Virus record (IMG/VR): IMGVR_UViG_3300003323_000375
Location: 1-42,526 of that record
Strand: one strand, 5' to 3'
Source of the DNA: a virus
DNA: 42,526 bases
In this document: positions 1-42,526 of the stretch, one piece after another
Position numbering within the stretch: position 1 is the first letter of the stretch
Layout: each line of letters starts with the position of its first letter
The notes under the pieces: model-generated
What the model saw: only the letters and a program-made list of their open reading frames with translations
Databases searched by the model: none
Told to the model about the DNA's origin: nothing
Position numbers and translations under genes: made by a program

Positions 1-155
1 CTAGTTGAAGAAAAGGTTTCAAAGTTACAATCAATTGTTTTCTTAAATCTCCATTTATCCTCGATTTGTCCAGACCTTGTTCTTTCTCGGACATTCTCGT
101 AAAGATCTGCCTTGAAGGTATAAGAAGCTGACGCGATGAAGCATCCGCCCAACAT
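1..155 (-). CDS. Partial neck-region protein (N-terminus only)
   Basis: The first 51 codons of a gene that runs off the left edge; it starts MLGGCFIASASYTFKAD. Its ATG overlaps the TAA stop of the upstream adaptor gene (TAATG), so the two are translationally coupled. Position just after the adaptor suggests a head-tail stopper or other neck protein. That is inferred from gene order only; no family is recognisable in this fragment. Confidence 0.6.
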   Translation of the reverse strand, partial: MLGGCFIASASYTFKADLYENVRERTRSGQIEDKWRFKKTIDCNFETFSST

Positions 156-1036
156 TAGATCACCGCCAGGCCAGGGTAATTTCTATAATCTGCTAGCAAA
201 CTATCTGCTGTTGCATCGCCTGTACCCTCAAATGCCAGATCACTAAATGTGAAGCTACGTTCACCCATCTTCATGGATTTAATGTAACGATCTCTATATT
301 TATGATCTTGACATAGGAAATTTGCAGTAAGAATTTTAGCCGCCTCGGCGACTGGACCGGGAACTGATTCATAACCCCATAGACCTGTGATGTTAAATGT
401 AACATTACGTCTAAACACTGGAGTTGGATTATATACCGGGTCAATGTATACGTTATTTGGCTGAAGGCGAAGAACCCAACCGTCAGCAGCTATTTCGCGT
501 ATATATTCTTGAGAGTAGAGCAATCTACCGCTAACTGGAATATCGCCTTCTGACCAGGTAATGTCATCAAGACGGGCCAATCTCCACGGAAGCTTTAGAT
601 TGTCATTTGCATTTCCTTCTACAGGAAGAGTAGTTGTAATTGAACCAAATCGTTGGCCACAATAAGAATCAATTACGTAACGAGCAACACGCTCTGATTC
701 CAACCAATCCGCGTATGTTTTACCTAATTCATAAAACTCATCAAATGAACAATACGGTGTAACTACTGCGTAGTATTCTTTTACCGCAAGGGCATTTGAT
801 CCAATAGTAAATGACCAGGTTACCTCAAGAACTGTCTCACTAGCGACAAATAATGTCGGAACGGTATATTTGTACCTTCCCACCGCCACCTTTTCAGCAG
901 CATCAGTCATTGTTATGCCACCCGACGTAATAGTTACGGTTGGTACCGCTGGTGAGCTAATAGGATCTGTTAGGACACCACCAACAAAAATATTGTAGGT
1001 TATGTCGTTAAGGTTGTTCTTGAGGATTTCTTTCAA
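155..1036 (-). CDS. Putative head-to-tail adaptor
   Basis: A 293-aa protein two genes downstream of the capsid gene, the usual place of the connector (gp6/gp15-like) protein that joins portal and tail. The first ~90 residues are beta-rich with T/V/G repeats and look like an Ig-like or fibre-like decoration. Residues ~95-290 are more helical (CSFDEFYELGKTYADWL, then VAEAAKILTANFLCQDHKY near the C-terminus), as in adaptor proteins that pack helices around the portal. The start is TTG at 1036 with an AGGTG ribosome site 7 nt upstream; there is no closer ATG. The adaptor call rests on order and fold impression. An N-terminal beta domain on an adaptor is unusual. Confidence 0.5.
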   Translation of the reverse strand: MKEILKNNLNDITYNIFVGGVLTDPISSPAVPTVTITSGGITMTDAAEKVAVGRYKYTVPTLFVASETVLEVTWSFTIGSNALAVKEYYAVVTPYCSFDEFYELGKTYADWLESERVARYVIDSYCGQRFGSITTTLPVEGNANDNLKLPWRLARLDDITWSEGDIPVSGRLLYSQEYIREIAADGWVLRLQPNNVYIDPVYNPTPVFRRNVTFNITGLWGYESVPGPVAEAAKILTANFLCQDHKYRDRYIKSMKMGERSFTFSDLAFEGTGDATADSLLADYRNYPGLAVI

Positions 1037-1066
1037 ATTTATTCACCTGTAATTATTTTAACACAA

Positions 1067-1447
1067 TCAGCCGTAAAAATCTCTGGCTTCCTGTGGGCTT
1101 GCAATTCTAAATCCAGGATAGAAATCTATAATTCTCTGAGCAGTTACCTCATCTACTACTTGATAAGGGTGTGCCTGAGTAAAGGTAATACCCTCAACCT
1201 CAAGACTACGATTCTGTCTATCCATTTTTAGCAAAACCGGGCCGCCTTCTTTAAAACTAGATGGCTGACTTGCCTGGTTCTTATTTGCTTCTTCTTCCTC
1301 GATAAACTTCTTATAGGTATCCATGGTAATACCCTGGTCTTCCAGAGCCTTTACAAGATCCTTTTTCACTGCGTCTTCATCAACGTCAACTTCAAATTTA
1401 TCTACAAGCTTCCAAAGCTCTTGATTCTTTAACTGTGCTAATCCCAT
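1067..1447 (-). CDS. Small head protein with SAP/HeH-like N-terminus
   Basis: A 126-aa protein directly downstream of the capsid gene. The start is the ATG at 1447, with GGAGG seven bases upstream; an upstream in-frame start lacks a ribosome site. The N-terminal half (LKNQELWKLVDKFEVDVDE, then KKDLVKALEDQGI) resembles the short helix-extended-helix (HeH/Rho-N/SAP) fold often found on phage head or scaffold-associated proteins. The C-terminal half is mixed and ends EARDFYG. A TACAAT -10-like box lies ~15 nt before the ribosome site. The exact role (head completion or DNA contact) is unknown. Confidence 0.6.
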   Translation of the reverse strand: MGLAQLKNQELWKLVDKFEVDVDEDAVKKDLVKALEDQGITMDTYKKFIEEEEANKNQASQPSSFKEGGPVLLKMDRQNRSLEVEGITFTQAHPYQVVDEVTAQRIIDFYPGFRIASPQEARDFYG

Positions 1448-1482
1448 TCTGCACCTCCGCGTATATTGTAGCACAAATGCTG

Positions 1483-1511
1483 AGAGGGGTCCCGTGAAAA
1501 GGGACCCCTCT
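1483..1511 (-). terminator. Hairpin terminator after the capsid gene
   Basis: An 11-bp perfect inverted repeat (AGAGGGGTCCC / GGGACCCCTCT) with a 7-nt loop, between the stop of the major capsid gene and the next gene. It lacks a long U tract in either direction, so it may be a partial terminator or RNA-processing hairpin that gives high capsid expression relative to downstream genes. Confidence 0.65.
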
Positions 1512-1528
1512 AGCGTCTTATTTAGTTA

Positions 1529-2530
1529 TCACGCAACAAGAACGTCACGAAGTACAACGTAAGCATCAAGGTTTTCGATGTTTACACCTGCACGACAGAA
1601 TACGGTGTATTCAATTGCGTCCTTCTTTGGCTTAAACTCACGGTGAACAGTAATATCACGCTTAATACCTAGAACACGGTTAAGTGGGAAGGTAAGTTCA
1701 ACGTGACCATGTGGACCTGATGATCCGGCACCTGAGTAACTACCGTGGTCAGTTTCAGTGAATAGCGGAACTTCCTGAAGCCAAACACCGAAAGGCTTAC
1801 CAGCGACGAATCCTGCACTACCTTCAGTACGGATTGGGCCGTCTAGAGCACGGTCAGCTAGCGGACCTGACCATGGGTCAGCACCTGCACCAGCCTGAAC
1901 GAAGCTGTATAGGTAATCCTGGATAGCGTTAGAACCAGTGTAGAACTTGAGCTCTCCACGCTTCTGCATAAACTTACGAGGCATAGCCTTAAGCATCTTG
2001 TTGAATGCTGCAAGGTTAAGAGCTGCACCACCGTGGCTAACCACGTGAGCACCTGCAATCGCAAGCTTGTACCATCCATCAAACGCCTTAAGAGTACCAT
2101 TAGAACTTGTGGTATCACCGTTGATTGCGATGTCCTCAAGGTCGTTTCCGAACTGAGTAGCCATCAAACGGGCAACATGGTCTTCAAGGTCGTTTCCTTC
2201 AATGTTATCCTCAAGGGATTCAGTTGAAAGTTCGAAGTCTAGACGAAGCTTTACAGTGGTAAGGCTGATCTTGCTGAAGCTTACTCCAGCGTTCTCACCT
2301 GTATCCACGGCTTCGGTTGCAACACGAACTAGTCTTTCACCAACTGCCATCTTGTCGATCTCGGCTACGGGAGCGGTCATACGCTTAACACGGCAATCTC
2401 CATTAAGAAGAACAGTAGCGTCGAACATGTAATCGATGAATCGATTAGACTGATCTGGCTGTAGAATACCACCGCCTGCGGAACCGATCTCGGTAGTACG
2501 GATGACCTTTTCGAGAATAGTTTCACTCAT
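1529..2530 (-). CDS. Major capsid protein (HK97 fold)
   Basis: A 333-aa protein matching the HK97-like capsid family in size and layout: a helical N-terminal arm, then a long stretch typical of this family (FSKISLTTVKLRLDFELSTE, EDHVARLMATQFGNDLEDIA, INGDTTSS). The C-terminal A/P-domain part has TFPLNRVLGIKRDITVHREF and ends with AYVVLRDV. There is a strong AAGGAG ribosome site upstream of the ATG and a TATAAT box at the right distance to suggest its own promoter. It follows the protease/scaffold gene and is followed by a hairpin. It would assemble as the procapsid shell under control of the neighbouring protease-scaffold protein. The N-terminus shows no obvious long delta domain, which fits the scaffold being fused to the protease instead. 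Confidence 0.93.
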   Translation of the reverse strand: MSETILEKVIRTTEIGSAGGGILQPDQSNRFIDYMFDATVLLNGDCRVKRMTAPVAEIDKMAVGERLVRVATEAVDTGENAGVSFSKISLTTVKLRLDFELSTESLEDNIEGNDLEDHVARLMATQFGNDLEDIAINGDTTSSNGTLKAFDGWYKLAIAGAHVVSHGGAALNLAAFNKMLKAMPRKFMQKRGELKFYTGSNAIQDYLYSFVQAGAGADPWSGPLADRALDGPIRTEGSAGFVAGKPFGVWLQEVPLFTETDHGSYSGAGSSGPHGHVELTFPLNRVLGIKRDITVHREFKPKKDAIEYTVFCRAGVNIENLDAYVVLRDVLVA

Positions 2531-2561
2531 TTTTGTTTTTCAACTCCTTTCTATTATAGAA

Positions 2562-3824
2562 TTACTCTTGGTCATAAGATGTTGGAAGAAAACTACCTGA
2601 CCATAAACTCTTGCTATCGTTGCTCTTCTTGAGCAACTCAGACTCTACGTCTGAAGACTTCTTACCGGCTGAACTCTTTTCTACAGTTTCGCCGAGTACG
2701 CCGAGACGCTTTTCTACGTCTCCAAGACCTTCCTTAAAAGACTTAACTTCCTTCTCAAGCTCGGTGTACTTACCGTGCATTTCTTCAAGACGATCGTTAA
2801 TACTCTTTTCTACAGTTTCTACAGAGGTACGGACTGCATCTAGAGCACCTTCACGGGCTGATGCATCTTCGTTGGCCTTTGCTAGTGCACCCTTGATATC
2901 CTCAAGAGCCTTAGCAATACCTGCTAGATCTGGTTCATTAACTGGAGTAACTTCCTCGGAAACTTCCTCTTCAGCCTTTACTTCAGGGGCCTTATCGGTA
3001 GCAGTTTCTTCAACTGGCTTTACCTCTTCTTCCTGAACCTCTTGCTTTTGTTCATCTGACATTTCGGAACCTCCCTTCGCTACGTCCAAATTCTTTTCAA
3101 GCTTATTATTAGCTTGCAAAATCTTAGTGATGGAATCCTGGTCTGATGAACCGTCAGGCTCGAACCATCCTAGGTCTTCCATATCTCCAGAACATGCATA
3201 GCATTTCTGAACTACATCACTGGTATGGAAAGCAATCCTATCTTTTTCACACCAAAATACATTTTCGACAACAACATCTGCTGCAATTCCCTTATTTACC
3301 TTTTGAACTGACATGACATTGCAAAGTTCATTACCTGGATTATCAACAAGACTAAGTTCAATGAGACTATACTTGTTGATAATCCTTGCCATTCTATCGT
3401 CATCTGGCATGTATTGCTTGACAATTGCGTCTTCTGCAATAGGGCCGTAGATTGAGAATGCAGAAAGGGTACCATCTAATACCTTCTCCCAGGTATCTTG
3501 CGCACCCTTGCTTACATAAACATCTACATAAATTCCAGTATATGGGCGACCGTCTTCGCCAATGTATTCTTTTTGACTAAAGTTAACTACTTTTCCAACA
3601 GCACTTGACTTATCGTGCATTTCACGAACATTCCCACGGAATGTCTTAAAAGCTTCTAAGCTTGCTTCTGCTGTAACGATATCACCAGTCTGGTCTAGAT
3701 TATCTAGAGTTGCCCAGCCCGAAACAATACGACGTTCCACGTCAATATTGTTCTTTTGGATTGGAATATTCAACCCAACTGTGTGTTCGCCTACAACGAA
3801 TTGTGCTCTTTGCATAACAATCAT
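2562..3824 (-). CDS. Prohead maturation protease fused to scaffold
   Basis: A 420-aa protein. Residues ~1-170 are an XkdF/S78-type phage serine protease: RRIVSGWATLDNLDQTGDIV at the N-terminus, likely catalytic His70 in REMHDKSSAVGK and Ser121/124 in LSAFSIYG, then IELSLVDNPGNE. Residues ~190-212 carry Cys192, His200, Cys208 and Cys211, a possible small metal site not usual in this family. Residues ~255-400 are acidic and heptad-rich (EEVKPVEETATDKAPE, ELEKEVKSFKEGLGDVEKRL), as expected for an internal scaffold that is digested at maturation. The start overlaps the membrane-protein stop by 4 nt. It acts inside the procapsid, cleaving scaffold and capsid arms. Confidence 0.85.
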   Translation of the reverse strand: MIVMQRAQFVVGEHTVGLNIPIQKNNIDVERRIVSGWATLDNLDQTGDIVTAEASLEAFKTFRGNVREMHDKSSAVGKVVNFSQKEYIGEDGRPYTGIYVDVYVSKGAQDTWEKVLDGTLSAFSIYGPIAEDAIVKQYMPDDDRMARIINKYSLIELSLVDNPGNELCNVMSVQKVNKGIAADVVVENVFWCEKDRIAFHTSDVVQKCYACSGDMEDLGWFEPDGSSDQDSITKILQANNKLEKNLDVAKGGSEMSDEQKQEVQEEEVKPVEETATDKAPEVKAEEEVSEEVTPVNEPDLAGIAKALEDIKGALAKANEDASAREGALDAVRTSVETVEKSINDRLEEMHGKYTELEKEVKSFKEGLGDVEKRLGVLGETVEKSSAGKKSSDVESELLKKSNDSKSLWSGSFLPTSYDQE

Positions 3825-4240
3825 ATTTTAGAGGAATAGTTTTTATTTGGCAAATTATTCCTGTTTACCCTCAAATTAAGGTGCACAAAACCGCAATAGA
3901 TAGCAATCATCAGGGCGACTATCCACCAGCCGGATTGCCAATTCAATATTAATGTCAAAACCATTAGTCCGAACCATACGTAAAAGCCAAATCCGGTTCC
4001 AATGGTTAGCGCATGCATTTTATCCATTAAAGCCCCCACTACAATGGTTGTACCAGGTACCGCCATGGCCGCCCCCACAATCCATTCATAATAGTGTTTT
4101 GTGCCGATCAATTCATTGCTCAAAGAATCAAAAGGAAGTATTAGCCATATTCCAAGTAAAACACTGAACATCCCAAGAATACTGATAACAGATGTATTAA
4201 TAGGCTGGAGAAGGCGTTCAGCTATTTTATCCAAAATCAT
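3821..4240 (-). CDS. Four-helix membrane protein in the head operon
   Basis: A 139-aa protein with about four hydrophobic segments (near residues 17-36, 52-70, 79-98, 103-122) and a basic C-terminus (NLRVNRNNLPNKNYSSKI). It overlaps both the portal (ATGA) and protease genes by 4 nt, so it is made with the head proteins. A membrane protein between portal and protease is unexpected. It could be holin-like, given its size and topology, but no holin signature is visible and the endolysin lies 5 kb away. Confidence 0.75.
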   Translation of the reverse strand: MILDKIAERLLQPINTSVISILGMFSVLLGIWLILPFDSLSNELIGTKHYYEWIVGAAMAVPGTTIVVGALMDKMHALTIGTGFGFYVWFGLMVLTLILNWQSGWWIVALMIAIYCGFVHLNLRVNRNNLPNKNYSSKI

Positions 4241-5823
4241 GGAGTCTTCCTACCGTCACCCTTAGCATTTCTAGAACCAGTATCACTTGCCCCCTGAGAA
4301 GCCCCTGCCGTGCGCTCTGAATCTCTAGTCCTATTCTGCATAGCCGCTGCTTTTTGATCTGCCATTGCTTGGGCGGCATTAGCCTGCCATGGCTCATTAC
4401 CCTTTCCATCTGGACGTGCTGGTTGACCGCGACGTTGACGTACTTCATCAGGAACCACAAGTCCCATTCTGGTATCACGTTCGTCAATCTTAGACTGAGT
4501 ATCGGCGTCAACCAAACTCAATTCATTAAGCTTGAACTCGACAACATCTGTCTTTTCACGGAACAATGGCTTTAGCTTCTTTTCGAAAATAGCCTGTTCT
4601 GGTCGAGAGTAGCCTTCCTTGAAAACCTTATCGGCATCTCTAGAGGCTGCAAGTGAAATTGACTTTCCGAAAACGCCTGCGCGTGATGGAGGAATTCTGT
4701 GTGCCATGAAGATTTCTTCATTATTAGCCTCGCGGTAATCTCCAAAGCTGAAATCCTGCTTATCATTTTCGATTTGCTTGAATTCAATGTCAGCTTCTGT
4801 ACCAACCTTTGAGGTCAATGGCACGTAAATAGTTCTGTGATGCTTACCACGCAATCCTGATTCGAAGAATTCTAAAAGTCTTTGTAGGGAAGTAGGTGAA
4901 AGTGATCCACCCTTAACAATAATCGCGTGCCTTGGAACTGCCTTGTTTTCGAAATACTCAAGGTTATACCTAGAAGCAAACTCATTACCAGCAAGGTTAT
5001 TCTTGGCTGAAATAATATCCGGCACACCGTAGTAGTTGCTATCCGGATCATACTTCCTGAAATGAATGATCTCATTAGGATTAGGATCAGTAGTTACCGG
5101 ATTAGGATTTGTATCACCATAGTTACGGAAATATACAATATCTCTGCCAAGCATCTGAATAAATCCGTCACGCTGGCGGCGAATTCTTACTTCCTTGGCG
5201 GGAATGTGACCTATATATCCAATTTGACCACTACTGGTTCTACCTATTTCAAGATATCCATTACCAGTACATTCATAATCAATACCGACCTTGTTCATTA
5301 TTTCTTCCCAAGTGTCAATATTATTTACATCCTCAAGCCATTGAGTCATGTCTATTCTCAGCTTGGCAATATGTGTCTCAAGACGCTTCATTCCATCTTG
5401 GGTTCTTGTACTATCACGCTTAAGCTTTGCCTGTGGAGTTTCTACCCAATCCCAGCCTAGGCCAAATACACTAGCAACCTTTGCATTAACTGCCGCACGG
5501 TGCGCGGGGGAAATATCATAAAGCTTTGCTAAATAAGTAATGTTGTGGGGTGGAGTGACACATTCCAGATAGCTATATCCATAGAAACTTTCATCAGCGA
5601 TCTGCTTTGATTCAGTTCCATCCTTACCTCTATAACCGGTAGAAACATTGCTGTTTAATGCACGCCTTAATTTTCTATTAACGCCATTAAGCTTCTTAAG
5701 CTCTTCGCCCTTTATATTAAATGGATCTTCATTAACAATTTCGGCCTTCACCAATCTAGGAAGCTGAACATCATCAACGAAATCGCCTTCATTTTCGTCG
5801 TCACTTACCACAGTTACAGTCAT
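4237..5823 (-). CDS. Portal protein
   Basis: A 528-aa protein of the PBSX/HK97-type portal family. Recognisable pieces are the LYDISPAHRAAVNAKVASVF helix, ECTGNGYLEIGRTSSGQI, IIHFRKYDPDSNYYGVPDII, RYNLEYFENKAVPRHAIIVK, and KQDFSFGDYREANNEEIFMA with the following HRIPPSRAGV. It forms the dodecameric ring at the packaging vertex. The last ~70 residues are disordered and rich in Q, A, G and R (ARPDGKGNEPWQAN), a probable internal tail. Its ATG overlaps the stop of the small leading gene (ATGA), placing both under the promoter at 6129-6158. Confidence 0.92.
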   Translation of the reverse strand: MTVTVVSDDENEGDFVDDVQLPRLVKAEIVNEDPFNIKGEELKKLNGVNRKLRRALNSNVSTGYRGKDGTESKQIADESFYGYSYLECVTPPHNITYLAKLYDISPAHRAAVNAKVASVFGLGWDWVETPQAKLKRDSTRTQDGMKRLETHIAKLRIDMTQWLEDVNNIDTWEEIMNKVGIDYECTGNGYLEIGRTSSGQIGYIGHIPAKEVRIRRQRDGFIQMLGRDIVYFRNYGDTNPNPVTTDPNPNEIIHFRKYDPDSNYYGVPDIISAKNNLAGNEFASRYNLEYFENKAVPRHAIIVKGGSLSPTSLQRLLEFFESGLRGKHHRTIYVPLTSKVGTEADIEFKQIENDKQDFSFGDYREANNEEIFMAHRIPPSRAGVFGKSISLAASRDADKVFKEGYSRPEQAIFEKKLKPLFREKTDVVEFKLNELSLVDADTQSKIDERDTRMGLVVPDEVRQRRGQPARPDGKGNEPWQANAAQAMADQKAAAMQNRTRDSERTAGASQGASDTGSRNAKGDGRKTP

Positions 5824-6122
5824 TTAATACTATCCTTGTAGTTACCAATATCGTATGGATCAGGAGTTAATCCTGATAGGAATCTATCACGCTGATATTC
5901 CCATTCTTCTTGGTTGATCTTTCTAGCACCTTCAACAAATTCAGCGCTTCCTTCGTAGCCCATATTGCGAGCCACCTGGCCTATTTTTGTAATTGCTTGT
6001 AGATCTCCACGCATTGCTTGAATGGAAAGTACGTTAAATTCTTCATCCATGAGATATTCGCCATTTGGCAATGCCCAAACATAAACGCCCAAATTTGTTT
6101 CGGACACTCTTTTTATACTCAT
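5820..6122 (-). CDS. Small leading protein of the head operon
   Basis: A 100-aa unknown (MSIKRVSETNLGVYVWALPN...). The start is the ATG at 6122: it has no ribosome site, but a TATACT -10 box ends 6 nt before it, so the mRNA probably begins at the A of ATG (leaderless). An upstream in-frame ATG would lie inside the promoter. The protein is acidic and helical in its second half (AITKIGQVARNMGYEGSAEF) and resembles small proteins that precede portal genes in actinobacteriophages. No function is assigned. Confidence 0.75.
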   Translation of the reverse strand: MSIKRVSETNLGVYVWALPNGEYLMDEEFNVLSIQAMRGDLQAITKIGQVARNMGYEGSAEFVEGARKINQEEWEYQRDRFLSGLTPDPYDIGNYKDSIK

Positions 6123-6128
6123 ACAGTG

Positions 6129-6158
6129 AGTATACCATTTTAAATGAAAAAGGGTCAA
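6129..6158 (-). promoter_or_regulatory. Promoter of the head operon, leaderless start
   Basis: On the minus strand TTGACC (6158-6153), an 18-bp spacer and TATACT (6134-6129), then 6 nt to the ATG at 6122. Both boxes are near consensus for a primary sigma factor. Its transcript would cover the small leader gene, portal, membrane protein, protease and capsid, down to the hairpin at 1483-1511. Confidence 0.7.
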
Positions 6159-6191
6159 ATAATGACCATGGCTATACCATTTTACCGAGTT

Positions 6192-7745
6192 TTAGTTTCC
6201 ACCAGAGCCAACAATGGACCAAACAGGGCTATAAACAGACACAGCCTGACCATCATCAAAAGCTCCTTCTGCTACTGTGACAGGAGCTTCGCTCACGCTT
6301 AAAGTATCTGCACCAATAACCACGTTGTACAATTCTTGAATTTCCCCAGTTGTTAATACAGTTAGGTAGGCCGCTAATACCATGTAATCTACATCGGCTT
6401 GGTCTTCATTTAAAGTAAATGTTCCAGCGGTACTTCCAGACTTGGTAATAACCAAGTGATTCCATTGACCCATTCGAACATCGGTTAAATCTACAACGCT
6501 AACTCCATTAAGCCATAATGAATATCCTGTTTGAGCAGATAGGGAAATGCTACCGTCAGGACTAGAGAATATTACTCCATCCTCTCTTGGCTTAAATACT
6601 ATTTCAATAGACCTAGGTTTATCCCCGGCAGCGTTATCTGCAAGCCAAGTACCATCAAAACTCGCCCCATCCATTCTGACACCTTCAGGACAGTTGACTA
6701 TTGATGTTTCAAATGATTCTGGAAAAACAGGTGTGCCACTTGCTATGAGAAAAGCAGGAGTTTGTGAAAAGATATTTGCGGAAACAATTGTCTCTATAGT
6801 TATTTCAAAATTATCTGGTCTATCTTTTGGAACACTAAAACTAACAACATTCTGATTTGATATAAAGCTCAATACAAGAAGCTTGGTGAATTCAAGCACC
6901 TCAACACCATTTACATCATATTTAACAGTAAGAGAATCATTATTTGTTTTTATAACAAGGTAGAAGTTTTCACTACTCACTGGAGGAAGTTGATACCCGG
7001 CAATCCAGGTCTCATTTGTCCAGTCATAAATGAAATCAGACATAGTAAGCTTTACTTTTTGGGCAGAATCATATGAAGTGAAATTGGTGCTGGCTCCATC
7101 TAGAATTGCTTGAGCATAAGCGGTATGACCTGAACCTGGATCATTAATTGCATCATCCTTACTTGCAATCTTGGTTGTGTATGTTCCTAGCCCATCAAGT
7201 AAAAAGTAATATCCTGCCGCAAAATTTGCACCAATTACTGTTTCGCTCGCTGATTCATCCAAGTCACCTGTCAAAAGAATTGCATCGGAATTGCCATTCA
7301 CGGTCAAGAGTGCCTGATTTGTTCCTATATTGATTAGGACATGAAGCTTCTTATGCCAATCTGCAATCTTCACAAAGGCCACAAATGCGGAAGGATTTCC
7401 TTCATTCTCAAAATTTAAACGAAGCCCAATTCCTTGATCGGACATAAATACTGAGTTTCCATTGTCGGAAACCAAAATACCTGTCTCCTGAGTTGGCTTT
7501 TCAGCGTACATGATAAATTCAGTAGTGATGCCATTCTGAAAAAATGCATTGCCATCTACAGTTACACCTTCGGTATCTGTGACTCTGAATGATGTTTCGT
7601 GACCATAGATAATTGGCTGGCCAGATGCACTTAGGGTATTTGAAGACAAGGTATACAATGCAGTCCCTGATTGATCGGTAATAGTTGGTGAAGCCAAATA
7701 CAATTGTGGCTTGCTTGAAAATGCTAATTGGTCATATTTACTCAT
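6192..7745 (-). CDS. LamG/concanavalin-like tail protein
   Basis: A 517-aa protein with at least two LamG-like jelly-roll units. The first is residues ~40-190 (ITTEFIMYAEKPTQETGILV, WHKKLHVLINIGTNQALLTV). The second is residues ~350-480 (SIEIVFKPREDGVIFSSPDG, GYSLWLNGVSVVDLTDVRMG, WNHLVITKSGSTAGTFTLNE). Such domains bind sugars or form trimer tips, so a tail-tip or receptor-binding role is likely. The start is the ATG at 7745, which overlaps the TGA of the preceding gene (ATGA). It is the last gene of a cassette with two paralogous small proteins, all probably on the virion surface. Confidence 0.78.
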   Translation of the reverse strand: MSKYDQLAFSSKPQLYLASPTITDQSGTALYTLSSNTLSASGQPIIYGHETSFRVTDTEGVTVDGNAFFQNGITTEFIMYAEKPTQETGILVSDNGNSVFMSDQGIGLRLNFENEGNPSAFVAFVKIADWHKKLHVLINIGTNQALLTVNGNSDAILLTGDLDESASETVIGANFAAGYYFLLDGLGTYTTKIASKDDAINDPGSGHTAYAQAILDGASTNFTSYDSAQKVKLTMSDFIYDWTNETWIAGYQLPPVSSENFYLVIKTNNDSLTVKYDVNGVEVLEFTKLLVLSFISNQNVVSFSVPKDRPDNFEITIETIVSANIFSQTPAFLIASGTPVFPESFETSIVNCPEGVRMDGASFDGTWLADNAAGDKPRSIEIVFKPREDGVIFSSPDGSISLSAQTGYSLWLNGVSVVDLTDVRMGQWNHLVITKSGSTAGTFTLNEDQADVDYMVLAAYLTVLTTGEIQELYNVVIGADTLSVSEAPVTVAEGAFDDGQAVSVYSPVWSIVGSGGN

Positions 7746-8239
7746 GTACGCGGCTTCCAATATGCAACACCATTAAGCTGTCCAGCCTGTCCCACCGCTT
7801 GTTCAGTAGGGTTACTACCAGCAAGGTTATTTCCTACACCGGTCCATGGTGTGGCACTCGTAATATTCCATTGCGCTGATGGAACTGGTCCAAATGGTGC
7901 TGGCTTTGTTAATCTAGTTGTTTCATATCCAAATGTTACAACATTTGTTGAAGTATAGGTTATTTTGCAAAGAGACTCGTTTTGAGCCATCCATCTGAAT
8001 ATTTGAACATCCTTTTTCAAGGTTCCGTTGTAATAATTATTTGCTGTGCTAAGGCCAGTTCTACGGTAATTAATTTTGTCCGATGCTGGATAGATAAACA
8101 GCCACTCATGAATTGTTGCATCGGCATTAGTGGTTGCTAAGCTACAACGAATTAACCCCAGCCATGACCCACAAAGTGGTAGGGTTATAAGAGCTGTTCT
8201 AGTAGTACCTGGTTGAAGTTGAATTGTTTCAGCAGACAT
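7742..8239 (-). CDS. Virion-associated protein, paralog 2 of a tandem pair
   Basis: A 165-aa beta-rich protein, clearly homologous along its length to its upstream neighbour: TIQLQPGTTRTALITLPLCG against TIQLPPGTEHTEIIALPMNG, HEWLFI/HEFIFI, NYRRTG/RYRRVG, LCKITYTST/LLKLTYTST, and a C-terminal VAYWKPRT/VYYWLPR. It lies between that paralog and the LamG protein. The pattern suggests a beta-sandwich decoration, tail-tip or fibre-associated protein. The family is unknown to me. Confidence 0.72.
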   Translation of the reverse strand: MSAETIQLQPGTTRTALITLPLCGSWLGLIRCSLATTNADATIHEWLFIYPASDKINYRRTGLSTANNYYNGTLKKDVQIFRWMAQNESLCKITYTSTNVVTFGYETTRLTKPAPFGPVPSAQWNITSATPWTGVGNNLAGSNPTEQAVGQAGQLNGVAYWKPRT

Positions 8240-8242
8240 TTA

Positions 8243-8737
8243 TTACCTCGGTAGCCAATAATAAACACCCATGGCATTTCTTGTGCCATCCGGAATTAGC
8301 TTTTCAGATGGATTATTAAGAGCAAGATTTGTAACCCATGGCTTTGCATCGGCTGCTTTGTTCCACTGCAAAATTGGAGGGGAAACCAACGGATTGATGT
8401 ATCCACCATTCAAAGTCTCATAAATTACAGAAATAGGATACGTTGAAGTATAGGTTAATTTAAGCAAGGACTCAGCCGCTGATGCCCACCAACCAATCTC
8501 CTGGTTTGGTTTTACGACATTGTTATACCTATTATTGGCCGGTGGACCAACTCTACGATATCTGATCTTTGTGTCATTCTGAGATACATCAATAAAGATG
8601 AACTCGTGCATTGTAAAGTTTGCGGTATGTGAGCTTAGACGTACTCTGGTTAGACCATGCCAAGTTCCATTCATTGGAAGGGCAATTATCTCTGTATGCT
8701 CTGTACCGGGAGGAAGTTGGATTGTACGTGCAGTCAT
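8243..8737 (-). CDS. Virion-associated protein, paralog 1 of a tandem pair
   Basis: A 164-aa protein, the upstream copy of a tandem duplication (see the 7742-8239 gene). The two share the same length, conserved edges and W/Y-rich beta pattern, but differ at most loop positions, so the duplication is old. A TATACT -10 box lies 7 nt upstream of the ATG (minus strand), again predicting a leaderless mRNA; a -35 box is not clear. The gene probably opens a tail-surface operon of three genes. Confidence 0.72.
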   Translation of the reverse strand: MTARTIQLPPGTEHTEIIALPMNGTWHGLTRVRLSSHTANFTMHEFIFIDVSQNDTKIRYRRVGPPANNRYNNVVKPNQEIGWWASAAESLLKLTYTSTYPISVIYETLNGGYINPLVSPPILQWNKAADAKPWVTNLALNNPSEKLIPDGTRNAMGVYYWLPR

Positions 8738-8758
8738 AGTACACAGTATAGCATTAAA

Positions 8759-9184
8759 TTAGCGCCTTCTCACAAAAGTAATATAGTAAGTTACGCCATC
8801 ATGTTTAAAATATGAGAGGTCAATGTCTACTGGAATCTCGTTTCCAAACTTATCATTGATATAAGGATCAAGGCCATGCCTATCAAATTTCTTTTGTGGA
8901 TTTGCCTTAAATTCTTTTTCAAACCAACGATGTTCTCTACGATTTCGTCTAGGAAGAACTAGATCAATTCTTCTACCAATTAGATCTTCCGATTCAAATG
9001 ATGTAATGGCACAAAATTCTCTATTAACCATGAAAAATCGCATTTTGTCGTCAAACAACGCTATTCCATCTGGAGATTCATCAAAAAGAAATTGCCATAA
9101 TTCTGCTTTAAGAATCAATGATTCAATCCTTTCGGAAAGTTCTTCTACTTTGTCAAAAAGTACCATTATATCTTCATTATACAT
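8759..9184 (-). CDS. Stand-alone PAS-domain protein
   Basis: A 141-aa protein. Residues ~1-30 form an amphipathic helix with hydrophobic heptads (VEELSERIESLILKAELWQF). Residues ~32-140 are a complete PAS fold: LFDESPDGIALFDDKMRFFM, NREFCAITSFESEDLIGRRI, a linker region, and the closing strands IPVDIDLSYFKHDGVTYYIT. No kinase, cyclase or DNA-binding domain follows, so it can only sense or dimerise. Two starts are possible: ATG at 9184, or the ATG six codons later, which sits 9 nt after a TATAAT box. It is separated from the endolysin by a hairpin. Its ligand and partner are unknown. Confidence 0.8.
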   Translation of the reverse strand: MYNEDIMVLFDKVEELSERIESLILKAELWQFLFDESPDGIALFDDKMRFFMVNREFCAITSFESEDLIGRRIDLVLPRRNRREHRWFEKEFKANPQKKFDRHGLDPYINDKFGNEIPVDIDLSYFKHDGVTYYITFVRRR

Positions 9185-9197
9185 TATTTAATTGGAA

Positions 9198-9219
9198 AAG
9201 GATGGCAAAAGCCATCCTT
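9198..9219 (-). terminator. Hairpin downstream of the endolysin gene
   Basis: AAGGATGGC-aaaa-GCCATCCTT, a 9-bp perfect stem with a 4-nt loop between the endolysin stop and the PAS start. The minus-strand transcript continues UUCC after the stem, so termination is plausible but the U tract is short. Confidence 0.6.
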
Positions 9220-9223
9220 CCCA

Positions 9224-10153
9224 TCAACGAATCTTTCCTTCAACACAAATAGAATATGGAGCGTTTGAAATAATTTGAACGCTATATTGATCTGTGCCAT
9301 CTGGTGCCTGAATATTTACCTTGTTCTGGTTTTGTGGAATATTCTTGAACCACTGACCGAATAGACCCTTGCCTGCGTTATCAACACATTCAACCCATAC
9401 CTCTTCGATAGAGCCCCATGCGCACTTTATTGTAAGCCAACTGGTTTGGTAAATAGTACCGAACCTTGAATTTGTTGGAACAACAAAGGTGTGTCTACGG
9501 AACTTTGGATCTTCACCAGCCGCCTTATCATAAGTTGGCTCATAGCTTGCGGTTGTTAATGCCATGTCATCCTCCTTTTTTACGATCGGTACATTCAGTG
9601 AATTTCTTGCATCCGATCTTAATTTATTTAGATCAATTGTTCTTCCTGGTGCGTAACCAGGGTCCCACTTACCAGTTATACTAGTTTCTGCGTGACCTTT
9701 TGCTCTGTTGATATCTCCATATCCAAAAACATCAGTACAAATCTTTGCAAGTATACAAGCAGTACGATACTGTGCTGCTGTCATAGGTTGGTCACCAGGA
9801 TAGATAATTTCATGCCCCCACATTAGCTTATTGAACAAGCTTGTTTTTGGTAGTGGGGCGGTGTTATATCCACCTGAAGCTCCCGCGTGGTTTGCTGGAT
9901 TAGCTGCTATTAGCCCAACTGATCCATCAGCCCAACCACAAGTATTACAAAGAGGACCGGATAAATCTGGACGACCATTGATAAGTACTGGAAGATTTGA
10001 ATTTGAAAAGCCTGTTGCGGTGTGGTGCCAACTAAAACCTTGATAAGCAGATGTCTGACCATTTCCTCTAGTCTGCCATCCTGATTGCTCATGAACGGTA
10101 ATGCCAGCAGCACGCAAACGAAGCATAACCTCAGTTGCTCTTGCTACGCTCAT
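9224..10153 (-). CDS. Endolysin, N-acetylmuramoyl-L-alanine amidase
   Basis: A 309-aa protein. The N-terminal ~190 residues are an Amidase_2/PGRP-like zinc amidase: first zinc ligand in FSWHHTATG (His43/44), NPANHAGASG in the middle, and the second His plus catalytic Lys in KGHAETSITGKWDPG. It cuts the lactyl-amide bond between N-acetylmuramate and the peptide stem. Residues ~195-309 form a separate beta-rich domain (RHTFVVPTNSRFGTIYQTSW, KNIPQNQNKVNIQAPDGTDQ), a likely wall-binding domain of a type I do not recognise. The start overlaps the stop of the 10150-10458 gene (ATGA). No holin is evident next to it. Confidence 0.9.
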   Translation of the reverse strand: MSVARATEVMLRLRAAGITVHEQSGWQTRGNGQTSAYQGFSWHHTATGFSNSNLPVLINGRPDLSGPLCNTCGWADGSVGLIAANPANHAGASGGYNTAPLPKTSLFNKLMWGHEIIYPGDQPMTAAQYRTACILAKICTDVFGYGDINRAKGHAETSITGKWDPGYAPGRTIDLNKLRSDARNSLNVPIVKKEDDMALTTASYEPTYDKAAGEDPKFRRHTFVVPTNSRFGTIYQTSWLTIKCAWGSIEEVWVECVDNAGKGLFGQWFKNIPQNQNKVNIQAPDGTDQYSVQIISNAPYSICVEGKIR

Positions 10154-10458
10154 TCTATATCCTCCAAAATTGACTTAACTGTAAGAGGATTATTTCTAAT
10201 ATCATCCTCTGGATCAAAGTCATCCCTAAGATATGGAGCAACAGGGTCTGCATCTAAGTAACCGCGAACGAAAGTTCCGCGAACTTTATCTGATTCACGA
10301 ATACCTGGTTCAGTTCTTATCACGACATCGTCGGCGTGGGTAGTAGGATCATCATCTTCGTCAGCAACAGAAGAAAGATGTTCTCTTACATGCTTAATTG
10401 TTAATTCTAATATTCCAGGATCTGCATCTTCTGGAACAAATTGGTAATATGCAACCAT
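10150..10458 (-). CDS. Acidic unknown protein coupled to the endolysin
   Basis: A 102-aa, strongly acidic protein (MVAYYQFVPEDADPG..., with DEDDDPTTHADD in the middle). The start is the ATG at 10458, with GGAGG six nt upstream. Its stop overlaps the endolysin ATG, so the two are co-translated. It has no membrane segment, so it is not a holin. A chaperone, regulator or virion role cannot be told apart. Confidence 0.7.
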   Translation of the reverse strand: MVAYYQFVPEDADPGILELTIKHVREHLSSVADEDDDPTTHADDVVIRTEPGIRESDKVRGTFVRGYLDADPVAPYLRDDFDPEDDIRNNPLTVKSILEDIE

Positions 10459-10473
10459 GTTCAACCTCCACTC

Positions 10474-10499
10474 TTTAGCGTATCAAAATTCACGCTAAA
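10474..10499. repeat. Inverted repeat upstream of the lysis pair
   Basis: TTTAGCGT and ACGCTAAA, 8 bp perfect, separated by 10 nt, just upstream of the ribosome site of the 10150-10458 gene. It could be an operator or a 5' leader hairpin. No clear promoter boxes were seen next to it. Confidence 0.5.
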
Positions 10500-10505
10500 T
10501 AGCAA

Positions 10506-10540
10506 AGACCGGGTACCGTCGTGAATGAGGTACCCGGTCT
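10506..10540 (-). terminator. Hairpin terminator downstream of nrdJ
   Basis: A 12-bp perfect stem (AGACCGGGTACC / GGTACCCGGTCT) with an 11-nt loop, in the 170-bp gap after nrdJ. It separates the nucleotide-metabolism operon from the lysis genes. A second small hairpin, CAGGCA-acca-TGCCTG at 10601-10616, lies between it and the nrdJ stop. Confidence 0.65.
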
Positions 10541-10633
10541 AGCATCCTAAGGAAGCAGCACGAATGGCGATCCTGAATTGCATTCCTTTACCGTAAACCA
10601 CAGGCAACCATGCCTGATACGTTTATTGTAATA

Positions 10634-12580
10634 CTATTCTTTTACGATGTCAACTACTTCACAAGCCCCGGCGGAACAAGCAAGTGTTTGACTTCCTTCA
10701 GTATTATCTTCAACTTCATAATGTGAAAGCAATGACCAATGAATTGTTTTTGGCATCTTAGAAAGCAATTCTTCGTATTCTTCCTTGCTTACTGCTTGGT
10801 ATGGTGCCTGCTTATAAACATGGTCTGTACGCGGAAGGAAGCTAATTCCCGCTACGTCATCCCAATTCTTGTAAACCCAAGCTGCTACCTCAATCCATTC
10901 GTCTTCACCCACTGAAATAGTTACTGAAGGATTGTGCTCAGTCCAGTGGTTCCTATAGACTCTCCAAATTTCGAGATGCTCAAGAGCACTAAGATTTTCC
11001 TGAACAATAGCTCCTTCAGGTGCCTTTGTGGGATAGGAGAATACTGTTGTATCTCCCGGGCGCATTACGCATGGCTCATTTGGAATGCCACTATCCTTGA
11101 GGAATTGAGTAAGTGGATCATTATTTGAATTACGAACTGTACGAATATAGTATTCACTGTGCCATGGATGCATTCCAGAACTAGACTTCACAAGCTGGCT
11201 TACAGTTCCACTTGGCTTAACAGTAGTAATGGCAGCAGATGGATTTATTCCAAGCTCACGTGCATAGATAGCATTTGTGTTTATCGCAAACTCTCTTAAT
11301 TCGTCAAGTGCATCAGCAAGTTTATCAAGACCTTCTGAACCGTTGAAGAACTTATTTCCAAACTGTCCAGTAAGACTAACACCAAGCAATCTTTCCTCTT
11401 CAGCATTTTCACGCCAAGACTTACGAAGATATTTAAAGTTTGTCAAGGTTGATTGGAAAGTACCAAGAATTGTAGCAATCTTAACCTTTTCCTTAATTGT
11501 GTCAACAGTGTCGCTTTCTTCAACAACAACCTCGGTAAGATTACAAAGTCCATTTGGTCTTAGTGCGATCTCGCCACAAGGATTTACTCCCTGTACCTTT
11601 GAAGAATCACGACGACCGGCTGAATCAATATGTTTACGAATAGAGTCGAGATTGAATATTCCTCTTTCACCTGACTTTGATTCAATGAGATTTGACCATT
11701 CCTGCAAGAAGGTCTCTACATCTGGTTTTGACTCGTAAATGGCTGAATTATTTGCTAGAGCACGCTGACCCTGTGCAGTCCACCATTCACCTGACTTTGC
11801 CTTGGCAAGTTTGGTGTCACCTAGATCAGACAAAGAAATCAAGGCTGCTCTACGAACGCCACCTACAACTACAATTTCTGCAATCTTGCAAATAAGGTCG
11901 TGGCATTCCATGGTGGTAAGTTTACGACCTGCCGCGTTCTTAAATGTTCGAATGAAGAATTCGAACACTTCACGAAGTGGCTCTGGACCACTGGCACGAC
12001 CACCAAAAGTTTTTAACCTGGCACCCTTTGGACGAACCTTAGATGTGTCGATATTTGGAATCTGTCCAGAATAGAGCATGGCTACTAGCTCTTTAAGAGC
12101 CTTTGACCAACCAAGCTTTGAATCAGCAACAATAATTGTTGTATCTGTGTCATGGAATGTATCGTCCACAACTGGAAGCTTATTTACGTTTTCCTGAGTA
12201 ACACTGAATCCAAGACCAGTACCATTCATAAGAACATAAAGTGCTTCGTCAAAAGCGCGGGGAGAATCAACGGCAATGAAGCTACAGTTATAGCCTGCTA
12301 GATTCTCTCTTTCCAATGCTGGACCCGCAGTCATAAGCGCGCGCATTGAAGGCATTACTTTGTGGTTTAGAATGGCATCACGGATTTCCTCCGCAAGTGT
12401 ACCTTCAATATTAAAATCAAAGTTCTTTGCAAGGTGGCCCTGCATAAACTCTACATACCTATCTACCGTTTCAGCCCAGGTTTCACGACGGCCCTTTTCT
12501 TCATCCCAACGGGCATAACGTGAAACAGCGATGAAGCTACGGTAGGGATCAATAATCTGACCCCCTTCATCTACTATCAA
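10634..12580 (-). CDS. nrdJ: Adenosylcobalamin-dependent ribonucleotide reductase (class II)
   Basis: A 648-aa class II reductase resembling the monomeric RTPR of Lactobacillus leichmannii. It reduces ribonucleotides to deoxyribonucleotides using a cobalamin-derived radical, so it needs no oxygen and no small subunit. Visible active-site residues are Cys99 (GYNCSF), Cys335 and Glu337 (VNPCGEIAL), Cys346 (GLCNLTE), and the C-terminal shuttle pair Cys635/Cys640 (LACSAGACEVV). Their spacings (335-346, 635-640) equal those of the Lactobacillus enzyme (408-419, 731-736). It is about 90 residues shorter than that 739-aa enzyme. The start is TTG at 12580 with AAGGAG 8 nt upstream. nrdH lies directly upstream as electron donor. 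Confidence 0.95.
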   Translation of the reverse strand: MIVDEGGQIIDPYRSFIAVSRYARWDEEKGRRETWAETVDRYVEFMQGHLAKNFDFNIEGTLAEEIRDAILNHKVMPSMRALMTAGPALERENLAGYNCSFIAVDSPRAFDEALYVLMNGTGLGFSVTQENVNKLPVVDDTFHDTDTTIIVADSKLGWSKALKELVAMLYSGQIPNIDTSKVRPKGARLKTFGGRASGPEPLREVFEFFIRTFKNAAGRKLTTMECHDLICKIAEIVVVGGVRRAALISLSDLGDTKLAKAKSGEWWTAQGQRALANNSAIYESKPDVETFLQEWSNLIESKSGERGIFNLDSIRKHIDSAGRRDSSKVQGVNPCGEIALRPNGLCNLTEVVVEESDTVDTIKEKVKIATILGTFQSTLTNFKYLRKSWRENAEEERLLGVSLTGQFGNKFFNGSEGLDKLADALDELREFAINTNAIYARELGINPSAAITTVKPSGTVSQLVKSSSGMHPWHSEYYIRTVRNSNNDPLTQFLKDSGIPNEPCVMRPGDTTVFSYPTKAPEGAIVQENLSALEHLEIWRVYRNHWTEHNPSVTISVGEDEWIEVAAWVYKNWDDVAGISFLPRTDHVYKQAPYQAVSKEEYEELLSKMPKTIHWSLLSHYEVEDNTEGSQTLACSAGACEVVDIVKE

Positions 12581-12599
12581 TACAAAAACTCCTTTTAAA

Positions 12600-12821
12600 T
12601 TATTTTAGTTGCATAAGCAGTGAGGGTTGGTGACCAGACCAGCTATCGCCAGAGTCAGTCAAAACAACCGGTACCTGTTGATACCCGAGGTCAATGACCT
12701 CTTGGAAATTACTATCGTCTTCTTCGATGTTACGAACATTGTATTCAACGCCTAGCTCATCGAGAAATTCCTTGGTTCTGTCACAGAATGGACAGCTGTT
12801 TTTGGTGTATACGGTAACCAT
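12600..12821 (-). CDS. nrdH: NrdH-type redoxin
   Basis: A 73-aa glutaredoxin-fold protein with the redox motif C10-P-F-C13 and the cis-Pro/TVP-like YQQVPVVLTD loop followed by WSGHQPS, typical of NrdH. It passes electrons from thioredoxin reductase to ribonucleotide reductase. It ends 19 nt before the nrdJ TTG, so both are in one operon, and its 5' end overlaps the HNH gene by 41 nt. Confidence 0.93.
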   Translation of the reverse strand: MVTVYTKNSCPFCDRTKEFLDELGVEYNVRNIEEDDSNFQEVIDLGYQQVPVVLTDSGDSWSGHQPSLLMQLK

Positions 12822-13335
12822 AAATTTCCTCTATAAATCCTAAAAACTCTTCTTCGGGCAATGCCCACTTCATTACGTTCACTGTCTTATGGACAAATTG
12901 AACATTTCCCAAATAGTAACCCTCATTTGAGTCAATCCTATCAAGACTTGCTGTGCATTCTTCACCGGAGAGAGTAAGCTCACGGCCAGTATAGGAGCAT
13001 TTTCCATCTTGGGCTTCCCAAAGCTTATCCAATTCATCAATAGTGATTTCACAGGTAATATTTCTCTTCCGCGCTCCGTGCTTGACGTTAGATAAGAATC
13101 GAGCGGTAACATATTTACCACCTTTGTAATAAATAGAGTCGCTGCCTTTGGCTACGTTCTTCCTCGCACAGAAAACACATCCTCCGATGTTTTTCTTTAT
13201 TACATCGGAGGAAAGTGAATATTGCTTATTACATGAAATGCAAACAACTTGCCAGTAAGCTTTCTTGTTTTTGCTTGGAAGCTTACAAAGAACATTGAAT
13301 CCACCATGCACCGTTCCAACTAGATTTAGTGACAT
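12781..13335 (-). CDS. HNH endonuclease with zinc ribbon
   Basis: A 184-aa protein. Two CxxC pairs (VCISCNK at ~33-36 and GCVFCARK at ~53-56) form a zinc ribbon. The C-terminal half is an HNH-type domain (DGKCSYTGREL, ASLDRIDSNEGYYLGNVQFV, then KTVNVMKWALPEEE). This layout is common for free-standing phage homing endonucleases. It overlaps the start of nrdH by 41 nt, suggesting insertion between the glycosyltransferase and the nrd genes. A TATACT box lies 9 nt before the ATG. Homing activity is inferred; there is no split gene or intron here. Confidence 0.85.
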   Translation of the reverse strand: MSLNLVGTVHGGFNVLCKLPSKNKKAYWQVVCISCNKQYSLSSDVIKKNIGGCVFCARKNVAKGSDSIYYKGGKYVTARFLSNVKHGARKRNITCEITIDELDKLWEAQDGKCSYTGRELTLSGEECTASLDRIDSNEGYYLGNVQFVHKTVNVMKWALPEEEFLGFIEEIYGYRIHQKQLSIL

Positions 13336-13376
13336 GATCTCAATAGTATAGCACTTCTTGTGTTAGAAAAATGCAT

Positions 13377-14357
13377 TTATGAAGTTGTTACATTCAATGT
13401 ATTTAGTGCCTGACCTGTGAGTTTGTTCCAATCGTAAACAGAATGAACTTCAAAAGCCTGCTTGTAATATTGGTCATGCAATTCATCAATATTATCCAGA
13501 CAGTAACGTAATTTATCTACAAGTTCGTCTTCATCAGGCAATAGTACATTTCCCGGATGCTCTTCTTGCCACGGAGATTTAATGTATGATGAGCTGACAC
13601 CAAGGTCACCAAGGAAATCCTTGTATTCTGCCCATTCAGCGGTGCAAATGGTGGGGGTTCCTACGGCAAGAGACTGCAAAGGAATCAATCCAAAACCTTC
13701 TCCATATGAAGGATAGACTGAGAAGTCACACTGCTGGTAGACACGAACTAGATCATCTTGTTCGAGATCCGCCGCGAATATTTTAACGTTGTTTCCTAAG
13801 TCGCCAACAATTGATCCATTGACATAATTTCTTACACGGACATGGTCCTTGGTCTTCAAATAAAGACACACGTCATCGCGATTGCCGAAAGCTTTTTTAA
13901 ATGCATTGTAAGCTAGCTGACCGCCTTTTCGAGAAGCTGGTTCACCATGGTGTAGGAATTTAACAACACTTCCTGTACGCTTTCGCTTAGGCTTCCACTC
14001 AGAACCAATTCCGTGCGGGTAGACGTGACTAACCTTGAATCCCAGGTTTTCCCACATTTCCTTGACCCAAGTGCTGGTGGCCCACAGTTCATCACATTCT
14101 TGTAACGGCTCTAGCCAATCTTTTGGAATTGCTGTAGACTCCCAAGGTATAAGAGCAATATTATGTTGCTCTCGGCGAATAACATCTCCAAAATAGGATG
14201 GTTGGCAGAAGTTTAATTGAACTTGCTCGTCTGGTTCATTGAATTGGACCTTCCACCCATTATTTTGCATCGATGTTACAATATTAAATGCCGCTTCGGA
14301 ATATCCGTGCCTTCTGGTAAGATTTCCTTCAGCAGTATAGAATGATATTGAATTCAT
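13377..14357 (-). CDS. Glycosyltransferase, GT4-like (GT-B fold)
   Basis: A 326-aa glycosyltransferase. The N-terminal acceptor domain (GYSEAAFNIVTSMQNNGWKV, ELWATSTWVKEMWENLGFKV, VYPHGIGSEW) is followed by the nucleotide-sugar domain with FLHHGEPASRKGG and the E-x7-E region EGFGLIPLQSLAVGTP. It could modify phage DNA, virion proteins or the host surface; the window does not say which. The ATG at 14357 sits 6 nt after a TAATAT -10 box and lacks a ribosome site, so a leaderless mRNA is expected. It is the first gene of the minus operon leading to HNH, nrdH and nrdJ. Confidence 0.88.
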   Translation of the reverse strand: MNSISFYTAEGNLTRRHGYSEAAFNIVTSMQNNGWKVQFNEPDEQVQLNFCQPSYFGDVIRREQHNIALIPWESTAIPKDWLEPLQECDELWATSTWVKEMWENLGFKVSHVYPHGIGSEWKPKRKRTGSVVKFLHHGEPASRKGGQLAYNAFKKAFGNRDDVCLYLKTKDHVRVRNYVNGSIVGDLGNNVKIFAADLEQDDLVRVYQQCDFSVYPSYGEGFGLIPLQSLAVGTPTICTAEWAEYKDFLGDLGVSSSYIKSPWQEEHPGNVLLPDEDELVDKLRYCLDNIDELHDQYYKQAFEVHSVYDWNKLTGQALNTLNVTTS

Positions 14358-14363
14358 GCCAGT

Positions 14364-14392
14364 ATATTACCATGCTTGACACTTTGTGTGAA
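14364..14392 (-). promoter_or_regulatory. Promoter of the glycosyltransferase, leaderless start
   Basis: On the minus strand TTCACA (14392-14387), a 17-bp spacer and TAATAT (14369-14364), then 6 nt to the ATG at 14357. It overlaps almost completely with a plus-strand promoter at 14376-14403, so the two probably exclude each other. Confidence 0.6.
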
Positions 14393-14403
14393 CATGCTAT
14401 ACT
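14376..14403 (+). promoter_or_regulatory. Plus-strand promoter of a small RNA
   Basis: TTGACA (14376-14381), a 16-bp spacer and TATACT (14398-14403); expected start near 14410. There is no open reading frame of note before a strong terminator ~90 nt downstream. Confidence 0.7.
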
Positions 14404-14409
14404 GGATTC

Positions 14410-14508
14410 AAAGGGTTTCCTGCCAGTTACCTTAGCTCCCCAGTAAGAAAATCATAGTTTTCCCCGGTGGATCGAGGGCAGGAAGATCCACCGGGGATTC
14501 TTTTATTT
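14410..14508 (+). ncRNA. Candidate ~100-nt small RNA
   Basis: Bounded by a consensus-like promoter on the left and a 12-bp hairpin plus U-rich tract on the right; no coding frame is evident inside. The 5' segment UUCCUGCC (14417-14424) is exactly complementary to GGCAGGAA in the loop of the 3' hairpin (14477-14484). The RNA could therefore fold back into a pseudoknot, or switch between terminator-bound and free states. It is transcribed away from the glycosyltransferase. Targets are unknown. Confidence 0.6.
14462..14508 (+). terminator. Strong Rho-independent terminator
   Basis: CCCCGGTGGATC (14462-14473) pairs perfectly with GATCCACCGGGG (14485-14496), with an 11-nt loop, followed by ATTCTTTTATTT. 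The T tract is only on the plus-strand side. Confidence 0.88.
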
Positions 14509-14509
14509 C

Positions 14510-14860
14510 CGGACCTTTATCTGCCGTTTAAATGATACGGAACCTGCCCCAGGGGAAAAGATAAAGGTGTTAGGGTAAGCCAGCGACTTATGCCAAGACT
14601 GGCGGGGCGATAGAGCTACTAATGGTGTTCCTGTCCTATTAGTAGTGTGGTGATTTTTCCCCATCTTTCCTACCCCTCTATCGTCTATAGGCATAAATAA
14701 AGTGGAAAGACCAGTCGACTATAGGTCAAAAACAGACTGGACTATAGGTACATGATCGTGTGACTCAGAGGACATGTACGTGGCAGGAACGAAAAACCCG
14801 GAGCTAAGACATATTAATCAACAACTTCTTATCTTTTATATTGTTGATGTCTTCAGGCAC
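14510..14860. other. Noncoding island of nested inverted repeats
   Basis: No convincing gene, but a chain of perfect inverted repeats. ACCTTTATCT/AGATAAAGGT (14513-14522, 14559-14568) encloses two 4-bp hairpins. GCCAG/CTGGC lies at 14579-14583 and 14599-14603. CGATAGAG/CTCTATCG (14608-14615, 14676-14683) directly abuts CTACTAAT/ATTAGTAG (14616-14623, 14638-14645). CCAGTC/GACTGG lies at 14711-14716 and 14735-14740, GTACATG/CATGTAC at 14748-14754 and 14773-14779, and a bulged 13-bp stem at 14806-14853. GACTATAGGT occurs twice (14717, 14740). It may be a structured RNA, an operator cluster, or both. Confidence 0.55.
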
Positions 14861-14929
14861 GATAGGGGGGATATAGATATATCTAAAATTGAAATTAAAT
14901 TGACTGTGTTAATTTAAGGAGAGATATAG

Positions 14930-15115
14930 ATGTCAAAGAAATGTCCAAAATGTCAGCAGGTAAAAGACCGTACTGCCTTTCCTAAAGGTGGAGCTAATTG
15001 CAATGCTTGTAATAATGCAAGAAATAGAAAGGATTACAAGGAAAATCCACATGCTGCTCAAATGTCCAGAGACCGAGTACGGAAGTTTCGACAAAGGAAG
15101 AAAGATAATGGATAA
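14930..15115 (+). CDS. Small zinc-ribbon basic protein
   Basis: A 61-aa protein with two Cys pairs, CPKC near residue 5 and CNAC near residue 24, then a basic tail (SRDRVRKFRQRKKDNG). This is the layout of short HNH-like or zinc-ribbon nucleic-acid-binding proteins of phages; the catalytic HNH part is absent. A strong AAGGAG precedes the ATG. It is the first gene of the plus-strand early block. The palindrome TAGATATATCTA just upstream may be an operator. Confidence 0.75.
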   Translation: MSKKCPKCQQVKDRTAFPKGGANCNACNNARNRKDYKENPHAAQMSRDRVRKFRQRKKDNG

Positions 15116-15293
15116 AGAATTCAAATTAACAATTCCGAAGGATGACTTCCTTAAAATAGTATCCCTATTAGATGAATTCGGAGAACTATGTAAGGAAAAA
15201 GGTGTAAAGTTTAATAAATACACCGAAGAGGAATTACTACAAATCCTCTATTTATATAGAAATTACAAAACTGGTGATCTTCCACCATTCTGA
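15108..15293 (+). CDS. Unknown small protein
   Basis: A 61-aa protein (MDKEFKLTIPKDDFLKIVSL...). The ATG at 15108 has AAAGGAAG upstream and overlaps the previous gene's end. Mostly helical, of mixed charge, with a Tyr-rich end (LYLYRNYKTGDLPPF). No family recognised. Confidence 0.65.
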   Translation: MDKEFKLTIPKDDFLKIVSLLDEFGELCKEKGVKFNKYTEEELLQILYLYRNYKTGDLPPF

Positions 15294-15308
15294 AAAGAGC
15301 TTAAATAG

Positions 15309-15524
15309 ATGTATATTGATGACTTAATAGAAAAATTGCAGGCTCAGCGCGATCGGCACGGAAATGTCAAGGTATATATTTATACTGATGAATGCGATAC
15401 CATGCTGAGAGTGGATGCAGTGACCTATGATGTATTTTGTCCTGAATGCGGAACAATTTACTGCGAATTAACTGCCGAGTCTGCTCCCGAAAGTTACTGG
15501 AATGATCATCCATGCTGTTCTTGA
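15309..15524 (+). CDS. Unknown small protein with Cys cluster
   Basis: A 71-aa acidic protein. IEKLQAQRDRHGNVKVYIYT resembles a common phage small-protein motif in which a helix is followed by a D..V.V strand pair. The C-terminal half has CPECGTIYC and a terminal HPCCS, a possible metal site. Function unknown. Confidence 0.65.
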   Translation: MYIDDLIEKLQAQRDRHGNVKVYIYTDECDTMLRVDAVTYDVFCPECGTIYCELTAESAPESYWNDHPCCS

Positions 15525-15549
15525 CAACAATCTTGATCGATGCTAACGT
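15521..15549 (+). promoter_or_regulatory. Promoter giving a leaderless mRNA
   Basis: TTGACA (15521-15526), a 17-bp spacer and TAACGT (15544-15549), matching the actinobacterial TANNNT -10 pattern. The next gene's ATG starts 7 nt after the -10 box, at the expected transcription start, and has no ribosome site. Confidence 0.65.
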
Positions 15550-15555
15550 CCAGTT

Positions 15556-15789
15556 ATGATAACGTTCGAGCAGGTTTTAGAATATAATGATTGGGCTCGT
15601 CGTGGTTACCTTGAGCCTATTAATTGTCCAATTCACGCAAATCTTGACCTAATTCCCGATGCGGACAAAGATGGATTGATCCTCGTCTGCGGTTTATGTG
15701 ATTATATAAAACATATAGGCGCACAAGGCGAGAAGGATATTCTTTCCAAGATTCGAATGGCTAAATTCTTATTTACCCAGGAGGCATAA
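15556..15789 (+). CDS. Unknown protein with Cys pairs, leaderless
   Basis: A 77-aa protein. The ATG lies exactly where the promoter at 15521-15549 should start transcription, and no Shine-Dalgarno sequence is present. Cysteines and a histidine (INCPIHAN, LVCGLCDYIKHIG) suggest a small zinc-binding unit. Its stop overlaps the next ATG (TAATG). Confidence 0.7.
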   Translation: MITFEQVLEYNDWARRGYLEPINCPIHANLDLIPDADKDGLILVCGLCDYIKHIGAQGEKDILSKIRMAKFLFTQEA

Positions 15790-15953
15790 TGGAAATGAGC
15801 GAGGAAGATAAAAAGCTAGGTTGGTGGACCATGTCCGGACGAGCATTCCTTGATGCTCTTTACCGCGTCCGCGACGGAGAAGACCCAGATATGGTGTACA
15901 TAGAAATGTACACAAATAGTGATATTGAAAAACCGGAGGATGCAGATGGCTGA
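15789..15953 (+). CDS. Unknown 54-aa acidic protein
   Basis: MEMSEEDKKLGWWTMSGRAF..., very acidic at its end (EKPEDADG). The ATG overlaps the preceding TAA. Its end overlaps the next gene by 8 nt, whose GGAGG lies inside this frame. The SGRAFLDALYRVRDGEDPD segment is probably one helix. No family recognised. Confidence 0.65.
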   Translation: MEMSEEDKKLGWWTMSGRAFLDALYRVRDGEDPDMVYIEMYTNSDIEKPEDADG

Positions 15954-16218
15954 ATACTTTGGCATTGACGTCCGTGAAGAGTATGAGGGCCAGGTCAAGG
16001 ATTTCCTAGAGATAACAGATCCCTATTACCACAAGGCTATTGTTATGGGAGTTCATCTACTTAGTCAGGACCAGGATGAGCCCGTCCAGGATCATTATTT
16101 TACTGCTATTTATGCGACGGTAATGGAAATGGAAAAGATAATCGATCATGTTCGTGAGCAGTATAAAGATCATAGTGTTAAAAAGGATTATTCCTGCTAT
16201 TCAGAAAAGAGTAAGTAA
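15946..16218 (+). CDS. Unknown small protein
   Basis: A 90-aa protein (MAEYFGIDVREEYEGQVKDF...). The start is the ATG at 15946 because GGAGG stands 6 nt upstream; a longer frame upstream has none. Helical, acidic, with His/Tyr-rich patches (DPYYHKA, VQDHYFTAIYA). Unknown role. Confidence 0.7.
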   Translation: MAEYFGIDVREEYEGQVKDFLEITDPYYHKAIVMGVHLLSQDQDEPVQDHYFTAIYATVMEMEKIIDHVREQYKDHSVKKDYSCYSEKSK

Positions 16219-16482
16219 ATGGGTTGGGGCAGTGCAGTTGACATCTTTGATGAAGTTGTTAAGCATACCAAGGCTATGCTAGAAGAAATCAAAAATGATT
16301 ACTCTGATCACATCTCCGTTCACGAAATGCTTGTCAAGGTTGCCGAACCACTTGCGCGTGAGCTTGAAGATGGTGATTGGGATACTCAACAAGAATCTAT
16401 TTTCTTTGAAGAACTTAAATGGGAAGTATTTCCTGAAATTGCAGCAGATATAGAAGAGGAAAAGCGACTTTACGGTGACTGA
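16219..16482 (+). CDS. Unknown acidic helical protein
   Basis: An 87-aa protein (MGWGSAVDIFDEVVKHTKAM...) that begins directly after the preceding stop. It is acidic and helical; related sequences are common in actinobacteriophages without assigned function. Its end overlaps the thyX GTG by 8 nt. Confidence 0.68.
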   Translation: MGWGSAVDIFDEVVKHTKAMLEEIKNDYSDHISVHEMLVKVAEPLARELEDGDWDTQQESIFFEELKWEVFPEIAADIEEEKRLYGD

Positions 16483-17197
16483 AGATACAAAATATGTTTT
16501 GAATAAAGGCTATGCTCGCTTAGTTGATCACATGGGCAGTGATGTGACTATTATCAACGCCGCCCGTGTTTCCTTCGATAAGGAAACAGACTTCCAGGAA
16601 GACGGAACGCTTGCAGAAAAAGATTATCGTCTCATGCGATTCCTTATTCGTAATAAGGAAATGTCGGTATTTAGACATGCTACTGTTCAATTTGAACTTT
16701 ACATGCCTTTGATGACAGCCCGCCAATTTTGGAAGTATGTTGTTGGTGCTGCTCATATTGATGATGGAGTTTGTCTTAATGAATCCAGTCGTCGCTATAT
16801 AACTGAAGTTCCAACATTTTATGTGCCAACTGAAGATGAATGGCGTACCGCACCAGAAGATAAAAAGCAGGGTTCAGGAGATGCATTCCCACCCGAAATT
16901 GGCGAAGAGGCAACAGATCAGCTAAACGAGCTTATTGCTCACAGTGAAAGGCTATATAACTATTGGGTTGATCGTGGAATGGCTCCAGAACAGGCTAGGC
17001 TTTTCCTACCGGCATATGGCATGTATGTACGCATGCGTACTACAATGTCAATGGCAGCTTTCATTCATTTCCTTGAAGAACGTCTTGGACATCGTGCTCA
17101 GTATGAAATTTGGGTCTATGCCAAGGCAATGAAAGATGTTGTAGAGCCTCATTTTCCTGATGTATTTGATGCGCTTAAGAATGAGAATGTACTCTGA
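16475..17197 (+). CDS. thyX: Flavin-dependent thymidylate synthase
   Basis: A 240-aa ThyX. It makes dTMP from dUMP using FAD, NADPH and methylene-tetrahydrofolate. Family features: SVFRHATVQFELYMPLMTAR, then the signature region ending LNESSRRYITEVPTFYVP, and GMAPEQARLFLPAYGMY with VRMRTTMSMAAFIHFLEERL near the C-terminus, as expected for the tetrameric active site. The classical RHRxxSxNExSxRY motif is changed: the segment reads RQFWKYVVGAAHIDDGVC before LNESSRRY, so the RHR is missing and the usual Ser before NE is Cys. The start is GTG at 16475. It works with nrdJ and nrdH to supply dNTPs. Confidence 0.92.
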   Translation: MTEDTKYVLNKGYARLVDHMGSDVTIINAARVSFDKETDFQEDGTLAEKDYRLMRFLIRNKEMSVFRHATVQFELYMPLMTARQFWKYVVGAAHIDDGVCLNESSRRYITEVPTFYVPTEDEWRTAPEDKKQGSGDAFPPEIGEEATDQLNELIAHSERLYNYWVDRGMAPEQARLFLPAYGMYVRMRTTMSMAAFIHFLEERLGHRAQYEIWVYAKAMKDVVEPHFPDVFDALKNENVL

Positions 17198-17391
17198 TGC
17201 TTAAAGTTTATAGAGATAAGGATCGTTGTCTCTGGATAGAGTTACGAGAAGGTTACGTTACCTATATCGGACATACATCTGAGGATGTAAAGATCACTGA
17301 AGGAAGTACCGGCTTACGGTATATTCTGGCCGCAAATGAATGGTCATTTGAAGAGGCTAATGCAACATACGACCTTTGGGAGTTGTCATGA
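17197..17391 (+). CDS. Unknown small protein after thyX
   Basis: A 64-aa protein (MLKVYRDKDRCLWIELREGY...) whose ATG overlaps the thyX TGA, so it is coupled. Predominantly beta (VTYIGHTSEDVKITE, GLRYILAANEWSFEEA). No family recognised. Confidence 0.65.
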   Translation: MLKVYRDKDRCLWIELREGYVTYIGHTSEDVKITEGSTGLRYILAANEWSFEEANATYDLWELS

Positions 17392-17594
17392 GTAATGCAG
17401 CTAAAGAAGCAGTTCTTAAAGAAATTATCAGTCTTCGTAGAAAAATTACAAGACTTGAACAGGATCGTGATATGTATCGTCGTATGACAGATAATCTAGA
17501 TGCGTCAATTGGCATTCACAATGAGGATCTTTTTGATCTACTCGCGGCATTTGAAAAACTTGGAGGTTCACCAGATGAAACAATTCCAAGTTGA
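17388..17594 (+). CDS. Unknown coiled-coil protein
   Basis: A 68-aa protein. The ATG at 17388 overlaps the previous TGA (ATGA). The first 45 residues are a strong heptad helix (EIISLRRKITRLEQDRDMYR), so it probably dimerises. Function unknown. Confidence 0.65.
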   Translation: MSNAAKEAVLKEIISLRRKITRLEQDRDMYRRMTDNLDASIGIHNEDLFDLLAAFEKLGGSPDETIPS

Positions 17595-17712
17595 TGTTTA
17601 TATCAACGGGAATTTTTACGATACGTTTTGGAAGCATGCTGTTGATCAAGACGCCGCCGAAGAAGAAGTAGGCAATGAGCTTCAAATTGAATTTGAAACT
17701 GAGGAAATTTAA
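17575..17712 (+). CDS. Unknown 45-aa acidic protein
   Basis: MKQFQVDVYINGNFYDTFWK..., starting at an ATG with TTGGAGG about 10 nt upstream inside the previous gene. Two beta strands then an acidic helix (DAAEEEVGNELQ). The small size and charge recall phage inhibitor peptides, but nothing specific is seen. Confidence 0.62.
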   Translation: MKQFQVDVYINGNFYDTFWKHAVDQDAAEEEVGNELQIEFETEEI

Positions 17713-17918
17713 TGTCTGAACTATACGAAGAAGCAGATGAGCCTACGGTAGAAAATCTGCTTAAGGTTCAGATAACACAATTGCAGCGTCTTTATGATGT
17801 AGCGCTTGCAATTCTTGATTCGCTTGATGCTGAAAAAGCGGATCAGTTGATGGAACTACACTCTGAATTTGGTATTGTTGGACCACCACCATTTATTGAA
17901 GTAGAACCAACAGAATAA
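17712..17918 (+). CDS. Unknown acidic helical protein
   Basis: A 68-aa protein (MSELYEEADEPTVENLLKVQ...), acidic, with a long central helix (TQLQRLYDVALAILDSLDAE) and a Pro-rich end (IVGPPPFIEVEPTE). GAGGAAAT precedes the start. No family recognised. Confidence 0.65.
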   Translation: MSELYEEADEPTVENLLKVQITQLQRLYDVALAILDSLDAEKADQLMELHSEFGIVGPPPFIEVEPTE

Positions 17919-17953
17919 TTAAGGGTGTATTAAAATTGATTCAGAGGTGAATC

Positions 17954-18154
17954 ATGGTATATCCGGAAGATCAATGGTTTGTTGATGCTGATGGATACCG
18001 CTGGTTTTGGGATGAAGAGCATAATGGATACACATTATATGCACATGAAGAAATGTCCTGCTATGTCGGACTCCCAAAACTATCGGTAGAAAAAACATAC
18101 GGCACACTACAACCAGTTACTCAACCAGCTTTCCTACGTAAGAAAAAGGATTAA
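17954..18154 (+). CDS. Unknown small protein, aromatic-rich
   Basis: A 66-aa protein (MVYPEDQWFVDADGYRWFWD...) with AGAGGTG before its ATG. Many W/Y/H residues in the first half; basic end (FLRKKKD). It sits immediately before the exonuclease gene. Function unknown. Confidence 0.62.
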   Translation: MVYPEDQWFVDADGYRWFWDEEHNGYTLYAHEEMSCYVGLPKLSVEKTYGTLQPVTQPAFLRKKKD

Positions 18155-18155
18155 A

Positions 18156-18695
18156 ATGAAATACTGGTACGACACCGAATTCGATGAAAACGGTGAACGC
18201 ATTATTCCAATCAGCTTTGGCGCTGTTGCCGAGGATGGTAGAGAGCTTTATGTGATCAATAAGGATTACATTAAAGCTTACAGGCAAGATAAGCCTTATC
18301 TGTGGAAGAGTAAGCACAGGGCTTTACCAAATCAGTTTGTAATCGACAACGTATTGGATAAAATTCCAGATGAAGACGTCGAAGAATACGGCCTGCCTCA
18401 CAATGAATGGGCTCGCAAGCTTTATAGCTTTTTCACCAATGATTTCACCGTTCATAATATTGAGCTTTGGGGTCATTTTGCTGCTTATGATCACATTGTT
18501 TATTGCCAATCATTTGGTAGAATGATTGATCTCCCTGCACCGATGCCCATGTACACAAATGACGACATGACAATTCGCGGTGATCAGCAAAAACCACCTC
18601 GCCCACTAGATCTTCCTGAGCACCATGCACTAGCTGATGCTAAATATCAGAAATTCCAGTGGGAAACATGGAAGGAGGGAAATGCCAAACATTAA
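18156..18695 (+). CDS. DEDDh 3'-5' exonuclease (RNase AS/Rv2179c-like)
   Basis: A 179-aa protein of the RNase T/DnaQ superfamily, closest by eye to the actinobacterial RNase AS (Rv2179c) type. It has the first acidic pair in WYDTEF (Asp6, Glu8), a middle Asp in GHFAAYDHIVYCQSFG, and the terminal His..Asp in HHALADAKYQ, i.e. a full DEDDh metal site. It would trim RNA (poly-A) or DNA from the 3' end. It could help RNA turnover or host takeover. Its end overlaps the next gene. Confidence 0.82.
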   Translation: MKYWYDTEFDENGERIIPISFGAVAEDGRELYVINKDYIKAYRQDKPYLWKSKHRALPNQFVIDNVLDKIPDEDVEEYGLPHNEWARKLYSFFTNDFTVHNIELWGHFAAYDHIVYCQSFGRMIDLPAPMPMYTNDDMTIRGDQQKPPRPLDLPEHHALADAKYQKFQWETWKEGNAKH

Positions 18696-18975
18696 ACGCG
18701 AAATTCTAGATAACCTACGAGTTATATTTCAAGCTCATGGCCTTGATAGTGTTGAAGGAACTTATGATTATCCAACTGGAGAACTAACATTTAACTTCTC
18801 TGATGGTGATGTCAAGACAAAGCCATTTACATATAAAGGTGATGGTCAAGGTTCATACAGTGAATCAGGATTCAAGGTTCTGCTTTCTGAAGTAGGCGGA
18901 CAGATTATAAAGGAATATAACACCAAGTATCTTCCAGATGCTCTGGAAGAATTTATGGCGGAGGTAACGGAATGA
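18682..18975 (+). CDS. Unknown protein coupled to the exonuclease
   Basis: A 97-aa protein. The ATG at 18682 with GGAGG upstream lies within the exonuclease end. Mostly beta in the middle (GELTFNFSDGDVKTKPFTYK), helical at the ends. No family recognised. Confidence 0.68.
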   Translation: MPNIKREILDNLRVIFQAHGLDSVEGTYDYPTGELTFNFSDGDVKTKPFTYKGDGQGSYSESGFKVLLSEVGGQIIKEYNTKYLPDALEEFMAEVTE

Positions 18976-19145
18976 AATGGAATATCCCAGAACACTGGGT
19001 CGAAATTGTAAATTTGACGATAGTAGCTATTCTATTTGTTGGAACATTTTATGGCTTCGGCATATTGTCGGTCATGGGATATTTCATTTACGTTTTAAGC
19101 TTCTATGAAGACATGCCGGAAAATGAATCCGTAGTGTTACATTGA
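18972..19145 (+). CDS. Single-pass small membrane protein
   Basis: A 57-aa protein (MKWNIPEHWVEIVNLTIVAI...) with a hydrophobic stretch over residues ~12-43 and an acidic end (FYEDMPENESVVLH). The ATG overlaps the previous stop (ATGA). Its last codons overlap the promoter of the translocase operon. Membrane role unknown. Confidence 0.68.
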   Translation: MKWNIPEHWVEIVNLTIVAILFVGTFYGFGILSVMGYFIYVLSFYEDMPENESVVLH

Positions 19146-19170
19146 CATTACCAATAGCGGTTGTTATGAT
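19142..19170 (+). promoter_or_regulatory. Promoter of the FtsK/TraB-like operon
   Basis: TTGACA (19142-19147), a 17-bp spacer and TATGAT (19165-19170), a near-perfect sigma70-type promoter; start near 19177, followed by GGAGG and the ATG at 19195. One of the best-matching promoters in the window. Confidence 0.8.
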
Positions 19171-19194
19171 GATCTGATCAGGAGGTGACAACCA

Positions 19195-19533
19195 ATGGTA
19201 AAAGATATACACCTCGATGGATCTGAGATAAAAAACAACATCGAGCTGAAAGAATATCTTGAAAAGCTCCGCTCAGTCTGCTACGAACTTTACATTGAAA
19301 CAATGTGGACAGCAGATATTTTGCAGGGAAGACTTTCAAGAATAAAGGGTGTTACTAATCGAGTAAGAGCGCGCATCGTAGCGGGTACGCTCAAGGCTGT
19401 AGGTGAAGCTTTTAAGCTTGCGGGCAAAAACTCTGCCAAGACTTGGACCGAATTTGAAAAACACTTCGGTGAAGAACTGGCTAAGGCTCCAAGCGCAAAG
19501 CGCGTGCGAAAAGATCCTTTCGAGATTAAGTAA
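19195..19533 (+). CDS. Helical partner of the DNA translocase
   Basis: A 112-aa basic, helical protein (MVKDIHLDGSEIKNNIELKE..., then RIKGVTNRVRARIVAGTLKA and a C-terminus AKRVRKDPFEIK). It is first in the operon, and its stop overlaps the translocase ATG (TAATG), so they are made together. The position and charge recall small accessory proteins next to Streptomyces tra genes, or an adaptor bringing DNA to the translocase. No sequence family was recognised. Confidence 0.7.
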   Translation: MVKDIHLDGSEIKNNIELKEYLEKLRSVCYELYIETMWTADILQGRLSRIKGVTNRVRARIVAGTLKAVGEAFKLAGKNSAKTWTEFEKHFGEELAKAPSAKRVRKDPFEIK

Positions 19534-21368
19534 TGGCCAGTAAGAAAAAGATTCTAGACCAGACCACCAACAACAATACAATGATATTGCTACAGCCATA
19601 TCTAGTTATGTTGTTGGTGTTCTTCTTTGCTGTCCTTTTTGCGATAGTAACCCATTTCTATGACTACCGAATACCAATCATAATTGGTCTTTCGGTGATG
19701 ACTTGCGGATTGGGTGTGTTCACCTGGACAGCTTCTAGATCTAGGAATGACTTTGGCAGACAACACGCTGTATTAAGTATGCTTTCTGCTGGAGGATGGC
19801 TTGTGTCAAGCCTGATATTTGGTCTTTTCACCCCGCCAATCCTCCTTATTTGGTTGATGGGTGGTTTAACATTGGGTTTGAGCTGGAATATTCGTTCAGC
19901 GATAAAGACAAACGAAAGAACTTCTCCAATTGAAAACTTCTTTGAAGAAATCAATATGCCTGGAACCAAATGGCGTGTTACAAAGAAGACTTCAGATGTT
20001 ATTGAAGGTGAAGTTTCACTTAAGCGCGGTTCTGGTACCGTGGATATGCTTCAAAAGGCTAAGGGAAAGCTTGCCAGTTTCTTCGGTGTGCCAGAAAACG
20101 GTATTCGCATTATGCCAAATACCGATAATGCATCAAAGGCAACAATGAAGATTGTCGCCAGAGATATGCTTAAAGAAAAGCGTGAGTATAAGTTCAGTTT
20201 GCCAGAAAGCGTTCTCACTGTAAATGATCCAATGGAAATTGGATGGTACGAAGATGGTAAGCCGGAAAGATTCAGTTTGCACAGTAAAGACCTAGGTGCC
20301 GCACATATGCTTGTGCAAGGTATGAATGGTTCTGGTAAGTCTGAAGCTGCAAAGGTTATCTTCGCTGAGTGTTTCAAGCGTGAAGAAATAGAAATTTGGG
20401 TGATTGACACCACCAAGGGATCACAGACTCTTGGACTATTGACTCCATATCTTGACTGGGTGATTGATGATGAACGTATTGCAGACTTGCTATTCAAGAA
20501 GTTCAAGAAAATCATCAAAGATCGTGCTGATTATTTAGGATCAAAACACTATGCAAAGTGGGAGCCGGGATGCGGCCTAACATTTGTTTATGTACACATT
20601 GAAGAGGCATCAGGTCTTATCGCTAACAACCCAGCATTTATTAAGATGATGGAAACTGCTCGTTCTGTTGGTGTTCAGATTACAGCTTCATTGCAGCGTG
20701 CTAGCTATGTTGCTATTGATACTGCCGCCCGTGCTCAGTTCTCTGCTGTTCTTTGTTTTGGTGTTCAGACAATCGAAGACGCTATGTTTGCCTTGCCGGA
20801 TGAGGTAATAGACGCTGGTGCCAATCCATCTATTTGGAAGAATCGTAAGCAAGGATATAACTATCTAGCACACCCAACAGCAGATGATGAATATTGGATT
20901 ACTCCCGCACGTACTTTCCTGATCTCAAATGAAGAGCTTATTGAGGCCGGAGAGAATAGGGTTGACCACAAACTAGACCCTGTTACAATGAAGGCCGTGG
21001 GGGATCTATATCATGCCACCTTGGATGATGATCCTGACAATGATGAGGAAGAGCTAGAAGAGATCTTCCCTGAGCAGGAGCGAGAAGAATTGGAAGAAGA
21101 ACTAAATAAGGAACTTGTATCTCAGTATGGAGATAATGTCCTTGATTTTGATGTTAAGGAGCCAATGCCACCAGAAGAGGCTAGGCAGGTTCTGGAAGAC
21201 AAATTACAGGATCTTAAGGATTCTGGCGTGCATGAATTTACCGCACCTGAACTTGGTGAGGTATTGGTAGCCACTGGACGTTCACGTGCATGGTTGCGTA
21301 AGATTCTTGAAAAGAAAGTCGCGGATAGCGAGCTAGATAAAGAAGATTTCACCTACCGATTTATGTGA
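19533..21368 (+). CDS. FtsK/SpoIIIE (TraB-like) membrane DNA translocase
   Basis: A 611-aa protein. Residues ~18-125 hold about four membrane segments in two pairs. Residues ~150-230 form a linker. The RecA-like motor has Walker A GMNGSGKSEAAK (~263-274), a Walker B-like FVYVHIEEAS (~350-359), GVQITASLQRASYVAIDTAA, then FGVQTIEDAMFALPD. A long acidic stretch (EEELEEIFPEQEREELEEEL) leads to a C-terminal winged-helix-like end (FTAPELGEVLVATGRSRAWL). This is the layout of FtsK and of TraB, the Streptomyces plasmid protein that moves double-stranded DNA between mycelia after reading 8-bp repeats. A phage could use it for DNA partition, entry, or spread between compartments. A phased repeat array lies 650 bp downstream. 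Confidence 0.88.
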   Translation: MASKKKILDQTTNNNTMILLQPYLVMLLVFFFAVLFAIVTHFYDYRIPIIIGLSVMTCGLGVFTWTASRSRNDFGRQHAVLSMLSAGGWLVSSLIFGLFTPPILLIWLMGGLTLGLSWNIRSAIKTNERTSPIENFFEEINMPGTKWRVTKKTSDVIEGEVSLKRGSGTVDMLQKAKGKLASFFGVPENGIRIMPNTDNASKATMKIVARDMLKEKREYKFSLPESVLTVNDPMEIGWYEDGKPERFSLHSKDLGAAHMLVQGMNGSGKSEAAKVIFAECFKREEIEIWVIDTTKGSQTLGLLTPYLDWVIDDERIADLLFKKFKKIIKDRADYLGSKHYAKWEPGCGLTFVYVHIEEASGLIANNPAFIKMMETARSVGVQITASLQRASYVAIDTAARAQFSAVLCFGVQTIEDAMFALPDEVIDAGANPSIWKNRKQGYNYLAHPTADDEYWITPARTFLISNEELIEAGENRVDHKLDPVTMKAVGDLYHATLDDDPDNDEEELEEIFPEQEREELEEELNKELVSQYGDNVLDFDVKEPMPPEEARQVLEDKLQDLKDSGVHEFTAPELGEVLVATGRSRAWLRKILEKKVADSELDKEDFTYRFM

Positions 21369-21374
21369 GGGTAA

Positions 21375-21587
21375 ATGTACACCGAAGAACACGAAGATTA
21401 TTTCAAGCCACATGATGAAGTTCAGTGGGTGACAAAGATCCAGCATAGCAGTGGAGCCGTAAGTTATTTAAAGCGTGATAGTAAGGAAGACTGCTTAGAG
21501 GATCTATCTGACTTTGCTCCCGGGCGAGTTAAAGTAATCGCTCGGGTAGTAAGGTATTTTGATTGGGAAGTACACGATTCGAATTGA
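21375..21587 (+). CDS. Unknown small protein
   Basis: A 70-aa protein (MYTEEHEDYFKPHDEVQWVT...), GAGG before the ATG, 6 nt after the translocase. Beta-rich, with HSSGAVSYLKRDSKEDCLED. It is probably co-transcribed with the translocase. Function unknown. Confidence 0.65.
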   Translation: MYTEEHEDYFKPHDEVQWVTKIQHSSGAVSYLKRDSKEDCLEDLSDFAPGRVKVIARVVRYFDWEVHDSN

Positions 21588-22027
21588 GTAGAGTTTCTAG
21601 AGTCATTGTGCAATTTGTTAGGGAGCGTCGTGCACAAATTGAAAAGTGGGGAAACCAATCACATCCCGATGGAACAGGCTTACTCGGAGATAAAGAGCGG
21701 GCAGAACATGCTAAAGCAACTTGTCAAGGATTGGCTGCCCACGGTAAAGTCTCCTGGCGAGATATTCTATTTGAAGAAGTTGCAGAAGCGTTCGCGGAAA
21801 AAGACGTCGATGCTTTGCGAATTGAGCTTCGACAAGTTGGAGCAGTAGCAGCGGCCTGGATTGAGGATATCGAAGAACGCATGCTTGAACTAATTGATGA
21901 CAAGGTTTCAGAATGGCATGAGCGTGAAGACATCGATATTCCGCTCCATGAATACCTAGGTATGTCTATCCATGAATACAATAATTGGGTCAGAGATGCT
22001 GTAATTCCAGACAATTATCATCTGTAA
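21584..22027 (+). CDS. MazG-like NTP pyrophosphohydrolase-type protein
   Basis: A 147-aa protein. RRAQIEKWGNQSHPDGTG then ILFEEVAEAFAEKD and ALRIELRQVGAVAAAWIEDI form the all-alpha MazG/phage-type NTP-PPase pattern, where the E-E-x-x-E and later E/D residues bind magnesium. It may hydrolyse unusual or signal nucleotides (for example (p)ppGpp or dNTPs) during infection. The start is taken as TTG at 21584, overlapping the preceding TGA; another TTG lies 21 nt upstream. The C-terminal ~45 residues are an extra acidic/aromatic tail. Its stop falls inside the first TGTAACCCC repeat. Confidence 0.78.
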   Translation: MSRVSRVIVQFVRERRAQIEKWGNQSHPDGTGLLGDKERAEHAKATCQGLAAHGKVSWRDILFEEVAEAFAEKDVDALRIELRQVGAVAAAWIEDIEERMLELIDDKVSEWHEREDIDIPLHEYLGMSIHEYNNWVRDAVIPDNYHL

Positions 22028-22173
22028 CCCCTCTTGTAACCCCTTGATACCCCTGTTACACTAGTCTGTAACAGGGGTATTTTGGCTTGTAACCTAGCCT
22101 GTAACCCCTGTTGTTACCCCTTTGTAACCCTAGAAAAAATATATGTTTTCCAGGAAAAAGAGAGGGGGTTACA
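22023..22173. repeat. Phased TGTAACCCC repeat array
   Basis: Exact TGTAACCCC at 22023, 22035 and 22100. Close variants are TGATACCCC (22045), TGTTACACT (22054), TGTAACAGG (22067), TGTAACCTA (22088), TGTTACCCC (22112) and TGTAACCCT (22123). A perfect inverted copy (GGGGTTACA) lies at 22165-22173 over the -35 box of the next gene. Neighbouring starts are mostly 9-13 bp apart, i.e. about one helical turn, as in iterons or multimeric binding arrays. Confidence 0.78.
22047..22083 (+). terminator. Terminator inside the repeat array
   Basis: ATACCCCTGTTACA (22047-22060) pairs perfectly (14 bp) with TGTAACAGGGGTAT (22067-22080), loop CTAGTC, followed by TTT. It ends the translocase/MazG operon and is itself built from two repeat units in opposite sense. 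Confidence 0.75.
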
Positions 22174-22197
22174 ATGATCTTGAAACGATGTTAGAAT
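22169..22197 (+). promoter_or_regulatory. Promoter overlapping a repeat unit
   Basis: TTACAA (22169-22174), a 17-bp spacer and TAGAAT (22192-22197). The -35 box is the end of the inverted TGTAACCCC copy, so a protein bound to the array should block or steer this promoter. It is followed ~75 nt later by the HNH gene. Confidence 0.6.
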
Positions 22198-22223
22198 CGA
22201 TGAAAGCTGTACGACTGACGCCT

Positions 22224-22241
22224 ACGCGCGTGCGCGCGCAC
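22224..22241. repeat. 18-bp alternating purine/pyrimidine repeat, copy 1
   Basis: ACGCGCGTGCGCGCGCAC, a run of alternating purine and pyrimidine able to form Z-DNA, in the 5' leader of the HNH gene. It recurs with one difference at 37407-37424, also in noncoding DNA. Confidence 0.6.
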
Positions 22242-22272
22242 GTTACGTACACATATACACGGAGGTGCGCAC

Positions 22273-22782
22273 ATGAGCGCGACATACCTAAATGGCGTGG
22301 GACAAGTATTTATGGGTAATAACGGAGACTGGAAAGCAGTCGGATATGTAGATGTAGAATTATATAAATCTGATTACTGGATTTCTGCAAATGGGTCGGT
22401 TTACCACAACGGCGTTAAATTAAAGCCAGTGGTTAATTCACACGGGTATTACTTCTATACCATCTATTTAAAGGATGGAAAGCAGAAGTCAATTCTTCCG
22501 CATATAGAAGTATGGAGAGCTTTTAAAGGCCAATATCCTATTGGTGGGATCAAGCATAAAGATGGTAATAAGCTGAACAACAATGTTGATAACTTGGTGG
22601 CATGTCATCCAGTTGAGGATTATATGAGACATCTCATTAACGGTATTAGCATCACTAAGATTGCTAAGCATTATGGAACATCTAAGAAAGATATTAGTAA
22701 ATACGTAGCCATACGGCACCCTGGCGGTGTGCGAGCTATTCGTAAATTCTATCCTCTTAATAAGAGTCTGGATATTCAATGA
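22273..22782 (+). CDS. HNH homing-type endonuclease with HTH tail
   Basis: A 169-aa protein. YKSDYWISANGSVYHNGVKL is a NUMOD4-like start. The HNH_3 core (ILPHIEVWRAFKGQYPIGGI, then KHKDGNKLNNNVDNLVACHP) is followed by a helix-turn-helix (ISITKIAKHYGTSKKDISKY). This domain order is that of free-standing phage homing endonucleases. The start has GGAGGTG 7 nt upstream. It stands just after the repeat array, which it may have invaded. There is no evidence of an intron. Confidence 0.87.
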   Translation: MSATYLNGVGQVFMGNNGDWKAVGYVDVELYKSDYWISANGSVYHNGVKLKPVVNSHGYYFYTIYLKDGKQKSILPHIEVWRAFKGQYPIGGIKHKDGNKLNNNVDNLVACHPVEDYMRHLINGISITKIAKHYGTSKKDISKYVAIRHPGGVRAIRKFYPLNKSLDIQ

Positions 22783-22994
22783 CCGAAGCAGAAGAATACA
22801 TGGAATACGTTCAGGCGGCTAAAGAAAACCTAGATGCCGCAATAGAGATTCTAGAACGCCATGGATTGGAATATAACATCGAGTTAAAAAAGCGTTTGCT
22901 GTATATTGATATGACAGCCATGCGCTACAAACTTGAACAAAAGCAGGTATCATTAAGTGGATGGCTGAAAGGGGTGTTTGGTTTTGGAAAGTGA
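22779..22994 (+). CDS. Unknown helical protein
   Basis: A 71-aa protein (MTEAEEYMEYVQAAKENLDA...), ATGA overlap with the HNH stop. Two long helices, then a hydrophobic/glycine end (LSGWLKGVFGFGK). Function unknown. Confidence 0.62.
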   Translation: MTEAEEYMEYVQAAKENLDAAIEILERHGLEYNIELKKRLLYIDMTAMRYKLEQKQVSLSGWLKGVFGFGK

Positions 22995-23166
22995 AGAAAA
23001 GCTAAAAATGGCGAAGGATAGCCTTAATAAGCTAGATGCCTTCTTGAAGTCAGATGAAGCATTAAAACTAAAGGGCCCAAATATCCAGATGCTGATTGAC
23101 CAACGTTGGATTTTGGAAATTATTGTAGAGGCATTTGAAAGGGAGGTGTCAGAAAATAATGATTGA
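22978..23166 (+). CDS. Unknown helical protein
   Basis: A 62-aa protein starting at TTG (22978; a second TTG two codons later is possible) with GAAAGGGG upstream, inside the end of the previous gene. Charged helices (EEKLKMAKDSLNKLDAFLKS). No family recognised. Confidence 0.58.
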   Translation: MVLESEEKLKMAKDSLNKLDAFLKSDEALKLKGPNIQMLIDQRWILEIIVEAFEREVSENND

Positions 23167-23320
23167 TGCACTTATCAAGTGGCTTCTTAAGCTCAAGGTT
23201 ACAAGCCTTGACAAGAAGATTCAGCTAGAAAAGGTTTATGGTGAAGCTAAGGTTCAGGCCGAAAAGCTTCGTAATGAACTAGAAGCAGCACTTAAGGCAA
23301 TTCGCGAGAAGTCTCAGTGA
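23159..23320 (+). CDS. Unknown coiled-coil protein
   Basis: A 53-aa protein with a hydrophobic start (MIDALIKWLLKLKV) then a charged coiled coil (EAKVQAEKLRNELEAALKAI). GGGAGGTG precedes the ATG at 23159. It looks membrane-proximal or oligomeric. Function unknown. Confidence 0.62.
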   Translation: MIDALIKWLLKLKVTSLDKKIQLEKVYGEAKVQAEKLRNELEAALKAIREKSQ

Positions 23321-23529
23321 ACGAAAAGAAAAAGCGTTTAATTGCGACAACCCAGCATGAAATTGCGCAGGAGGTACGGGATACCATTATCACTTTTAGG
23401 CGGTATGGTATCCCGTATACCACCGAAACAACTCAGATCTTCTTCAAAAGAATGGAAGAGATCGTAGATATATGGATACAAGTAGAAAAGACAGATTTTG
23501 ATGGTAGAGAATCAACACCGACTGATTAA
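23317..23529 (+). CDS. Unknown small protein before the Acb2-like gene
   Basis: A 70-aa protein, GTG start overlapping the previous TGA. Basic N-terminus, then helices (ATTQHEIAQEVRDTIITFRR). Its end overlaps the Acb2/Tad1-like gene by 29 nt, so the two are tightly coupled. No family recognised. Confidence 0.6.
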   Translation: MNEKKKRLIATTQHEIAQEVRDTIITFRRYGIPYTTETTQIFFKRMEEIVDIWIQVEKTDFDGRESTPTD

Positions 23530-23737
23530 GGGATATGCAGACCTAGATCAGGCAGATATTGATGCAATCAATGCAATTAAGGACCAGCTTTCACAGTTTG
23601 CAGATCTTTGGTTTAAGATTAGAGACAGTCGTGATGTGAACATGCGCTGGATGAATATCGCTAAAACACATCTTGAAGAGGGTGCAGCAGCTTTTGTTAA
23701 AGCGGTTGCCAAGGGAGAAAGTCCGTTCGACGAATGA
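23501..23737 (+). CDS. Acb2/Tad1-like anti-CBASS cyclic-nucleotide sponge (putative)
   Basis: A 78-aa two-helix protein. The N-terminus NQHRLIKGYADLDQADIDAI, then NAIKDQLSQFADLWFKI, and later NIAKTHLEEGAAAFVKAVAK matches the pattern I know for Acb2/Tad1 hairpin-domain proteins (HR-x-I-x-GY-x-x-L ... N-x-I-K ... RW-x-x-IA-x-T-x-L). In Acb2 of Pseudomonas phage PaMx33, Tyr11 and Lys26 contact the bound nucleotide; here Tyr12 and Lys27 keep the same 15-residue spacing. The Thr two positions after that Lys is Gln here. Acb2 forms hexamers that soak up CBASS cyclic di- and trinucleotides. Thoeris (Tad1-type) ligands are an alternative. Family call from memory, not a search. Confidence 0.62.
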   Translation: MVENQHRLIKGYADLDQADIDAINAIKDQLSQFADLWFKIRDSRDVNMRWMNIAKTHLEEGAAAFVKAVAKGESPFDE

Positions 23738-24093
23738 CACTTGAAGACTTTGTAGAAAAGCTAAAAGAACTAGAAGAAGATGAAAGCCCAGTAAACCTTA
23801 TTTGGGATGGTGAAGGTTCAGACTTCACTATTGTTGATAGGGAAGAAGGGGCATGGGAAAGCCGTTGGGGTATTGGTAAGGAATACGTTCTACAGTTCCC
23901 GCCAGTTAAGCCACAATTGCTACCACGTTTCCTACGTGTAAGTTGGGAATCTGGTGCTACCGAAATGCAGGAAGATCACCCCGCTGGTACCGAATGGGTT
24001 GAGGTCTTTCCGCAAGAAAAGACAGTTACAGTCTATGTAACTAAAAAGCACGATGACAAGAAGATAGAAACAACCACTATCCCTTTGTTCTGA
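23734..24093 (+). CDS. Unknown protein after the Acb2-like gene
   Basis: A 119-aa acidic protein, ATGA overlap with the Acb2-like stop. A helical start (MTLEDFVEKLKELEEDESPV), then beta strands (FLRVSWESGATEMQEDHPAG, VTVYVTKKHDDKKIETTTIP). The tight coupling suggests a shared task. No family recognised. Confidence 0.68.
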   Translation: MTLEDFVEKLKELEEDESPVNLIWDGEGSDFTIVDREEGAWESRWGIGKEYVLQFPPVKPQLLPRFLRVSWESGATEMQEDHPAGTEWVEVFPQEKTVTVYVTKKHDDKKIETTTIPLF

Positions 24094-24137
24094 TGTGCGA
24101 TTGCAAATACTGACGTCAAATAAAAAGGAGGTGCAAT

Positions 24138-24299
24138 ATGGCGAACACCGACAAGGCTATTGAGAACGCAGAAAAGCACTTGGAATATTTGGTTCAGCAA
24201 TTGGCAGAGGCAGATCGTACAAATGTGATTGCAGCGGCCGATGATGTACTAAAACTAGTCAAGGTAATTGAAGTCCTCAAGGGAGATAGAAATGCCTAA
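24138..24299 (+). CDS. Unknown 53-aa helical protein
   Basis: Starts MANTDKAIENAEKHLEYLVQ with a perfect AAAGGAGGTG ribosome site, the strongest in this block, so probably well expressed. Two amphipathic helices in all. Its end overlaps the next gene by 8 nt. Confidence 0.72.
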   Translation: MANTDKAIENAEKHLEYLVQQLAEADRTNVIAAADDVLKLVKVIEVLKGDRNA

Positions 24300-24414
24300 A
24301 AAGGGTAAAGCAACAACACCCATTTATAGAGATGTCGTGGCAACTACTACGGCAAGCTGGCCGAATGTAGATCCTGATTCTAAGAAGAAACCAAAAGGAA
24401 AGAAGCAAAAATGA
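24292..24414 (+). CDS. Unknown 40-aa basic peptide
   Basis: MPKKGKATTPIYRDVV... ending DSKKKPKGKKQK, 12 or more Lys/Arg and no hydrophobic core; GGGAGATAGA precedes the ATG. It ends with an ATGA overlap into the next gene. Likely a nucleic-acid-binding or host-binding tail-like peptide. Confidence 0.6.
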   Translation: MPKKGKATTPIYRDVVATTTASWPNVDPDSKKKPKGKKQK

Positions 24415-24713
24415 GTAATAAGGAACGTGCTCTTGCACGACTTAAGTACCGAATTGAAGCCCTAGCAGATCGCTTTGATAAGGCGAGTGACAATGAAGCT
24501 ACTGATGTGGCAAAGAAGATTAATATCTATGGACGCCTTGCCGAAGTCCTTCGCAATGAAATTGCAATTGAAAAGGCTGAAGAGAATAAGCCAGCACAGG
24601 ATGCACCAAAGCCAGTAAATACATTTGGGGCTCCAGAGCCATATCCCGTTAGTTACGGTAGCTATGGCCACGGTCAATACGGAATTCGCGGTGGAGAAGA
24701 CCTAAGTTGGTAA
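24411..24713 (+). CDS. Unknown protein with Gly/Tyr-rich tail
   Basis: A 100-aa protein. Residues 1-60 are basic/charged helices (RALARLKYRIEALADRFDKA). Residues ~60-100 are Pro then Gly/Tyr-rich (EPYPVSYGSYGHGQYGIRGG), a low-complexity sequence of the type that can self-associate. Function unknown. Confidence 0.65.
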   Translation: MSNKERALARLKYRIEALADRFDKASDNEATDVAKKINIYGRLAEVLRNEIAIEKAEENKPAQDAPKPVNTFGAPEPYPVSYGSYGHGQYGIRGGEDLSW

Positions 24714-24892
24714 ATATCGCAAAACAGCTTCTAGAAACTCAAATCAATAGACTAAAAAGACAAATTGAAGAACTGGATGCTGAATGCGAGCCCAATTCTA
24801 TTTTGCTGGAATCACAAATAATTGGTCGCAAGGAAGCATACCTGGCTGAACTTGAGATGAAGCAAAAGGAATTTGACAATTGGGAGGAGTGA
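24707..24892 (+). CDS. Unknown coiled-coil protein
   Basis: A 61-aa protein, TTG start at 24707 with GGAGAAGA upstream. Heptads (LLETQINRLKRQIEELDAEC). The terminator hairpin at 24897 follows its stop by 5 nt. Confidence 0.62.
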   Translation: MVNIAKQLLETQINRLKRQIEELDAECEPNSILLESQIIGRKEAYLAELEMKQKEFDNWEE

Positions 24893-24896
24893 AAGG

Positions 24897-24918
24897 GGGA
24901 CCTACGGGTCCCTTTTTT
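24897..24918 (+). terminator. Terminator with UACG tetraloop
   Basis: GGGACC-TACG-GGTCCC followed by TTTTTT. The C(UACG)G loop is the very stable UNCG tetraloop. It stands between a TGA at 24892 and an ATG at 24922, so most transcripts probably stop here and the next gene is read at a lower level or from another start. Confidence 0.85.
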
Positions 24919-24921
24919 ACA

Positions 24922-25131
24922 ATGGAAGACATTAAAGAAGTAGCGAATAAAATTAAAGCTGCAAGGGCAGCGGTACAGCATTCCTTGGAAGTAATCAGAA
25001 TTGGGGGCGAGGTGAATTCTGATACTTACCAATGGCTATGCGGTCAGAATAGGGCATTCGGACATGTCTTATTGTGGCTACAAGAAGCAGATTTAATAGA
25101 AAGTATTAACGATGACCATAAGCAGGCATGA
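24922..25131 (+). CDS. Unknown helical protein behind a terminator
   Basis: A 69-aa protein (MEDIKEVANKIKAARAAVQH...). The ATG at 24922 has no ribosome site. A GTG at 24889 would overlap the preceding TGA (GTGA) and add 11 residues encoded by the terminator hairpin itself. Either start is possible. All helical. Function unknown. Confidence 0.6.
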   Translation: MEDIKEVANKIKAARAAVQHSLEVIRIGGEVNSDTYQWLCGQNRAFGHVLLWLQEADLIESINDDHKQA

Positions 25132-25342
25132 TTGCCAAGAACGCTATGATCGAATAAAAGTCTTATTGGATGCTATTTGTGATGAGATAGCTTCAATAGA
25201 GCATGACTGGCTACTTAGTAACGCATCAGAGATGCCGGGTCGACTAGCCACACTGTGGGATCTGAAAACCAGGTACAGCCTGGAAAAGATCCACATGGAA
25301 TCTGAATTTAAGAATATACTTAAGGGAATTGAGAACGACTGA
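25112..25342 (+). CDS. Unknown helical protein
   Basis: A 76-aa protein (MTISRHDCQERYDRIKVLLD...), start inside the end of the previous gene. Two to three helices, mixed charge (IASIEHDWLLSNASEMPGRL). No family recognised. Confidence 0.6.
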   Translation: MTISRHDCQERYDRIKVLLDAICDEIASIEHDWLLSNASEMPGRLATLWDLKTRYSLEKIHMESEFKNILKGIEND

Positions 25343-25557
25343 TGTCTACAGTTGTATTTCGCGGGGGTCCCGCAGACGGAAGAGTCGAATTTAAAGAAGA
25401 TGATCCATATACACTCATGTTTACTGGGTTTGTAAATGCTAATGAAGGCCCATTCTTTAAACCATCAGCCTATACGACAATAACTTGCGAATATAGACGA
25501 ACCAATGAATTGAATAGTCGTGGAGAGCTTATTTACGATTTCATTCGGGAGTTCTGA
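25342..25557 (+). CDS. Unknown small beta protein
   Basis: A 71-aa protein starting MSTVVFRGGPADGRVEFKED, a start common among unassigned actinobacterial and phage proteins. ATGA-type overlaps on both sides. Function unknown. Confidence 0.65.
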   Translation: MSTVVFRGGPADGRVEFKEDDPYTLMFTGFVNANEGPFFKPSAYTTITCEYRRTNELNSRGELIYDFIREF

Positions 25558-25823
25558 TGCGTGTAAGACGTAATGCAAGAGTAGTTGTACTAGTAGAACT
25601 TGACGATGGGGAAATTCGAGCCATTGACGGAAACGGCAATGTGGAAATAGAAAGTTTTCGCGAACCTGATCAATATTGGGAGATTGGTTATAATCCAGCT
25701 TTTGCGAATCCTTTGCAAACCAGAATCACTGTAGATATCGTAGGTAAGTGGACAATGTACGCGGGAGCTTATCCGAAAGAAACATCCGAGGAACTAGAGG
25801 AGCGTAAGCAAATTGAGCGATAA
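25557..25823 (+). CDS. Unknown small beta protein
   Basis: An 88-aa protein (MRVRRNARVVVLVELDDGEI...), beta-rich, then a helical acidic end (YPKETSEELEERKQIER). The ATG overlaps the previous stop. The early VVVLVELDDGEIRAIDG looks like a small barrel. No family recognised. Confidence 0.62.
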   Translation: MRVRRNARVVVLVELDDGEIRAIDGNGNVEIESFREPDQYWEIGYNPAFANPLQTRITVDIVGKWTMYAGAYPKETSEELEERKQIER

Positions 25824-26196
25824 GAAATACGCCGGAATCTGGAAAAGGCAACTGTTAACCCGGGACGGAAAGCTGATTGTAGCTACTGCTGCTGAATGGT
25901 ACCTGTTTGAAGGAAATGGATTTGATTTAGTAGAGGTGACTGTTGAGGTTACCGGACAGGTTGCCTTGAAAGCATGCCTAGAACTTGAACATGCTACACC
26001 CTATCCAAAGCTTATGATCTTTCAAGGTGGAGAATTGAATGGTGAAAATCTTCGCTTAGATGAAAATAAACAAATTCCATTACAGCACAGGCACTATCGT
26101 GCAGACGCCGGAATAACTGAAATTTATAGGTTGGATAGGTACACCGATTCAGATTACTTCTATGAAATAGATGAGGTTATTTACGATGAAAAATGA
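25813..26196 (+). CDS. Unknown protein
   Basis: A 127-aa protein, TTG start with GGAG upstream. A central FQGGELNGENLRLDENKQIP repeats the GG-x-x-NG/DG pattern of the 25342 gene (FRGGPADGRVEFKEDD), so the two may be distant paralogs. The end is beta-rich and acidic (YTDSDYFYEIDEVIYDEK). Confidence 0.65.
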   Translation: MSDKKYAGIWKRQLLTRDGKLIVATAAEWYLFEGNGFDLVEVTVEVTGQVALKACLELEHATPYPKLMIFQGGELNGENLRLDENKQIPLQHRHYRADAGITEIYRLDRYTDSDYFYEIDEVIYDEK

Positions 26197-26494
26197 ACGA
26201 CTTATAGCCTGGCTGGAAAATGAAATAGCGATAGCAAGAAGACTTGCTCAGCATTATGAAAATGAACCTGATTCGCTATACAACTACGCTTTCTTTGAAG
26301 GACGCGAAGTAATGGCTCAGATGGTAATTGATAACCTAAGAAACGTACCAAAGGCAGGAGACAGGGTAGAAGACGGCGGCCAAATGGGAACATTGGTTAG
26401 ATGCTACGAATGTAGCGGAGACGGCTTATTGCATAAGCCAGATCACATGCCAGAACCTATCGCACCGGAAGATACCGAGGAAACCAGTGACTGA
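26186..26494 (+). CDS. Unknown protein with CxxC-like site
   Basis: A 102-aa protein. The ATG at 26186 (GAGG 8 nt upstream) is preferred over one five codons earlier. It starts MKNERLIAWLENEIAIARRL; the middle has FEGREVMAQMVIDNLRNVPK, and a CYECSGDGLLHKPDH segment resembles half of a DnaJ-type zinc finger. Function unknown. Confidence 0.65.
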   Translation: MKNERLIAWLENEIAIARRLAQHYENEPDSLYNYAFFEGREVMAQMVIDNLRNVPKAGDRVEDGGQMGTLVRCYECSGDGLLHKPDHMPEPIAPEDTEETSD

Positions 26495-26690
26495 CTATCC
26501 AGGATTCAACGACAAGACAAAAATAGAAAGCGTCGAAGACGTAATAGAACTTATTGAGTACTTCGCGGGACAATTCGAAAAGGTATACGAGGATCAATTG
26601 TATAGCCTGGATACCAGGCGAGACGCCAAAATGGGTCACGCTACTTGCGACATGATTATCCAGCGCATTCAAAAACTATACGGAGTTTGA
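26487..26690 (+). CDS. Unknown small acidic protein
   Basis: A 67-aa protein, GTG start overlapping the previous end, with GAGG upstream. Helical, acidic (KIESVEDVIELIEYFAGQFE). No family recognised. Confidence 0.6.
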   Translation: MTDYPGFNDKTKIESVEDVIELIEYFAGQFEKVYEDQLYSLDTRRDAKMGHATCDMIIQRIQKLYGV

Positions 26691-26691
26691 T

Positions 26692-26841
26692 ATGGGTATC
26701 GTAGCTTGCGGAAATTACAAGCATCCAAAAGGTGCGTGGCATAATGCCACACCATTAGCGCCAGGTTGGCGACTTATAGAGCGATACAAGCAGTACCGAA
26801 ATAAAAAGAAATGGGGATGCAATTGTCATCGGAACCAATAG
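26692..26841 (+). CDS. Unknown 49-aa basic protein
   Basis: Starts MGIVACGNYKHPKGAWHNAT, with a basic end RNKKKWGCNCHRNQ and Cys/His residues that could bind a metal. It begins one base after the previous stop; CGGAG is 7 nt before. It overlaps the next gene by 31 nt. Confidence 0.55.
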   Translation: MGIVACGNYKHPKGAWHNATPLAPGWRLIERYKQYRNKKKWGCNCHRNQ

Positions 26842-27035
26842 ATTGCCGTAGTGAAGAAGGCATAACCATTGGCCTAATAGACGGAATCATCAGCATCGCG
26901 CGGGTTTTGGCAAAAAGAGATATACATGACCCAGCAGTAAAAGAAGCCCTAATGGATCTATGTATGGATGAAGACCTAAGTAAAATTATGAATGACGGAT
27001 TTTGGTTTCTAGAACAGGAGCATCAAAAACCATGA
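26811..27035 (+). CDS. Unknown acidic helical protein
   Basis: A 74-aa protein (MGMQLSSEPIDCRSEEGITI...), start ATG 26811 or the one two codons on. Helical (GLIDGIISIARVLAKRDIHD). Its stop overlaps the next ATG (ATGA). Confidence 0.6.
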   Translation: MGMQLSSEPIDCRSEEGITIGLIDGIISIARVLAKRDIHDPAVKEALMDLCMDEDLSKIMNDGFWFLEQEHQKP

Positions 27036-27205
27036 ATGAAGAAACACTAAAAGCATTTCGAGAATGGCTACAGGAACAGTCAGTCAAGGCGGATAGACAA
27101 TATCTAGACGCTGAGGAAAACAGCCGGGAGGAAGAATATTATCTTGGTGCCAGTGACGCATTTGATGATGTCATTTATCAACTGGATCAGCTATGCCAGA
27201 AATGA
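27032..27205 (+). CDS. Unknown acidic helical protein
   Basis: A 57-aa protein. The ATG at 27032 overlaps the preceding TGA and has GGAG upstream. It contains MNEETLKAFREWLQEQSVKA and EENSREEEYYLGASDAFDDV, a helical-hairpin pattern. Related in feel to its next neighbour (both end in acidic helices). Confidence 0.62.
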   Translation: MNEETLKAFREWLQEQSVKADRQYLDAEENSREEEYYLGASDAFDDVIYQLDQLCQK

Positions 27206-27405
27206 ACCTAGGCAATATGCCGCCACTTGAATTCATCGAATTCCTAGCAGCGGAACTAAAGCTTGATTATGACTTTTACATGACCAAGCTGGAAGATACA
27301 CCAAGTTCAAACTCTGCATTTGATTACCTCAGTGGGTATACGGATTACTGTGAGGAAACCGGCGGGTTGGTAGAACGTTATTTAAAGGAATATAAGAGTG
27401 AGTAA
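27193..27405 (+). CDS. Unknown acidic protein
   Basis: A 70-aa protein (MPEMNLGNMPPLEFIEFLAA...). Acidic helices; FDYLSGYTDYCEETGG in the centre. Overlaps both neighbours by a few bases. No family recognised. Confidence 0.6.
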   Translation: MPEMNLGNMPPLEFIEFLAAELKLDYDFYMTKLEDTPSSNSAFDYLSGYTDYCEETGGLVERYLKEYKSE

Positions 27406-27628
27406 TTTCGGAGATAGTGAACTAAGTAATATAAGACAGAGCCTAGAAGAAATAGAAGGCTACGGTAAAAAGATGGAGATGCATCTAAGTAGTACAGCCC
27501 GTTCATGGATAGAGCTTGATGCAACCTTACAGGCAATCAATTTCAATTTGAGTGAATTGCAGAAGCTGAAGAAGCTTCAAGCTGGATTAGACCCACTTGT
27601 TCCTGTCAATGAGCAACTAGGTAAATAG
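27398..27628 (+). CDS. Last gene of the plus block, coiled coil
   Basis: A 76-aa protein, GTG start. Heptads (SNIRQSLEEIEGYGKKMEMH) and L-rich second half (LQAINFNLSELQKLKKLQAG). It ends the plus-strand block; the convergent terminator lies ~190 nt downstream. Confidence 0.6.
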   Translation: MSNFGDSELSNIRQSLEEIEGYGKKMEMHLSSTARSWIELDATLQAINFNLSELQKLKKLQAGLDPLVPVNEQLGK

Positions 27629-28044
27629 TAACTTTTTATTCTAGACATTTTGAACAATATTTGTATTATGAGATGATGTACGTTCGCAAAAAATTTTTTC
27701 AATTTAATAGTGCGCACATAAACTAGAATAAGTATTAAGTGGGGGCCTTAAAAATCGCCAGGGGTTTTTGCATTTAGAATTGCAGGCCTATTAGCATTTT
27801 ATTTTTGAAAAAGAATGCACCCCTCCCTTTGTTTAATTGAGAGGGGTCATTCCAAAACCATTGTTTGTTTTCTATTTAATCCTTAAGATTATGCATAGTA
27901 GTAGAACTAGGAATGCAGTGTGTTGTATTGTGTAGTAATAAAATGGCTAATTAAATAAATCGCCGGGTAGGAATGCAATCCCTATTGTCTATCCTATATA
28001 GGTATAGGGTATATATAGATACTAGTATTGTATATGGGTATATA
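27629..28044. other. AT-rich convergent intergenic region
   Basis: About 415 bp between the last plus gene and the last minus gene. It holds a bidirectional terminator, two copies of TAGGAATGCA (near 27910 and 27969), and an AT palindrome-rich stretch with repeated TATATA/CTATAT steps (27990-28045). No gene is convincing. Confidence 0.7.
27813..27852. terminator. Bidirectional terminator
   Basis: GAATG-c-ACCCCTC pairs with GAGGGGT-CATTC (12 bp with one bulged base; loop about 15 nt). T-rich DNA lies on the plus side (TTGTTTGTTTTC) and T-rich sequence is read on the minus side (TTTTTCAAAAAT). It separates two converging operons. Confidence 0.75.
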
Positions 28045-28146
28045 TCACATAGCACTAATAAAGCTAATACAACTACCCAATACAAAGAACAATACCAATG
28101 CAATGATAATAATAAATACCGCGCGGACAATAGCTACCCTATTCAT
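28045..28146 (-). CDS. 33-aa single-pass membrane peptide
   Basis: MNRVAIVRAVFIIIIALVLF... with one hydrophobic segment over most of its length and a basic N-terminus, so probably N-in. GGAG is 8 nt before the ATG. It is the last minus gene of this block. Tiny membrane peptides like this can be holin/antiholin-like or block superinfection; nothing specific is seen. Confidence 0.6.
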   Translation of the reverse strand: MNRVAIVRAVFIIIIALVLFFVLGSCISFISAM

Positions 28147-28368
28147 ACATAGAACTCCATTCATGCTTATTGCATAATACCCCGGATTATTAGCTATTTA
28201 TTGTGTATAATGGAGAATAATGGCTTTTTATTGCGTTTATTGGCCGTGTTTTGTGCTTTTATTAATATCGGCAATAAACAATAACTATTCAGCCAATATA
28301 GCCTTTTCTTATATCCCCTATTGGTTATATGCCTATCCAATCATATATACCAACCACTATTCCCCATT

Positions 28369-28524
28369 CTACTGCTTATATAGCTTATTCAATACTTCTC
28401 TTAGTTCTTTATTGGCCTTATTGTCTTCTTCTATATCCCTAATCACACACCCCGCGAAATATACGGCTAGTACCAATAGCACTAATACAATAATGCCTAA
28501 TACACAATAAACAAAGATCTCCAT
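28369..28524 (-). CDS. 51-aa single-pass membrane protein
   Basis: MEIFVYCVLGIIVLVLLVLA..., one N-terminal membrane segment then a charged helical tail (RDIEEDNKANKELREVLNKL). The start is 3 nt after the preceding stop. It shows the same plan as its upstream neighbour (both begin MEI..G-I-IVL). Confidence 0.68.
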   Translation of the reverse strand: MEIFVYCVLGIIVLVLLVLAVYFAGCVIRDIEEDNKANKELREVLNKLYKQ

Positions 28525-28527
28525 ACC

Positions 28528-28731
28528 TTATTTCACCCCGCGCTTATTGTAGTATTCTAGGAAATCCTCAAAGCTAGCGTATTCATCCCTGTGTGCATCG
28601 TAGGCGTTAAGCTTGGCTATTGCCTGCTTATCATCCCGGTATTTGCTATACCACGCTATGCCTATATCCACTAGATCAAATATACGCTTAAGGCTTAAAT
28701 AGCCTAATACAATAATCCCTATAATCTCCAT
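28528..28731 (-). CDS. 67-aa membrane-anchored protein
   Basis: MEIIGIIVLGYLSLKRIFDL... an N-terminal membrane segment, then a soluble helical part (DDKQAIAKLNAYDAHRDEYA). It overlaps the neighbouring gene by one base. Together with the 28369 gene it may be an old duplication, since both start MEI followed by a short hydrophobic anchor. Confidence 0.66.
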   Translation of the reverse strand: MEIIGIIVLGYLSLKRIFDLVDIGIAWYSKYRDDKQAIAKLNAYDAHRDEYASFEDFLEYYNKRGVK

Positions 28732-28943
28732 TAGTCCACTTTATCCATACACACTAAGGTATAGGTAGTGAATCCACTAGGGAATGTACTAGTACCATGG
28801 TTACCGTTGATATTTACACACATTCCATTTACCCGCGCATATTCGACTTGGTTTAGGATTTGCATTTCATCCCAATTGGATTCAAACGACAACATAGCCC
28901 ATATCTCGTCATTCATGGTCACCAGCATGTAGCTACGCTCCAT
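28731..28943 (-). CDS. Unknown small protein
   Basis: A 70-aa protein (MERSYMLVTMNDEIWAMLSF...). ACGGAGG precedes the start. Mixed alpha/beta with a Gly/Ser/Thr loop (NINGNHGTSTFPSGFTTYTL). Function unknown. Its leader carries the hairpin element at 28982-29011. Confidence 0.66.
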   Translation of the reverse strand: MERSYMLVTMNDEIWAMLSFESNWDEMQILNQVEYARVNGMCVNINGNHGTSTFPSGFTTYTLVCMDKVD

Positions 28944-28981
28944 AGTTCCTCCGTCTCAAACGCTCTCTAACAAGATCAAAA

Positions 28982-29011
28982 CGGGGGTTGGGTCAACATA
29001 CCCAACCCCCG
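28982..29011 (-). terminator. Strong hairpin, UGAGAG-family relative
   Basis: CGGGGGTTGGGT / ACCCAACCCCCG, 12-bp perfect stem, loop of 6; minus-strand transcript continues UUUUGAUCUUGUUAGAGAG. The flanks (CTGTAGCG before, TTGTTAGAGAGC after) match those of the elements at 30831 and 34297, but the loop lacks UGAGAG. Confidence 0.75.
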
Positions 29012-29034
29012 CTAAAATCCCGCTACAGGGCTAC

Positions 29035-29265
29035 TCAGCCGGTAATCCGGCCGTCCCTTTGCCACTGCTCCCAGGCAGTGAGGATATAGACGAAACCATC
29101 ACCGTTCGCCTTGCGTTCATCCCGGTAAGCCTGCCAGGCAAGCGCAAACCGGGTTTTGTCGCTCTCCCGTGCCTTGCGCTCGATATCGTCAATGGGTGCG
29201 GGTTGTGCATCTAACCAACCCGTTGCCCATCGGTAAGCCGTTCCGAAATACTGATTTTCGTTCAT
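29035..29265 (-). CDS. Unknown small protein
   Basis: A 76-aa protein (MNENQYFGTAYRWATGWLDA...). The ATG at 29265 lies 1 nt after the preceding TGA, with GGGGAG upstream; an upstream GTG frame is less likely. Helical, W-rich end (ILTAWEQWQRDGRITG). No family recognised. Confidence 0.66.
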   Translation of the reverse strand: MNENQYFGTAYRWATGWLDAQPAPIDDIERKARESDKTRFALAWQAYRDERKANGDGFVYILTAWEQWQRDGRITG

Positions 29266-29266
29266 A

Positions 29267-29425
29267 TCAGTTTCGCTCCCCACGCTCAGCGGCGGCTACA
29301 TGCTCCATAGCCTCATCCGGAGTCATACCACTTGCAATTGCCTCACTCATTGCCGCAACCATGCGACGCTTAGAAAGCAAACGCGCTTTCTGGGCTGCCT
29401 TTTCCTCGGGAGTCATCTCAGCCAT
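29267..29425 (-). CDS. 52-aa helical protein
   Basis: MAEMTPEEKAAQKARLLSKR... with GAGGAG before the ATG. Two helices and a TPDEAMEHVAAAERGE segment like those of small phage regulators. It follows a terminator, so it may be made from its own transcript. Confidence 0.66.
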   Translation of the reverse strand: MAEMTPEEKAAQKARLLSKRRMVAAMSEAIASGMTPDEAMEHVAAAERGERN

Positions 29426-29442
29426 TATTTCTCCTCAGATAC

Positions 29443-29469
29443 GAAAAAAGCCGTCCCCGTAGGGACGGC
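29443..29469 (-). terminator. Rho-independent terminator
   Basis: GCCGTCCC-cgta-GGGACGGC, 8 bp, followed on the minus strand by UUUUUU (plus-strand A run at 29444-29449). Closes the transcript of the 29482-29619 gene. Confidence 0.82.
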
Positions 29470-29481
29470 CCTTTTCTCGTT

Positions 29482-29619
29482 TCAGTTACCCGGCTGGTCT
29501 TGAACCTTGCGGTACAGGTCCGGATTCTTTTTCTTAAGGTTTGCCATGATCCGGGCAGCGTCCCCAACACTCTTGGACTTTGCGATCTTTTTGTTGATCT
29601 GGTGAACCTTCTTAGACAT
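29482..29619 (-). CDS. 45-aa basic helical protein
   Basis: MSKKVHQINKKIAKSKSVGD..., start chosen at the ATG with GGGAGCAGGAA upstream. It has 14 Lys/Arg; ends PDLYRKVQDQPGN. Small basic helical proteins are often nucleic-acid binding; function unknown. Confidence 0.62.
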   Translation of the reverse strand: MSKKVHQINKKIAKSKSVGDAARIMANLKKKNPDLYRKVQDQPGN

Positions 29620-29717
29620 TTCCTGCTCCCACTCTGTAGTTTTTTGCTTGCAAAGCAAGCTTAACGCCATACAGAGATCAATTCAAGCGTTCTGCCAAAC
29701 TGTCCACTTTCTGTCAA

Positions 29718-29903
29718 TCAGGCAAATTCGATAATGTCGTAATCATGTGTGGTCACAGTAACGTAAGCGCGAAAACCAACATCAATGACAAAGCCAAAAA
29801 CGTCCGCAGACATTTGGATGACGTCAATCGCCGTACCGAAATAGACATGTGTTCTGTCCTCCCTATATCTGGCGACTACTTCTTTTCCCTTAAGGTTTGT
29901 CAC
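29718..29903 (-). CDS. Unknown small beta protein
   Basis: A 61-aa protein (MTNLKGKEVVARYREDRTHV...), beta-rich, SH3-like pattern (VARYREDRTHVYFGTAIDVI). ATGA overlap with the 29900 gene. Function unknown. Confidence 0.64.
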   Translation of the reverse strand: MTNLKGKEVVARYREDRTHVYFGTAIDVIQMSADVFGFVIDVGFRAYVTVTTHDYDIIEFA

Positions 29904-30100
29904 TTCTTAGGGTCATCCTTACGCTTTGCCCGTTCGGTAGCGGAAAGGTTGTGTGTCATTGCCTCACCGCGCTTTTTCGCACCCTCAGCAGTGAGGTTAG
30001 ACTTTCCTTCCATTTCCGTGTCATGAAAGGACTTGTTCTGCTTGTCACCCTTGTGACTTCCGCCGCGCATTCCCTTGCGACTTGGATTTTCCTTTGCCAT
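29900..30100 (-). CDS. Basic disordered protein
   Basis: A 66-aa Lys/Arg/Gly/Ser-rich protein (MAKENPSRKGMRGGSHKGDK...). The ATG at 30100 with AGAGGAAAAGG is used; it overlaps the 30045-30281 gene by 56 nt. It includes a NLTAEGAKKRGEAMTHNLSA segment. Resembles small lysine-rich KGG-type proteins. Role unknown. Confidence 0.6.
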   Translation of the reverse strand: MAKENPSRKGMRGGSHKGDKQNKSFHDTEMEGKSNLTAEGAKKRGEAMTHNLSATERAKRKDDPKK

Positions 30101-30281
30101 ACCTTTTCCTCTTTCGCTTAAATCTAGTTTCAATATGCCAGTCAAAATTGAGAGTGCAAGTGACAATCTTGTCGCCAAAATGCACAGACCAAAATCGCCC
30201 ATTGCGTTCACATCGGGTAAATACATAGGTCTCACCGTCGACAATTATTTTATCGCCGGGTCTCAATTCATTTGATTTCAT
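30045..30281 (-). CDS. Small SH3-like protein with basic tail
   Basis: A 78-aa protein. Residues 1-52 are a small barrel (LRPGDKIIVDGETYVFTRCE, NGRFWSVHFGDKIVTCTLNF). Residues 53-78 are very basic (KRKRKRYGKGKSKSQGNARR). The ATG overlaps the previous TAA (TAATG). A nucleic-acid contact is likely by charge. Confidence 0.64.
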   Translation of the reverse strand: MKSNELRPGDKIIVDGETYVFTRCERNGRFWSVHFGDKIVTCTLNFDWHIETRFKRKRKRYGKGKSKSQGNARRKSQG

Positions 30282-30415
30282 TAATCCTTCTTTGGGTCTT
30301 CCTTTTTAGGTTCGCCGTGTTTCTTTTTATCCTCATCTACAATTCGTTTTTCGACGACTTTCTTTTGCGCTCGCCTTTCGTTTCGGCGCATGTCGTCTGA
30401 ATCGTATGGCGGCAT
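30281..30415 (-). CDS. 44-aa highly charged peptide
   Basis: MPPYDSDDMRRNERRAQKKV... ending HGEPKKEDPKKD; about half of all residues are charged. It overlaps both neighbours (TAATG on each side). GAAAGAAG precedes the ATG. Function unknown. Confidence 0.6.
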   Translation of the reverse strand: MPPYDSDDMRRNERRAQKKVVEKRIVDEDKKKHGEPKKEDPKKD

Positions 30416-30561
30416 TATTTCTTCTTTCCTATCGAGCATGTATTTGTATGCCCTTGAAATTGTCTACATTCGGGGCACACAATTAGTTTCTTTGGTTGAT
30501 TTGGCCAATGCCTGCCTACGTGATTCTTCTTACTTGGCTTTGGCCTGTTCTTATCAGTCAC
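30415..30561 (-). CDS. 48-aa zinc-ribbon-like basic protein
   Basis: MTDKNRPKPSKKNHVGRHWP..., with CPECRQFQGHTNTCS near the end: a C-x2-C-x5-H-x3-C site. GTG start directly after an in-frame stop, with GGGGG upstream. Probably metal- and nucleic-acid-binding. Confidence 0.62.
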   Translation of the reverse strand: MTDKNRPKPSKKNHVGRHWPNQPKKLIVCPECRQFQGHTNTCSIGKKK

Positions 30562-30627
30562 TTAATGCGAACCCCCAATTTCGCAAGAAATAGAATAACC
30601 TGAGCCTTGAAAAACATGTATTCATAT

Positions 30628-30810
30628 TCAATCAGCATCCGCCCACCTCCATTCCGTCCACAATCCAGCGCGGATCATGTGTACACGTTCAGTGCCACGC
30701 ATACACACTAGCGCACCCTCATCACGACCACTACGGCCTACGCGCATTGATGTCAAGTTGTAAACCTTGAATTCGGTTTGATCCGGTCTGGTGACAATCA
30801 GCGTACGCAT
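30628..30810 (-). CDS. Unknown small beta protein
   Basis: A 60-aa protein (MRTLIVTRPDQTEFKVYNLT...). Small barrel pattern (GRSGRDEGALVCMRGTERVH). It is the gene downstream of the RNA element at 30831-30893, whose 3' end is 20 nt before the ATG. Function unknown. Confidence 0.64.
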   Translation of the reverse strand: MRTLIVTRPDQTEFKVYNLTSMRVGRSGRDEGALVCMRGTERVHMIRAGLWTEWRWADAD

Positions 30811-30830
30811 TAAATGTGCCTTTCATTTGC

Positions 30831-30893
30831 TCTCTAACGGACTCAACCCACCCTAGGGACCTCTCACACCCCTAGGGCAGATTCAATGCGTTA
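30831..30893 (-). ncRNA. UGAGAG-loop RNA element, copy 1
   Basis: In the leader of the 30628-30810 gene. Outer stem TAACG/CGTTA (30835-30839, 30889-30893); inner stem CCCTAGGG/CCCTAGGG (30851-30858, 30870-30877); loop, read on the minus strand, GUGUGAGAGGU. Compare the copy at 34297-34357: stems differ, loop core and flanks (UUGAR, GUUAGAGA) are kept. Confidence 0.65.
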
Positions 30894-30902
30894 CAGGCAA
30901 GC

Positions 30903-31184
30903 TCAACAGCGGGAAACCTTGATCCCACCACGCGGACCACGCTCAATCACACGGTCCGGGTAATCGAACGGGCATCCAATGTCTTCGTACTCTTTGGCAA
31001 GATCATACATGCTCTGATCATTGCCAGCGTAGTAAAGAGTCATCGAACAATCGTTATTGCCAACGTTATAGCAGTAGTTTTCATACCACATTCTAGCGTT
31101 GGACAACCGGGGAAAGAATCGTACCTCAAAACTAAAACTTCCCGGGATATTTTGCTGGATATAGCCAATCCAACGATCCGGCAT
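30903..31184 (-). CDS. Unknown protein
   Basis: A 93-aa protein (MPDRWIGYIQQNIPGSFSFE...). The ATG at 31184 with AAGGGAGA lies 2 nt after the preceding stop. Middle NARMWYENYCYNVGNNDCSM; the end is basic and Gly-rich (VIERGPRGGIKVSRC). No family recognised. Confidence 0.65.
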   Translation of the reverse strand: MPDRWIGYIQQNIPGSFSFEVRFFPRLSNARMWYENYCYNVGNNDCSMTLYYAGNDQSMYDLAKEYEDIGCPFDYPDRVIERGPRGGIKVSRC

Positions 31185-31186
31185 TT

Positions 31187-31615
31187 TCAGTCTCCCTTGT
31201 AACTCGGGTGCCGACGCATACAAGCCTTGCGTTCAAGTTCTAGCACGCGTTCGGCAAAACGCTTTTCCTCAGCGCGGATGACGTACGCCCACATGCGGTT
31301 TAGCACGCGCTTGCGGTATTCGAATTTCTCCCAATACTCCGGATCATCGAATGCAATTTCGTGGTCGTAGTATTCCCCACTGTGTGCGTCGAAACCGAAT
31401 TTGTGCGCCTCTTCAAAGGCAATACCCATATCCCTAAGACCATTTTCATATGCCAACCAATTGTACTTCTCACGGAAATACTGGCCAACAATGCAACGGT
31501 GAATCTTCTGGATATCGAAAGTGTCAGGATCAACCTTTTCCCACCAGGTAGAATCCTTGAACCACATTGCAACGGCACCCATCCAAACAGAATGAGCAAG
31601 CTTAGATTCAGGCAT
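31187..31615 (-). CDS. Unknown protein
   Basis: A 142-aa protein (MPESKLAHSVWMGAVAMWFK...), ATG at 31615 with GGAGG upstream; a longer frame has no ribosome site. Helical, aromatic and acidic (GYWEKF-like segments such as FDDPEYWEKFEYRKRVLNRM), basic end. Function unknown. Confidence 0.7.
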   Translation of the reverse strand: MPESKLAHSVWMGAVAMWFKDSTWWEKVDPDTFDIQKIHRCIVGQYFREKYNWLAYENGLRDMGIAFEEAHKFGFDAHSGEYYDHEIAFDDPEYWEKFEYRKRVLNRMWAYVIRAEEKRFAERVLELERKACMRRHPSYKGD

Positions 31616-31883
31616 TGGTTTCCTCCGTGACGTTGAAAATGTCGGTGCAATCAAGGCCACCCAACCAAACACCCTCAGTGGGATAGCGGTTAGCGGCAGA
31701 CTTACGCGGGGTGGAGAGCGGACCGAATCCCAGTTTGACACACTGAACACCCGGACGCTTGCCGATGATTTCGAGTGCGCGCTTTTCCACTTCCGAAGAA
31801 TCGCACTCAATGTAAAAGGTGGGTAGCTCGATAACCTCACCCTTAGTCGGAACTACGTTAGCGTCAATTCGCCAGATAGCCAT
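31608..31883 (-). CDS. Unknown protein
   Basis: A 91-aa protein (MAIWRIDANVVPTKGEVIEL...), alpha/beta, with PTFYIECDSSEVEKRALEII and PLSTPRKSAANRYPTEGVWL. It overlaps the next gene by 8 nt. No family recognised. Confidence 0.68.
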   Translation of the reverse strand: MAIWRIDANVVPTKGEVIELPTFYIECDSSEVEKRALEIIGKRPGVQCVKLGFGPLSTPRKSAANRYPTEGVWLGGLDCTDIFNVTEETNA

Positions 31884-31893
31884 TTCTATTTCC

Positions 31894-32103
31894 TTATCGG
31901 TTGCTGTTCAAGATCTTGTAAGCACGGGCAGCCATTGCACGCGAACGATCCGAACGCGGAGCGAAACCATTCTCACGGTGCCGCGCGACGCGGTTGTCAA
32001 CGCTACGCTTGACCGCAATACGCTTTTGCGTATCGGTGCACTCGCACTCGCCATTGACAATGAATTCGTCGCACTTTTCGCACTCGATAAGCGTCATAGC
32101 CAT
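31894..32103 (-). CDS. Zinc-finger-like small protein
   Basis: A 69-aa protein. ECEKCDEFIVNGECEC gives C-x2-C and C-x-C pairs, a likely metal site. The rest is basic (KRIAVKRSVDNRVARHRENG). Likely nucleic-acid binding. It lies downstream of the hairpin at 32154-32191. Confidence 0.68.
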   Translation of the reverse strand: MAMTLIECEKCDEFIVNGECECTDTQKRIAVKRSVDNRVARHRENGFAPRSDRSRAMAARAYKILNSNR

Positions 32104-32153
32104 TTTTCGGATTCCTTAATCTATTTATTTCCTGGGCGGTTTACCCATAGGAA

Positions 32154-32191
32154 GGGTGCGGGGTTCTTTGTTGCTCTCAATACCCGCACCC
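32154..32191 (-). terminator. Hairpin with UGAGAG in its loop
   Basis: GGGTGCGGG / CCCGCACCC, 9-bp stem, 20-nt loop that reads UAUUGAGAGCAACAAAGAAC on the minus strand. It sits between the 32232 gene stop and the 31894 gene, and shares the UUGAGAGC core with the other elements of this block. Confidence 0.65.
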
Positions 32192-32231
32192 AACCTACCA
32201 ATACCCGCTCAGTTGCCCTCAGACAAGATCA

Positions 32232-32750
32232 TCAGGCAACGTCGGTGTTCTCACCCTCGGCAGGCTCCGGAGTGGCCTTAGCGTCGCTCTCAGCCGCCGG
32301 AGCAACAGCAGCAACGCCAACCTTTTCACGACTGGTCACGGTAACGGTGACACCCTCACCGAACAGGTGCTCAAGATAAGCCTTGAAGCCCTCACCGGAG
32401 ATACGGCCACGCGCACCCGCGTCACCAGTCTGGGAAAGGAACTCGCGAACGTCACCGATCGCGACAACCTTGGAAAACGGAACGGTGAACTTCTTGCCGT
32501 TCTTCTCGCCGGAACGCTTACCCTTAAGCTTCCACTCAGACTTACCGACGTTCCGGGCCTGAATGACGGTCTTGTATTCGGTACGGCCGTCGAAATAGTC
32601 GGTCGGAGTGATCTTGTCACCCTTCGCGACAATCGCCTGTGCGAGCTTCACAGCCGGGGGGCGACCCTGCTTGGCAGGAACAGGCACGCCGTACTCAGTC
32701 GCAACGGTACGGAACTCGGCAATGTTCTCGATCTTGACAGTCTTAGCCAT
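32232..32750 (-). CDS. Unknown DNA-binding candidate with AT-hook-like motif
   Basis: A 172-aa protein. The N-terminus has a Gly-Arg-Pro core in basic surroundings (PVPAKQGRPPAVKLAQAIVA), similar to an AT-hook. The middle is Lys-rich (SEWKLKGKRSGEKNGKKFTV). It ends in a flexible Ala/Glu/Pro tail (AAESDAKATPEPAEGENTDV). It is the largest gene of the high-GC block with a strong composition bias. A nucleoid- or replication-associated role is a guess. Confidence 0.62.
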   Translation of the reverse strand: MAKTVKIENIAEFRTVATEYGVPVPAKQGRPPAVKLAQAIVAKGDKITPTDYFDGRTEYKTVIQARNVGKSEWKLKGKRSGEKNGKKFTVPFSKVVAIGDVREFLSQTGDAGARGRISGEGFKAYLEHLFGEGVTVTVTSREKVGVAAVAPAAESDAKATPEPAEGENTDVA

Positions 32751-32795
32751 TTTATTTCCTCTTTCTTGATTTCTATTTATTGGTTAGTTGGTTTG

Positions 32796-32996
32796 TTAGT
32801 CTTGCAATTCGGAACGGTCGTAAATCGAAACCAGGTGCTTTCCGGTCAGATAGCCCCAATCTTCAATAACGACCACCACGCCATCGGTGTGAATCATCGA
32901 ACCATGCCAGGGATTCGGCAAATCCTTGACGTGATTCACAGAGAGGCTTTGCAAGAATTCGAAAGCCTCTTTCGTCCGCATAACCTGTGATATCAT
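32796..32996 (-). CDS. Unknown small protein
   Basis: A 66-aa protein (MISQVMRTKEAFEFLQSLSV...). HVKDLPNPWHGSMIHTDGVV then VVIEDWGYLTGKHLVSIYDR: small alpha/beta. GC-rich codon use as in its neighbours. No family recognised. Confidence 0.64.
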   Translation of the reverse strand: MISQVMRTKEAFEFLQSLSVNHVKDLPNPWHGSMIHTDGVVVVIEDWGYLTGKHLVSIYDRSELQD

Positions 32997-33001
32997 TTCA
33001 T

Positions 33002-33187
33002 TTACTCTTTCTTGAATTCGACAATGAGAGCAGCGATGATGTTCTTTTGCCTAGGCGTAAGATCCATCCAATGCGTTTCCCCTGTGATCTCGGCATCTTC
33101 GTAATTGCTCGAAATGATTTTGATTTTCCAATCATCATCGATTCCGAGCTTATCGATTTGTGATTGACCGTAATTGAATTCAGCCAT
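33002..33187 (-). CDS. Unknown small protein
   Basis: A 61-aa protein, ATG at 33187 overlapping the preceding gene's end by 8 nt. MAEFNYGQSQIDKLGIDDDW, then a helical end (WMDLTPRQKNIIAALIVEFK). No family recognised. Confidence 0.62.
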   Translation of the reverse strand: MAEFNYGQSQIDKLGIDDDWKIKIISSNYEDAEITGETHWMDLTPRQKNIIAALIVEFKKE

Positions 33188-33545
33188 TGCGAACCTCAAA
33201 AAGAGTCTTGGAAAGCGCGTAGGACACTGCGGACTGGTGACGCGTGGTGGTAGCCGAGTAGGTGTGTTCCGGAACGATCCACGCGTTCGCGTCACGATCG
33301 AACCACGCAATCGGAGTGGAGTAGCTGAACACAACATAAGCCACGTGCGCCCAACGTGCGCGCAGCGTCCTTTTCCAGTCCTCTGGGAGCGATCCGAACG
33401 CGCCCCATGCATCGGGGCTCAAAACCTCCGGAGTACGTCCGTAGAACGTGTGTCCGGCGTTGTCGAACCACTCATCGGAAGTGATCCAGTGTGCCAAGTC
33501 GAAAACGTCCGTCCGGCCCTTACCGTGCTTGACGTACTTGTGCAT
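33180..33545 (-). CDS. Unknown protein coupled to the Fic gene
   Basis: A 121-aa protein. The ATG at 33545 follows the Fic stop by about 1 nt; upstream frames lack starts with ribosome sites. DVFDLAHWITSDEWFDNAGH, HTFYGRTPEVLSPDAWGAFG and AHVAYVVFSYSTPIAWFDRD are conspicuous; it resembles unassigned families in actinobacteriophages. A partner role for the Fic protein is possible from position only. Confidence 0.66.
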   Translation of the reverse strand: MHKYVKHGKGRTDVFDLAHWITSDEWFDNAGHTFYGRTPEVLSPDAWGAFGSLPEDWKRTLRARWAHVAYVVFSYSTPIAWFDRDANAWIVPEHTYSATTTRHQSAVSYALSKTLFEVRNG

Positions 33546-33546
33546 T

Positions 33547-34044
33547 TCAGTTAATCCAATCGAATTCGGGAAGCGGGTAAAGGAAAATGAGTGTGTGATC
33601 CCGGTAGAACTTTTTGAAACCACACAGGAAGTTGTAAAGCACGAAAGCAACGCGTCCGTTTCCATCCTTGAAAGGGTGAACCCAAAGGAATTCGCGAATC
33701 AATTGCTTTGTGAGAACGATATCCCATGTAGTATTCGGATTGGTCAGGTACTCATTGACAATAGAGCACCAATTCTCAATCAAACGCGGAATGTCAGCAT
33801 GTGGAGCGCTGCTCCCACCATTTTGGAAAGTAACCGGCGTGTGCCTGAATCCATTCGCATTCTTTTCAGGCTCAATACGCACACCCAAAAGTCGAATGAA
33901 TTCCGAATCTATTTGGCCACCCTGCACATAATGTGCAATTGCGGCCCCAACACCCTGAATCAGGTAGCCGACCTCAATTGCTCCGGTTTGCTGCCTTTCG
34001 CATTCCTTTGCGCATTTGTAAGCCGCGCCGCTGGACAGATACAT
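33547..34044 (-). CDS. Fic-domain protein
   Basis: A 165-aa Fic protein. Core motif HPFKDGNGRV (His123 to Val132) within REFLWVHPFKDGNGRVAFVL, preceded by the usual helix and flap region (FRHTPVTFQNGGSSAPHADI, RLIENWCSIVNEYL). Fic proteins transfer AMP (or related groups) from ATP to target proteins. The catalytic His and the phosphate-binding GNGR are kept. The last Arg of the canonical HPFx(D/E)GNGRxxR is Phe134 here, so activity may be altered. No inhibitory (S/T)xxxEG helix is visible. It begins directly at the stop of the 34045 gene. Confidence 0.85.
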   Translation of the reverse strand: MYLSSGAAYKCAKECERQQTGAIEVGYLIQGVGAAIAHYVQGGQIDSEFIRLLGVRIEPEKNANGFRHTPVTFQNGGSSAPHADIPRLIENWCSIVNEYLTNPNTTWDIVLTKQLIREFLWVHPFKDGNGRVAFVLYNFLCGFKKFYRDHTLIFLYPLPEFDWIN

Positions 34045-34275
34045 TTACTTTCCCATTCCCCGAATTTTCCGCCAACTGTTTTCCGGTTGCATAATCAGGT
34101 AATTGTCGGACATTCCCTGATTGCGTGCGTCAATCAATGCCGTGTAAAACGGAATGATCAAATCAATTTCCGACTGAACGCACCATGATCCGATGTGATC
34201 CCAAATCATTTCGGTGAGCTTCGGGTTAGCTGCACTGAATTCGTTCAGTTCCCGAACCACCGTAGGACTGTACAT
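34045..34275 (-). CDS. Unknown small protein upstream of Fic
   Basis: A 76-aa protein (MYSPTVVRELNEFSAANPKL...), helical, with WDHIGSWCVQSEIDLIIPFY; basic end. TAA and the Fic ATG are adjacent, so translation is coupled. An antitoxin-like or regulatory partner of the Fic protein is conceivable, but no known inhibitory motif is seen. Confidence 0.64.
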   Translation of the reverse strand: MYSPTVVRELNEFSAANPKLTEMIWDHIGSWCVQSEIDLIIPFYTALIDARNQGMSDNYLIMQPENSWRKIRGMGK

Positions 34276-34296
34276 TTTTAGCCTCTCAGTTCGTCT

Positions 34297-34357
34297 CTAA
34301 CGGGCTCAAGTAGCCTGCCGAACCTCTCACCCCCGGCAGGCACGTTCAACGCGTTAG
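34297..34357 (-). ncRNA. UGAGAG-loop RNA element, copy 2
   Basis: In the leader of the 34045 gene. Outer stem CTAACG/CGTTAG (34297-34302, 34352-34357); inner stem GCCTGCCG/CGGCAGGC (34313-34320, 34334-34341); loop on the minus strand GGGGUGAGAGGUU. The pairing is preserved relative to copy 1 while the stem sequence is entirely different. Confidence 0.68.
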
Positions 34358-34365
34358 GGAAGCTC

Positions 34366-34755
34366 TCAGACGGCCGAACGCTCCACCAGCGCACGACCGT
34401 TTCGGGCAATCGCGGCAACCTGGTAGGTGCCTGCCAGTCGGGACAGCTCGAAAGCCAACGTGTCGAAAGACTTCCCATCGCGGACGGCGTGACCATCAAC
34501 AATGAGAACGAGCCCGGTTGACGCGCTCACTGCAATGTCCTGGGCGGTTGCCGTGACATCGGTGAATGCGGGAACATCCGCAACGTCATCATCCGAAATC
34601 CAGTCCGAGTGAACGAGTGTGAGCGTCGCCGGGTCCACATTCCGACGGTTGGACTTGGTACCGATCAAGTCCAACTCTCCCGCATCGGTGAACTTGACCG
34701 TGTACTCAACCTTGCCATTGCCGACGCGGACGATGTCACCGTTGTTGAACGACAT
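34366..34755 (-). CDS. Unknown protein with SH3-like start
   Basis: A 129-aa protein. MSFNNGDIVRVGNGKVEYTV is a KOW/SH3-like barrel start. Then SNRRNVDPATLTLVHSDWIS; the second half is helical (FDTLAFELSRLAGTYQVAAI). GGAGAAA precedes the ATG. Function unknown. Confidence 0.68.
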   Translation of the reverse strand: MSFNNGDIVRVGNGKVEYTVKFTDAGELDLIGTKSNRRNVDPATLTLVHSDWISDDDVADVPAFTDVTATAQDIAVSASTGLVLIVDGHAVRDGKSFDTLAFELSRLAGTYQVAAIARNGRALVERSAV

Positions 34756-34792
34756 TTCGTTTCTCCTATTAGTTATTGTGCTTTGGTTTTAA

Positions 34793-34900
34793 TTAAAGTT
34801 CTTCGGAAAGAATCGAATCGAGTTTTTGATTTGCATTGTGGAGCGCGAGATAAGCTCCGCGAATAAGGATAACCAAAATGAACACAATGAAGAACATCAT
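34793..34900 (-). CDS. 35-aa single-pass membrane peptide
   Basis: MMFFIVFILVILIRGAYLAL... one membrane segment, then an acidic helix (NQKLDSILSEEL). The ATG overlaps the preceding TGA (ATGA), so it is coupled to the 34897 gene. Confidence 0.6.
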   Translation of the reverse strand: MMFFIVFILVILIRGAYLALHNANQKLDSILSEEL

Positions 34901-35094
34901 GCCGCGATACTCAATCCGAGCAACACAACATAATTCATTTCGAACAAATCGTAATAGTCCTCTTCTACGATAAATTCGATGTCCATATCGGTAAGCCATT
35001 TTGCGAACTCCGCAAAATCCGCAGATTTGAAAACAGTAGCCCCCCTGGAATTCAGAGCGAACCATTCCGTTTCTCCCTTTTCGACAATGAACAT
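34897..35094 (-). CDS. Unknown small acidic protein
   Basis: A 65-aa protein (MFIVEKGETEWFALNSRGAT...). SADFAEFAKWLTDMDIEFIV in the middle; hydrophobic end (YVVLLGLSIAA). Overlaps both neighbours. No family recognised. Confidence 0.62.
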   Translation of the reverse strand: MFIVEKGETEWFALNSRGATVFKSADFAEFAKWLTDMDIEFIVEEDYYDLFEMNYVVLLGLSIAA

Positions 35095-35282
35095 TATTCT
35101 GTCCCATTCCGTCGAAGCGTGTACACCCGAACGCGGTTGATATCGCCGGAAGTGTTTTTCACGGCGATAATCTTTCGGATGTCCTCAAAAGTGGTGTAGC
35201 CATCTTCAAGAACAACGTGCGCCACGCGCGGGTGGCCCAGGTTCGTGGTGTCTTCCCAGTTGACGTCATATTGAGTCAGCAT
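35094..35282 (-). CDS. Unknown small protein
   Basis: A 62-aa protein (MLTQYDVNWEDTTNLGHPRV...), alpha/beta with VVLEDGYTTFEDIRKIIAVK and a basic end (VYTLRRNGTE). Start 4 nt after the preceding stop. Function unknown. Confidence 0.64.
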   Translation of the reverse strand: MLTQYDVNWEDTTNLGHPRVAHVVLEDGYTTFEDIRKIIAVKNTSGDINRVRVYTLRRNGTE

Positions 35283-35286
35283 TTAA

Positions 35287-35451
35287 TTAGTCCCTTGTCG
35301 CCTGGTGAACGAGCTTGCGCAATTCTTCGGTCAGGTAAACCGTAACGGCGGAATCGCCGTCACCAAATGTTAGCGTGGTAACCGTTTCCTCACCGTAAAA
35401 GGCACCGCTACCAATTCGCTTCACGTTATCCATTGTGAAATTGCCCTGCAT
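35287..35451 (-). CDS. 54-aa unknown protein
   Basis: MQGNFTMDNVKRIGSGAFYG..., beta strands then a helix (VTVYLTEELRKLVHQATRD). AGGAAGGA ribosome site; the RNA element at 35463-35516 lies immediately upstream. Function unknown. Confidence 0.66.
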   Translation of the reverse strand: MQGNFTMDNVKRIGSGAFYGEETVTTLTFGDGDSAVTVYLTEELRKLVHQATRD

Positions 35452-35462
35452 TGTTTTCCTTC

Positions 35463-35516
35463 CTGAATAGGTAGAGCGCTATTCAAGCGAGTTGAATAAC
35501 ACCCTTACTCATTCAG
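35463..35516 (-). ncRNA. Nested-hairpin leader element, copy 1
   Basis: 54-nt element between the stop of the 35513 gene and the ribosome site of the 35287 gene. Outer stem CTGAAT/ATTCAG (35463-35468, 35511-35516), inner stem TATTCAA/TTGAATA (35480-35486, 35492-35498). On the minus strand AAGGGUG precedes and GCUCUA follows the inner stem. Same plan as 36051-36105. Confidence 0.68.
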
Positions 35517-35665
35517 AAAATCTCTTTGCGCCATTCCCTGTTTTCCACTCGCCGGACGTACCGCCGGAGAATGCGCTTTTCGTTTTGGGCATAGCTTTCG
35601 CAACAACCGAAATTGCACGTCTTACCCTTTTTCGTGCGGTTGCGGTTGCGCATTTTAAGGATCAT
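35513..35665 (-). CDS. 50-aa very basic Cys-containing protein
   Basis: MILKMRNRNRTKKGKTCNFG..., then CCESYAQNEKRILRRYVRRV and an end REWRKEIF. The ATG at 35665 overlaps the preceding TGA (ATGA) and has AAAAGGA upstream. About a third of residues are Arg/Lys; three cysteines in CNFGCC. Probably RNA/DNA binding. Confidence 0.64.
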   Translation of the reverse strand: MILKMRNRNRTKKGKTCNFGCCESYAQNEKRILRRYVRRVENREWRKEIF

Positions 35666-35946
35666 TTGCGCGGTTCCTTTTCAATTGCCGTGAGTACAAC
35701 CGGTTTGTGAATGGAATCGATTCGATCGCGACGGCGAATATCGATCGATTGGAAATTGTGCGCATTGGTAACCGCGAAATTCGACGCGTAATTCATATCC
35801 GGGAATTCAAGATCCCATGCGTACTTTTCCGCGTCCCTGTCGTAATAATCTCCGTGGATTTTCATTTTCCACATGGGAGCCAACAGATTGAGTGTTTCCG
35901 AATTGATCGGAATCGGCATTTCGAAAAGATCTTCGTATTCAGCCAT
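35662..35946 (-). CDS. Unknown acidic protein
   Basis: A 94-aa protein (MAEYEDLFEMPIPINSETLN...). GDYYDRDAEKYAWDLEFPDM is acidic/aromatic; a basic stretch follows (SIDIRRRDRIDSIHKPVVLT). GGAGG precedes the ATG. No family recognised. Confidence 0.66.
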   Translation of the reverse strand: MAEYEDLFEMPIPINSETLNLLAPMWKMKIHGDYYDRDAEKYAWDLEFPDMNYASNFAVTNAHNFQSIDIRRRDRIDSIHKPVVLTAIEKEPRK

Positions 35947-36037
35947 TCCGTTCCTCCAAATACTTTTTCATTTCCTCTTCAAACGTTCCGGGTATGTATT
36001 CATCCGGAGCGGAAACAACTTCCCATGTTTCCAGCAT
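35939..36037 (-). CDS. 32-aa peptide
   Basis: MLETWEVVSAPDEYIPGTFE... ending EEMKKYLEERNG. AAAGGC lies 8 nt before the ATG; the element at 36051-36105 ends just upstream. Overlaps the next gene by 8 nt. Small but well placed. Confidence 0.55.
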   Translation of the reverse strand: MLETWEVVSAPDEYIPGTFEEEMKKYLEERNG

Positions 36038-36050
36038 TTGAATTGCCTTT

Positions 36051-36105
36051 CTGAATAGATAGAGCACCACTCAACCCCCATTGAGTAGCACCCTTATTTA
36101 TTCAG
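36051..36105 (-). ncRNA. Nested-hairpin leader element, copy 2
   Basis: 55 nt between the 36102 gene stop and the 35939 gene. Outer stem CTGAAT/ATTCAG (36051-36056, 36100-36105); inner stem ACTCAA/TTGAGT (36069-36074, 36081-36086). AAGGGUG and GCUCUA flank the inner stem as in copy 1. Relative to copy 1 one U-A pair has become C-G and one has become U-G. Confidence 0.68.
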
Positions 36106-36452
36106 CGAAGCGCGTTTTTGATTTGCACCCACGCTTGCCAAAGCTCACGCTGTTGACGTTCGTTGAATGCGCTGCCCTCTCCGAGCATTTCCAGCAAATC
36201 ACACTGCATTTCGCCCAGCTTGACACGGTCAAGCCGTCGAATTTCGTCGCGGACATTTGCCATTGCCCATTCCGTTGGGGAAAGATCCTCGCCGGATTCG
36301 CAAATGCCACACATCCAATCGATACCGCAACCGCCCACGTAGACACCGTGAACGCAATAGCCGCCCAATTCACCATTGTGGTAAGCACGAATACGTTCCT
36401 GAACGAACGCCAATTCATCGCGGAACATCTTTCGAACGGTTTCGGCCAGCAT
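36102..36452 (-). CDS. Unknown protein with four-Cys motif
   Basis: A 116-aa protein. YCVHGVYVGGCGIDWMCGIC holds four cysteines and a histidine, a zinc-binding insertion between two helical parts (TVRKMFRDELAFVQERIRAY at the start and DEIRRLDRVKLGEMQCDLLE later). GGGAAATAAA precedes the ATG. Nucleic-acid binding is likely but unproven. Confidence 0.7.
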   Translation of the reverse strand: MLAETVRKMFRDELAFVQERIRAYHNGELGGYCVHGVYVGGCGIDWMCGICESGEDLSPTEWAMANVRDEIRRLDRVKLGEMQCDLLEMLGEGSAFNERQQRELWQAWVQIKNALR

Positions 36453-36476
36453 TTTATTTCCCTTTCGGATTGAAAC

Positions 36477-36650
36477 TTAGAAAACATTTCCGGCGCATTT
36501 GGGGCACATGCACCACGCGTCATCGGAAATGCGGAATTCATGAGGCATGTTGTCCCAAAAGAAATCAATCGCGGGGTGAAAGCTTTCTTCCGGAATCTGA
36601 ATTGCAATGGTCGTTTTCGGTGAATCCATGAAAACATTGACCATAGTCAT
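36477..36650 (-). CDS. 57-aa protein with C-terminal zinc motif
   Basis: MTMVNVFMDSPKTTIAIQIP..., alpha/beta, ending DAWCMCPKCAGNVF (C-x-C-x2-C). AAAGGAAA ribosome site. It is the first gene of the whole 36.6-28.0 kb minus block, behind the long noncoding leader region. Confidence 0.68.
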   Translation of the reverse strand: MTMVNVFMDSPKTTIAIQIPEESFHPAIDFFWDNMPHEFRISDDAWCMCPKCAGNVF

Positions 36651-36779
36651 TGCATTTCCTTTCGGAATAAGAATTGAATGGAAGGTTTTCTGCCCTTAGA
36701 CACCGTGCCGAGCCTGTTTTTTAGTGATGCACGGTTGTACTTCCCTAAGTCCTCAACTCTTTGGTTTTAATAACCAATA

Positions 36780-36809
36780 AGCCATTCAAGCTCTCACCAT
36801 TGAATGGCT
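36780..36809 (-). ncRNA. UGAGAG-loop hairpin, copy 3
   Basis: AGCCATTCAA/TTGAATGGCT, 10-bp perfect stem; minus-strand loop UGGUGAGAGC. It lies 130 nt upstream of the 36650 start. The stem is unrelated to the other copies but the loop core GUGAGAG is the same. Confidence 0.65.
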
Positions 36810-37154
36810 GATAGCTATTAAAGCTTTTTGCCGGAGCCTGCCCAGTTTGTTAGCGGCATCTTTACCAGCCGTACGCTCATATCATCGCGTACCTTTTTCG
36901 TGCGCTTTCCGAGATCTCTTGCAACCCGTTTCAGCCCGGCGCATCGTGGCGTGTCCCTCTTAATGTGGAGACTCACATTGTATTTAGTAGCTCTACCGTT
37001 GGGTCACTCTGACTACTCGTTATCCGTCGCCCTAGACGTTTGCGAAAGTAGTCTCGTGTTCGGCGTTTGCCCTGTATTTGTCTCCCGGGTGGCTCCGGGG
37101 GATGGAACCCCGGTGCCCCGGTGGCCGGTGGTGCTGGCCGGTGGAACGAGACAA

Positions 37155-37183
37155 ACATTAGCCGCGTCAAGGGGACGAGTCAA
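37155..37183 (-). promoter_or_regulatory. Candidate promoter of the right minus block
   Basis: Minus strand TTGACT (37183-37178), a 17-bp spacer and TAATGT (37160-37155). Start near 37148, just at the base of the GC-rich fold 37077-37155, giving a ~500-nt untranslated leader before the first gene. Confidence 0.5.
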
Positions 37184-37199
37184 ATCTAAATGATCTTCG

Positions 37200-37243
37200 T
37201 TTCCGCAGGTCAGAGGCATGATCAACTGTATTTCCGCAGGTCA
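37200..37243. repeat. Direct repeat pair TTTCCGCAGGTCA
   Basis: Exact 13-bp copies at 37200-37212 and 37231-37243, 31 bp apart (about three helical turns), upstream of the candidate promoter. Plausible protein-binding sites. Confidence 0.6.
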
Positions 37244-37406
37244 AACACCTTTTCAAACTTTTTCCTGGCTTCACTCGAATGGAGTAGTTCTACTAGAAAA
37301 AGCCCAGGTCACGGCCCCTAAGCGGCTTAAAGCTTGTCCGGGGTGGTTGGGTCGACTCGACTTCCGCACCCGGGAGCGAAGCTCTCAGAGGCAGGAACGG
37401 GCACGC

Positions 37407-37424
37407 ACGCGCGTACGCGCGCAC
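37407..37424. repeat. 18-bp alternating purine/pyrimidine repeat, copy 2
   Basis: ACGCGCGTACGCGCGCAC, one base different from copy 1 at 22224-22241. Both lie in noncoding DNA, 15 kb apart. Confidence 0.6.
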
Positions 37425-37829
37425 ACGTGTGGGAGCAAGCGATGTTGCTAATTAACCAGGTTAGCAGTGCTAGCGTTAGTGCCAGCAGGATGCGGAGCAT
37501 CGTTCCACTACTAGAAAATTCTGGTTGTCAAGTTAAATATTGGTTACGTTGAACATCCAAGATCAAAATATGCTTTGACCTGGGAAAACGTCGCAAATCG
37601 CTTCCTAGGGTGGTTGTACCCGGGAAGCACCAAAACCGCTCAGCGTGGCTCTCAGAGCCATTTAACGCGATGTCCGATTTTTCTAGTCGACTCAATCCAT
37701 AACGCTAGAGTTATTTAGTTAGTTTCCAACGCTCTGAGGTACTGATCTTGTGATCAACTAACCATGATCAGTTGATCTTAGCTTGGTGGTGGGGTATCCA
37801 GCGGCATGGTAGTATGGGTGGTGGTGCCT

Positions 37830-37887
37830 ATTACGATCCAACTTAAAAATGCCCCAAGAAAAAAGGATTACGATCCGACCTAAAAAT
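37830..37887. repeat. Direct repeat pair around GGATCGTAAT
   Basis: Two 21-bp copies (37830-37850 and 37867-37887) with 19 identical bases, 37 bp apart, each reading ATTACGATCC then TAAAAAT. They are the first sequence after the terminator at 37915, in the direction of minus transcription. Confidence 0.62.
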
Positions 37888-37914
37888 CCGCCAGGATTAT
37901 TTTAAAACAGAAAA

Positions 37915-37944
37915 TGCCCGACAAATATTTTATTTTGTCGGGCA
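37915..37944 (-). terminator. Rho-independent terminator
   Basis: TGCCCGACAAA / TTTGTCGGGCA, 11-bp perfect stem, 8-nt loop, followed on the minus strand by UUUUCUGUUUUAAAA. It ends the transcript of the 38-42 kb genes. Confidence 0.86.
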
Positions 37945-38020
37945 CATCTGTTTGTTGCGCGGGTAATAGGCTGAAATGTCCTTTACAATTAAATTAAATT
38001 GGACTGGTGATATGCCTTAA

Positions 38021-38329
38021 TTAAACGGCAGATCCAAATACTCCTGCCCATTCCAATCCTACGGCTTCCAGTAGATTGGTAATGCCGTTGATTGATGGAT
38101 CAAACACGGTGGGAGCCTTTTTGTGGTATTCTTCCATGGTCTTCCAAGACCAAGTGTAGGTAGCTGATTCTGCCCAATCCTCAGGCTTATTGTGATCCCC
38201 CGGGTTACGCTCAAGGACATCACTACGGGCAATATATACCTCAATGTAATCGTCATTACGATCAATTTGCATGTGGTATTGTCGTAGATCTTCTTCATCG
38301 AAAAAAGTTACTTCTAGACTAGTGTTCAT
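38021..38329 (-). CDS. Unknown acidic protein
   Basis: A 102-aa protein (MNTSLEVTFFDEEDLRQYHM...), alpha/beta, DYIEVYIARSDVLERNPGDH, then WSWKTMEEYHKKAPTVFDPS. It overlaps the upstream membrane gene by 11 nt and is last in its operon. No family recognised. Confidence 0.66.
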   Translation of the reverse strand: MNTSLEVTFFDEEDLRQYHMQIDRNDDYIEVYIARSDVLERNPGDHNKPEDWAESATYTWSWKTMEEYHKKAPTVFDPSINGITNLLEAVGLEWAGVFGSAV

Positions 38330-38618
38330 TCTTGATCACCTTTCGACCGAATCGATTGAGCTGTAGAGCCAGTCTATACCCTTCAGGCTCAAAGTCAACG
38401 ATCTCTTCCCAGCCTTTGAAGAATTGATCAGCAATAATAAAACCAGTGGCAGTTACAATAATTCCAAATACGATTAGTGCTACAGCAGCGGGCCAAAGAG
38501 CTATTGAATTAGCTATTGTTAAGATTCCTGCAAATACTGGAACAATGCCAAGTGATTCTACTAATGCAATTAATCCTGTTAGTTTACGGAATGGACCATC
38601 TTTTGTGCGATCAACCAT
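38319..38618 (-). CDS. Two-pass membrane protein
   Basis: A 99-aa protein with two hydrophobic segments (VFAGILTIANSIALWPAAVA, LIVFGIIVTATGFIIADQFF region), then an amphipathic soluble end (PEGYRLALQLNRFGRKVIKN). Size and topology fit a class II-like holin, but it is far from the endolysin. It overlaps its neighbours. Confidence 0.7.
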   Translation of the reverse strand: MVDRTKDGPFRKLTGLIALVESLGIVPVFAGILTIANSIALWPAAVALIVFGIIVTATGFIIADQFFKGWEEIVDFEPEGYRLALQLNRFGRKVIKNEH

Positions 38619-38871
38619 TGTTGTTCTCCTCTCGCATGCGCTTTAGCTTGAATGATCGGTAGGTTGTCCATCCTACCGATAGCAGTACGATAAGGACTGG
38701 AACAAACCATGGCAGAAAAGGAATGGGAAATAGAATAGTTAGTGTTGAAAAGGCAAATGTGTAAAATGAATGAAAGATATTCCAAAGCTGACGCTTATGA
38801 ATGGCTTTATCCATTTCTTTTCGCTGTGCACGTTCGTCTGGTTCTTGAGTTACGATGTCAACCAATCCCAT
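38611..38871 (-). CDS. Two-pass membrane protein
   Basis: An 86-aa protein. ATG at 38871 with GGCGGG upstream. Charged start (MGLVDIVTQEPDERAQRKEM), then two close hydrophobic segments separated by prolines (FAFSTLTILFPIPFLPWFVP, VLIVLLSVGWTTYRS) and a basic/Asn end. It may act together with the 38319 product, as a holin/antiholin-like pair or an envelope modifier; not provable here. Confidence 0.68.
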   Translation of the reverse strand: MGLVDIVTQEPDERAQRKEMDKAIHKRQLWNIFHSFYTFAFSTLTILFPIPFLPWFVPVLIVLLSVGWTTYRSFKLKRMREENNNG

Positions 38872-39076
38872 TACGATCCCGCCATTCTGGCACGGCAGAT
38901 TGCATATAAAATGGTGGCATTCCACTAAATGCATTTACATAGAATGGATTTCTGTTCAGCTTTTCTACAGCCTTTTTACATTTCATTTCATTTAGAAATA
39001 CATGTTCACTTGGATACCCTCCACTTGACATTTGATTTCCTTGTGAATCGATAATGCGATGGATTTCATTAGGCAT
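38858..39076 (-). CDS. Unknown small protein
   Basis: A 72-aa protein (MPNEIHRIIDSQGNQMSSGG...), ATG at 39076 with GGAAGGA upstream inside the previous gene. YPSEHVFLNEMKCKKAVEKL in the middle; Pro/Met/aromatic end. No family recognised. Confidence 0.62.
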   Translation of the reverse strand: MPNEIHRIIDSQGNQMSSGGYPSEHVFLNEMKCKKAVEKLNRNPFYVNAFSGMPPFYMQSAVPEWRDRNGIG

Positions 39077-39530
39077 TTGAAAAGTCCTTCCAGCGTCGTA
39101 GGTAACCCTGGCTTTCAGGATGCTCGGGGTAATTTTCATAAAACTCAATCCAAGCAGCATCCTTATACTTTTCCCATGCCTTGAACTTTGCCTCATATTC
39201 GGGAGAATCAGCATCATGTTCCCATGGCAGCATTTCACGATACTTCATAGCAATTTTGTGAGAAGTCTGGTCAAATTGCCAGTAGCAGCTCTTTTCTGTT
39301 TCAGCATCTGACTTCGCCATAATTTCTGACCAAACAAGAGCACGGTCTCGACCATAGACACACATGAAAATGTCACCATCTTCATCAACATATTGGCATT
39401 TTCCGGTGCTATCATCGTGATCATCGTAGCTTTCATCGTAATCTTCAACTAGCCAATGGTGAGCAAAGAAGGGATTGGCCGTGCTAATGGCCCACTCATC
39501 ACCATAATCATCCATAAATGTGTAAGCCAT
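39069..39530 (-). CDS. Unknown acidic protein
   Basis: A 153-aa protein. ATG at 39530, AAGGAG 5 nt upstream. Very acidic (VEDYDESYDDHDDSTGKCQY, YVDEDGDIFMCVYGRDRALV) with a basic-aromatic C-terminal helix (FKAWEKYKDAAWIEFYENYP). Acidic small proteins can mimic DNA, but no further sign is seen. Confidence 0.68.
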   Translation of the reverse strand: MAYTFMDDYGDEWAISTANPFFAHHWLVEDYDESYDDHDDSTGKCQYVDEDGDIFMCVYGRDRALVWSEIMAKSDAETEKSCYWQFDQTSHKIAMKYREMLPWEHDADSPEYEAKFKAWEKYKDAAWIEFYENYPEHPESQGYLRRWKDFSNA

Positions 39531-39539
39531 CGGCACTCC

Positions 39540-39974
39540 TTAAATGTACAAGTATTCACTGTTAATACTATTAGGTTCAAATGCTTCATCAGGGATTATA
39601 TTTGACATTCCCGCGATGTTGACTCTAACGTACTCTTCACCCAACAACCAAGCAATATAGTACCTATGATGCCCGTTGTCAACGGTTATGTGTGGACCTT
39701 CATTCATAAGAAAAACATCACCTACTTGCCCATTTATTTTGGTGTAAGTGATGAATTCATCAAAAGTATATTCTTGGCCTTCAATCTTAGCTCTATAGCT
39801 AGGATCATCCATCTTCATCCCCTGAAAAAGGCTGTTTGACCATTGCAGCCGGGGGATAAGCATACGGTGTTTTGTATAACATGCCCTGCACTCAGCACCA
39901 TCTTTTATGTACCAATGGAAATCAGCAGGATACACGTTATGCCAAATCCACCGTATGCTTAATCTTCCACGCAT
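39540..39974 (-). CDS. ParB/Srx-like domain with CRxC head (paralog a)
   Basis: A 144-aa protein. Residues ~8-46 carry YPADF, then ECRACYTKH and PRLQWS, a Cys/His site. Residues ~60-120 carry a ParB/sulfiredoxin-like nuclease core ending ITVDNGHHRYYIAWLLGEEY (Gly101-His-His-Arg104). A paralog lies at 41003-41326. ParB-like domains bind nucleotides (CTP, ATP) and can act as nucleases or kinases. The target is unknown. Confidence 0.68.
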   Translation of the reverse strand: MRGRLSIRWIWHNVYPADFHWYIKDGAECRACYTKHRMLIPRLQWSNSLFQGMKMDDPSYRAKIEGQEYTFDEFITYTKINGQVGDVFLMNEGPHITVDNGHHRYYIAWLLGEEYVRVNIAGMSNIIPDEAFEPNSINSEYLYI

Positions 39975-39981
39975 TTAACTC

Positions 39982-40401
39982 CTAATTGGCAGTAATTCCC
40001 ATTTCTTCACAGAAAACCTGGAATGCTCGACCCCAAGTTTCACCACGATCCTGTTCTGCTTGTGCCTCGTGTGCAGCCCACGAAACCTTTGAACTAAAAC
40101 CGAGCCTTTCCATGACACCTAGAGCACCCATTGAAAGACCACTCTCACCTGAGCTCAACTTGATTTTTGGAGACAATGCTTGAAGATCAGTAGCAGTAAC
40201 ACCAAGTTTGCTTAGGGCAAGGCCAATAAAACAGAGGGGCTCCTCTGGATTCTCGATGTCAAAATAAAGACACTGGGATGACCAACCTTCTACAAAGACA
40301 TGCCTTTTATCTTCTGGATAAACATAGTCGGCACCGCGCTCTTCAAGGGCAGCCTTTAGTGCAGCGGCGAAAGCTTCATCGGTTGTTGCTGTAATTGGCA
40401 T
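39982..40401 (-). CDS. Unknown protein, tandem paralog 1
   Basis: A 139-aa protein homologous to its upstream neighbour over its whole length: DEAFAAALKAALEERGADYV against DEAFIKALEETVAEYGRDYV; YPEDK; CLYFD; PLCFIGLALSKLGVT against PLCFIGVALSKLGFT; LGFSSKVSWAAHEAQAEQDR against LGFSSLVAEAARTAQYEQDK; GETWGRAF/GQTWGQAY. It has a 17-residue insertion in the middle. Unknown function; conserved Cys/Trp positions suggest a small enzyme-like fold. Confidence 0.72.
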   Translation of the reverse strand: MPITATTDEAFAAALKAALEERGADYVYPEDKRHVFVEGWSSQCLYFDIENPEEPLCFIGLALSKLGVTATDLQALSPKIKLSSGESGLSMGALGVMERLGFSSKVSWAAHEAQAEQDRGETWGRAFQVFCEEMGITAN

Positions 40402-40413
40402 TGCAACTCCTAA

Positions 40414-40782
40414 TTATTTAATGTTCAGTTCTTTTTTGAAAGCATCATAAGCTTGGCCCCAAGTTTGCCCCTTATCCTGCTCATATTGAGCAGTTCGAGC
40501 GGCTTCAGCAACAAGGCTGCTAAAACCAAGCTCCCTGAGAACAAGTGAAGCACCAGCGGTGTAGCTCATATCATCATTGGTAAAACCGAGCTTGGAAAGG
40601 GCTACGCCAATAAAGCATAGTGGTTTTTCAGGATCTTCCTGGTCAAAATAGAGGCACATGTTAGTGTTAGCATACTTAATTTTCTTATCCTCAGGATAAA
40701 CGTAATCCCGGCCATATTCCGCAACAGTTTCCTCTAATGCTTTAATAAAGGCTTCATCTTTTTCGGTTATCTTCACTGCCAT
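40414..40782 (-). CDS. Unknown protein, tandem paralog 2
   Basis: A 122-aa protein, the shorter copy of the pair (see 39982-40401). GGAG-like site before its ATG. The pair arose by tandem duplication and has diverged to about half identity by eye. Confidence 0.72.
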   Translation of the reverse strand: MAVKITEKDEAFIKALEETVAEYGRDYVYPEDKKIKYANTNMCLYFDQEDPEKPLCFIGVALSKLGFTNDDMSYTAGASLVLRELGFSSLVAEAARTAQYEQDKGQTWGQAYDAFKKELNIK

Positions 40783-40790
40783 TTCTGCTC

Positions 40791-41009
40791 CTACTTAGTT
40801 TTGTTTAATTGATCCTGTTGTTCTTTATAAAGCTCTGCTAGAGCATATCGCTGGTTAGGGTCCATGTCTAGACTTCCTTCTAGTACTGTGACCGCAGCGT
40901 TAAGCTCCATGGCAATTGCCACTTTAGCTATCTCACGTGTAGATAAATGGTTAGCCGCTATCAGCTCAACCAAGTTGTCTACTTTTTGTTGCATTGTTCT
41001 CACTAGCAT
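40791..41009 (-). CDS. Unknown helical protein
   Basis: A 72-aa protein (MLVRTMQQKVDNLVELIAAN...); the ATG five codons in (40994) has a better GTGAG site and is equally likely. LSTREIAKVAIAMELNAAVT looks like a helix-turn-helix-type pair, though too short to assign. Overlaps the upstream gene by 7 nt. Confidence 0.62.
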   Translation of the reverse strand: MLVRTMQQKVDNLVELIAANHLSTREIAKVAIAMELNAAVTVLEGSLDMDPNQRYALAELYKEQQDQLNKTK

Positions 41010-41326
41010 ATAAATTTATCCGGTATCGTTAATTTTCCGTAAATGGCGCAGGGGACCCATCTTATTTCAAGGTCCCGCGCTGCAAAGACTCTATGGTGGC
41101 CGTCTTCGACCACCTTATGTTTATCCATATGAACCGTAATGGGTTCTCTAATTCCATTAACGGCAATACTGTGTCTATCCTTTGGATATTTCTTATCAAA
41201 CATATGGGTAAGTGCCGACCATTGTCTAGATGGAAAACCAATCGCATGGTTCATACAATGTCGGCACGTCACCCCTTCTGAATAATCACCAGGATAAATA
41301 TAGCGAAGGATATACGCTAAATTCAC
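41003..41326 (-). CDS. ParB/Srx-like domain with CRxC head (paralog b)
   Basis: A 107-aa protein (GTG at 41326; a TTG at 41371 would add 15 residues). YPGDY, VTCRHCMNHA and FPSRQWS match the Cys/His head of the 39540-39974 protein. EPITVHMDKHKVVEDGHHRV is the ParB-like core (Asp75-Gly-His-His-Arg79). It overlaps the zinc-finger gene upstream by 41 nt. Confidence 0.66.
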   Translation of the reverse strand: MNLAYILRYIYPGDYSEGVTCRHCMNHAIGFPSRQWSALTHMFDKKYPKDRHSIAVNGIREPITVHMDKHKVVEDGHHRVFAARDLEIRWVPCAIYGKLTIPDKFIC

Positions 41327-41447
41327 CTGGCATATAGTAGGTTTCAAATAGTTTCCAATATTGTCCAGCAACGCAAGGATGATTCCAGTAGGCTTTCCTA
41401 CTATAGAATGTCCTTTTACAGTTAGAGCAATACCAAGTTTGAGGCAT
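41286..41447 (-). CDS. 53-aa zinc-finger-like protein
   Basis: MPQTWYCSNCKRTFYSRKAY then WNHPCVAGQ: C-x2-C-x12-H-x-C, a treble-clef or C2HC-like site. Aromatic-rich. It overlaps the paralog-b gene by 41 nt, in another frame. A short nucleic-acid-binding protein is likely. Confidence 0.6.
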   Translation of the reverse strand: MPQTWYCSNCKRTFYSRKAYWNHPCVAGQYWKLFETYYMPGEFSVYPSLYLSW

Positions 41448-41452
41448 AAAGA

Positions 41453-41635
41453 TTAGCCCTCTTCAATAGCGCGACGAAGACCTTCCTTGCGGATTTCCTC
41501 GCGTCGCTTGGCCTCTTTCTTAGGTAGCTTCTTTTCATCCCTCAGAAAGACACGCTCCCGCCCCTTCTCTACCGGCGGAAGATCCTTCTTAGGGTTGAAC
41601 TTCTTAGGCCGCTTGCCGTTTGCATGCTTACCCAT
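41453..41635 (-). CDS. 60-aa highly basic protein
   Basis: MGKHANGKRPKKFNPKKDLP... ending KRREEIRKEGLRRAIEEG; ATG at 41635 with GAGGC upstream. Around 40 percent Lys/Arg, helical C-terminal half with alternating charge. Likely nucleic-acid binding. Confidence 0.64.
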   Translation of the reverse strand: MGKHANGKRPKKFNPKKDLPPVEKGRERVFLRDEKKLPKKEAKRREEIRKEGLRRAIEEG

Positions 41636-41664
41636 TTTGCCTCGCAATCTACACATATGTGCTC

Positions 41665-41895
41665 CTAATCAATGAAGAAACTGTCAGTGTGGCCATGGTG
41701 ACGCACACCGCACAACCATAGCACACCGCGTACAAGCCAGTACAGAGCCAGTCCGATGCCCTTTACGATCCACCATACAAGGAGACATACGTATTTGATA
41801 GCTATCCATATACACCAGAGCACGACAGTACGGCGGGTGAGGACTATGAACCATCTCACCCTTTCCGTAATCTGACGCTCATATATGAATGGCAT
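41665..41895 (-). CDS. Small membrane protein
   Basis: A 76-aa protein (MPFIYERQITERVRWFIVLT...) with a Trp/Val/Leu-rich membrane region (WCIWIAIKYVCLLVWWIVKG, LALYWLVRGVLWLCGV) as two helices, and a His-rich end (RHHGHTDSFFID). Function unknown. Confidence 0.68.
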   Translation of the reverse strand: MPFIYERQITERVRWFIVLTRRTVVLWCIWIAIKYVCLLVWWIVKGIGLALYWLVRGVLWLCGVRHHGHTDSFFID

Positions 41896-41919
41896 AGTCG
41901 GACTATAGCATATGTCACT

Positions 41920-42090
41920 CTATGATCGCGTTTGCTTACGCAACTCTCTTCTCAGGAGCATTCGTTCTTTGATCTGACTTTGATAGGGCATAGTCCAGGT
42001 GTGCAAGCCTATGCCCTCAACCCATTGAGTAAAGTGTGCATTCCGAGGAATACCACACCATCTACACCCACTTGGTTCCAAGTAGGACAT
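41920..42090 (-). CDS. 56-aa zinc-motif protein
   Basis: MSYLEPSGCRWCGIPRNAHF..., C-x2-C then two His (NAHFTQW, GLHTW), followed by a basic helix (QIKERMLLRRELRKQTRS). Short CRWCG..H..H proteins of this kind are common in actinobacteriophages. It overlaps the HAD gene by 29 nt. Confidence 0.66.
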   Translation of the reverse strand: MSYLEPSGCRWCGIPRNAHFTQWVEGIGLHTWTMPYQSQIKERMLLRRELRKQTRS

Positions 42091-42400
42091 TTCGATCATC
42101 TACATAGATCCTTGCTAGTAGCTTTCCACATACAATCCTGTCAAAGGGGATGCCGTGAAAGTTTAGGTACGCTTCGATGATATTATAGTCGGCCCAGGAG
42201 CGGGAGGTATGAATGACAATTTTCATGCCTTTCTCCTGCTTGATCCGCCACATTTCATCAACGGTTTCTTTAATTGGTGGTCCTGGTGTGGCATTAGGAT
42301 TATCTGGTGACCAGGTGCTTTCACACACAGTACCATCAAAATCTACAGCCGCCCATATTAATTCTGCTAGTTGAGCTGGTGGCTTAAAAACGTCTTGCAT
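42062..42400 (-). CDS. HAD-superfamily phosphatase
   Basis: A 112-aa minimal HAD protein: motif I AAVDFDGTVC (Asp20, Asp22), motif II IVIHTSRSWADY (Thr65/Ser66), Lys93 in CGKLLARIYV, and motif IV VDDRNV (Asp101-Asp102). No cap domain is inserted, so the substrate is probably a nucleic-acid end or large molecule, as in the 3'-phosphatase of polynucleotide kinase. It could repair tRNA or DNA ends. The kinase half is absent in this window. Confidence 0.85.
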   Translation of the reverse strand: MQDVFKPPAQLAELIWAAVDFDGTVCESTWSPDNPNATPGPPIKETVDEMWRIKQEKGMKIVIHTSRSWADYNIIEAYLNFHGIPFDRIVCGKLLARIYVDDRNVLLGTKWV

Positions 42401-42413
42401 TAACTATTTCTTC

Positions 42414-42526
42414 CTTACGATCTCTGAATCGACACCCTTTAGAGCATCTTTGTAAATCTTATACTCATCTGAACTGGTGGAAAGTCTGGCCAGTTCATTC
42501 TTATAAAATTCACGCTTGCCAATCAA
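42414..42526 (-). CDS. Partial gene, C-terminus only
   Basis: The last 37 codons of a gene entering from the right edge: KREFYKNELARLSTSSDEYK... ending SEIVRKK. Helical and charged. It stops 14 nt before the HAD gene. No family recognisable from the fragment. Confidence 0.5.

Follow-up and report, generated by a model that had tools for sequence, protein, structure and literature searches.

What is the role of an array of short direct repeats that lies on the 3' side of an FtsK/TraB-like gene in a viral genome? The window, by which we mean the whole stretch of DNA analysed, is one viral record of 42,526 bases. An initial annotation, made from the letters alone, offered several readings of the array: a loading or centromere-like site of the translocase encoded upstream, an iteron origin, or an operator. 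The motor loading site is the reading supported by the present analysis, and the array very likely serves the phage's own TraB as a clt-like loading site. This reading is favoured because of the homology of the translocase to TraB, the linkage of array and gene in all nine related records, the position shared with plasmid clt regions, one of which has been footprinted, and the covariation of the repeat motif with the recognition helix alpha3 of the translocase. The homology, the anatomy, the conserved same-strand linkage, the helical phasing and the covariation are shown, while the winged helix carrying alpha3 is a prediction. No binding or transfer data are available, and both cognate binding and the requirement in cis remain inferred.

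The repeat array and the signals around it

The nine forward units of the TGTAACCCC type, three of them exact, start at positions 22023, 22035, 22045 (TGATACCCC), 22054 (TGTTACACT), 22067 (TGTAACAGG), 22088, 22100, 22112 and 22123, with gaps of 12, 10, 9, 13, 21, 12, 12 and 11 bp between successive starts. In the 42.5-kb record TGTAACCC occurs six times against 1.05 expected, a count that none of 100 shuffles reached, and five of the six copies fall inside the array region, as do all four exact copies of TGTAACCCC in the record. The density of TGT[AT]AC on one strand is 8 per 120 bp within the array and at most 3 in 200 shuffles. The array is thus real, its forward and inverted units exceeding every shuffle. 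The coordinates of the array and of the neighbouring features are listed in Table 1.

Table 1. Features of the TraB-array locus in the window
Feature	Position	Strand	Remarks
112-aa protein gene	19195..19533	+	overlaps translocase start (translational coupling); precedes TraB in 9/9 records
TraB-type dsDNA translocase P0001, 611 aa	19533..21368	+	homology to Streptomyces TraB; FtsK-fold motor; predicted C-terminal winged helix
C-terminal winged-helix domain (predicted), residues 547-611	21171..21368	+	AF2 domain model, Foldseek
Recognition helix alpha3 (predicted), residues 585-597	21285-21323	+	covaries with array motif
clt-like array, nine forward TGTAACCCC-type units	22023..22131	+	about one helical turn apart; exceeds shuffles; orthologous arrays in eight relatives
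Intrinsic terminator embedded in array	22047..22084	+	14-bp perfect stem, 6-nt loop, TTTT
Perfect inverted unit	22165..22173	-	overlies -35 box; L005 and L008 arranged likewise with their own motif
Sigma70-like promoter of downstream operon, GTTACA-18-TAGAAT	22168..22197	+	consensus match only
TACGACTG element, conserved 3' of array	22210..22217	+	kept in 7/9 related records
HNH endonuclease gene, first after array	22273..22782	+	conserved as neighbour only within L005/L008 clade

Most of the anatomy described in the initial annotation held. Nine forward units, three of them exact, and a perfect inverted unit were confirmed, as was a spacing of mostly 9-13 bp, except for the one gap of 21 bp. 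The claim that the inverted unit lies on the -35 box of the next promoter also held as a consensus match, GTTACA being located under the unit and 18 bp from TAGAAT. A genome-wide count of the repeats had been proposed there as a check of clustering, and the repeats proved not to be evenly spread. What had been overlooked is a terminator hairpin within the array (22047-22080, followed by TTTT; -25.9 kcal/mol, z -5), and from this hairpin and its T-run the upstream operon is predicted to end inside the array. The units at 22045-22075 sit within the hairpin, and their sequence may therefore be partly owed to it. Comparable hairpins with T-runs were recognised by eye in the arrays of L008 and L011.

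Other conserved elements were observed downstream of the array. The element TACGACTGC(G) lies past the array, ahead of the following gene, in the window, L005, L006, L008, L009, L010 and L011; in this tally of seven out of nine for TACGACTG / TACGACTGC(G), the element is absent in L035 and the contig of L007 stops before the site. A palindrome, GGTCTGACC, follows the last array unit in L006, L008, L010 and L011. Neither the TACGACTGC(G) element nor the GGTCTGACC palindrome was found in plasmid clt regions. The possibility that TACGACTG is a repeated promoter element was rejected, a single exact copy being present in the window and ACGACTG being missing from the plasmid clt regions. Elsewhere in the window, between 29000 and 38000, the GC content rises from about 0.41 to 0.50, with many small ORFs and few recognisable families, and this stretch may be a recent acquisition.

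The translocase and its linkage to the array

By tblastn, P0001 matched TraB, which acts as dsDNA translocase in the conjugative plasmids of Streptomyces, with E values of 2e-55 to 7e-71, at a coverage of up to 92% and through the last residue. P0001 is thus a TraB homologue; that it transfers dsDNA between cells is an inference. The few matches in phage libraries were to a PHROG family of unknown function and, distantly, to an FtsK family, and a protein-profile search of PDB sequences with the translocase and its tail gave nothing meaningful. The AlphaFold model of P0001 matches the FtsK motor 2iut (Foldseek E 1.3e-14) and the TcpA coupling protein, the Walker A sequence GMNGSGKS is invariant in the motor, and four hydrophobic helices, read from the model alone, lie between residues 15 and 123 and may form an N-terminal membrane anchor. 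Folded alone by AF2, the tail of P0001 shows the order H-E-H-H-E-E (pLDDT 80), and Foldseek returned winged helices as its top matches, with no E value below 0.02. The C-terminal domain is thus predicted by the model to be a winged helix with alpha3, and its reading of DNA is inferred. The initial annotation had placed an FtsK/TraB-like gene with a winged-helix-like C-terminus about 650 bp upstream of the array; the gene, now recognised as a TraB homologue, is about 653-655 bp away, and the winged helix is supported by the AF2 domain model and Foldseek.

In profile comparisons, the 112-aa protein encoded ahead of P0001 is related to the product of a 111-aa gene just 5' of traB on plasmid pRL1 (E 3e-11) and to that of a gene before traB on an Amycolatopsis plasmid (E 6e-6). 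No Pfam family, even at loose thresholds, and no recognisable DNA-binding family was assigned to it.

A scan of 2.9 million viral contigs yielded eight relatives, making nine records with the window. The relatives were retrieved by TraB similarity, their TraB proteins being 45-63% identical to that of the window, and the records other than G004, the relative behind L008, are probably fragments. In all nine, an array of (T/C)GT(C/T/A)ACC units is located 3' of traB on the traB coding strand, so the same array does accompany the gene in relatives, as the initial annotation had proposed to check; in every case no other stretch of the entire record is as dense in such units (5-9 in the array, at most 4 elsewhere). 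The distance from the traB stop to the array ranges from 2 to 1301 bp: 2-31 bp in five records, 238 bp in L010, 1136 bp in L008 and 1301 bp in L005. In the latter three and in the window, other genes (240-1300 bp) separate traB from the array. In L010 a free-standing HNH-like gene (11855-12136) lies between the two, the array being 240 bp off and undisrupted. The gene after the array varies among the relatives (HNH, RNase H-like, 94-aa or MRRF-type). The array stays while the downstream gene changes, and it is therefore tied to traB and not to the following gene.

The 51 gaps within the nine arrays group at 9-13, 21-23, 32-33 and 41-43 bp, showing a best period of 10.4-10.5 bp (p 0.0002 versus jittered gaps). 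A scan of the viral contigs for the pattern GTCTGACCT...ACGACTGCG gave 11 matches, with arrays in just three, all of them known relatives that have the array next to traB; the remaining matches are due to chance. As negative controls, the cultured phages Gilgamesh and Baka carry FtsK-like genes without such an array nearby.

Plasmid clt regions and rival readings of the array

The best characterised counterpart of the array is the clt of plasmid pWTY27, a region of 175 bp consisting of the last 16 bp of the translocase gene and the next 159 bp (PMC3583192). The pWTY27 TraA protein, annotated as TraB in the sequence record of the plasmid, footprints all four TGACACC repeats of this clt, and deletions in clt lower transfer 10- to 1000-fold (PMC3583192). 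Repeats of 8 bp are bound by TraB via helix alpha3 (PMC3583192, PMC4170104). The DNA following traB was compared in 22 plasmids. In 13 of them a 7-mer is repeated at least four times directly after the gene, a copy number equalled in none of 200 shuffles, the repeat types being TGACACC, CCGCACA or GCGCACC. Marginal arrays were present in seven others, including the footprint-verified pWTY27 (4/200 shuffles), and no array was found near traB in the remaining two, pFP3 and a Streptomyces globisporus plasmid. On pRL1 and an Amycolatopsis plasmid (L061 and L065), Pycsar effector and NUDIX genes are located shortly behind traB and the array, which hints at a possible spot for defence cargo on these two actinobacterial plasmids.

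The phage motif extends the series of plasmid clt repeats: it is TGTCACC, which takes the form TGTAACC in the window and that of TGTTAC in L008. Between alpha3 and the motif, the following pairs were observed: RSRAWLHK with TGTCACC, RSRAWLRK with TGTAACC, LSRAWLYK with TGTTAC, xSRPW(V/L) with TGACACC, and RDRSWVS with GCACACC. Over phages and plasmids together, alpha3 and the motif covary with a partial Mantel r of 0.44 (p 0.0002) when the distance between motors is controlled. The motif register was set by hand in this test, the sequences are related, and the permutations of a Mantel test are liberal. In Thermobispora and Nonomuraea, TGACACC is accompanied by a different alpha3.

According to the loading-site model, each TGTAACCC unit would be bound by alpha3 of one TraB C-terminal domain, and units one or two turns apart would bring several domains onto one DNA face, where the aligned domains would nucleate the assembly of a TraB hexamer that encircles the DNA at the membrane. 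The shared orientation of the units would give the TraB ring its direction, and the motor would then drive double-stranded phage DNA through membrane or septum. In the window's own clade, TraB on the inverted unit would additionally prevent transcription from the next operon's promoter, and the embedded terminator together with the promoter under the inverted unit leaves room for a secondary regulatory role in this one clade.

The main rival is an operator array, similar to stoperators, through which a phage regulator would control the downstream operon, the presence of traB being coincidental. In its favour, three records (the window, L005, L008) have the inverted unit on top of a -35 box, with a sequence that shifts with the array, and terminator and promoter are interleaved with the repeats. 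However, no promoter with its -35 in an inverted unit was found in the other six relatives, except for a weak 8/12 match in L009; traB is conserved while the downstream gene is not; and plasmids carry a TraB-bound clt with the same motif family at the same position. Stoperators, moreover, are single asymmetric repressor sites dispersed over the genome, a distribution not met by units in one cluster. We consider this reading unlikely, and the operator option of the initial annotation survives solely as a conceivable secondary role in one clade.

The two other options, both raised by the initial annotation, have no initiator, ParA or ParB in their support. For an iteron origin, an initiator would bind the repeats and melt the AT-rich segment 22131-22160, with TACGACTG as the start or nick site; the direct repeats and the AT-rich spacer fit this scheme, as does the downstream element that seven of the nine records conserve. 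Against it, G004 encodes PolIII alpha, DnaB and DnaG, no iteron initiator was recognised among the scanned proteins, no Rep family was found among the scanned neighbours of the array, which follows traB and not a rep gene, and array-bearing plasmids keep their replication iterons elsewhere, the repAB iteron of pWTY27 being located apart from clt (PMC3583192). An iteron origin is thus very improbable. No more can be said for a parS-like partition centromere that would serve an extrachromosomal prophage, with the 112-aa protein as its binder and TraB as the motor. In agreement with it, phased repeats lie by an ATP motor, and a small helical protein is conserved throughout the nine records, but integrase, recombinase and ParA were not found in these records, including the 132-kb G004, no DNA-binding family was recognised in the 112-aa protein, and the replication genes are of lytic type. 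We regard this option, too, as highly unlikely.

Several points can be raised against the loading site itself. The relatives were chosen by TraB similarity, and another binder, either the 112-aa protein or an unseen regulator, is therefore conceivable; an operator would look like the inverted unit over the promoter; array and traB are separated in the window, L005, L008 and L010, and the plasmid survey includes two cases without an array and seven marginal ones; and the covariation rests on a liberal test with a hand-set register and has the Thermobispora/Nonomuraea exception.

The phage lineage and known systems

In its major capsid protein the lineage shares 60-62% identity with Streptomyces phages, Faust (Stanwilliamsviridae, 130 kb) among them, and its genes follow the same order as theirs, ThyX-glycosyltransferase-RNR-endolysin-portal-protease-capsid. 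The G004 sequence (L054-L060) is 132,127 bases long and probably complete, because both ends carry the same 127 bases; in addition to the replication proteins already named it encodes RecA, and genes for RNA ligase, TROVE/Ro60, SPFH and an HSP90-like ATPase were also noted. Neither tyrosine integrase nor serine recombinase nor ParA (AAA_31) was found in the nine records, the probably complete G004 included. The lineage is Stanwilliamsviridae-like and apparently lytic. By tblastn, full-length TraB was undetected in known phages including cultured Stanwilliamsviridae, which gave no match or weak motor-only matches; the DNA of the window region gave no match to known phages, and no host copy of the translocase was found in scanning bacterial genomes. 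In a tree that combined the nine phage TraB proteins with 22 from plasmids, those of the phages clustered together with a support of 100/100, consistent with one acquisition by the lineage.

TraB has been described as the sole plasmid protein required for dsDNA conjugation in Streptomyces (PMC4170104). Its presence with a covarying site in lytic-looking phages implies that these viruses kept a plasmid DNA-transfer machine, possibly for virion-free spread, and why an apparently lytic virus would hold such a machine is an open puzzle. As the most plausible benefit we infer that replicated genomes could move without virions through septa or from one joined cell to another; holding genomes at the membrane, or aiding entry or segregation, may be considered as alternatives. 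A bolder and rather unlikely possibility is that this lytic-type lineage of large actinophages spreads its infection by pumping naked dsDNA genomes via septa or into neighbour cells, with a conjugation pump and a cis-acting transfer site of its own and without virions or receptor. The set of motifs and alpha3 sequences from phages and plasmids amounts to a testable code for the specificity of an orphan winged-helix domain.

TraB and clt are already known as a pair, also on the phage-plasmid-like pCQ4. What is new is a TraB-clt-like pair in a Stanwilliamsviridae-like lineage without detected integrase, recombinase or ParA; the literature searched contained no description of such a pair in a tailed-phage lineage of lytic type. 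The claim of the initial annotation that a phage-borne pair would be new thus held only in part, as pCQ4 (NC_019307 36000-84833; L085, also L073), a phage-plasmid bearing the TraB-clt pair, encodes TraB followed by an ACACCCC array, and capsid, head and tail genes. It differs from the window lineage in having integrase and ParB and in its other gene content. Both pCQ4 and pZL12, the latter a described plasmid-phage (PMC4487206) whose transfer needs its tra gene (PMC3583192), resemble the window lineage in carrying TraB or a tra gene alongside phage structural genes. The likeness of the actinophages Gilgamesh and Baka is confined to an FtsK motor in a tailed phage. With FtsK and KOPS the phage pair shares the motor fold and, by inference, a winged helix reading short asymmetric sites and hexamer loading, but KOPS are scattered and polarised along the chromosome, whereas the phage motif is clustered locally. 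A KOPS-like genome-wide distribution was rejected, the motif forming one cluster with few copies elsewhere and lacking the frequency and strand polarity of KOPS.

The closest relatives remain the TraB-clt systems of pWTY27, pJV1, pSN22, pSVH1 and pRL1. In contrast to these, the phage version sits in large tailed phages of lytic appearance, its repeats are TGTCACC/TGTAACC rather than TGACACC or CCGCACA, no traA or spd genes were recognised beside traB, intervening genes displace the array in some phages, and the array has an embedded terminator and an inverted unit over a promoter. In common with them, it has a homologous translocase with a putative membrane N-terminus, an FtsK motor and a predicted winged helix, same-strand repeats of 7-9 bp on the 3' side of the translocase gene, a CACC-ending core, a spacing of about 10-13 bp and, on pRL1, a homologous small gene 5' of traB.
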